Shown: piece by piece, positions 1-36,355 of the stretch
Position numbering within the stretch: position 1 is the stretch's first letter
How the letters are laid out: the number at the start of each line of letters is the position of its first letter
Origin: a virus
IMG/VR virus record: IMGVR_UViG_3300017957_000032
Coordinates: 1 to 36,355 of that record
Length of the DNA stretch: 36,355 nt
Strand: one strand, 5' to 3'
Notes under the pieces: generated by a model
Database searches by the model: none
What the model saw: the letters and a program-made list of their open reading frames with translations, nothing else
Told to the model about the DNA's origin: nothing
Position numbers and translations under genes: made by a program

Positions 1-572
1 GAAGTCCAAAATTCATCTGCAATGTTAGGTTGCACAAATGCAAACTCGTCACAATATAGTAACGAAATAGACATACCGCGTCCAGTAGTGCCTGTTGTTG
101 TTTGGCTTACTATACGTGATCCATTTTCAAATTCTATTGAGCCCTTATTATAGGATACAACACCTGCTCTAATATGATCAGGACATAATTCATATACATA
201 ACGAATACGCTGCATAATTTCTTGTGCACCTGTATATTTGTGTGCAGCAATTAGAATAGTTTGATCAGGATTAAACATTGCATACCAAGCAAGATAGATA
301 GCAGCACAAGTAGTTTTTCCTGTTTGTCTAGGCATCATGTTTATATTAAATCTATAACTGTGATAGGAATGCATTAAGCGCAATTGATACTCATAGGGTT
401 CAAATAACAATTTGCCTTTTACAGGATGTTGAATGTAAGCAAATTGTCTTGCAAAGTACAGATATCCTTCATCAGGATCCATGCAATTCATAAGATCCTG
501 TATTTGGTTTTCGTTAAATGTTTCTTGCTTATTAGCCTTTTTGACTAATACTCCGTCAAGTGATTTACTCAT
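1..572 (-). CDS. 17: Terminase large subunit gp17, N-terminal part (cut by window edge)
   Basis: This is the packaging motor ATPase that pumps DNA into the prohead and, through a C-terminal nuclease lying outside the window, cuts the concatemer. My own translation from the ATG at 572 gives about 190 residues without a stop. It shows 'FEPYEYQ' at 58-64, fitting the adenine-binding Q motif, a terminase Walker A 'PRQTGKTT' at 81-88, and Walker B 'LLYCDEFAF' at 171-179 with D175 and E176 as metal and catalytic acids. T4 gp17 is about 610 residues, so roughly one third is present. The start is supported by 'MSK', the stop-free frame and the intrinsic terminator just upstream. No Shine-Dalgarno sequence is visible; instead an ACTAAATA box ends 4 nt before the ATG. 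It is the last gene of the minus-strand block seen here. Identification is secure. Confidence 0.96.
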   Translation of the reverse strand, partial: MSKSLDGVLVKKANKQETFNENQIQDLMNCMDPDEGYLYFARQFAYIQHPVKGKLLFEPYEYQLRLMHSYHSYRFNINMMPRQTGKTTCAAIYLAWYAMFNPDQTILIAAHKYTGAQEIMQRIRYVYELCPDHIRAGVVSYNKGSIEFENGSRIVSQTTTGTTGRGMSISLLYCDEFAFVQPNIADEFWT

Positions 573-576
573 ACAA

Positions 577-584
577 TATTTAGT
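577..584 (-). promoter_or_regulatory. Late-promoter-like box ACTAAATA before gp17
   Basis: On the minus strand ACTAAATA is followed by TTGT and then the gp17 ATG. It differs from the T4 late -10 element TATAAATA at one core base. It lies just downstream of the terminator at 588-612, where a new promoter would be needed to transcribe gp17. The same arrangement, CTAAATA plus four bases plus ATGAGTAAA, occurs at gp16. Function is inferred from position and similarity. Confidence 0.4.
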
Positions 585-587
585 CAC

Positions 588-612
588 AAAAATAGCGCCC
601 TAAGGCGCTATT
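588..612 (-). terminator. Intrinsic terminator between the glycine-zipper gene and gp17
   Basis: On the minus strand a perfect 9-bp stem (AATAGCGCC paired with GGCGCTATT) closes a 4-base loop (TTAG) and runs directly into five T residues. It begins 15 bp after the stop codon of the 369-residue gene. The plus strand lacks a T tract, so it should work only on leftward transcription. Confidence 0.85.
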
Positions 613-626
613 GATGTCTGGGGGGT

Positions 627-1736
627 TTAAAGACCTGCTAGTTTTGTTAGCAAGTTCAATGCTTGTTGTTCGTTTTTCTGTGGTTTATCTTTAGAAATAG
701 CTTTCGCTACTTTTTCACGACGATTCTTTAGATAGTCATCGGTTTTGTCTTTTTTACCATCATTGTTAACATCATCGTCTTCTTTACCTACTGGATCAAG
801 TTTGTTTTTCTTTTCATTTAATGCTGCTAATAGTCTGGCTTTCATTTCTGTTGCCATTGGATTATCTCCTCCTGCTGCCGGCTTATACATTTTTTTGGCT
901 CTGTTTAAGCCATGTGATAGTGACTTTGTCATATACTTTGTATCCATATATGATTCTTCACCTTCCGAACCTGCTGGAGTGTTTTCCCATTCTTCAACTG
1001 ATTCTTCATCTTTGTCTTTTTTCATTAATGCTGCTGCACCTGCTGCACCGGCACCTGCTGCTGCCGCTGCTGGAGCATACTTACCAATTTTTGCACCAAT
1101 TTCTGCACCTTTTGTGGCACCCATTGATGCACCTGCTGCGCCGCCCATTGGACCTGCTTTTGTAGCACCATATGCTGCGCCTGCTGCTTGGCCTACTGAT
1201 TTTCCAACATTGCTACCGATTTCAGCACCTTTGTCCATTACGCCTTTTGCAAAGTCTGAAATTGCACCTGCTGCAAGATCTTGATCATCTGGATCTCCAT
1301 CTCTTCCTGGAATGCTTGGATCGTCATAATCAACATCAGTAATCTCGTCACCTGCTGCTGCGCCGCCCAATGCTCCTAATGCTGCACCAGGTACGCCGCC
1401 TAATGCGCCGCCTGCTAGTCCACCAACTGCTGCACCACCTAATTTGCCCAACAATCCTGCTTTTAGATCCATGTCTCCTGGCACATCGTCGATACCCGGA
1501 ATGGTCGGATCATCATCCATTGCTGCTGGCATACGCATTGATCCACCTTTAATGCCTGCTAGTGCTTGCATTACTTGTGCCATCGAATCTGTATCGCCTG
1601 AAATATTAATAGTAAGCGGGCCTTCTGCTTCAGCCATGTCTGGTGGACATTCTACAACAAATGACTCGTTTAAGTTTTCTTTCTTTTCAACACTGTCAAA
1701 ACCTTGTAAAATGTTCAGCATATTTTGATCAGCCAT
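627..1736 (-). CDS. Glycine-zipper virion-type protein with C-terminal EF-hand/dockerin-like loop
   Basis: I do not recognise an established function. The 369-residue protein has an acidic N-terminal part, two segments with the theme 'DDPxIPG' (near 75-82 and 138-145), and two long Gly/Ala-rich zipper stretches (about 96-129 and 174-238) that could pack as helices or insert in a membrane. A charged C-terminal part carries a 12-residue loop at 322-333 with D322, N324, D326, G327, D330 and D333, matching a dockerin/EF-hand calcium loop. There is no signal peptide. The start at 1736 has an AGGAGG ribosome site that lies inside the last codons of the upstream gene, so the two are probably translationally coupled. 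It sits between gp16 and gp17 and ends at a strong terminator. A role as internal or ejected virion protein or core protein is inference. Confidence 0.8.
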
Positions 1737-1737
1737 A

Positions 1738-2283
1738 TTAACCTCCTATAACACTTTCTGTGTTTTGTGGCTCTTCTTTAACTGGTTCTGCTTTGTGTGC
1801 ATTACCTTCTTGTTTTTCTTTACGAGCAGTTTCTAATTCTTTTAAAAGATCCATTATTCTTTTTTCGCCTACTTGATCTTGTGCAGATTCGCCTTCTAAT
1901 TCTTCTGTAGTTAGCATAGGCTCATATGTTTTTTCTTCTACTTGTTCTTGATATGCTTCTTGTGCTTCTCCTGGACTGCGTACAATTACGTATCCTGGCT
2001 GACATGCACAGCATTGTTCAATATATTCCTGTAATATTAAAGTAGTAGTTGGGTAGCCTAATTCACACTCCCAATAAGTTACTTCCATATTTTCTAGTTG
2101 TGGGAAATCTAATGGACGTTCTTGAATAGGTGTTTTTTTACCTGAACTGCAATTTGCTACTTCAAATTTTCCTAAACACGCTTTCATTTGAGATTCAAAA
2201 TCGTCAGCCAAATCACCTGCTACTCCTATTTTAAAAGGATAGGTTTTCTTGGCTTCTGTTAAATATTCTTTAAATTGTTTCAT
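1738..2283 (-). CDS. Putative internal head protein with capsid-targeting N-terminus
   Basis: This 181-residue protein has no domain I can name. Its first eleven residues, '[11 protein letters not shown]', closely resemble the capsid-targeting sequence of T4 internal proteins (for example IPIII, which begins MKTYQEFIAEA). 'LTE' just before Ala11 fits the (L/I)xE rule of the T4 gp21 prohead protease. The middle is Cys-containing, including '[10 protein letters not shown]' near 129-138. The C-terminal third is Glu/Lys-rich and probably flexible. A GATAAATA late promoter overlaps the end of gp16 upstream, with about 24 bp to the ATG. The downstream glycine-zipper gene starts one base after the stop. 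Packaging into the head is inferred from the N-terminus and late context. Short MKxFxEFL starts also occur on other phage proteins, so this is not proof. Confidence 0.8.
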
Positions 2284-2306
2284 AGTAATGGATCCTGTTA
2301 CTAGTA

Positions 2307-2804
2307 TTATTTATCCTTATCCATGCCTTTTAACTTTTCTAGTAGGCTATTTCTGTCAGTTACAACATAGCCGTCACCTTCTGTAAATCCATGGTCGATA
2401 GTATCGCTATCTAGTTTTTGTTTCTTAAGTTGCAATTCTATCATTTTTAATTTTTTATCAATTTTAGCAGTCTTTGCATCTAGGTTTGTTTTAAGCATTG
2501 TGCCTGCAACTTCAAATACTCTACCAGAATAACGTGACTCAACATTCATACCTAAATCCATTAGATCTTCATACGCTTGCATTGCTTTATCAGCAACCTC
2601 ATTAAGTTCAGTATCTGCCATTTCCCCTAGTCCTTTTACAGCGGGTAATGCACTTGCTATCTTATCAAATTCTTCTATGTCTCGAAAAGTTTGCTCTTGT
2701 TGTACAAGTGCTTGCTTATCTTCTTTTCTTTGTTGACGTTCTTGCTCTTTGATTATTTCTTTTGAATCTGGCAAGTTTAAAAGATCTTCTAGTTTTTTAC
2801 TCAT
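2307..2804 (-). CDS. 16: Terminase small subunit gp16
   Basis: The small terminase subunit recognises DNA and regulates the gp17 ATPase and nuclease during packaging. The 165-residue length matches T4 gp16 (164). The protein is almost entirely charged helix. An N-terminal Lys/Glu/Gln-rich segment is followed by 'FDKIASALPAVKGLGEMADTE' and a long heptad-like region 'AMQAYEDLMDLGMNVE' through 'KIDKKLKMIELQLKKQ', consistent with the central coiled-coil oligomerisation region. Position next to gp4 and near gp17 supports the call. The start at 2804 lacks a clear ribosome site and is preceded at 4 nt by GCTAAATA. The end carries the late promoter for the next gene. No catalytic motif is expected in this family, so the assignment rests on size, helical pattern and synteny. 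Confidence 0.82.
   Translation of the reverse strand: MSKKLEDLLNLPDSKEIIKEQERQQRKEDKQALVQQEQTFRDIEEFDKIASALPAVKGLGEMADTELNEVADKAMQAYEDLMDLGMNVESRYSGRVFEVAGTMLKTNLDAKTAKIDKKLKMIELQLKKQKLDSDTIDHGFTEGDGYVVTDRNSLLEKLKGMDKDK
2308..2315 (-). promoter_or_regulatory. T4-type late promoter GATAAATA for the internal-head-protein gene
   Basis: GATAAATA on the minus strand matches the NATAAATA late consensus of T4-like phages. It overlaps the gp16 stop codon region. A start about 6 nt downstream would give a leader of roughly 18 nt before the ATG at 2283, containing a weak purine ribosome site (AGGA). Confidence 0.65.
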
Positions 2805-2808
2805 ATAA

Positions 2809-2816
2809 TATTTAGC
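2809..2816 (-). promoter_or_regulatory. Late-promoter-like box GCTAAATA before gp16
   Basis: GCTAAATA on the minus strand includes the stop codon of gp4 and ends 4 nt before the gp16 ATG. It is a one-base variant of the late consensus and parallels the box before gp17. Confidence 0.4.
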
Positions 2817-3246
2817 GCCCGCCTGTGTGGAACATATCTTTTTCAGTTATGATTCTAAAAGCAATACCTTTAGATTTACACCAGTTTCTAGCCGCTTCCC
2901 ATTTTACTTGATTCAATGCCCAATGCAATTGATTTCTTCTGTTACGTCCTGTTTTTTCTTTTAATGTATGCATTTCAGGCTTTATTTCTATTACTTCAGT
3001 TTTTTGTTTACCATTTTGATCTACATAGTGTATAAAAAAGTCAGGTACATAAATTGTTTGTTTGCCAGTAAAAGGATTTCTATAAGGAATCTTAATCGCT
3101 TCACTGGCCCACTTGTATATACTTGGATTCTCGTCACAAAACTTCATAAAGTGAAATTCCCAACTGCTACGATATGTAGGCATACTACCGCCTATATATT
3201 TGTCAGGGTTTTTTGGTCTGAATTTACCCTGAGCATACTTGGTCAT
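2812..3246 (-). CDS. 4: Head completion nuclease gp4
   Basis: T4 gp4 (also called gp50) is a small head-completion protein acting after packaging, before tail joining. This 144-residue protein is close to the T4 length (about 150). It shows a PD-(D/E)xK nuclease pattern: 'RSSWE' with E30, 'YVPDFFI' with D69, and 'EVIEIKP' with E87 and K89, a spacing like TnsA-type endonucleases. The basic C-terminal half includes 'KEKTGRNRRNQ'. The start at 3246 overlaps the stop of the upstream protease gene in a TAATG arrangement, so translation is probably coupled. gp16 follows after 7 bp. The motifs make the nuclease fold convincing; the head-completion role comes from family and context. Confidence 0.9.
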   Translation of the reverse strand: MTKYAQGKFRPKNPDKYIGGSMPTYRSSWEFHFMKFCDENPSIYKWASEAIKIPYRNPFTGKQTIYVPDFFIHYVDQNGKQKTEVIEIKPEMHTLKEKTGRNRRNQLHWALNQVKWEAARNWCKSKGIAFRIITEKDMFHTGGR

Positions 3247-4805
3247 TATCTTCTACCTATTTGTCCTACAATAGATAGGTTGAACGGTGTAAATAGATAT
3301 CTATTTGGGCCATTTAAGATCCCAGATGTGTCTTGGTAATTATCTGTAGTACCATCAGTATAAAGTTTTCCAGTCTGTGCGTTATTATGAATATATGTTC
3401 TAATTTGTTCAGGTGTTGCTCCTGGATTTGCCTGTAGTATAGTAGCAATTACACCACAAACTTGTGGTGAAGCCATACTTGTACCGCTTATATTCATTTG
3501 TCTAAAAGAACTGTTTAGATGATAAGCACCTGTTGTAAATTCATTTGTATTACTACTAGCACTCATAATGTCTGAACCTGGTGCATAGATATCAACTCCT
3601 GGACCTTTTTCGGAAGAGGATCTTAATCTTTCTAATGTATCGTTGTGCATATCTGCTTCAATGTTTCCAGTCATTAATGCTCGTGTACTGTATGGTGAAC
3701 TTCCTCTATGATAGTATGTTGTACCGCTACTAAGCACAGCAAAATTATCATAATCTAAACCACCACTTACATCTACTTTATGTGCTCTATTTCCTGCTGC
3801 AATACAAACATGAACTCCTGCATCAATTAATTCTTCTACATCTGTGTCAACGCTTGCAATACGTACATTTGTTTGGTATGTGCTAAGTCCTACCAAATTC
3901 GGCACTAGCCCAAAATCGTACCATTGATCAGTTGTTGCTATTGCTGTGCCTGTTTCTGATACACCTCTATAGTTTATTTCACTTACGCTTGTATAACTTC
4001 TACCATAACCCCAACTCATATTTACAACAGTTGGTCTTTTCTTTCCAGTAGTAGGACTTACTGGCTTTGCATTATGCCATTCTTTAATAACATCAAAGCA
4101 ATCAGTGACACTGATACCAGTGCCACTGTCGCCTGAACCTTCCAAGCCACTAACCTTTACACTATAAATTTCTGCTGCTTTTGCCCAGCCGTATGTTTTA
4201 CCTGCTGCAATACCTCCACAGTGTGTGCCATGCCCATTGTAATCTCTATAATGATTTGCGTTTTGTGTACCGCCGCCGCTAAATCCATCATACCAATCAA
4301 TTGCTTGTGTTCTATACCCGCCAAATTCATCTGTAAATTCAGGATGATCCATTTGCAATCCACTGTCTTGAATAACAACATCTACACCTGATCCATCTAA
4401 ACTATATCTAAACGGTTCGGTAGAATTAGGTGTTGCGTTCAATGTGTTAGGATAAGGATTATTTGCAAAATGACAACGATACAATCCCCAGTTTGTGTAA
4501 TCACCTGTGTCGCTACTTGTCTTTTGCCAGTTAGCATCTTGTGTTGCAAAATGTCCAATTTCTAAAGTATCATCCTGATCAGGTGGCACTGCTACATCCA
4601 TTACTCTAGAATCATTTTTAAGTGCTTCTGCTTCTGCTTCAGACAAAGCATAGTGAGTATTACGGTTACTTGCTAATCTTGCATTTGCAACATCAACACT
4701 TCTATTAGGAACAGTTGATGAGCCTGTACTTTGTGTCATTTCTGCTGCAAAACTAGCAGGATCTACACCTTTGTTTAGTGTTACAATATATTCTTTTTCA
4801 CTCAT
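3246..4805 (-). CDS. Subtilisin-like serine protease (S8) with I9-type propeptide
   Basis: This is a peptidase of family S8, 519 residues. The catalytic Asp is D147 in 'VVIQDSGLQMDHPEF', the His is H192 in 'GHGTHCGG', the oxyanion Asn is N339 in 'CIAAGN', and the Ser is S443 in 'SGTSMASP'. Residues about 4-75, from 'KEYIVTLNKGVDPASF' to 'VMDVAVPP', look like an inhibitor I9 propeptide, so autoprocessing near residue 75-85 is likely. There is no signal peptide, which fits a virion or intracellular late-lysate enzyme and not a secreted one. It lies in a tight run between a tail fibre and gp4, with ribosome site AAGGA before the start at 4805. Its substrate is not evident; virion maturation or attack on host surface protein are both possible. 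It is unrelated to the T4 prohead protease gp21. Confidence 0.95.
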   Translation of the reverse strand: MSEKEYIVTLNKGVDPASFAAEMTQSTGSSTVPNRSVDVANARLASNRNTHYALSEAEAEALKNDSRVMDVAVPPDQDDTLEIGHFATQDANWQKTSSDTGDYTNWGLYRCHFANNPYPNTLNATPNSTEPFRYSLDGSGVDVVIQDSGLQMDHPEFTDEFGGYRTQAIDWYDGFSGGGTQNANHYRDYNGHGTHCGGIAAGKTYGWAKAAEIYSVKVSGLEGSGDSGTGISVTDCFDVIKEWHNAKPVSPTTGKKRPTVVNMSWGYGRSYTSVSEINYRGVSETGTAIATTDQWYDFGLVPNLVGLSTYQTNVRIASVDTDVEELIDAGVHVCIAAGNRAHKVDVSGGLDYDNFAVLSSGTTYYHRGSSPYSTRALMTGNIEADMHNDTLERLRSSSEKGPGVDIYAPGSDIMSASSNTNEFTTGAYHLNSSFRQMNISGTSMASPQVCGVIATILQANPGATPEQIRTYIHNNAQTGKLYTDGTTDNYQDTSGILNGPNRYLFTPFNLSIVGQIGRR

Positions 4806-4814
4806 GATATGTCC

Positions 4815-6536
4815 TTAAACTATGTTTATTGTGTTACCCATTACAGAATGGATTTGACATTGATAGTAAAGTGTGCTAGGAGCACTCATTGGAACTGTAA
4901 AACTAACAGTTCCTACTGCTGCACCGTTGTTAGTAACACCTGTGTTATATTGTGCACCGCCGTTGCTTACTCTAATATCAAATGGATGTCCTGTTGCATC
5001 TACTGCAAAATCATATCTTTCACCACGTCTTAGATATAATACAGGATTATCTTCTGCTATCGGAAACCAATTATTTCCAGTGTCACTAACTGTAAATGCT
5101 GTATTAAGGCCGTTGTCTTGTACATCAAAAATATGTTTAATTACAGCACCATCCATAGTAATGTCATTTGTTACAGTTGGAGATGATGCACTAACATATC
5201 CTCCTGTGCTGTGATCTCCCCAACTAACCGCAGTGTCCCACTGACCTACTTTTGCATCAGTAATTGTGTTTGTACCCATGTCAATATCGTTTAGGTTGGC
5301 ATCTAGTGTGCCACCTAATTGTGGACTTGTATCTTGTACAATATCAGTTAAGCCGCCGCCTGATGCACCTAGTGCTACCCATGAAAGTCCATCATACACT
5401 TCTACTGCTTGTGTAGACGTATTATAAATTAAATCACCATCTGTTGCTAATAATGCATTTCTTTCTGTGGTAGTAACATTATTTAAATTCAACGGAGAAG
5501 TTACTTGTGTTCTATTTGTAGCTTCTAAAATAAGATCATTACCTGCTCTAAGATAGAATGGTCCAGTACCTTGAATTTCTAAATCTGCACAGTTTACAAC
5601 ATCATCGACATATATTCCGCTTTGGAAGTTTACACTAGGAACAACAACAATTTGACTAGAGTCGTCTGTATCAATTGTGTTTGCAGAAAATTCAAAATTT
5701 GCAATGTCAGGAACTACAGGCTGGTCTGTTAGATCATTGTACGATCCACTGAAAAGTAAATTACTGTCGTCTGTTAAATCATTAACGTCAGTAGGAATAT
5801 CAGGAACATTTACAAAGTTTGTATAATCAATGTAATAACTTCCCGGTTGTCCGTTTAATGTAGTAGCATCTAAGCCGCCGCCTCCTGATGTTGCATCATC
5901 TGCTGCTGCCCATTCAAACCCATTCCATTTTAAAACTTGTCCTGAAACTGCTGATGTACTTGCATCACCTGCAACATCACTTAAATCTTGTATACTTGTA
6001 GGAACAGTAGGTCTTCCGGTTAAACTAGAATAAGCACCGTCAAATAACAGTACGTCTGCATCAGTAAGTTGATTTATGTCTGTAGGAATAGTAGGAGCAC
6101 CAGTAAGACTGCTATACAGTCCGTCAAATAACAAATCACCTTGGTCGGTAAGTTGGTTGATATCCGAAGGAACAACAGGAGCGCCTGTCAAATCGTTATA
6201 TTGTCCGCTGAACAATAAACTAGATGCATCTGCCAATTGGTTAATGTCTGTAGGAATTGCAGGGGCGCCTGTTACATTTAACCAATCTAAATAGTATGAT
6301 CCGTCTTGTCCGTCTAGCGTATCTGCATCAGATGTTCCGCCTACTGCCGGTGCCCATTCGTCTCCGTTCCATTGTAAAACTTCACCTACATTCGGTGTTA
6401 CACTTGCTACATCTGATAAACTTGCTAGTGTACCGCTTTCTAATGCAACAATACGAGTATCAAGATCGGTAAAGTTACCGTCTAATTCGTCAAATGTAAG
6501 TGTTGATCCTTTGACTGTTCTTAACGTAATTGCCAT
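4815..6536 (-). CDS. Repeat tail-fibre-like protein with C-terminal cupredoxin domain
   Basis: This 573-residue protein is probably a trimeric fibre or virion appendage. An N-terminal segment 'MAITLRTVKGSTLTFDELDG' is followed by a 'VLQWNGDEW' module, a 'DADTLDGQDGSYYLDW' fibre motif and three 28-residue repeats beginning 'DINQL' at 97, 125 and 153. A second, diverged copy of this block starts near 199 ('GQVLKWNGFEW'). A mid region carries 'GDLIYNTSTQAVEVYDGLSW'. The last about 75 residues form a cupredoxin-like domain in which H517, C560, H563 and M566 supply a full type-1 copper ligand set with the amicyanin spacing C-x2-H-x2-M. The start at 6536 has AGGAG and lies 10 bp after the preceding gene; the protease gene follows after 9 bp. 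Fibre assignment is from repeat style and context; copper binding is predicted from motif. Confidence 0.85.
   Translation of the reverse strand: MAITLRTVKGSTLTFDELDGNFTDLDTRIVALESGTLASLSDVASVTPNVGEVLQWNGDEWAPAVGGTSDADTLDGQDGSYYLDWLNVTGAPAIPTDINQLADASSLLFSGQYNDLTGAPVVPSDINQLTDQGDLLFDGLYSSLTGAPTIPTDINQLTDADVLLFDGAYSSLTGRPTVPTSIQDLSDVAGDASTSAVSGQVLKWNGFEWAAADDATSGGGGLDATTLNGQPGSYYIDYTNFVNVPDIPTDVNDLTDDSNLLFSGSYNDLTDQPVVPDIANFEFSANTIDTDDSSQIVVVPSVNFQSGIYVDDVVNCADLEIQGTGPFYLRAGNDLILEATNRTQVTSPLNLNNVTTTERNALLATDGDLIYNTSTQAVEVYDGLSWVALGASGGGLTDIVQDTSPQLGGTLDANLNDIDMGTNTITDAKVGQWDTAVSWGDHSTGGYVSASSPTVTNDITMDGAVIKHIFDVQDNGLNTAFTVSDTGNNWFPIAEDNPVLYLRRGERYDFAVDATGHPFDIRVSNGGAQYNTGVTNNGAAVGTVSFTVPMSAPSTLYYQCQIHSVMGNTINIV
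5996..6250 (-). repeat. Three in-gene 84-bp (28-residue) tandem repeats
   Basis: Successive units encode the pattern D-I-N-Q-L-x-D, then L-L-F-x-G-x-Y-x-x-L-T-G-x-P-x-x-P, starting at residues 97, 125 and 153. A degenerate unit follows at about 181 and another at about 250. They are diverged at DNA level, so this is an old expansion of a fibre shaft motif. Confidence 0.8.
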
Positions 6537-6546
6537 TGTATTTCTC

Positions 6547-7002
6547 CTACGCTACATATCCAGGGGCAACATATCCCGGAGTTATGTATCCACTTGTTTC
6601 TTCTGTTGGTTCTGGTAACAATGGAAAATCAAAGCCGTCGACGTTTCGTGCTTCAAAATTATTTGTTACGTCTACATCTGCTTTGAATCCTAATTTTGTT
6701 ATAGAACTTCTACTGTTATTTAATATGACTGCTACTAAATTTGTTAATTGTACTTTATCATAGCCTTTTAAAGTATCTAATAAATCAAAAACAGGTATTC
6801 CATCTGCTTTTGCTTGTGAAAGTATGACTGATGCTATGCTTATAGAAGCAACTTCTTCAAATCCTCTTTTGACAAAAAATCCTACTACTGCATCGATATC
6901 TGCCGCATTATAATGAAGTGATCTATCAAAGAATGAATTAAAAGTTCTTCTTGTGTCTAAATTACTATCATTTACTACTGTTATGTTTTCATAAGTAGAC
7001 AT
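6547..7002 (-). CDS. Small conserved-type structural protein of unknown function
   Basis: The 151-residue protein has no catalytic motif that I recognise. A helical core spans about 12-105 and includes 'FNSFFDRSLHY', 'DAVVGFFVKRGFEEVA' and 'VFDLLDTLKGYDKVQLTNLVAVILN'. The C-terminal tail is short and odd: Pro-rich, then Gly-Tyr-rich, ending in a duplicated 'PGYVAPGYVA'. Its start overlaps the stop of the tail-tube-fold gene by one base (TAATG), so the two are coupled and probably made in fixed ratio. The next gene begins 10 bp after its stop. Similar proteins occur, from memory, in the structural clusters of marine T4-like phages, but I cannot assign a T4 gene number. A virion or tail assembly role is inferred from context. 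Confidence 0.75.
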   Translation of the reverse strand: MSTYENITVVNDSNLDTRRTFNSFFDRSLHYNAADIDAVVGFFVKRGFEEVASISIASVILSQAKADGIPVFDLLDTLKGYDKVQLTNLVAVILNNSRSSITKLGFKADVDVTNNFEARNVDGFDFPLLPEPTEETSGYITPGYVAPGYVA

Positions 7003-8213
7003 TATGCAGATTCCTGTCTAGGAACAACATAAGTTTTTCCGTTTACATTTACTAATTTTTCATTTTTGTTATCGTAACTGCCCTTAAAGGGTCTTGAGTT
7101 AGCAGGTAAATTATCTGTTAAATCGGTTCTTTGTTGTGCAGATCTTTGTTCTGCTCCTGCTGCTTTTATATCTGCCCAATTAATACCACCTTGACCTTGC
7201 TGATTTATTCCTCTAGATGTAAGTCCTTGATTTACAATAGGTTGTAAACCTAATCTATCTAGATTTAATTTATCTCCTAAAAATTTAGAAGCAGATGTTT
7301 TTATAAAATTTTGTGCAAATGCTTCTATAGAATTAGTTCTTCCTTTTTGCGGAGACACACTTCCAAACGGTGTAGTTGTAACTCTACTGGTGCCAAAACT
7401 ACTGCCTCCTTCTTGTATAGGACTTGGTCTAGTATCATAGTGTCTTTGATCTCCAAAAGATGTAGGTGCTACACCTTCTAATAGTTCTCCTCTTTCGTAA
7501 TGAACTGTTTCGTATGCTACTGTCATTGAATTAGTTGAAAATTCACTTCCTTCTGATTGCACATTATCGTGTTGGAAATCTTCTACTAATGGATTAATTA
7601 GTGTAAAGCATGTATAGTGTGTTTTTTTATTCAAAGGATGCAATTGGAAAATTTGAATAGAATCAAAAAATTGATACATTTTATTTGGTTTATCTAAACC
7701 ATATCTGTAATTAAAGTTTTGAAAATATGTATTATTAGATCCAAATGCACTTCTTCTATATCTTTCGTCTGGAGCAATATCTGGTGCTGCTGAAGCACTT
7801 TGTTTTTGATGATCGCCGTCTGCATAATAATATCTAAAATATGCTTCCCACAACAATGTTGTTAGCCCTGCATTATCATCATGAAATTCAATTCTTACTG
7901 GCTGATAATCTATTCTTGTTTGTAAAAGTTTTTTTCTATTATACTGATTTAAAACTTCTACTTGTGGTCTATATTTTGGCAGTTCTGCACTTTTTGCTAA
8001 AATATGAATGTCTTCTTGTGTAAAATTATCAATGAGCGTGTCTGGTCTAACATCTGGGTTTATATTCAAAACTACATGATAGAGAAACTTGTGCTTAGGA
8101 GCAAGACGCATATTGTTAGAGCGGAATACTCTAGATGCATGATCATAATCGCCTAAATTACCTTTAGGACCATTATAGCTTTTAATATTATCAAAAAATC
8201 CTGTGAACGCCAT
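7002..8213 (-). CDS. Tail-tube-fold protein (gp19/gp54-like), possible tube initiator
   Basis: The 403-residue protein has features of the contractile-tail tube fold: 'FLYHVVLNI' (about 44-52), 'LAKSAELPKYRPQVEVLNQYNRK' with the usual LP-then-V-x-x-N pattern (about 71-93), 'YQPVRIEFHDDNAGL' (about 101-115), and 'MTVAYETVHYERGELL' (about 230-245). T4 gp19 is 163 residues; this protein is longer, with a Gly/Ser/Gln-rich C-terminal half that looks disordered. A baseplate tube initiator like gp54 (about 320 residues in T4) or a second tube-like protein are the best candidates; sequence alone does not decide. It follows a strong terminator and has its own GATAAATA box only 4 nt before the ATG, with no ribosome site visible. 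It is translationally coupled to the 151-residue gene. Confidence 0.7.
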   Translation of the reverse strand: MAFTGFFDNIKSYNGPKGNLGDYDHASRVFRSNNMRLAPKHKFLYHVVLNINPDVRPDTLIDNFTQEDIHILAKSAELPKYRPQVEVLNQYNRKKLLQTRIDYQPVRIEFHDDNAGLTTLLWEAYFRYYYADGDHQKQSASAAPDIAPDERYRRSAFGSNNTYFQNFNYRYGLDKPNKMYQFFDSIQIFQLHPLNKKTHYTCFTLINPLVEDFQHDNVQSEGSEFSTNSMTVAYETVHYERGELLEGVAPTSFGDQRHYDTRPSPIQEGGSSFGTSRVTTTPFGSVSPQKGRTNSIEAFAQNFIKTSASKFLGDKLNLDRLGLQPIVNQGLTSRGINQQGQGGINWADIKAAGAEQRSAQQRTDLTDNLPANSRPFKGSYDNKNEKLVNVNGKTYVVPRQESA

Positions 8214-8217
8214 ACTG

Positions 8218-8225
8218 TATTTATC
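8218..8225 (-). promoter_or_regulatory. Late promoter GATAAATA abutting the tail-tube-fold gene
   Basis: GATAAATA on the minus strand is followed by CAGT and then ATG. It lies 21 bp past the T tract of the gp19 terminator, so it is well placed to restart transcription. The 4-nt gap means the expected start point lies on the start codon itself. Confidence 0.65.
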
Positions 8226-8245
8226 GTTTATGTAAAGTGTGTGGA

Positions 8246-8275
8246 TAATAAAAAAGGGAACCGAAGTTCCCTTTT
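8246..8275 (-). terminator. Intrinsic terminator with UUCG tetraloop after gp19
   Basis: On the minus strand a perfect 10-bp stem (AAAAGGGAAC with GTTCCCTTTT) closes a TTCG loop within the very stable C(UUCG)G context. It runs into TTTTTT then ATTAT. It starts 24 bp after the gp19 stop. This is one of the clearest regulatory elements in the window. Confidence 0.92.
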
Positions 8276-8298
8276 CTAAAGCAATCTCTTATTTGCTA

Positions 8299-8916
8299 TT
8301 AACCAGTTGTACCAGTTCCAATTGTTCTAGGAACTGCTGCTCCTACTCCTTCACCATTTGGTGTTTGTACAGCATTATCATACTGTATTGTAACTGATGT
8401 TTGTACTGGTTCACTGTTTGCATATGCTAAGGAATTATAGTTGACTTCTGTTAAGTAGCAACCATAAATTTCCCAAGTTTCTAACACACCTGCTTCTGCT
8501 GCTCCATTACCGCCATCTAAAATTTCAATGTTAGTTTGGAACTTATAATCAATACCAGATGCAGCACTTGCTTGATTAATAAAGTCAAATTGTTTCTGAA
8601 GTTGTTCGCCAACTAGTTTTTGCACACTGTTGTTTACATCTTCACGTAATGTAATTGTAATTGGGTTCCATGTGTGTTTACCTGCCAAATGTACAGTTGA
8701 ATTGTATACCGGAATTGGCATGTTTTCGAACGTCAAGTTCGGTCTTGCAGCATCGATAACTTGTTTGGTTAATTCAGTAGTTGATGCAGTAACGCCAAAG
8801 TTAATAAAGTTTACTCTAAAACGGTATTGTAGTTTTGGCATTAACAAGCCTTCAGATGTTGCACTCTGGTCGCTTGCTAATGGAACACTTAATTTTGTTA
8901 ATGATGAGATTGCCAT
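8299..8916 (-). CDS. 19: Tail tube protein gp19
   Basis: gp19 forms the inner tube through which DNA leaves the head. The 205-residue protein (T4: 163) shows family hallmarks: 'LQYRFRVNFINFG' (about 29-41), 'RPNLTFENMPIPVYNSTVHLAGKHTWNPITITLREDVNN' as a conserved block around 74-112, 'LVGEQLQKQFDF', 'LETWEIYGCYLTEVNYNSLAYANSEPVQTSVTIQYDNA' in the C-terminal half, and a Gly/Thr-rich tail. The start at 8916 has AGGAG and a properly spaced GATAAATA late promoter. It lies directly downstream of the sheath gene, as in T4, and ends before a strong terminator, so gp18 and gp19 form one unit with an extra internal promoter for gp19. Confidence 0.95.
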   Translation of the reverse strand: MAISSLTKLSVPLASDQSATSEGLLMPKLQYRFRVNFINFGVTASTTELTKQVIDAARPNLTFENMPIPVYNSTVHLAGKHTWNPITITLREDVNNSVQKLVGEQLQKQFDFINQASAASGIDYKFQTNIEILDGGNGAAEAGVLETWEIYGCYLTEVNYNSLAYANSEPVQTSVTIQYDNAVQTPNGEGVGAAVPRTIGTGTTG

Positions 8917-8939
8917 TTAATATTTCTCCTATTCACAAG

Positions 8940-8947
8940 TATTTATC
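8940..8947 (-). promoter_or_regulatory. Late promoter GATAAATA for gp19
   Basis: GATAAATA on the minus strand lies 23 bp before the gp19 ATG. The predicted leader contains AGGAG, so this site has the conventional layout of a T4-like late promoter, unlike the sites that touch a start codon. Confidence 0.75.
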
Positions 8948-8949
8948 AG

Positions 8950-8977
8950 TTTAGGGTCAACTTTCGCTGACCCTAAA
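8950..8977. other. 10-bp stem-loop between gp18 and gp19
   Basis: TTTAGGGTCA pairs perfectly with TGACCCTAAA around an 8-base loop. Neither strand has a T tract, so it is not a classical terminator. It lies between the gp18 stop and the gp19 promoter and could stabilise the 3' end of a processed gp18 message or partly terminate. Confidence 0.6.
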
Positions 8978-8985
8978 TTCAGTGA

Positions 8986-11900
8986 TTATAAACTTGCAAT
9001 TTCTCCTGTGTTTTTAAGACGTAGTGGAATGTAAATAAACTCAACACTCTTAACTGGTTCGATAGCAACGTCCACATATAGTTCGTTTTTATCAATTCTT
9101 GTTGGAGTATTGTTTGTTTCATCACATACAACTAGATAGTCAAAAATTGCTCTCAATGATGTAAGTTCAATTAGTAGACTTTCAACTTGTCCTTTAATGC
9201 TATCTCTTGTAATCTTATCATTTGGTTCAAAGACGAAAGGTTTAGCAAGTGTTTTAAGTTGACTACGTAAGTAAACTACAAGTCTAGCAACATTTACTCT
9301 ATCTAGTGAACTTGCATTTGCTGCACGAGTTTTCTGTCCAAAGATAACAAGTCCTGCTCCGTTAATAAACGAAATTGGGTTAATATTCTTAGAATATAGT
9401 GTATCTCTTTGTCCTTCGTTTAGTGCAACACTAGTAAATTCTCCTTCACTATCAATGTAACCTGATGCTGTTGCATTAGTTACACTACCACGTCTTGTAC
9501 CTGCTGGAGCAAACCAGGGGAATGCAACTTGGTCGTTAAGTGCAATAGTTCTTAGTGCCATGTGCGATGCTGGAACAACAATATTGTTACCTGCATTGTC
9601 ACTTGTAAATCCTGCTGGATAGTACATGCCTAAGTATTCATCACTTGTAACTGCACCGTCATCATTATCTTCTACTGCGCCTGCAATGTTGTTTGCCCAG
9701 TTTGTTAATGATGTGCTATCAGGTGTTAGTCTCATCGGAGTATCACCTACAACAAACGCTGTTAATCCACGATCGTTGTTTAGTGTTACCATTTCACCAA
9801 TTAGTTCCGGATAACCTGGAGTTGAAATCAAGTTAAAGATTCTTGATTCATCATCGCGGATATCTTGGTTGCTGTTCATTTCTGCTTGTAACGCTTGTAC
9901 AACAATTTTACGCTGTGCTTTGCGTCCAAATGATCCTGAACCATCTTCGTTGTTTGCTGATTTTGTTACCCAACGGTTAGCATAGTAGCCTGCCATTGAT
10001 TCGTCGCCATTACGACCATTTTCAGCATTGATATCAATATGATCACGCTTGAATTCTTTTACGTTGAATCCACTTCTACGTGTATTCCATAGCAACATAC
10101 CTTTTGGATATAGTGCTGGATCTGGAGCATCTGGATCTAAATAGTTGCTTACTAGTAGATCTGCAATATCACCTGCTTCGTCACTGTTTGCGCCTGCTGT
10201 GTTATAACGTGCATCTGCAAATAGTACACCATTTTCAGTTGTTTGATCTGTGCTGTCTAGTAATGCCCAAACACCTGCTGCTGTCCATCTGTAAACTTGT
10301 GGATAGTTTTCTAAGTCTGCTGTTGAAATCCAAAGATCGCCAACAACTAGCGCACTTCCGTCTGACTGTTCTGTTGGAGCACTTGCTGCAACAATCGGTC
10401 CTGCTGGATCGTTTGTGCTACTTGCACCGACTAATCCGCCACCTGTGTGATCAAAATTATGATAACCAACCCATGATGTACCATTATGAATCATCATATC
10501 TACTTCATCTACTACGCTGCTATACCATAGCGCACCATCTGCTGGTGTACTTGTAGGTGCACCTTCTGAAGCAGTGTATGATAATGTTTTCCACCATGTA
10601 ACAATATATTGCTTAGGTGATGTGCTTGAGTCAGTACCCGGTGTGTAATAGAAGTTTGTAGTAGTTGTAGGATCTGTTGAATCAAACACTGTATATGCAT
10701 TATCAACAATACCATCTGTATCAACAATACGAATTTCGCCACCTAGTGCATGTGAAATTACAACTCTGTTTTGTGAATCTACGTTTGCACTTACATTTGT
10801 AAATCCTGCTGAGTTAATATCACCTGCTAGTGTATCTGCATCAGCAGTTGCACCTGTTGCTGTAAACGAAATTGTTTTTGCACTATCCATTGAGTTTTGT
10901 CCTGATAAACTTTCTGACATTGTAAATGAATATGTGCCTGCTGGGAACGTAGATGCTGTAATTTTTGTTGATGTAATTGTAACCGCACCGCTTCCACTCT
11001 TACGATAAATCTTAAAGTTTGCTAAGTTGTCGTAAGCTTCTTCGCTTGTGTTACTTTGTACATAGATAGAACCTTCTGCAATACCAGCACCGCCACCTGA
11101 TGTATCCATTTCATAAATTGCTGTGTGGTTATTTGCATAGATTGGAGCATTTACAGTTGTCCAAGCATCTGTTGCTGAACTGTACTGTTTTACACTCCAG
11201 TTTGCACCCAAATTAGGTGTTGTTGTTTTAACCCAAATAGAACCTGTTGGTCTTGGTTCTGTGTCATTTGTTTTATACTCTGGAACACTTGTATGTGCAG
11301 CAATAGTTAGTTCTGGTGAGTAATATTCGCCAGCTGTTATGCCTAAAGCACTTAACAATGCTGCATCACCAAAAACATCGATCAAGTCGCCTTGGCCGCC
11401 AGTTGTACCACCAGCATTATATAGTGAAAGTCTTCCGTTGTTATTTTTTGCAGTTACGCCTGCACTTGCAAGTCCTGCATCTACGTTAATTTGTCCAACT
11501 AAAGATGTAACAGTTGTACCTGTAAGTGTAATTGTATGCTCTGTTGAAGTACTGTTTGCTTCTTCAACACGAATAATTAATTCTTGACCAATTGTAAGTG
11601 TTGGATTTGCTGCTGTACCAGTTACTGCTGGCCAACTTTTTCTCCATGCAGCGCCACCTACTTCTACCCAAGTACCGTCTGCATTTTTATACCATAGTTT
11701 GTTAGTAGTTGTAACTGCTACTAATGCATAGTCGCCTACAGCACCTACTGATGTTTTTGGTGTGTAGTCTGCACCTGCATAATCAACAACTTTTGTTGTA
11801 TCTGTAATTACAGTAGGAACTCTGTTAGTAAAAGTTTGTCCACCTGTTGTTGTCGCTGCTGCGCCATTCCATTCAAATATACCGTAGAATGAATCATTTG

Positions 11901-12315
11901 TATCAAACCACCATGCACCATTAGCAGGCTTGCCTGCTGTTTCTGTTGCACTTGCTGTGATTGCATCCATGTCTACTGGTGCTCTAACAACATACGCTCT
12001 ATTTGCTACGCCTAAGAAACTGTATGCTGCTTGTAAACCATATTCGTTTTGCTCGCCCCCATGAATCGAAGCACCATTGTTATCTGTGTAGAACAATGGA
12101 TCGCCGAATGTTTCTGATAGTTCACGCTGTGAACTCATCAAATATACTTTGCCAGCATTTGCTGCTGTTGTACCTGGGGCAATACCTGTGCCTGCAGGAT
12201 TTGATTTATCTTGTTTTGTTGCCACAAAAATTAGTGGTGTTGTACCTGGTTCAGCAGGAGTGTAAAAACTCTCGTCTATAACGCTGACCTGTACGCCTGG
12301 TGATGTTAAAGCCAT
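8986..12315 (-). CDS. 18: Tail sheath protein gp18, with a large inserted region
   Basis: gp18 is the contractile sheath. The 1109-residue protein is far longer than T4 gp18 (659). The N-terminal part begins 'MALTSPGVQVSVIDES' and continues 'LIFVATKQDKSNPAGTG' and 'GLQAAYSFLGVANRAYVVR' (to about 112). The conserved C-terminal part runs from about 715, with 'YPKGMLLWNTRRSGFNVKEF', 'RKIVVQALQAEMNSNQDIRDD', 'QVAFPWFAPAGTRRG', 'NINPISFINGAGLVIFGQKT' and 'YVDVAIEPVKSVEFIYIPLR'. Between them, about 120-710 is an insertion of beta-rich sequence with five modules of the type 'G-x-LW-Y/I/V ... W' (for example 'NGAWWFDT', 'NKLWYKN', 'GSIWVKT', 'GALWYSS', 'GDLWIST'), which would project from the sheath surface. 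The start at 12315 has a good AGGAG site. gp19 follows. Confidence 0.96.
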   Translation of the reverse strand: MALTSPGVQVSVIDESFYTPAEPGTTPLIFVATKQDKSNPAGTGIAPGTTAANAGKVYLMSSQRELSETFGDPLFYTDNNGASIHGGEQNEYGLQAAYSFLGVANRAYVVRAPVDMDAITASATETAGKPANGAWWFDTNDSFYGIFEWNGAAATTTGGQTFTNRVPTVITDTTKVVDYAGADYTPKTSVGAVGDYALVAVTTTNKLWYKNADGTWVEVGGAAWRKSWPAVTGTAANPTLTIGQELIIRVEEANSTSTEHTITLTGTTVTSLVGQINVDAGLASAGVTAKNNNGRLSLYNAGGTTGGQGDLIDVFGDAALLSALGITAGEYYSPELTIAAHTSVPEYKTNDTEPRPTGSIWVKTTTPNLGANWSVKQYSSATDAWTTVNAPIYANNHTAIYEMDTSGGGAGIAEGSIYVQSNTSEEAYDNLANFKIYRKSGSGAVTITSTKITASTFPAGTYSFTMSESLSGQNSMDSAKTISFTATGATADADTLAGDINSAGFTNVSANVDSQNRVVISHALGGEIRIVDTDGIVDNAYTVFDSTDPTTTTNFYYTPGTDSSTSPKQYIVTWWKTLSYTASEGAPTSTPADGALWYSSVVDEVDMMIHNGTSWVGYHNFDHTGGGLVGASSTNDPAGPIVAASAPTEQSDGSALVVGDLWISTADLENYPQVYRWTAAGVWALLDSTDQTTENGVLFADARYNTAGANSDEAGDIADLLVSNYLDPDAPDPALYPKGMLLWNTRRSGFNVKEFKRDHIDINAENGRNGDESMAGYYANRWVTKSANNEDGSGSFGRKAQRKIVVQALQAEMNSNQDIRDDESRIFNLISTPGYPELIGEMVTLNNDRGLTAFVVGDTPMRLTPDSTSLTNWANNIAGAVEDNDDGAVTSDEYLGMYYPAGFTSDNAGNNIVVPASHMALRTIALNDQVAFPWFAPAGTRRGSVTNATASGYIDSEGEFTSVALNEGQRDTLYSKNINPISFINGAGLVIFGQKTRAANASSLDRVNVARLVVYLRSQLKTLAKPFVFEPNDKITRDSIKGQVESLLIELTSLRAIFDYLVVCDETNNTPTRIDKNELYVDVAIEPVKSVEFIYIPLRLKNTGEIASL

Positions 12316-12354
12316 TTTTTTAATCTCCTTTGGGATTTCACTATTGCTATATTA

Positions 12355-12362
12355 TATTTACC
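12355..12362 (-). promoter_or_regulatory. Possible late promoter variant GGTAAATA for gp18
   Basis: GGTAAATA on the minus strand lies about 40 bp before the gp18 ATG, with AGGAG in the implied leader. It departs from NATAAATA at one base, as do the gp16 and gp17 boxes. Weak on its own, but no better candidate is visible for this major late gene. Confidence 0.35.
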
Positions 12363-12413
12363 AGTATGCATAGAAATATACCTAAAATACATGGTAAAAC
12401 ACGCATTTTATAC

Positions 12414-12442
12414 TTGACAAATATAATATTTTTTGTTATTAT
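12414..12442 (+). promoter_or_regulatory. Sigma70-type promoter for the DUF3310 gene
   Basis: A perfect -35 TTGACA (12414-12419), a 17-bp spacer and TATTAT (12437-12442, five of six matches to TATAAT) precede the gene, with AGGAGG at 12455-12460 and ATG at 12465. This points to early transcription by unmodified host polymerase and not late expression. Confidence 0.8.
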
Positions 12443-12464
12443 CAAGGATAACTTAGGAGGCATC

Positions 12465-12740
12465 ATGAGCATAGATTATAAATTTGACGAAAACCAATAT
12501 ATTGAAGAATTTGCAAAATATATCGATTCAACATATGGTCAACATTATGCAAAGGACAAATTCCAAGCCACTGAGTTTATTGTTGATGGCGGACACGGAA
12601 CAGGCTTTTGTATTGGTAATGTTTTAAAGTATGCACAAAGATATGGCAAAAAAGGTACACGCGAAGATGCACGTAAAGATTTAATGAAAGTTTTACATTA
12701 TGCATTAATGCAAATGTATGTTCACGATAACAATCTATAG
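12465..12740 (+). CDS. DUF3310-like small protein
   Basis: This is a 91-residue protein. The conserved block 'FCIGNVLKYAQRYGKKGTREDARKDLMKVLHYA' (about 48-80) matches the G-N-x-x-K-Y-x-x-R-x-x-x-K-G pattern followed by D-x-x-K of DUF3310 proteins, common in phages and without a settled function (a nucleotide-kinase link has been suggested). I place the start at 12465 because AGGAGG precedes it at 4 bp and a strong promoter lies just upstream; a longer frame opening at 12330 would include promoter sequence and hydrophobic nonsense. It is the only plus-strand gene among minus-strand neighbours here, and its end overlaps the converging methyltransferase gene by 6 bp. It looks like an independently expressed early gene inserted between late structural genes. 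Confidence 0.88.
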   Translation: MSIDYKFDENQYIEEFAKYIDSTYGQHYAKDKFQATEFIVDGGHGTGFCIGNVLKYAQRYGKKGTREDARKDLMKVLHYALMQMYVHDNNL

Positions 12741-13217
12741 TTGTTTAAGCCAAACATTGTTTGTACCAACATCGTAATCTACTATCAGTTCGTTTACTGC
12801 TTGATAAACACCTGCATAATCAATATCATGACCAGTTAACCAGCCACCTTTTTTAACCTTAGGTGTATATGCTCTTATGTCTCTGCACACCCAAGGATAA
12901 CTGTGATCTGCATCTATAAAAACTAAATCTTGAGAATTATCAGGAATATTTTTTGCACAATAATCGCTTAATCCTGCAAACGGTTTTAGCCTATCTCCGT
13001 ACTTTTCTTGGATTTGTTTATTATAAAACCCTCTAATACTTTTATCTATTGCGTAAATCACAAGATCGGGATTATTATCTAATAAATGAAATGTTGTTCT
13101 GCCATCTCTTACACCTACTTCGGTCATTGTTTTAATATTGTGTTTTTTTATCCACCAATTTAAAAAATGTTTTCTATTAGGTTTTCCTGTGTATTCAATT
13201 GTCTGATCTAAATTCAT
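12735..13217 (-). CDS. Class I SAM-dependent methyltransferase-like protein
   Basis: The 160-residue protein shows a short Rossmann methyltransferase core of the Methyltransf_24 type: motif I 'TEVGVRDGRTT' (about 32-42), an acidic strand end 'IYAIDKS' with D58 for the SAM ribose, 'DLVFIDADHSY' (97-107), and 'KKGGWLTGHDIDYAGV' (122-137) after it. It lacks a separate substrate domain. The target (protein, sugar, small molecule) cannot be read from sequence. Its start overlaps the stop of the upstream methyltransferase-like gene as ATGA, so the two are coupled and may act together. It converges on the DUF3310 gene. Confidence 0.85.
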   Translation of the reverse strand: MNLDQTIEYTGKPNRKHFLNWWIKKHNIKTMTEVGVRDGRTTFHLLDNNPDLVIYAIDKSIRGFYNKQIQEKYGDRLKPFAGLSDYCAKNIPDNSQDLVFIDADHSYPWVCRDIRAYTPKVKKGGWLTGHDIDYAGVYQAVNELIVDYDVGTNNVWLKQL

Positions 13218-13906
13218 TTCATACCTATCCGCATAAATCTTGTATATTTTGTTAAAGATAATTCTCCTTCATAAAAAACGTGCATAGGTGTTTGTTCAGC
13301 AAATGTTTGTAAATTAGAAACACAATTTATATGCTGTTCGTGTTCGTAATAGTTATTATTTTGTAATGCAACTATTGTGCCTGATGGAATGTCGTCATAC
13401 CATTGCGTAAAATCTTCTATATGTTCACAACTTGTATTGATAATTGTATTAGGCATTTCAGTTAGTTCTAAACTTGTACCGTTTGCCCTAAAAGTTTCAT
13501 GTGTAGTAGGATATGTCATTTTTCTAATATCTAATGTGCTTGCTTTAAATTGCCAGCCATCCATTACATATGGTCGATTAATATTATCAGCAACATCTGC
13601 ACAACTTGGATCTATATCAAAGCTTCTAATCTTTTCAAACTTATCAGGAATGTATTCAAACATCATACCTGCAAGGGTGCCAAACCAGCCTGCACATATA
13701 AAAACTGTACCCATATCATTGGGTAAGTTTTCTACCATCCATTTTTTACTTTTCAATTGTCCTAAACTATACGCATCTACCATTGCATATTCAACTTCAG
13801 GAAATTTATGTAAAGTCCTTTTAAGTTGAGACACAGTTACGTTTTCAGGGTATAAAAATTCTAAACCGTTTAGGAATTGAATTACACTGCTGCTAAATTG
13901 TTGCAT
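13214..13906 (-). CDS. Methyltransferase-like protein, paired with the downstream methyltransferase
   Basis: The 230-residue protein appears to have a SAM-binding Rossmann fold: 'VFICAGWFGTLAG' (68-80) as a glycine-containing motif I, 'IRSFDIDPSCADVA' (93-106) with D97 and D99, then 'TIINTSCEHIEDFTQWYDDIPSGTIVALQNNNYY' in the later part, which resembles the fourth-strand region of methyltransferases. Cys160-Glu-His is distinctive. Similar proteins occur, from memory, in marine T4-like phages near structural genes. The start at 13906 has no ribosome site; TATAAATA ends 4 nt before it. Its stop overlaps the next methyltransferase start. Methylation of a virion or host molecule is inference. Confidence 0.78.
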   Translation of the reverse strand: MQQFSSSVIQFLNGLEFLYPENVTVSQLKRTLHKFPEVEYAMVDAYSLGQLKSKKWMVENLPNDMGTVFICAGWFGTLAGMMFEYIPDKFEKIRSFDIDPSCADVADNINRPYVMDGWQFKASTLDIRKMTYPTTHETFRANGTSLELTEMPNTIINTSCEHIEDFTQWYDDIPSGTIVALQNNNYYEHEQHINCVSNLQTFAEQTPMHVFYEGELSLTKYTRFMRIGMK

Positions 13907-13910
13907 AGTG

Positions 13911-13918
13911 TATTTATA
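13911..13918 (-). promoter_or_regulatory. Late promoter TATAAATA abutting the methyltransferase pair
   Basis: This is the exact T4 late consensus TATAAATA on the minus strand, followed by CACT and ATG. It lies in the 25-bp gap after gp13. The expected start point falls on the start codon. Confidence 0.7.
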
Positions 13919-13931
13919 TTAAATGCGTAGT

Positions 13932-14693
13932 TTATCCTATAACAAAACTATAACCTGTGCCGCCTGCAACATTTAGTGCTGCTTCTGCGTCAAGTTTTTC
14001 CATTTCTGCTTGCGCTTCTGCTTTTAAACTTGCACCGTTTAAACTAGTACCACCTTGTGGTCCTGCAATTGTTGCAAACTTTTCACGTGCTTCGCCTAAC
14101 ATATACTTACATGCTGCTAATGTATAATCTTTGATCCATTGCTTTGAAAGATAGTCTTCTAGCAATTGCGAGTCAGGACGGAAATTGTAGCAATACAACA
14201 AAATTTCTTCATCTGCTCTTGGACGTTGTAGTATTGTTAACTTTTTTGTAGGACTATTCCATGTAAATTCTATAAAGGAACCAAACATTCTACCTACCAA
14301 TTCTTGATAACTTGCAAACATGTAGTAAGTTGCGAGGCCGCCTACAGCAGAACTTGCTAACAAATATGTATTAGTATATGCAAGATTAAATGGCTCGTAT
14401 AGTGTTCCGCCATCACCTCCAGCAGATCTACTACCTACACTTCTTCTAAAACACTGTCTTACTTCTTGTATTTCATTTGGAAGAATATAATCATTTTGAT
14501 CTTCAACTAAAGTTAATGTGACATAACTTTCTTCTACACTATGATCAACACGCTGTCTATACCTACTAAGTGCCTTTGTTAAAGCAGTTTCATAGTGTAT
14601 TGGATCAAGTTCAACATCGACCATACCGCCACCTAAAAAGGCTTTTACATAGTCGAAAATTTCTTGTTTTTGTTCAATGTAGTTTGCTGCCAT
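13932..14693 (-). CDS. 13: Neck protein gp13
   Basis: gp13 forms part of the head-tail connector neck with gp14 and seals the packaged head. The 253-residue protein (T4: 309) has recognisable neck features: an N-terminal helix 'YIEQKQEIFDYVKAFLGGGMVDVELDP', 'HYETALTKALSRYRQRV', 'LVEDQNDYILPNEIQEVRQCFRRSVG', 'FEFT'-like strand 'SFIEFTWNSPTKKLTILQRPRADEEI', and 'WIKDYTLAACKYMLGEAREKFATIAGPQGGTSLNG' near the C-terminus. I chose the ATG at 14693 because GGAG precedes it and the conserved part starts there; the 31-residue extension upstream would cross the divergent promoters. It is transcribed away from gp14 across a 44-bp gap. Confidence 0.92.
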   Translation of the reverse strand: MAANYIEQKQEIFDYVKAFLGGGMVDVELDPIHYETALTKALSRYRQRVDHSVEESYVTLTLVEDQNDYILPNEIQEVRQCFRRSVGSRSAGGDGGTLYEPFNLAYTNTYLLASSAVGGLATYYMFASYQELVGRMFGSFIEFTWNSPTKKLTILQRPRADEEILLYCYNFRPDSQLLEDYLSKQWIKDYTLAACKYMLGEAREKFATIAGPQGGTSLNGASLKAEAQAEMEKLDAEAALNVAGGTGYSFVIG

Positions 14694-14710
14694 AAAAGTT
14701 CTCCGTATTG

Positions 14711-14718
14711 TATTTATT
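14711..14718 (-). promoter_or_regulatory. Late promoter AATAAATA for gp13
   Basis: AATAAATA on the minus strand lies 17 bp before the gp13 ATG, with GGAG in between. It fits NATAAATA. It forms a back-to-back pair with the plus-strand GATAAATA at 14725. Confidence 0.65.
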
Positions 14719-14724
14719 CGTTGC

Positions 14725-14732
14725 GATAAATA
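14725..14732 (+). promoter_or_regulatory. Late promoter GATAAATA for gp14
   Basis: GATAAATA on the plus strand ends 5 nt before the gp14 ATG at 14738. With usual late-promoter spacing, transcription would begin at or next to the A of the start codon. No ribosome site is present. Confidence 0.6.
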
Positions 14733-14737
14733 TATGT

Positions 14738-15892
14738 ATGCCACGCTTAAGCTTATATAGACCAAATAAAACAAATGATTATACATTTTTAGATGATGTA
14801 ATTAGAGAACAATTTTACATCGGTGGCACCGACGTGAATGTACACAAATATCTAGGACCAAGAAATCCTACAGAAGAAGAAGCAACAGCAGAACAGCCAC
14901 GTTATGATGCAGTTAAAGAGACTAACATTCAAGATATGCTGTTCTTGGAAAACAGAGATAGAAAATACGATCAAGATATCTACACAATACGTGGCATTTA
15001 TAATGTAATAGATAACGATTTTAATCTAAGTCAGTTTGGATTGTTTTTAAGCAATGATACATTGTTTATGACTATACACATAAATGAAAGTGTAAAAACA
15101 CTTGGTAGAAAAATTATGGCAGGTGATGTATTTGAACTGCCTCACTTAAAAGACGAATATGCTGCAAATGACTATAGTGTTGCACTAAAACGTTTTTATG
15201 TAGTTGATGAAATTACTCGTGCAGCAGAAGGTTTTTCACAAACTTGGTATCCTCATTTATATAGAGTTAAACTAAAACAAATATTTGATTCACAAGAGTT
15301 TAAAGATATACTGGATTTACCTGCAGGTGATGATGCTGATAATACTTTACGTGATGTACTAAGCACATTTGAAACTGAAATGAATATTAATAATGCTATT
15401 GTACAACAAGCAGAAGCAAATGCAAAAGCCGCAGGATATGAAACAAGTCACTTTTTTACAGTAGCAGTAGATGATGACGGCGTACCTACATTGAGGACAG
15501 CAGATTCAACAGAAATAGATGCAAGTGGCAGTGAACTTTCAGATTCTATCTTAGATACTCCTATACGTGATGGTTATGACGGCTATCTAATAGGAGACGG
15601 ACTTGCACCAAATGGTTCGCCCTTTGGTAGTGGGTTATCATTTCCTGACGCAAGTGCATCAGGAGATTACTTTTTGAGAACAGACTTTTTTCCAAATAGA
15701 CTATTTAGATATGATGGGAGAAGATGGGTGAAAGTTGAAGATAACGTAAGACAAACACTAACTAACACATCAACAAGAGCGCATCAGAAAGGTACGTTCA
15801 TTAATAACACAAACACAAGCACTATTGGCGGTGAAGTTGTTGAAGAAAGACAATCACTATCAAAAGCATTAAAGATAAAGACGGATAACTGA
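14738..15892 (+). CDS. 14: Neck protein gp14
   Basis: gp14 completes the neck to which the tail joins. The protein from the ATG at 14738 is 384 residues (T4: 256). The N-terminus 'MPRLSLYRPNKTNDYTFLDD', then 'EQFYIGGTDVNVHKYLGPRN', 'DMLFLENRDRKYDQDIYTIRG' and 'GDVFELPHLKDEYA' are typical of the family. Beyond about 260 it has an extension with 'GDYFLRTDFFPNRLFRYDGRRWVKVED', a Trp-containing hairpin module like those in the sheath insertion and fibres. I reject the ten-residue upstream extension, since it would begin inside the divergent promoter region and the family starts at MPRL or similar. Its stop overlaps the gp15 start as TGATG. Confidence 0.94.
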   Translation: MPRLSLYRPNKTNDYTFLDDVIREQFYIGGTDVNVHKYLGPRNPTEEEATAEQPRYDAVKETNIQDMLFLENRDRKYDQDIYTIRGIYNVIDNDFNLSQFGLFLSNDTLFMTIHINESVKTLGRKIMAGDVFELPHLKDEYAANDYSVALKRFYVVDEITRAAEGFSQTWYPHLYRVKLKQIFDSQEFKDILDLPAGDDADNTLRDVLSTFETEMNINNAIVQQAEANAKAAGYETSHFFTVAVDDDGVPTLRTADSTEIDASGSELSDSILDTPIRDGYDGYLIGDGLAPNGSPFGSGLSFPDASASGDYFLRTDFFPNRLFRYDGRRWVKVEDNVRQTLTNTSTRAHQKGTFINNTNTSTIGGEVVEERQSLSKALKIKTDN

Positions 15893-17376
15893 TGCAGTTT
15901 TTTTATGACGGACAAATACGTAGATATCTAACACAGATTATACGCTTATTAAGTAATTTTAGTTACCAAGACGGTGATGGTCAATTACGTCAAATACCTG
16001 TAACATACGGTGATTTGACAAGACAAGTTGCGAGCATTATACGTGACAATAGTGAAAATAAGGTTCCTAGTGCGCCACGAATGGCAGTTTATATTACAGG
16101 AATCGAATTAGATAGACAAAGATTAAGCGATGCAAGTTATGTTAACAAAGTTAATATTAGAGAACGTGCATATGATTCCGATGGACAAGAATACCTAAAC
16201 GAACAAGGCAAAAACTATACAGTTGAAAGACTACATCCTGCTCCATACACATTAAGTGTAAATGCTGATATATGGGCAACAAATACAGAAATGAAGTTGC
16301 AAATTATGGAGCAAATTTTAACATTATTCAATCCTAGTTTAGAAATTCAAACAACAGACAATTTTGTTGATTGGACAAGTTTAAGCGTAGTAAACTTAGA
16401 ATTAGTAAACTTTAGTAACAGGAATGTACCTGTAGGTGTTGATAGTGAGATAGATATTGCAACTTTAGGTTTTTCTACTCCTATCTATCTAAGTGCTCCT
16501 GCAAAAGTTAAACGTTTAGGCGTTATTACAAATATCATTGCAAACATATTTAATGAAGAAAGTGGTGATATTGATTTGGGTAATAGTGAAGCAGAACTTG
16601 GTGCATATGAAGATTCATTACATCCTATAGAACAAACTACACAATCAACAGATGCTTCAGGCGAAGTTGATATTGAAACACAAAGATCGGTAGATCCACT
16701 ATTGAATGAAAGAGTTACACAAAGTACAACATTTAAAGATTATGGATTGTATGTTGAAGGTACACAAGCACGTATTGTTTATAATCGTGAAGTAGGAACA
16801 ACTAACTGGAGAGTATTATTAGAAGCATATCCAGGAACATATACAGCAGGGTTAAGCCAAATTAGAATGCGAACTGAAGGATCTGATAATTTTATTATTG
16901 GTACATTTGCTCTAAATCCGCTCGATGAAAGAATTATTAGTATTACATGGGATTCAGATACATTGCCTAGCAATGATGTAATAACAGGGCCTGCTAGAAA
17001 TCCTGCAAGTTATACAAGTATTGATTATGTTATAGAGCCTTCAAAATGGAATCCAAGTTCATATAAAACACCAGGACTTAGAGTGTTAGTAGTAAGCAAT
17101 ATTAATCCAAGTAATCAAGTTGGTGAAGCAGGATACGACGGACCCGATGCATGGAAAAATACAGACACAAGTGATCCTGTTGCAGAAGCAAACGATATTA
17201 TTGAATGGACTGGCACAGAATGGCAAGTTATATTTGACGCTAGTGCAACAACTGATATAACACATATTAAAAATCTTAATACAGGTGTCCAATACAAATG
17301 GACAGGATCTGATTGGATTAAGAGTTGGGAAGGTGAGTATTCAGGAGGTAACTGGATGCTATTCTTAGACGGCTAA
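15892..17376 (+). CDS. 15: Tail sheath stabiliser/terminator gp15, C-terminally extended
   Basis: gp15 caps the sheath at the head-proximal end. The first about 220 residues match the family: 'MQFFYDGQIRRYLTQIIRLL', 'GQLRQIPVTYGDLTRQVASI', 'PRMAVYITGIELDRQRLSD', 'YTLSVNADIWATNTEMKLQI', 'EQILTLFNPSLEIQTTDNF', 'LSAPAKVKRLGVITNIIANI'. T4 gp15 is 272 residues; this one is 494. The extra about 240 residues are beta-rich and end with Trp modules 'YKWTGSDWIKSWEGEYSGGNW'. Translation is coupled to gp14 by the TGATG overlap. Both lie on the strand opposite to gp13, gp16, gp18 and gp19. Confidence 0.93.
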   Translation: MQFFYDGQIRRYLTQIIRLLSNFSYQDGDGQLRQIPVTYGDLTRQVASIIRDNSENKVPSAPRMAVYITGIELDRQRLSDASYVNKVNIRERAYDSDGQEYLNEQGKNYTVERLHPAPYTLSVNADIWATNTEMKLQIMEQILTLFNPSLEIQTTDNFVDWTSLSVVNLELVNFSNRNVPVGVDSEIDIATLGFSTPIYLSAPAKVKRLGVITNIIANIFNEESGDIDLGNSEAELGAYEDSLHPIEQTTQSTDASGEVDIETQRSVDPLLNERVTQSTTFKDYGLYVEGTQARIVYNREVGTTNWRVLLEAYPGTYTAGLSQIRMRTEGSDNFIIGTFALNPLDERIISITWDSDTLPSNDVITGPARNPASYTSIDYVIEPSKWNPSSYKTPGLRVLVVSNINPSNQVGEAGYDGPDAWKNTDTSDPVAEANDIIEWTGTEWQVIFDASATTDITHIKNLNTGVQYKWTGSDWIKSWEGEYSGGNWMLFLDG

Positions 17377-17384
17377 TTATTTTT

Positions 17385-17816
17385 ATGAAAAAGATAATAT
17401 GTAGTGGTGCATTATTTTATACCCTCTCCACTAAAAGATTTTTAACTTTACATAGAACAGCAAAGAAAAATGCAGTATGGGGTCTTGTAGGCGGCACTAA
17501 TGAAGAAAACGAAACCGCATGGGAAGGTTTGAAGAGAGAAATAGAAGAAGAAATAGGATTTATTCCAAAAATAAAGAAAACTATTCCTCTAGAAACTTTT
17601 GTAAGCAATGACGAACATTTTCATTTCCATACTTATCTTTGTGTAGTTGAAGATGAATTTTTGCCTATTTTAAATAATGAACATGATGGATATGCATGGG
17701 TACAATTTGGAAAATGGCCTAAGCCTTTACACCAAGGCTTGGCCAATACTCTACGTAGTAAAACTAACCAAAACAAATTACAAACTGTGTTTGAATTAAT
17801 TAACCTTATCTCTTGA
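17385..17816 (+). CDS. Nudix hydrolase
   Basis: Nudix enzymes hydrolyse nucleoside diphosphates linked to another group (for example oxidised nucleotides, ADP-ribose, NADH or capped RNA). The 143-residue protein has a perfect Nudix box GX5EX7REUXEEXGU at 37-59: G37, E43, R51-E52, E55-E56 and G58, with the metal-binding Glu residues intact. The N-terminal strand 'KIICSGALFYTLSTKRFLTLHR' is typical. The substrate is not evident from the sequence. It begins 8 bp after gp15 and has no visible ribosome site, so it may depend on translation of gp15. Its last 21 bp overlap the 3' end of the converging repeat-protein gene. Confidence 0.95.
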   Translation: MKKIICSGALFYTLSTKRFLTLHRTAKKNAVWGLVGGTNEENETAWEGLKREIEEEIGFIPKIKKTIPLETFVSNDEHFHFHTYLCVVEDEFLPILNNEHDGYAWVQFGKWPKPLHQGLANTLRSKTNQNKLQTVFELINLIS

Positions 17817-20324
17817 AACATTTTTTGGCAGTAAGAAAATACCATTATGGTATTGCTTACCCTCAACTTCATGTATAAACGAATGAGATGTACTTCTATC
17901 ATACTCATTATCATGTGTAAAGTAAACATCAAAGTCAAAATTACTTGTATCGACGTTTGACGAAATAGCCCAAAACATTTCTGTTTTAGATTCGTCTAGT
18001 GCTTTTAAATAATCTTCGTATGTATCAACAATAAATCTGTCGTATTCTACTGGTCCGCTTGCAACCGTATTCCATTCTTTTCTAGTAACAAGATGTCTGT
18101 GTTCAATTTCTTTTTTGCTTACAGGTTTGTTTTTGCTCATCAAGAACACACCGTTATAATATTCTTTATCTCCTACTTTGTGTACAAAGACATGATTTTC
18201 GTTTCTTTCGTATTCAAATTCATCATCTCTGTCATCAAAGAACAGATCAAACTTAAAGTTAGGATTAATTTCAACATTTCTGCTTTTAATCCAAAACATT
18301 TCTGTTGTAGACTTACTAAGTGCCTCTAAGTATTCATCATAATTATCTACTTCAAAAATATTGTAAAGAACAGGTCCAGTTACTATTTGTTCATACTCTT
18401 TTCTTTCAACAATATGTTTGTAATCAATTTCTTTTTTAGTTACAGGCTTATGCTTTGAAAACAAATATAGTCCGTCATAAGTTAGTTTATCGTTGACTTT
18501 GTGTAAAAACGCATGATTCATTTTTCTATCAAACGTATTGTCATGTTTAAAATATAAATCAAAAATTGATTCATCGATAATTGTTAAATTTTGTAACTTA
18601 CCCCAAAACATCTCTGTTTTAGATTTTTGCATTGCATCTAAATAATCATCATAAGATCCGATATCAAATACGTCATATCTAGTTTTTGTACTTGCAATTT
18701 CATTCCATTCTTTGCGTTTTACTGGATGTCTAAATTCTATTTCTTTTTTAGAAATCTTTGAGTGTTTACTACATAAAAATACACCACTATAAAGTTTTTC
18801 ACCGTCAACATCGTGTAAAAACGCATGATTAATTTTTCTATCAAAAGCATTGTCGTGTGTGAAATACTTGTCAAATTTGAAGTTTTTCTTTATCTTTACA
18901 TTTCTACTTAATGCCCAAAACATTTCTGTCTTGCTTTGTTCTAATGCATTTAGATATTCACCGTAAGTGTCAATATAAAATTTTTCATATTCTACTTGTG
19001 TTGAGCCAATGACTTTCCATTCTTTTCTTTCAATAATGTGTCTGTGTTCGATTTCTTTTTTGTTAAGAGGTTTTTTCGTTGAACAAAGGAATAAGCCGTT
19101 GTATAATTGCCTTCCATCAGCATCATGTATAAAGGCATGGTTTGTCTGTCTATCATACTCGTTTTCAAAGTCAAAATATATCTCCGGTATATTGCTACTA
19201 ATGTTTCTACTATCCATCCAAAACATTTCTGTTTTAGAATTATTCAATGCATATTCGTATTCTTCATATGAATCAATATAGAATCTATCATAAATTACTG
19301 GACCAGTTGCTACAATATCATGCTCAATACGTTCTACAGGAAATCTGTAAGTAACTTCCTTTTCTGAAAGTATTTTGTTTTTAGAACACAAAAATAATCC
19401 GTTGTACTTGTTATTGCTATGCAAAAATGCATGTGTTTTGTTTTTAAGATCTTTTTCATGATGTGGAATATAAAAGTCAAGATCGATGTTAACTTTTATA
19501 TTTTTACTGCTCATCCAAAACATTTCTGTTGTAGATGATTCAAGTGCAGTTTTATATTCATTATAATTATCAATTTCAAAAAAGTCATACTGCTTTGGTG
19601 TACTTGCAATCATACGTACTTCTTTTTTGTTAACTAAAAATCTATAGTCAATCTCTCTATCTGAGGGATTATAAAATTTGTTACACAAAAATATGCCATC
19701 AAATTGATTTCTTTTTCCATTTCCGAACACATGATTATATTTGTAACTCCATTCGTCTGGTTCAAAAGAAAAGTCAAAGTTTTCTGATACATTAACATCA
19801 TTTGGTATTAACCAAAACATATCAGTTGAGGTTAGTTCTTGTGCTTGACTATAAGTGTCAACAATTTGTATATTATATTTTTCTTTTAATTTTTTGTATT
19901 CGCTATCTTTACGGCTACCTAAGAAAAATATATCAAATTTTTCTTTGCCATAATATGGATCATATACGCCACAAATATTGCTGTGTGTATATTTCTTTTT
20001 TGCATCAAACTTTGTTGGAACTAGTTGTACTTTATTCCAACTTTTAGGATGTCTACTTTTTTTTCTTACGTAAGGAAATAAGTGAATACCGTTACTTTGT
20101 TCAGCACTTGGTCTAAAATGCCAAGGAAATGTATCTAATACTTTAATTGACTTATCAACAAGCCAAACATAATCAGCAACTTCTGCATAATCTTTTACTT
20201 GTTCATAATCTTCTACATCGTCTGTATGTAGTATTGGATAACATTGAAAAATGTGGTTTTTTAGGACGTCTTGTCCGTTATAGATGTTTTTACTAAATCT
20301 TTCAAATCTACTAACTGAATTCAT
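17796..20324 (-). CDS. Large protein of about 100-residue tandem repeats, glycosyltransferase partner
   Basis: I cannot assign a function. The 842-residue protein consists of seven clear repeats marked by 'S/T-x-T-E/D-MFW' with MFW at 169, 268, 367, 468, 572, 676 and 783 (spacing 99-107), plus a diverged first unit ('YVWLVDKSIK', about 52-61). Each unit has the order: MFW strand, a 'F-x-F-D-x-Y-F-x-H-D' acidic aromatic segment, 'D-R-x-x-N-H-A-F-L/I-H', 'Y-N/D-G-L/V-F-L-C-S-K', 'K-K-E-I-E/D-H/Y-R/K-H', 'R-K-E-W', then 'Y-D-x-F-x-I-D-T/S-Y-x-x-Y'. It is rich in aromatic and charged residues, with no signal peptide or membrane segment. The start overlaps the glycosyltransferase gene by 14 bp and uses AAGGAA within it. 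I have a memory of similar repeat proteins in marine myoviruses. Sugar recognition or a scaffold for glycosylation is inference. Confidence 0.85.
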   Translation of the reverse strand: MNSVSRFERFSKNIYNGQDVLKNHIFQCYPILHTDDVEDYEQVKDYAEVADYVWLVDKSIKVLDTFPWHFRPSAEQSNGIHLFPYVRKKSRHPKSWNKVQLVPTKFDAKKKYTHSNICGVYDPYYGKEKFDIFFLGSRKDSEYKKLKEKYNIQIVDTYSQAQELTSTDMFWLIPNDVNVSENFDFSFEPDEWSYKYNHVFGNGKRNQFDGIFLCNKFYNPSDREIDYRFLVNKKEVRMIASTPKQYDFFEIDNYNEYKTALESSTTEMFWMSSKNIKVNIDLDFYIPHHEKDLKNKTHAFLHSNNKYNGLFLCSKNKILSEKEVTYRFPVERIEHDIVATGPVIYDRFYIDSYEEYEYALNNSKTEMFWMDSRNISSNIPEIYFDFENEYDRQTNHAFIHDADGRQLYNGLFLCSTKKPLNKKEIEHRHIIERKEWKVIGSTQVEYEKFYIDTYGEYLNALEQSKTEMFWALSRNVKIKKNFKFDKYFTHDNAFDRKINHAFLHDVDGEKLYSGVFLCSKHSKISKKEIEFRHPVKRKEWNEIASTKTRYDVFDIGSYDDYLDAMQKSKTEMFWGKLQNLTIIDESIFDLYFKHDNTFDRKMNHAFLHKVNDKLTYDGLYLFSKHKPVTKKEIDYKHIVERKEYEQIVTGPVLYNIFEVDNYDEYLEALSKSTTEMFWIKSRNVEINPNFKFDLFFDDRDDEFEYERNENHVFVHKVGDKEYYNGVFLMSKNKPVSKKEIEHRHLVTRKEWNTVASGPVEYDRFIVDTYEDYLKALDESKTEMFWAISSNVDTSNFDFDVYFTHDNEYDRSTSHSFIHEVEGKQYHNGIFLLPKNVSRDKVN
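17850..20170 (-). repeat. Eight in-gene units of about 300 bp in the repeat protein
   Basis: Units recur at about 300-320 bp, matching the 99-107-residue spacing of the encoded MFW motifs. The protein pattern is much better kept than the DNA, which argues for long selection and not recent slippage. Confidence 0.8.
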
Positions 20325-20922
20325 TTGTTTCCTTTAACATATATGCCTTAGTGCCGAAGTGTGCAACTTTTTCACTTATATCAGCATCTACATATATTTT
20401 ATAACCATTATCTCTGGCTAACTTACAAAAGTGAATATCTTCACCGCTAAGGTCATGTGTGTCGTCGTTCCATGTATAGTTAAACCAAGGTGAATCTAAT
20501 ACACGATACACATCTCTATCAACTAACATACACCCAAGACCTACTGCAAAAACTTCATGCAAACCTTTTGACTCTGTTAGTCTACTATCTAAGTTGTATT
20601 GATCAGTAAACGCAACACTACGTTGAGGTTTGACTCGTGTGCTGTATGTTGCAGCAACAATATCTTTTTTATGTTTAAGGAACACATCGACAACATTTGA
20701 TGGTATGTGCATATCGCTATCTAACCAAAGTATGTGGGATGCCCCTTTGGCAAAGGCATCCCAAACTAGCGTGTTTCTTTGGTTGGCAATCACACTGCCA
20801 AGATTGAATAGAACATCAAATTCTATTCCGTCTTGTTGCAGACGTGCTGTGAGATTTGCTAAACATAAAGCAAATCCTGTGTGAACTGTATCCCGTGCTG
20901 GAATACAAATCGCGATTCTCAT
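20311..20922 (-). CDS. GT-A fold glycosyltransferase-like protein
   Basis: The 203-residue protein begins 'MRIAICIPARDTVHTGFA', typical of a GT2-like N-terminus, with 'IANQRNTLVWDAFAKGASHILWLDSDMHIP' carrying a DxD motif at D68-S69-D70 for metal and nucleotide-sugar binding. Later 'GLGCMLVDRDVYRVL' and 'SGEDIHFCKLARDNGYKIYVD' (near 163-183) match the acceptor and catalytic-base region 'ED-x-x-F-C' of such enzymes. The fold is short but complete. The start at 20922 follows the stop of the 132-residue gene by one base. Its 3' end overlaps the repeat-protein start. Acceptor unknown: virion protein, host glycan or DNA base are all possible. Confidence 0.9.
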   Translation of the reverse strand: MRIAICIPARDTVHTGFALCLANLTARLQQDGIEFDVLFNLGSVIANQRNTLVWDAFAKGASHILWLDSDMHIPSNVVDVFLKHKKDIVAATYSTRVKPQRSVAFTDQYNLDSRLTESKGLHEVFAVGLGCMLVDRDVYRVLDSPWFNYTWNDDTHDLSGEDIHFCKLARDNGYKIYVDADISEKVAHFGTKAYMLKETNEFS

Positions 20923-20923
20923 C

Positions 20924-21322
20924 TTAAACTAGAGAATCATCAACTGTGTCTGTGTTTAATTCTTGCTCTGCAGCCACAGTATCATTATTCCACTGTCTTG
21001 CAGTACCAGTTGCTACTTTTACTGCTTCGCGGAAATCTTCGGATGGAAGGTTGCCCATTTCAAGCATTGTTTCAGGCTGAACCTTACCAAGTGTTAGTAG
21101 ATCAGCAGCGGCCTTTTTACCGATAGCACGAATCCAATGTTCTCTATCATCATCTGCTGCTCGCGCCATTACTACAGTTTCTTTTTCACCGTCAAGAATA
21201 GCGTCTTTGATTTCTGTTAGAATACTTTCATCTACTTCAAGAGATGAAAGTTTAGTTAGTTTACGGGCCTTGCTGTATTCATTTGCAAGTTCGATATTTT
21301 CAATTTGATAACGTGTTAGCAT
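20924..21322 (-). CDS. Unknown 132-residue helical protein
   Basis: I do not recognise this protein. It starts 'MLTRYQIENIELANEYSKARK', is mainly helical and acidic, includes 'EIKDAILDGEKETVVMARAADDDREHWIRAIGKKAAADLLTLGK' in the middle, and ends in a polar, probably disordered tail. It has no catalytic motif, signal peptide or membrane segment. The ribosome site AAGGAG lies 7 bp before the ATG. It is the second gene of the presumed unit that starts at 21579, between the 57-residue tail-type protein and the glycosyltransferase. Confidence 0.8.
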   Translation of the reverse strand: MLTRYQIENIELANEYSKARKLTKLSSLEVDESILTEIKDAILDGEKETVVMARAADDDREHWIRAIGKKAAADLLTLGKVQPETMLEMGNLPSEDFREAVKVATGTARQWNNDTVAAEQELNTDTVDDSLV

Positions 21323-21346
21323 ACGTCTGCTCCTTTACTTTGCTAG

Positions 21347-21520
21347 TTATACTCCTGGAGTTCCTAAACCGCCAAATGTTGAACTCATAGGAATTGTTGT
21401 ACCACTTGAGATACCCAAGTAGCTACCCAAAAAACTCATTGTAATTGGGGTTGTTGAAGAGCCAAAATAGTTTCTAATTTGACTCATAGTAATTTGTGAT
21501 CCTGTTGGAGGTAATGCCAT
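21347..21520 (-). CDS. 57-residue repeat-motif phage protein
   Basis: Translation of the minus strand from the ATG at 21520 gives 57 residues beginning 'MALPPTGSQITMSQIRNYFG' and ending 'LGTPGV'. The theme 'I-T/P-M-S' occurs three times ('SQITMSQI', 'TPITMSFLG', 'TTIPMSST'). The opening MALP-x-x-G-x-I-x-M-S-x-I/V is a start common in small phage proteins and at the N-termini of tail proteins near fibres. A ribosome site AGGA lies 9 bp upstream. It is first in the unit leading to the glycosyltransferase and lies just downstream of the giant fibre gene. A tail-tip or fibre-associated role is inferred. Confidence 0.75.
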   Translation of the reverse strand: MALPPTGSQITMSQIRNYFGSSTTPITMSFLGSYLGISSGTTIPMSSTFGGLGTPGV

Positions 21521-21535
21521 AAGTGATCCTATCTA

Positions 21536-21560
21536 CAGTTAATATAATATATACTAACTG
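21536..21560. promoter_or_regulatory. Operator-like 25-bp imperfect palindrome
   Basis: The two 12-base arms begin CAGTTA and end TAACTG and match at 10 positions around a central base. It covers the -10 and presumed start point of the promoter at 21551-21579, which is where a repressor or activator would act. It could also form a weak AT-rich hairpin. Function is inferred from position only. Confidence 0.4.
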
Positions 21561-21579
21561 CAAATAGAATCTTTGTCAA
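21551..21579 (-). promoter_or_regulatory. Possible sigma70-type promoter for the glycosyltransferase operon
   Basis: On the minus strand there is a perfect TTGACA (21579-21574), a 17-bp spacer and TAGTAT (21556-21551, four of six matches). It precedes the 57-residue gene by about 30 bp and follows the giant-fibre stop. No NATAAATA site is seen here. The -10 is weak. Confidence 0.45.
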
Positions 21580-21588
21580 GAACTTTTT

Positions 21589-24500
21589 TTAATTTTTTTC
21601 AATTAATTTTTGCACCATTGCTTTAAGTTCAGCAATCTCAGCAGCCTGCGCTTCAATTTTGTCATCTGCTTCTTTTACTGCTTCGATTAGCAACGGAACC
21701 ATACGCTCATACTTAACTGTTAGATAGTCTTCGCCTGACTTACTGTTACCATCTTCGTCTAAGTCGAACGGTGCAGCAACAACTGCTTCTGGTAGTACCT
21801 TTTGTACTTCTTGAGCACTAACACCTACTTGTGTATTGTCATTGTTGTATCCGTACTTCTTAGCAGTTTCGTTTTCAACATATAGATAACCATTAAGTGC
21901 TTTTACTTTATCAAGGGCGCCTTCTAGTTTACCTGTGAATGTTTTCAAACGTTCGTCTGAGTAGTATGCTGTAACTTCGCTTGTTGCAAGCAATTGACCG
22001 TTTACATACCAACCTTCGTTTTGTGCTCTTGCTTTCCATGCACCATTATAGTAGATGTATGTGTAAGAGTTTTGTTGTCCGTATAAAGACCACTCGTTAT
22101 TAGTATCGTTATAGATACCGTAAGCGCCCGCACCATTTGACATAAACACCCAGTCATCTCTAATAGACCACCCTGCGTATGATCCGCTTGTACCGTATAC
22201 ACCTTCTGCTCTGAATGTACCATAGTTCTGTCCATTAGCAGGAGCAATATAGTTAGAAGTGTTACCACCGATACCAATAACATTTTTAACCATCAAGTTA
22301 CCGGCAGTAGTAAGTGACATAGCACCATCAGATGCTGCATCGCTTGTATCTCTCCACAGGAAGCCTCTATCATTATCAGCGTTCATAGTAAATGTCATTG
22401 CATAGTCGTTAAGCCAACCATAACTTTGAGCACTTATCATACCAATTGTATATGAACTCGAACTCCAAACCCTGAGCTTATCGTATGAGTTGCCACCATA
22501 ACCGTCAATTAAGCCAATGTTATAGCGTGTACTAGGACTAAATCTATCTGGGAATGTACCACTTGTAATGTTACCAGCATTGATACTAGTAATACTTGCA
22601 CCATTACCACTAAACGTACCACTAATAGTACCACCATTGGTAATATTGTTTGAGTTCATATTCAATGTTGATCTCAATGTAGGAACAGCATTTCCAGTAC
22701 CTAAATACAAGGTATTTGCACTATGATCTCTCCAAATATAGTTTGTTGTGCCGTCTGTAGTATCTTGAACAATAAAGTCTGCATCGTTAACTTTAATCGT
22801 AGTAGCACCGTTGTCTACTCCTGCACCGTTAACAAAATCACCAATGTCTTGTCCGTCAACTGTATCAGCATCTAGACCTGAACCTGCACCATCATTGCCA
22901 GCATGCCATACTTTATTACCGTTAACATAGAAGTCACCCGGTCCATCGATAGCAACCATTAGGTTTGGTTCTGTTGTTTGGAACTTAAATGACGCACCGT
23001 ATCCACTACCAACTGAAGCACCGTCTGAATGTTCAAAGTTTAGTCTACCATACTGTGTATTTGATGCGTGGTCAGTAAAGTCGATTCTTGCGCCGCCTGC
23101 GTTAGTTGTGTTTCTAATAACAAGTCTTTGTGCGCCAGAGCCTACCAAACTAATAACGCCACTTGCTGTATCATTTGCATCTGAACGTAAGAACTGTGTA
23201 CTATCAATACCGTCTAGCGTATCTGCACTAACATTTGTAAGCCCACTACCGTTACCAGTAAATGTACTTGTACCAATGTTAATGTTACCAAAGCCGCTTG
23301 TGATTTGACCTGCATTTAGAGCACCTGTACCTGTGATACTTGTATAACTACCACTAATTCTTGCGTTAGGTACTGTACCGCTTGACAAGTTACTTGCATT
23401 TAGTGATGTTAATCCGCTACCATTACCTGTAATTGTTCCACCAACATGTAGGTTTTTAGCAATACCAACACCACCACTTACTTTTACAGCACCAGTTGTT
23501 GTGCTACTTGCTTGAGTTGTGTTTGAGAACGTCTTAATACCACTCATTGACTGGTTGCCACCTAGTCTTGCTCCAGCAACAGTACCACTTGACAAGTTAC
23601 TTGCATTTAGTGTTGTCAATCCACTACCGTTACCAGTAAATGTACTTGTACCAATATTAATGTTACCAAACCCGGAACTAATTGCACCTGCGTTTAGCGT
23701 ACCTACAGCATCAATGTCAGTTTCGTGTTGTGTTACACTTGAACTTGAAATTCTACCATCTGGTACAGTTCCGCTTGTAAGTTGGCTTGCATTAAGTGCA
23801 GTAAGTGAAGAACCAACACCTGCAAAGCCTGTAGTACCACTGAATGATAGTGTTGTAGTGTTAACAGTTAGTCCTACACCTGGTATTCTTACATTTGCAT
23901 GTGAAGCATTACCTAATGTAATTTCATTGTTTGTTGTGTTTGCTGTTGGTGCAGCATCTTTACCAATAACAATGTTATTACTACCTGTTGTAATTGTTGC
24001 ACCTGCGCCGTAGCCAATAATTACGTTATTACTTGCATTTGCAATTTCTAGTGCTTTATATCCAATAGCAACGTTTGCATTAGCAGTAATTGAGTTTTGC
24101 ATACTTTCAGCACCGATTGCTGTATTACCGCCTGTTGCTGCATCAATTTGTGAAAGGGTATATGCACCCATTGCTGTGTTATTTGCTGAAGCAGTAGCTA
24201 ATGCAAGAGCATCTTTACCAACACCTGTGTTTTGATTACCTGTTAATACAGCACCAAATACACCATCTCCGACTCCAACTGAGTCAATACCAGTTGTTAC
24301 AGCAGCACCGCCTCCTGCAAAGAAGTTGGTAGCACTACTGCCGCCACCTTCGCCAATTAAGTGTCCATTTACTGTGATATCACTTGTAAATGTTTTGCCT
24401 GATTGTGAAGTAGGAAGCACTGCATCTGGGATAGTACCACTTAGTAACTGAGACGCATTTAAGTTTGTTAGTCCGCTACCATCACCGTATATAATACCAC

Positions 24501-27500
24501 CAACTCTAAGTTTTTTAGCAATACCAACACCGCCTGCTACAACTAAAGCACCGTCTGTTGCTAGAGTAGATTCAGTTGTGTCGCTGACTGTTACAATTGT
24601 ACTCGTTGCAAAATTAATGCCTGTACCTGCATCTTTTTGAATTGTATCTAAACTAATTGTACCAACATTTGTGATGTTATTGTCATTAAAACTAGTAGCC
24701 CCTAGGCTTACTGTTCCTGTTGCTGTTAGATTTGATGATCCAATGTTAATATTACCAAAGCCTGAACTTATTGCACCAGTATTAAGTGTTCCTACAACAG
24801 TTAAACTTGAGTTTACAATATTTGCACCTAGTGTTGTAGAATTTAGAACACTTACGTCATTGATATAATATGCTTTACCGCTTACAAGATTAATGTCTTC
24901 GCTTGAATCCCAACTAGTGTTTGTAGCATCATAAGTCCATGTTGCATTTGCAGCGTCTACAGTAAGTCCTGCGCCGTCTGCTGCGGCAGCATTCGCTGCG
25001 CCCTTTGCTACTGTAATGTTTAAATCTTCAACATCTAGTGTAGTTGTGTTGAGTGTAACAGTTGTTCCGTTTACAGTTAAATTACCGTCAATAGTAGTGT
25101 CACCTGTTGTAAAGTCAATTGTAAATTTGTTTAAACCGTCACCAAACAGTAAGTTACCAGTTGATGCAACTTGCATACGCTGTGTACCAGCAGTGTAAAA
25201 ATCTAGTTCATCGTTATCTGCACCAGCACTACTTTCTGCTTCAATTTTAGTATCTTGGTCTACATCTTTCACACCACCTAGTGATCCCCAGTTACTTCCA
25301 TCGTAACCTTCAAATGTACTATCGCTAGTATTATAACGAATTTGACCTTGTGCTGCTGCTGTACTTACACCAGTTTCGCCCGGACGTTGAGCACTTGTAC
25401 CTACTGGAATTTTTAAACCAGTACTTGTTGTAAATACTGCATAACCTGTATAAGTTAAGACGCCACTTGTGTCAATACGTAATCTTTCTGTAGGACTTTG
25501 AATAAAATCGCTTGTTGTTGTAACTGTACCAGTTTCTACAACAAAGTCACCACCTGTACCTGCGCCAGTACCAAGGCCGCCTATAATTTTAATTTCGCCG
25601 CCGCCGATATCTGTACCAATACCTGCTGCGCCGTGTATCTCAACATCTGCTGGTGTTGCACTTGCTTCTGCATCACCAAAAATTACTTTTTGATGTTTAA
25701 CAATTAGTTTATTATTAATTTCTGCACTACCTGCAACGCCGCCTGAACTACTTACTGTAACATTTAATTCTGTTTGCACAGTAAACGAAGTTGCATTAAT
25801 TGTTGCCCCTAATACTGGCCATGTACCATCTAGTGAAGCAACACCGCTGCTTGCAATAGTTACAAAATCACCTGCTCTAATACCTAACACTTCTGGTGTG
25901 TAAGTAAATGTTAATGAAGTTGTTGTAGGAATAGTACCTACTGTAGGTTTGTCAATATATACAACATCATCTGCAACACCTGATACTACTGTGTTTGCTT
26001 GTATACTTGCACTTCCTGTAACAACCATACCAACTTCAATTGTTGCTGTGCTAGAAAGCGGAATAAAGTCGTCTGTGTTGTTTACGTTTTCATTTGTTGT
26101 TCTAGAAAATCCGTTTAAGTTGACAGCAACAACTTGACTTGTTGCAGCATCATATCCGTCAATAAATGAAGTGATTGCTCTAGTTGTTGTGCTTGCACCA
26201 ATTCTAGTTACATCTGCTTCGCCGCTTATTTCAACAGTTGTAAGATTTTCGTTGTAAACCTTACCAGTAGCAGTACTCTTAGAACCTGTATCTGCTGCAC
26301 CGATATCTAAACTATCTATGATATCAACCGCATCACCCCACACAGGATAACCACCATCTACTACAAGTATATTTCCTTCTCTACCAATATTAAGAGAATT
26401 AAGTGTACCTGATGTTTGTGCATAAATTAAATCACCATCAGCATATGTACTTAGGTTAGTACCGCCTCTGTTAACAGGTACATTACTTGTTAGGTTAGCA
26501 GGATTGAGGAAATAACTGCTATCTAAACCGTCTAATGTACCTGCATCAACAACACCATCTTTGATAAACACTTGGCCTGACCCAGCAGCGTCAACATCAA
26601 ATTGTGCTTGGAAGAATCTACTTGTACCTAGTGTAGAATATGTTCCACCTGGGTCATAATCAGCATTTGAAATACCAATATCTACTGCACCATAATAATC
26701 GCCACTGGTATTAGGACCAGTAAGTGTAATTGGATTATCAGTTGTGCTGGCTTTTGTAAGGGTTTGAACTGCAACAGCATAAGCACTGTCACCTCTTAAG
26801 AATGTGTCACTACTTGCAATACCGCTTGCACCTAATCTGCTTGGTGATATAGTACCTGAAATAATGTTACTTGCATCAATGTTTGTAACAGCAAGAGTGT
26901 TCCAGTTTGCTTTCAATCTACTTGATGTATTGATTACTACATTAACTTGCACATTGTTTGGAATAACCTCCGCATCGCCTGTACCAGTTGCAGTAATATC
27001 TGAAGCATTTGTTACAAGTCCGTTAATACTGCTTAAAGCATCTGATCGTAGTGTATGTAGTGTAACACTGTTAGTTGTAACAGAACCAATAAAGAATCTT
27101 GCACCTGATACAACTTGAACACCGTTTATAGAAAATAGTCCAGTTCCAGAACTTCCATCATCTTCTTCTTCTATTCTAATAGCGTCACCAGTTGTTAAAC
27201 CGTGGTTCGGAACAATAATACTGTTATCATAAATGTTAACGTTAAATCTTGTCCATTGATGAGCATTATTAGCAGGAGTTGTTAAAAATTCAATTTGATT
27301 TAACAAACTAAAATCTTCGTATACTTCGATAGTGTCTGCGTCAATACGCTTTGCATAGTACACACTACCATTTAGTAGTCCGCCGATTGCAACATTACCT
27401 AATGTATTATATCTAATAGGATCACCGTCTGTGTACCCATGGGCTGTCATTGTAATTCTATCGAGTGTATAGTCAACATTACCACCGCCTCCTGTGGTAC

Positions 27501-30500
27501 CTGCTAAAAACTGATTTACAATGCTATCATCTAGTGTGATATTAATTTTAGAACTTACTGCATCATTGTCTTCAATAAAGTCAATTGACGATGCACTTGC
27601 TACGTAAAGTTCACCGCCTAAAATGTTTACATAAGCTCTATCCTCAATAGCAGCAATTTCAATTTCAAAACCACTACCTGTGCCGCCTACATCGCTTGCA
27701 TTTAATTCAAGTAAATCACCTACTGCGTAGCCTGTGCCACCTCTACGTAAATCAACATCGCTGATTTGTCCTGCTGTAACAGTAACATCTGCTTTTGCTC
27801 CTGTACCTACTCCAGTCTTTGCTTGCAAGTCTACCATTTCGTAAACAAGAGTACCTAGTGTAGGTGTATAACCACTACCGCCAGTGATATTAGCGTTATC
27901 TACGTTTGTACATATACCATAACGTGTTTCTGTAACTGCACCTTGTGCGTTACCGTCCGCAGAAGTAACAATGGTCCTTACTGTACCTGTTGCTGATTTA
28001 CTGCCTTCATTAGATCCTGTATTTGCAATTGTAAAGGTTGTCGAACTTGGTACACTTGTAACTAGGCCATTTACGTTGTAAAGTGTATCATCACACTCAA
28101 CTTCAACGTTATTACCAATTGATAGATTATGGTTGCCGCTTGTTGTAATTGTAGCAACATTACTTGTTCTTTCAACATCTGTAATTGTTTCAACTGTAAA
28201 GTTGAAAGGCGCACCACTTGAATCTAATACTAGATACTGACTAGAGTTAGAACTTTTTAAGAAGAAGTTATCGGTAATTTCTGATACTGCACCAAGTGTT
28301 AATGGTGCTTGTCCAGAGTCAACACCCGCAATAAAGATATTGTTTGTAGTATCAAAGTCAGTACCTGTTGAGTCTTCACCTGGTTTGAATTGATTATCTA
28401 AGCTAGCAACTAGTAGGTTAGTTGATGAAGCATAATCACCTTTTGCATATCCAACGGCTCCTGTTGTCGGTTGTGTAATTAAATCACCGTCAGTTGCTGA
28501 AATTGGTGATGAAAACGTTAATTCAATCTGATCATATTCTTCAGTACCAATATCACCTGCTTTTAGATCAATTGCTGGAATTTCATCAACTTGTGTAAGC
28601 CTTGACAAATATCCATCTGTGTTTGTACTTGTAAACTGTCTTGTAGCAGGAATCAAATCTGGGTTCAACTGACCGTTAGTATTCAACTGAACAATAGCAC
28701 CTGGAACTGCCGCTGTTGACACAGATTTATCAATAAATCCGCCCAATCTGTTTGATAAGAAACTTCTTGTTGCTAACTGTGTAGATAGTCTTGCATCACT
28801 TGGACCGCCGATTTCATCGTCACCTAAGTTAACACTTGTTGAAATTTCTTCAATAGCAACATTAGAAAGACTTAGTCTCAAAGCATCAAGTTCGTCCACC
28901 TGAACTTTGTTTCTAAATGTAATGTTACCAGTTCTGTTGAACGCTGTAATAAAGTCACCAACTTTAAAGTCACCAAGTTCGTTTGTACCTGATGAGTAAC
29001 AACGTCCTGGTAATTCTTCAAACTGTTCAAATTCAGTTCTTGTATTACCGCCGTTTTGTGGTAGTGCGTTATAGTCTGTACCTGACCCTGCAAATTCCCA
29101 AGTATGTGATGATGAGTTAACAATTGAAGGTCTATGTAACCAAATTGCTTTCTCAGGAAGTGCAACTAGATTTGTTAGTAGTTCGCCTGCAACTGTAGGT
29201 TCGATTGTAAATGTTGCAGTTGAATAACCATTAAATGGTTGAACTTCATTTACACCGATATTTGAAAAAGGACTAGGTGTATGATCATCATCAATAATAC
29301 TTAAATTACTAAATTGCACTCTTTGTGTAGATTCACCTACTGCAACTTCTTCAATTGAAACTACAAGTTCTCTAAGATTAGGTGTCCAACTATATACAAT
29401 AGCACGGTTATTTGCTGCGCCTGTTGTAGCAGTAATTTGTCTACCTGGAACAAATGCATAACCTTCACTACCTGATGGTAAAATAAGCTTTTGATATGTT
29501 GTGTGACTTGAAATAACTTCTTTTACAAAGAATTCTTTGATGTTTGTAAGGAATTTGTGAGTACCGCTAGATGTTGCAATAATATTAACATCAAACTCTA
29601 AACTGTCATCAAATGTCAAACTAAATTCATTTAGGTTGATTAGTTTTACATAATAGGTTTGCTCTTCGTCAAGTCCTTGAATTGGAGGATTTCCGTTAGC
29701 ACTATATACAACTTGTTCACCATTTACAAGTCCGTGTGATGTTTTTGTAAAAATATTTGTTACTTCAGAAACACCTGATCCACCATTAATTAAAACTTCA
29801 TCGGGCGGATCTTTAAATTGATTTGTGATTTCACCTTCTGAACTTACGTCAAACGATGCTGGAATACTGTCTGGATCTGAAATTGCATCTTTTATCAAAT
29901 CGAACAGTTCATCTACGTATGCTCTAGGCTCACTATCAAGATCTGTAAGTACAATGCCTGTTAGTCTACTTGCTTCTTCAATTGCATCAATTGTTTGTTC
30001 TTCTTGTCCACTGATAGTAATGTTAGAACTATCTGCGATACGTTGTGAATAGTATGCAAGTGCTGCCTGTCTAGTCAAAGCGTTAGCAGTTGCCCATGTA
30101 TCTCTACTCACAGCATCTAATATAATACTTAAATCCCTACGACACTTTGCTTCATCGTAATTAAACAAATACCATATATCGCCAGGCGTTGCTGCTGCAA
30201 CACTGTTTGTGATGTAAGTTATAGTATCGTCAATAATATTTTGTGTTTCACCTTGAATAAGATCGTAAGCAATTTTATATTCAGGATCTCTAAAGCGTAA
30301 AACGAATTCTTCAACTGGTGCAGTACGGTTTAAACCGACAATACTAATTGTTTGTAAGCCTTCACTTTGACCTGTTGCTGTAACATAAGCACGGTCAAAC
30401 ACAAATGCTTTAGGTGAATAACCCGATGAACGTAGTGCATACAAACCAAAGTTTGTAGCAGAGTTAGTAATTGAACAATAACCACCTGACTGTGTATAAA

Positions 30501-31692
30501 CACCGTTGAGTAGGAAAATTTGGAAACAAGACACGATCTGTGCGTAAGCATCATTGAGTAGTCGCCAGCCTGTACCTCCAAAACTAAGCATAGTAAATGC
30601 GTTAGCAACCATCGACTTACCTTGTTCAGGTGTAGCGCCAATTACTGGATTTTCTTGTTCGATAGGAATCAAACCGATGTTTGGAGAAACAATCTTAGCA
30701 CCATCAATTTTAGCACCGTTTAGACCAAGGAAGGAAAGAATTGAACAGTTTTGGACATACGGTGATGTTGTAATAAAAGGAGCAGTATCAGGTAGATTTG
30801 TGTAACCTACTCTGTCTGTAGTTGCATCAGACGGATCGTCAAATGCAACACAGTAATCACCTGTCCATAACGGAACAAAATTAGCATCAACCTTGTCTCT
30901 AAATGTAAATTCACCAAAGTAACAAGCGTTACGAACACGGAGAATATCTTGGTTTGCATTTGCAGGACGAATAATACAACCACGCAAACCGTCACCTTTG
31001 ATAACTGTGTTATCTGGAACAATAACCGGGTTTTGTTCCTCGTAATCACCTACAGCAATTTTAACGTTTACACGTATACCATTTGTTGTACCATCAGGAT
31101 TATAAACTAAACCAGAAGCAATTTGACATGCACGTTTAATTGTTCTTACAGGTTTGTTCAGGCCATCATTAGAATCATTACCACGTTCTGCAGACACATA
31201 CACAACGTTACCACCATAAACATCTGGGTTTTCAAATGCTAAAGAACCATCACCTGTTAGACGTAAAACCTGTCCATCGATACCATTTTCTGTTGGTAAA
31301 ACAATATCATATGAACTAGGAAGAGTAGTCGGTGCTTTTATGTTAATACTATCAAGACCTGATGCAGTTGCTTCTCTCATCTTCAATGCCTTAGCATTGT
31401 CGATAGTAACATCGTCTAGAAATTCCATATCGCTGATAGAAGCAATAAATTTCTTTTCACCGTCGACTGTCATATCAATAGTACCAGATGTACTATCATC
31501 AGGTTCGTTAACTGCTAGTTCTGTATCTTTGGAAAAAATTCTTCTTGTAATGTCTTGAACAGTATTGTCATCTCTAAGCAGGAAAACTTTACCGTCTGCT
31601 GTGTTAATTGCTAGTTCGCCGCTCTCTAATTGTGAAACTATAGGTTTCTTGTCAGCGACCGCACTTCGCTTGTGTCTAATTTTGGTTGCCAT
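21589..31692 (-). CDS. Giant tail-fibre protein with C-terminal S74 self-cleaving chaperone
   Basis: At 3367 residues this is probably a trimeric host-contact fibre. It starts 'MATKIRHKRSAVADKKPIVS' followed by 'LESGELAINTADGKVFL', a motif of phage fibre N-termini. A right-handed beta-helix region with 'YVSAERGNDSNDGLNKPVRT' spans roughly 160-460. A 'YDEAKCRRD' helical module lies near 510 and a 'YNALPQNGG' module near 870-880. Later come 'TLDGxDS' motifs, an 'NTAIGAES/NNVIIGYGAG' beta-roll like trimeric adhesin heads, and repeats 'GNGSGLTxLNASxLSSGTVPxARL'. The C-terminus is an intramolecular chaperone of S74 type: 'SDERLK' with S3245 and K3250 as catalytic dyad, then 'NGYLYVENE', 'VGVSAQEVQKVLPEAV' and a coiled coil to the end. 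Cleavage before S3245 would release about 123 residues. GATAAATA and TAGGAG lie upstream. Confidence 0.93.
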   Translation of the reverse strand: MATKIRHKRSAVADKKPIVSQLESGELAINTADGKVFLLRDDNTVQDITRRIFSKDTELAVNEPDDSTSGTIDMTVDGEKKFIASISDMEFLDDVTIDNAKALKMREATASGLDSINIKAPTTLPSSYDIVLPTENGIDGQVLRLTGDGSLAFENPDVYGGNVVYVSAERGNDSNDGLNKPVRTIKRACQIASGLVYNPDGTTNGIRVNVKIAVGDYEEQNPVIVPDNTVIKGDGLRGCIIRPANANQDILRVRNACYFGEFTFRDKVDANFVPLWTGDYCVAFDDPSDATTDRVGYTNLPDTAPFITTSPYVQNCSILSFLGLNGAKIDGAKIVSPNIGLIPIEQENPVIGATPEQGKSMVANAFTMLSFGGTGWRLLNDAYAQIVSCFQIFLLNGVYTQSGGYCSITNSATNFGLYALRSSGYSPKAFVFDRAYVTATGQSEGLQTISIVGLNRTAPVEEFVLRFRDPEYKIAYDLIQGETQNIIDDTITYITNSVAAATPGDIWYLFNYDEAKCRRDLSIILDAVSRDTWATANALTRQAALAYYSQRIADSSNITISGQEEQTIDAIEEASRLTGIVLTDLDSEPRAYVDELFDLIKDAISDPDSIPASFDVSSEGEITNQFKDPPDEVLINGGSGVSEVTNIFTKTSHGLVNGEQVVYSANGNPPIQGLDEEQTYYVKLINLNEFSLTFDDSLEFDVNIIATSSGTHKFLTNIKEFFVKEVISSHTTYQKLILPSGSEGYAFVPGRQITATTGAANNRAIVYSWTPNLRELVVSIEEVAVGESTQRVQFSNLSIIDDDHTPSPFSNIGVNEVQPFNGYSTATFTIEPTVAGELLTNLVALPEKAIWLHRPSIVNSSSHTWEFAGSGTDYNALPQNGGNTRTEFEQFEELPGRCYSSGTNELGDFKVGDFITAFNRTGNITFRNKVQVDELDALRLSLSNVAIEEISTSVNLGDDEIGGPSDARLSTQLATRSFLSNRLGGFIDKSVSTAAVPGAIVQLNTNGQLNPDLIPATRQFTSTNTDGYLSRLTQVDEIPAIDLKAGDIGTEEYDQIELTFSSPISATDGDLITQPTTGAVGYAKGDYASSTNLLVASLDNQFKPGEDSTGTDFDTTNNIFIAGVDSGQAPLTLGAVSEITDNFFLKSSNSSQYLVLDSSGAPFNFTVETITDVERTSNVATITTSGNHNLSIGNNVEVECDDTLYNVNGLVTSVPSSTTFTIANTGSNEGSKSATGTVRTIVTSADGNAQGAVTETRYGICTNVDNANITGGSGYTPTLGTLVYEMVDLQAKTGVGTGAKADVTVTAGQISDVDLRRGGTGYAVGDLLELNASDVGGTGSGFEIEIAAIEDRAYVNILGGELYVASASSIDFIEDNDAVSSKINITLDDSIVNQFLAGTTGGGGNVDYTLDRITMTAHGYTDGDPIRYNTLGNVAIGGLLNGSVYYAKRIDADTIEVYEDFSLLNQIEFLTTPANNAHQWTRFNVNIYDNSIIVPNHGLTTGDAIRIEEEDDGSSGTGLFSINGVQVVSGARFFIGSVTTNSVTLHTLRSDALSSINGLVTNASDITATGTGDAEVIPNNVQVNVVINTSSRLKANWNTLAVTNIDASNIISGTISPSRLGASGIASSDTFLRGDSAYAVAVQTLTKASTTDNPITLTGPNTSGDYYGAVDIGISNADYDPGGTYSTLGTSRFFQAQFDVDAAGSGQVFIKDGVVDAGTLDGLDSSYFLNPANLTSNVPVNRGGTNLSTYADGDLIYAQTSGTLNSLNIGREGNILVVDGGYPVWGDAVDIIDSLDIGAADTGSKSTATGKVYNENLTTVEISGEADVTRIGASTTTRAITSFIDGYDAATSQVVAVNLNGFSRTTNENVNNTDDFIPLSSTATIEVGMVVTGSASIQANTVVSGVADDVVYIDKPTVGTIPTTTSLTFTYTPEVLGIRAGDFVTIASSGVASLDGTWPVLGATINATSFTVQTELNVTVSSSGGVAGSAEINNKLIVKHQKVIFGDAEASATPADVEIHGAAGIGTDIGGGEIKIIGGLGTGAGTGGDFVVETGTVTTTSDFIQSPTERLRIDTSGVLTYTGYAVFTTSTGLKIPVGTSAQRPGETGVSTAAAQGQIRYNTSDSTFEGYDGSNWGSLGGVKDVDQDTKIEAESSAGADNDELDFYTAGTQRMQVASTGNLLFGDGLNKFTIDFTTGDTTIDGNLTVNGTTVTLNTTTLDVEDLNITVAKGAANAAAADGAGLTVDAANATWTYDATNTSWDSSEDINLVSGKAYYINDVSVLNSTTLGANIVNSSLTVVGTLNTGAISSGFGNINIGSSNLTATGTVSLGATSFNDNNITNVGTISLDTIQKDAGTGINFATSTIVTVSDTTESTLATDGALVVAGGVGIAKKLRVGGIIYGDGSGLTNLNASQLLSGTIPDAVLPTSQSGKTFTSDITVNGHLIGEGGGSSATNFFAGGGAAVTTGIDSVGVGDGVFGAVLTGNQNTGVGKDALALATASANNTAMGAYTLSQIDAATGGNTAIGAESMQNSITANANVAIGYKALEIANASNNVIIGYGAGATITTGSNNIVIGKDAAPTANTTNNEITLGNASHANVRIPGVGLTVNTTTLSFSGTTGFAGVGSSLTALNASQLTSGTVPDGRISSSSVTQHETDIDAVGTLNAGAISSGFGNINIGTSTFTGNGSGLTTLNASNLSSGTVAGARLGGNQSMSGIKTFSNTTQASSTTTGAVKVSGGVGIAKNLHVGGTITGNGSGLTSLNASNLSSGTVPNARISGSYTSITGTGALNAGQITSGFGNINIGTSTFTGNGSGLTNVSADTLDGIDSTQFLRSDANDTASGVISLVGSGAQRLVIRNTTNAGGARIDFTDHASNTQYGRLNFEHSDGASVGSGYGASFKFQTTEPNLMVAIDGPGDFYVNGNKVWHAGNDGAGSGLDADTVDGQDIGDFVNGAGVDNGATTIKVNDADFIVQDTTDGTTNYIWRDHSANTLYLGTGNAVPTLRSTLNMNSNNITNGGTISGTFSGNGASITSINAGNITSGTFPDRFSPSTRYNIGLIDGYGGNSYDKLRVWSSSSYTIGMISAQSYGWLNDYAMTFTMNADNDRGFLWRDTSDAASDGAMSLTTAGNLMVKNVIGIGGNTSNYIAPANGQNYGTFRAEGVYGTSGSYAGWSIRDDWVFMSNGAGAYGIYNDTNNEWSLYGQQNSYTYIYYNGAWKARAQNEGWYVNGQLLATSEVTAYYSDERLKTFTGKLEGALDKVKALNGYLYVENETAKKYGYNNDNTQVGVSAQEVQKVLPEAVVAAPFDLDEDGNSKSGEDYLTVKYERMVPLLIEAVKEADDKIEAQAAEIAELKAMVQKLIEKN
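23170..24500 (-). repeat. Diverged fibre-shaft repeats within the giant fibre gene
   Basis: At least five copies encode 'G-x-G-S-x-L-T-x-L-N-A-S-x-L-x-S-G-T-V/I-P', and three or more copies encode 'I-S-S-G-F-G-N-I-N-I-G-T/S-S'. Between them lies a block of alternating 'N-T-A-x-G' and 'N-N-x-x-I-G' units. DNA copies differ at many third positions, though stretches of 20 or more bases recur closely enough to recombine. Confidence 0.75.
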
Positions 31693-31723
31693 AAGGCTTA
31701 TCTCCTATCAAGGTACGGGTCAG

Positions 31724-31735
31724 GTCTATATAGAC
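31724..31735. other. 12-bp perfect palindrome in the giant-fibre leader
   Basis: GTCTATATAGAC is self-complementary and lies in the roughly 70-nt leader between the late promoter at 31768 and the ATG at 31692. It could be a protein site or a small hairpin. No further support. Confidence 0.3.
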
Positions 31736-31767
31736 GCCCATGTTAACGCAATAGAAATTGCTAAAAG

Positions 31768-31775
31768 TATTTATC
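31768..31775 (-). promoter_or_regulatory. Late promoter GATAAATA for the giant fibre
   Basis: GATAAATA on the minus strand lies about 76 bp before the giant-fibre ATG, within the 106-bp gap between the two fibre genes. The leader is long compared with other late sites here and contains TAGGAG near the start codon. Confidence 0.65.
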
Positions 31776-31798
31776 AAGGAAATTAATAGTGGTAGTTT

Positions 31799-34700
31799 TT
31801 AGAAAGTACCACCATCTATAGTATCTGTCCAAACCGGTGTAGCATCTGCGTCACTAGTTACTGTAAGTATTTGGAAACTGTTGCTTGCGTCTGCTGTGCC
31901 TGCGGCATCAGTAACTTGTACAGGATCTGCTGTGTTTCCATATAGTATACCGTTTTCAGTAAATGTGCTTGCTCCAGTACCACCATATTGTACTTCAAGA
32001 TCACTAGTTAAAATAAGCGTTCCGATGTCAGCGTTTACAACAGTTATTTTATTATTAACTGCATCAATAATTTCAGTACTATCGTCTGCAAAAATACTAC
32101 CAGTAAATCCTGCCGCATCAAGTATACCATCTACAACTAAGTTTGTTGTAAATGTTGAATTTAGTTCGCTGATTCTAAATTTTTCAGTTAGCAATCCATT
32201 ATGCATGGTGCTAATAATCATATCAAAGTCTTCACCACCGCCTGTTACATCTGTGCTAACAACATCAACTTGTGCTGCTGTTTCAAAGTTGTTTAGGAAT
32301 GTTTCTAACTCGAACTTCATACCAGTACCAGCACCAGAAGTAATTGCACCAGTGGTAGTATGGTGTGCAAGTGTTAACGGATATACAATATCATCTGCTG
32401 CGCTATCAGGTGCATCTGTAATAAGTCTAATTGTATCTGGAGCATAAACAGTTTCGCCTCTAATTGTAAGTGTGCTTGTTCCTAAATGACCAATTTGAAT
32501 ATCACCGCCTATTGTGCCGCCGACATATAAGTTGCCACCTATACCCATGCCGCCTGTAACAACAACTGCTCCGCTTTCAGTACTTCTTGATTGTGTATCA
32601 CTGTTAATTGTAATATCAACAGACTCGTCAACATCCAATTCACTTGCATTCAAATACATTCTCTTTGAACCGTCGGCGTAAAATTCTAACGTATCTTCGT
32701 CTGTTCCTGGACCAGTTTCTGGTCTAATAAATGTATCTTGGTCAGCATCAATAGTACCAACTAATGAACTCCAGTTTACACCATTGTAGCCTTCATAAAA
32801 CTGTAAGTCTGTATTAAAGCGTACTTGACCAATTACTGGTACAGACGGACGAGCACTTGTGTCTCCTACCGGAACTTGAATACTCTTGTCACTATCAATA
32901 ATAACAAAGTCGTTGTTAATCGTCAAAGTACCAGTATCTGCACCAATAACAATTGTAGTCGCTTCGCCCATTGCATTAACTGTTGTTACTGTTGTGTTTA
33001 GTAAGTTTACAGTTAATGAATCAGTTGTAACATTGGTAGTAGGATTTTCTCCTAATTTGATATCATCTTTAACAACTAGGCTGTTATTAATAGTTGTTGT
33101 ACCAATCAAATCACCAATGTTAATGTTTGCAGCGCCGCCCGCAAAGTTAACGGTATTAGCATTATCGTTAACTAGATTAAACTCACTTGCAGTAGTTGTC
33201 AAGTCTCCGCCATCGACTGCAATGTCTAGTTCAAAAGTAACATCGCCTTCAACTGTGCCACCCGTGATTTTATTTAGATAGTTGTTGCTTAGGAATTGTA
33301 CCACAGCATTTTGTGTAGGTACAGTATTAATATCTGCTGTACCTGTACTTGCTATAAGGTTTGTATTGTCACTAACTTCTTTTAATTCAACACCAACTGG
33401 AATACCAAATCTTTGGAAAGGACCAATGCTTGCAATACCTGTTAAATCAATTTGGTTAGCATTAAGTGTAATAGCACCTGTAAGTGCGTTAACTGCAAAG
33501 AAATTACCAACTCTAAAGTTACCAATTTGGTCAACAGTACCACCTGCAAACACTTTACCAGTATTAGACTCGACAATTTCGTTTTCAGCAATCGGTGAAC
33601 CGCCAAAGAATGGAAGTGCGTTATAGGTAATACCTGCACCAACATATTCAAATGCATGACCTGAAGTTGACACAGTACTTACACGCTGCATGTTACCTAG
33701 TGTTCCCTTTGTTACTGATAGAACACCTGGGAATAATGTAAGTTCTGCAACACCACCATATTCTAAGTTTAATAATCTAATTGCTTCATCTTCAATGTCT
33801 TGTGCTTTAAACATGATCAATTGTCTGTCAGCATAGTCTGCCATAGATGCTAAACCTGCATAATTATGATCTTGTTCAATAGGAAGATATACTGTGTTTC
33901 CTGTTTCAGCAATTACAGTAGTTTCAATAACTTCGGCAATTTTAGATACAAGCGTTTTTAGAATCAATCCTGCTGCTGCACTACCATTTGTACCATCTGT
34001 TTCTTGTAGTAATGTAGGTGTACCACTAGGTGTAATATCTATGTTTTGTGCAACATCGCTTAAAACTCTTGCTAGATGCTTATATGTAAATTCGGTAATA
34101 TCTTGTTGGTCTGCATTACCTTCTGATGCTGCACTTAAAATTGTGCCGCTGTAATAAGCTTCTGCTGCTCTGCGAGTTTGTTTGTTACCACCATACATCA
34201 TATCATAAACTGCTGCATCAATAATGTAGTTTGTATCTCTTTTACACTTTTCTACATTATATCTAAAGCCAATGATATTTTGAGTAATATAATCAATTAC
34301 TTGCTGCTGATATGTTGTGCTATTTGTAAGGACATTATCTGCTGCTTCTACAAGACTGCTACTGATCCAACTGTAATCTGGATCAGTATTTTGAGGAGTA
34401 GTACCTAGTCCTAAACTGTCTGTAATAGCAAGGATTAAAATATTATAAAGATCATTTGCAACTTCACTTTCTGTTGAAGTGCCAAATGTTCCGCTTAAAT
34501 CTTGTGTTTCACCGTTTCCAGGTTGTACAGCAATTGGAACACCTTCAATGATACTAACACTAATATCTCTCAAGTGTTCAATAGCATCAGCAGTTTGAAA
34601 CTCTTGTCCAACAATAGTAGAAACACCGTCATCAAAATATGCTCTAGTGCTTACTAGTATACTTCTGTTTCCGCCGTATAGCATATCATGTGACACACTG

Positions 34701-36355
34701 TCAATAATGTATTCACTGTCTCTACGACATTTTGCTTCGTCGTAACTCAAACCATTTAAACTTGTGTTAATATAATCAATTACACTTTGTACAAGATCTG
34801 ATTGAGAACTGTCGCCGCTTGCTAAAATTAAATCTCTTGAGTTTGTTAAGTTAGAAGCAACCCAAGTTAAATCGGGCTCATAAAGAGATGGAAGATTTTC
34901 TGTGCTTTCTTCTTGTAACACATCAACAATATAAGTTACTAAGCCTGCCAATTCATCCATTTCTGCTGAACTTGCTGGATTACCTGTAAGCGTTTGTCCT
35001 GCTCTGTTTTCTATAATTATATCGTCAGCAATATCAATTAATTGTTGGTATGCAGCAATTGTTTCGTCTTTTTGTGATGCAGGAATTTGCGATGCAGTTC
35101 CTTCAAAATACGCTAATGCTGCTGTTCTTGTTGCAAAGTTTGTACCGTATTGTATGTCATGCGATACAGCATCAATGATATATCCTGTGTCTCTTTCGCA
35201 CTTTGCTTGATCGTAAACTAAAGTTGGGAAACTTAAATTGATCCAAGCAATTAATTCACTAATAATGAACGTTCTGTTACTTTGTAATAGTGTTCTAGCA
35301 TATGCTTTATTAACATCTGATCCAGGATCAGTAAATGTTAATGGATCAGCACTAAGGACACCATTTTGTAAAATATCAATAATTTCATCAAACAAGTCAT
35401 TACATGCTGTTACGCTTGCACTATCTGCCGCAACAAGTGTTGCTACTTCTGTTCTTAGATATGTGATTGCTGCAACAGTTTCTGTTAATTGATCACTGAT
35501 TACTAAAGAAGCATTTGCATTATAATATGCCAGTCCTGCTTGTACACTGTTATAATTTGTACCTAGAACTAAGTCATAAGTTACAGCATCTAGAATTAAA
35601 GCAGTATCTCTTGCACATTTTGCACTGTCATAAACAAAATAGTTGTTAGCAATATACTTAATTGTATCTTCAACTAGGAAATCTCTGTTTGCTTGTAATA
35701 ATCTATTTGCATCAATTAATTCTTGGCTTGCAGGTGTTGGTGCAGGGAATGTTCTACCTTCACTAGGCAATGCAGTTTGTGCGCCAAAGCCGCCATCTGG
35801 CACAGTAGTTAAGGTTTGATCTGCAAATTCGATTAAGTTTAGAATAATATCAAATCTGTCATTTACTCTTTCAACTGCAACACTGCTACCTGCTGCGCCT
35901 GCTGCTGCTAGTGTTTTTAAATATCTAATTGAAATAATAGTTGCAGGTTTTTGTGCAACATCAAAATATGTTGCTGTTGCTCTTTGATATGCTTGTCCTG
36001 CTTGAATACTATTGTGATTTGTGCCTAGTTTAACATCTCTTACAACAGCATCTAAAATAAGTTCTACATCTCTTTTACACTTTGTTCTATCATATGTAAA
36101 GTTTGGATATGTTGTAAGCAAATAACTTGTAATATTAGTTGCAAAATTATCTTGTGCTGCAAACAATGAACTTCTTGCTGCTTGCACATCTGCTGCTGCC
36201 CAAATAACACTTGGATATTGTACTTCAGGTAAGTTTGTCAATGCACCTGTGTTAATTACTTCAATAATAATATCAATATAATCGTCTGCACGTTCTGCTT
36301 CAACACCTGTTGCATTTGCTGCTGATGTATCTTGTACTAACAAGTTACCAGTAGA
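31799..36355 (-). CDS. Second giant fibre/structural protein, N-terminus beyond the right edge
   Basis: The frame stays open to the last base of the window, so at least 1518 residues are present and the true start is outside; the first possible start inside (a TTG at 36343) is not real. Residue numbers here count from that TTG. The upstream part has five helical modules marked by 'Y-D/N-x-x-K-C-x-R-D-x-x-x-I-I/L-D-A' at about 84, 238, 377, 534 and 695 (spacing 139-161). A 'YNALPFFGGSPIAENE' module follows near 910-925. The downstream part contains 'TVEGDVTFELDIAVDGG' and 'IGQVRFNTDLQFYEGYNGVNW', then 'GGTGASTFTENGILYGNT'. It ends 'TDTIDGGTF' without a chaperone domain. Several modules are shared with the next fibre gene. 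A long tail fibre or baseplate-linked structural role is inferred. Confidence 0.88.
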   Translation of the reverse strand, partial: STGNLLVQDTSAANATGVEAERADDYIDIIIEVINTGALTNLPEVQYPSVIWAAADVQAARSSLFAAQDNFATNITSYLLTTYPNFTYDRTKCKRDVELILDAVVRDVKLGTNHNSIQAGQAYQRATATYFDVAQKPATIISIRYLKTLAAAGAAGSSVAVERVNDRFDIILNLIEFADQTLTTVPDGGFGAQTALPSEGRTFPAPTPASQELIDANRLLQANRDFLVEDTIKYIANNYFVYDSAKCARDTALILDAVTYDLVLGTNYNSVQAGLAYYNANASLVISDQLTETVAAITYLRTEVATLVAADSASVTACNDLFDEIIDILQNGVLSADPLTFTDPGSDVNKAYARTLLQSNRTFIISELIAWINLSFPTLVYDQAKCERDTGYIIDAVSHDIQYGTNFATRTAALAYFEGTASQIPASQKDETIAAYQQLIDIADDIIIENRAGQTLTGNPASSAEMDELAGLVTYIVDVLQEESTENLPSLYEPDLTWVASNLTNSRDLILASGDSSQSDLVQSVIDYINTSLNGLSYDEAKCRRDSEYIIDSVSHDMLYGGNRSILVSTRAYFDDGVSTIVGQEFQTADAIEHLRDISVSIIEGVPIAVQPGNGETQDLSGTFGTSTESEVANDLYNILILAITDSLGLGTTPQNTDPDYSWISSSLVEAADNVLTNSTTYQQQVIDYITQNIIGFRYNVEKCKRDTNYIIDAAVYDMMYGGNKQTRRAAEAYYSGTILSAASEGNADQQDITEFTYKHLARVLSDVAQNIDITPSGTPTLLQETDGTNGSAAAGLILKTLVSKIAEVIETTVIAETGNTVYLPIEQDHNYAGLASMADYADRQLIMFKAQDIEDEAIRLLNLEYGGVAELTLFPGVLSVTKGTLGNMQRVSTVSTSGHAFEYVGAGITYNALPFFGGSPIAENEIVESNTGKVFAGGTVDQIGNFRVGNFFAVNALTGAITLNANQIDLTGIASIGPFQRFGIPVGVELKEVSDNTNLIASTGTADINTVPTQNAVVQFLSNNYLNKITGGTVEGDVTFELDIAVDGGDLTTTASEFNLVNDNANTVNFAGGAANINIGDLIGTTTINNSLVVKDDIKLGENPTTNVTTDSLTVNLLNTTVTTVNAMGEATTIVIGADTGTLTINNDFVIIDSDKSIQVPVGDTSARPSVPVIGQVRFNTDLQFYEGYNGVNWSSLVGTIDADQDTFIRPETGPGTDEDTLEFYADGSKRMYLNASELDVDESVDITINSDTQSRSTESGAVVVTGGMGIGGNLYVGGTIGGDIQIGHLGTSTLTIRGETVYAPDTIRLITDAPDSAADDIVYPLTLAHHTTTGAITSGAGTGMKFELETFLNNFETAAQVDVVSTDVTGGGEDFDMIISTMHNGLLTEKFRISELNSTFTTNLVVDGILDAAGFTGSIFADDSTEIIDAVNNKITVVNADIGTLILTSDLEVQYGGTGASTFTENGILYGNTADPVQVTDAAGTADASNSFQILTVTSDADATPVWTDTIDGGTF
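34243..36094 (-). repeat. Five in-gene helical modules with Y-D-x-x-K-C-x-R-D signature
   Basis: Units of 139-161 residues repeat five times in the second fibre; a single related unit lies in the giant fibre around 30130-30160. Each contains a conserved Cys and an Arg-Asp pair, then 'D-x-x-x-G-T/G-N' and 'A-x-A-Y-Y/F'. No function is known to me. Confidence 0.8.

Follow-up and report, generated by a model that had tools for sequence, protein, structure and literature searches.

We propose that the tail-fibre-like protein encoded in the viral DNA analysed here (the window, meaning the whole 36,355-nucleotide stretch, IMG/VR record IMGVR_UViG_3300017957_000032) has at its end a true cupredoxin module, with His517, Cys560, His563 and an axial Met566 as the ligands of its type-1 copper site, that this module is swappable on the tail proteins of marine phages, and that it acts as a docking head set by copper; to this reading, taken as a whole, we assign a probability of about 0.6. 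An earlier note made from the letters alone had recognized the fold and the ligand set, and both find support in the predicted structure, in fold and profile searches, and in the conservation seen among divergent relatives. Its observation is confirmed, being correct as described, stronger than its author could show and less singular than its author thought. The fold, the ligand set and its conservation, the C-terminal place and spread of the module, and a derived loss of three ligands are established here by computation.

The C-terminal domain of the fibre protein and its predicted fold

All four ligand residues are found in the translated fibre gene (Table 1). The domain had earlier been placed at 4815-5045 (residues 498-573); that the protein ends in a cupredoxin domain stands, and the span proves too short because both the homology and the structural model start near residue 467 (nt 5138), giving a domain of about residues 467-573. 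A six-frame translation of the window contains three C-x2-H-x2-M motifs: that of the fibre itself and two on the plus strand, at 4830 and 11340, which are antisense to the genes of the fibre and the sheath. A chance occurrence of the motif is ruled out by the fold and the relatives. The claim that the other fibre proteins lack the domain holds within the window, as a search of all open frames of at least 50 aa recovered no second copy (best other E 0.28). Two contigs of near relatives, of 256 kb and 236 kb (L416 and L417), each contain a second, weaker copy in a 4811-aa open frame, which retains the GHPF and has a loop without the Cys, His and Met.

Table 1. Positions in the window of the fibre gene, its predicted ligand residues and the neighbouring tail genes
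Feature	Position	Strand	Basis or remark
Head-closure/TnsA-like protein	2812-3246	(-)	PHROG "head closure" and Pfam TnsA-like endonuclease N-terminal domain
S8 subtilase, 519 aa	3246..4805	(-)	PF00082, E 4.2e-32; phrog_9158
Tail-fibre-like protein, 573 aa	4815..6536	(-)	phrog_677 match; N-terminal repeat/shaft part varies between relatives; C-terminal cupredoxin module
Cupredoxin module, residues 467-573	4818..5138	(-)	Relatives' profile, AlphaFold2 model, structure search, ligand alignment
M566, predicted axial copper ligand	4839..4841	(-)	Column: M 171, K 3, Q 2, R 1, gap 11 of 188
H563, predicted copper ligand 3	4848..4850	(-)	Column: H 175, Y 1, N 1, gap 11 of 188
C560, predicted copper ligand 2	4857..4859	(-)	Column: C 176, S 1
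H517, predicted copper ligand 1 (GHPFDI)	4986..4988	(-)	Pairs with rusticyanin GHSFDI
Tail tube	8299-8916 and 7002-8213		Pfam/PHROG matches
Tail sheath, 1109 aa	8986-12315	(-)	Closest to jumbo phages Atu_ph07, Phosso, PA5oct-type, SCTP-2

When searched by itself the fibre protein matched no copper family in Pfam and no cupredoxin among the PDB sequences, with weak unrelated matches only in both cases; hence, the match to copper proteins needs a profile or a fold. A profile built from 11 relatives recovered copper proteins as 57 of its 58 PDB matches at E <= 10, the best being plastocyanin 1m9w (E 9.2e-4) and the sole non-copper match a PKD-domain protein. The copper proteins comprised plastocyanin, rusticyanin, amicyanin, pseudoazurin, azurin, auracyanin, copper nitrite reductase and laccase-type oxidases, and the alignment to rusticyanin places each of the four ligand positions opposite its counterpart (His, Cys, His and Met). 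Single-sequence Pfam scans of the same 11 relatives detected, weakly, PF00127 in 5 and PF13473 in 3, and one bacterial member (L132) rises above the PF00127 (Copper-bind) cut-off over the module (23.4 vs 21.2 bits). PF00127 gave no match in the contigs of three relatives and was positive in 6 of 14 control genomes, indicating that the Pfam model is too distant to find the module. We also observed sub-threshold matches to PF25489, the At5g54830-like domain of plants, over the module of the A1 members and of L092, L093, L097 and L100, a sequence-level hint that the module family might have a eukaryotic branch.

An AlphaFold2 model computed from the last 107 residues together with 44 viral relatives (45 sequences) has a mean pLDDT of 97, a pTM of 0.89 and eight strands, and we regard the cupredoxin fold of the module as practically certain. 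Foldseek searches of the PDB with this model returned 47 matches at E <= 0.001, with E down to 7.7e-5, headed by rusticyanin, the N-terminal cupredoxin domain of the Hyphomicrobium nitrite reductase (CuNIR), AcoP, plastocyanins and oxidase CuA domains; the TM-scores on the query are moderate, about 0.43-0.61 among the matches listed. VIA-align gave a Z of 10.4 over 92 residues for the CuNIR cupredoxin domain (2dv6) and of 10.1 over 91 residues for rusticyanin (2cal). In the model: 1) H517 (model residue 51) directly precedes the strand 53-56. 2) C560 (model residue 94) closes the strand 89-94. 3) H563 and M566 (model residues 97 and 100) lie in the loop ahead of the strand 101-106. As far as the predicted model goes, this placement at a strand start and at a strand end with the following loop is the arrangement of a type-1 site, as in rusticyanin. 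A library of predicted structures of viral proteins (BFVD) yielded 65 matches at E <= 0.001, mostly phage proteins. Among the BFVD matches are also A0A481Z6J5, A0A481YVH3, A0A481Z7Q7 and others, beta-sandwich proteins of Pithovirus-/Marseillevirus-like giant viruses whose fold resembles the module.

Conservation and loss of the ligands

We aligned 188 distinct domains and set aside 25 with a gap in at least one ligand column; these are split insertion-bearing or truncated copies, with Lys at the Met position in three and Arg in one. The earlier expectation that homologues would keep the ligands is borne out by the remaining 163 domains aligned at all four positions, 160 of which retain H-C-H-M, a count that is biased for the first His and the Cys because the search patterns included one or the other, and that is unbiased for H563 and M566, which lay outside the patterns. 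The three exceptions read H-C-Y-M (L086), H-C-H-Q (L095) and T-S-N-Q (the second copy in L161). The conserved set covers viruses and several bacterial phyla at 35-60% identity. The C-x2-H-x2-M spacing is present in 169 of 170 copies with a readable loop, the remaining one having four residues between C and H, and the axial Met is present in 171 of 177 non-gap copies. Paralogues encoded by the next gene of some phages (L068, L069, L071) have Lys at the Met position.

A ligand-blind scan, in which only residues 20-48 of the module served as query and the best 80 of 108 relatives were kept, recovered 54 distinct tails. Two of them run off their contig, and 49 of the other 52 read H-C-H-M; this set is fairly close (median pairwise identity 72%), so that conservation within it is by itself weak evidence. 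In the three exceptions, two N-S-N-M and one D-S-N-M, the His, Cys and His are replaced together and the Met is kept. A tree of 150 domains, based on few columns and with many forks open, groups the copper-less rows into one clade (100/96), sister to the intact L022 (100/99) and nested in a virus-only group of 74 rows (96/90). The clade without His, Cys and His is thus a derived loss inside an intact clade, and in its members (L197/L200/L207) the module is still located at the fibre end. A model of the copper-less domain has a mean pLDDT of 63.5, too low to be of use, with three sequences only and an incomplete start as input.

We then ran the loop patterns YYx[C/S]xx[H/N]xxMGN over viral contigs and checked each match for lying in the domain. 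All 80 kept C/H matches did so (at least 78 distinct), as did 12 of 22 S/N matches (7 distinct), 3 of 8 C/N matches (1 distinct) and 3 of 11 S/H matches (1 distinct). Thus, the Cys and the second His are lost together far more often than singly, and partial states exist; a strict all-or-none loss is ruled out by the one C/N and the one S/H sequence type. Fisher tests on this table give p of 1e-8 for distinct sequences and 2e-4 for our own lineage grouping, values that are descriptive only, as the tests take related sequences as independent and the intact cell is a lower bound (at least 78). By eye, the first His is also missing in 5 of the 7 S/N types, and L265 and L260 retain it with the Cys and second His gone. 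The occurrence of L260 (H-S-N-M) beside L283 (H-S-H-M) suggests, at the level of sequence, that one subfamily may be decaying stepwise. Loss of H, C and H as a block is what is expected of a metal site, and it implies that the fold can persist without metal. In the copper-less copies that persist, the metal is therefore unneeded for the fold or for the place of the module on the fibre, and since all three of His, Cys and His are gone from a small derived clade, the module can do its work metal-free in some phages.

Spread of the module and its genomic setting

The module is widespread and not, as the earlier note had implied, peculiar to this phage; its uniqueness is ruled out by matches in phage records, viral contigs and bacterial genomes. 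A search of 50,697 phage records gave 363 matches at E <= 0.01, of which 351 carry cyanophage names (Synechococcus 275, Cyanophage 55, Prochlorococcus 21); the other matches are Marine 6, Pelagibacter 2 and four more. The scan of viral contigs found at least 571 relatives, the best 80 of which were kept, and the genome scan 109 confirmed relatives, of which 80 were kept. The bacterial carriers, mostly metagenome-assembled, belong to Bacteroidota, Alphaproteobacteria (OCS116/PS1 groups), Myxococcota, Acidobacteriota and others, and by eye 8 of 9 bacterial proteins start with a signal or lipoprotein leader; at least one member of the genome scan (L157), with a fibre-type copy and a subtilase-type frame, looks phage-derived. 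In cyanophages the usual carrier is a protein with the annotation gp9 baseplate wedge/tail fibre connector. The module stands close to the protein N-terminus in the podovirus P-SCSP2 (L005), follows collagen-like repeats in P-SSM2 (L004) and ends S8 subtilases in S-H9-1 and S-CAM4. It lies within 5 residues of the C-terminus in 150 of 160 viral copies, and in fibres that share it the upstream sequences do not align with one another while the module does; hence it is a swappable end module. In several cyanophage-type loci the gene after gp9 encodes a second, insertion-bearing cupredoxin-like domain (L002 2798-, L003 2816-, L068/L069/L071, L253, L265, L267), with ligand sets that are full, Lys-for-Met or copper-less.

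In the window the fibre gene belongs to a block of tail genes that comprises the sheath, tail tube, fibre, subtilase and head-closure/TnsA-like protein. The double match of the last of these may reflect a fold common to nuclease and connector or a misnamed family. We reject a cyanophage origin of the window because the sheath is closest to those of Agrobacterium, Sinorhizobium, Pseudomonas and Salicola jumbo phages and because a contig of 256 kb contains the same region. The subtilase gene is 95% identical in the 236 kb viral contig and 100% identical within the 256 kb one, indicating that the window is a fragment. Of the 79 ligand-blind loci, 51 have a relative of the window subtilase next to the module, as do 15 of 80 loci from the viral contigs (the best 80 of at least 571 relatives); in six loci over all sets the two share one open frame. 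The phrog_9158 profile has 696 positions; the match of the window subtilase stops at position 544, and positions 591-695 are covered by the fibre module of L013, implying that what is one protein elsewhere is split here between two neighbours. The subtilase is absent from all six copper-less contigs (6-26 kb) and likewise from the contig of the intact sister L022, so that no link between its absence and the loss of the ligands can be claimed.

Possible role of the copper site and comparison with known systems

It is likely that the module binds copper when this is offered; that it does so in nature we infer. The bacterial cytosol holds little free copper, and for this reason we suppose that the metal would be loaded outside it, after lysis. 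Copper would then fix the ligand loop and the patch around a surface-exposed His563 into a docking face, and the module would act as an adhesion or docking head for the host surface or for another part of the tail, such as a long fibre. In T4 the C-terminal side of gp9-type connectors faces the long fibre, and the module could sit either at a distal tip or at a joint to another fibre. We favor docking over electron transfer because unrelated phages have the module on structural tail proteins, at the end of the chain, and because it persists there in copper-less form; electron transfer as its function appears improbable. That copper matters for attachment or for tail assembly is possible, and on balance somewhat doubtful. 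Somewhat more tentative is a fuller scenario in which marine phages carry a loaded type-1 copper center at the business end of the fibre and attachment is tuned by copper taken from seawater or the lysed cell; lineages such as L197/L207 would then have come to dock without copper, by exchanging all of the ligands on an unchanged fold.

The copper-less clade, which retains the module at the fibre end, is also what would be expected if the cupredoxin fold served only as a beta-sandwich for adhesion or assembly, its ligands being inherited from an ancestor that bound copper and staying empty in the virion. The second copper-less copy in the 4811-aa open frame of the near relatives and the rise of copper-less or partly copper-less copies in several sequence types point the same way. 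However, leftover ligands would hardly be kept in 160 of 163 distinct domains across viruses and several bacterial phyla at such divergence, and the three residues H, C and H tend to vanish together, unlike drifting unused positions; we therefore consider this explanation unlikely. In another reading the copper of the module does redox work, be it electron exchange at the cell surface by a plastocyanin-like carrier on the virion, or copper detoxification or scavenging. Its nearest relatives of solved structure carry electrons or are domains for electron transfer, and cyanophages also have petE, the plastocyanin gene, as a separate metabolic gene (PMC3037559). Nevertheless, no redox partner gene is seen beside the module within the window, the module is part of a structural tail protein rather than a soluble one, and the phages that carry it include a non-cyanophage jumbo type, which together make a redox role improbable. 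A His/Cys/His/Met site can take other metals in vitro, and metals are not told apart by the computations used here, so that the four residues might hold zinc, or copper in a non-blue geometry, and only stabilize the tip. Yet both the ligand spacing and the fold match type-1 copper proteins, and the residue at the axial position is nearly always Met (in L095 it is Gln, which some blue copper proteins are known to use instead of Met), making this alternative improbable.

The presence of the same module on tail proteins of many marine viruses suggests that copper may matter for the cell attachment of some of them. If the module is metallated, a very common marine phage group would have a tail metalloprotein and free copper would become a variable in phage adsorption; were copper indeed at the fibre tip, infection would depend on copper speciation. 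The copper-less relatives provide a natural control set. The module also gives a function-bearing fold to a part of the cyanophage "gp9"-type proteins, which are recorded as hypothetical or connector. To our knowledge, viral copper centers are known as metabolic genes such as plastocyanin and not in the attachment apparatus. Our literature search, which covered open-licence papers, turned up no publication on a cupredoxin in a phage tail, although one could exist elsewhere; a giant virus with a blue copper enzyme is on record.

Among characterized copper proteins, the earlier assignment of the ligand set to the amicyanin/plastocyanin type is upheld for the loop, which has the amicyanin length, and fails for the first-His strand, where the GHPFDI of the module is closest to the GHSFDI of rusticyanin. 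Rusticyanin of Acidithiobacillus thus shares the cupredoxin fold (at the Z of 10.1 given above) and this strand, and differs in its loop, C-x4-H-x4-M against C-x2-H-x2-M. It is also a soluble periplasmic electron carrier, whereas the module is part of a phage tail protein. Amicyanin has the same C-x2-H-x2-M loop as C560-H563-M566, and its chains match the profile at E 0.004 and up; however, it is a soluble, single-domain partner of methylamine dehydrogenase, and neither the partner dehydrogenase nor the soluble single-domain form has a counterpart seen here. Plastocyanin, the best PDB match of the profile, agrees in fold and in the four ligand types but has two further residues between the second His and the Met in its loop, and its cyanophage version, petE, is a separate metabolic gene, whereas the module is a domain of a structural protein. 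Among phage families, PHROG 677 (cyanophage gp9, "baseplate wedge tail fiber protein connector") is matched by the fibre over its C-terminal part, module included (E 1.4e-29, residues 180-573 on profile positions 179-409 of 412), whereas the N-terminal 179 residues of the fibre have no match to the first part of the profile; L002, L003 and L006 match it nearly full length with the module present, and its description does not mention a copper domain. Finally, the S8 subtilases of PHROG 9158 in S-H9-1 and S-CAM4 end in the same C-terminal module, whereas in the window the subtilase is without it and the adjoining fibre has it.
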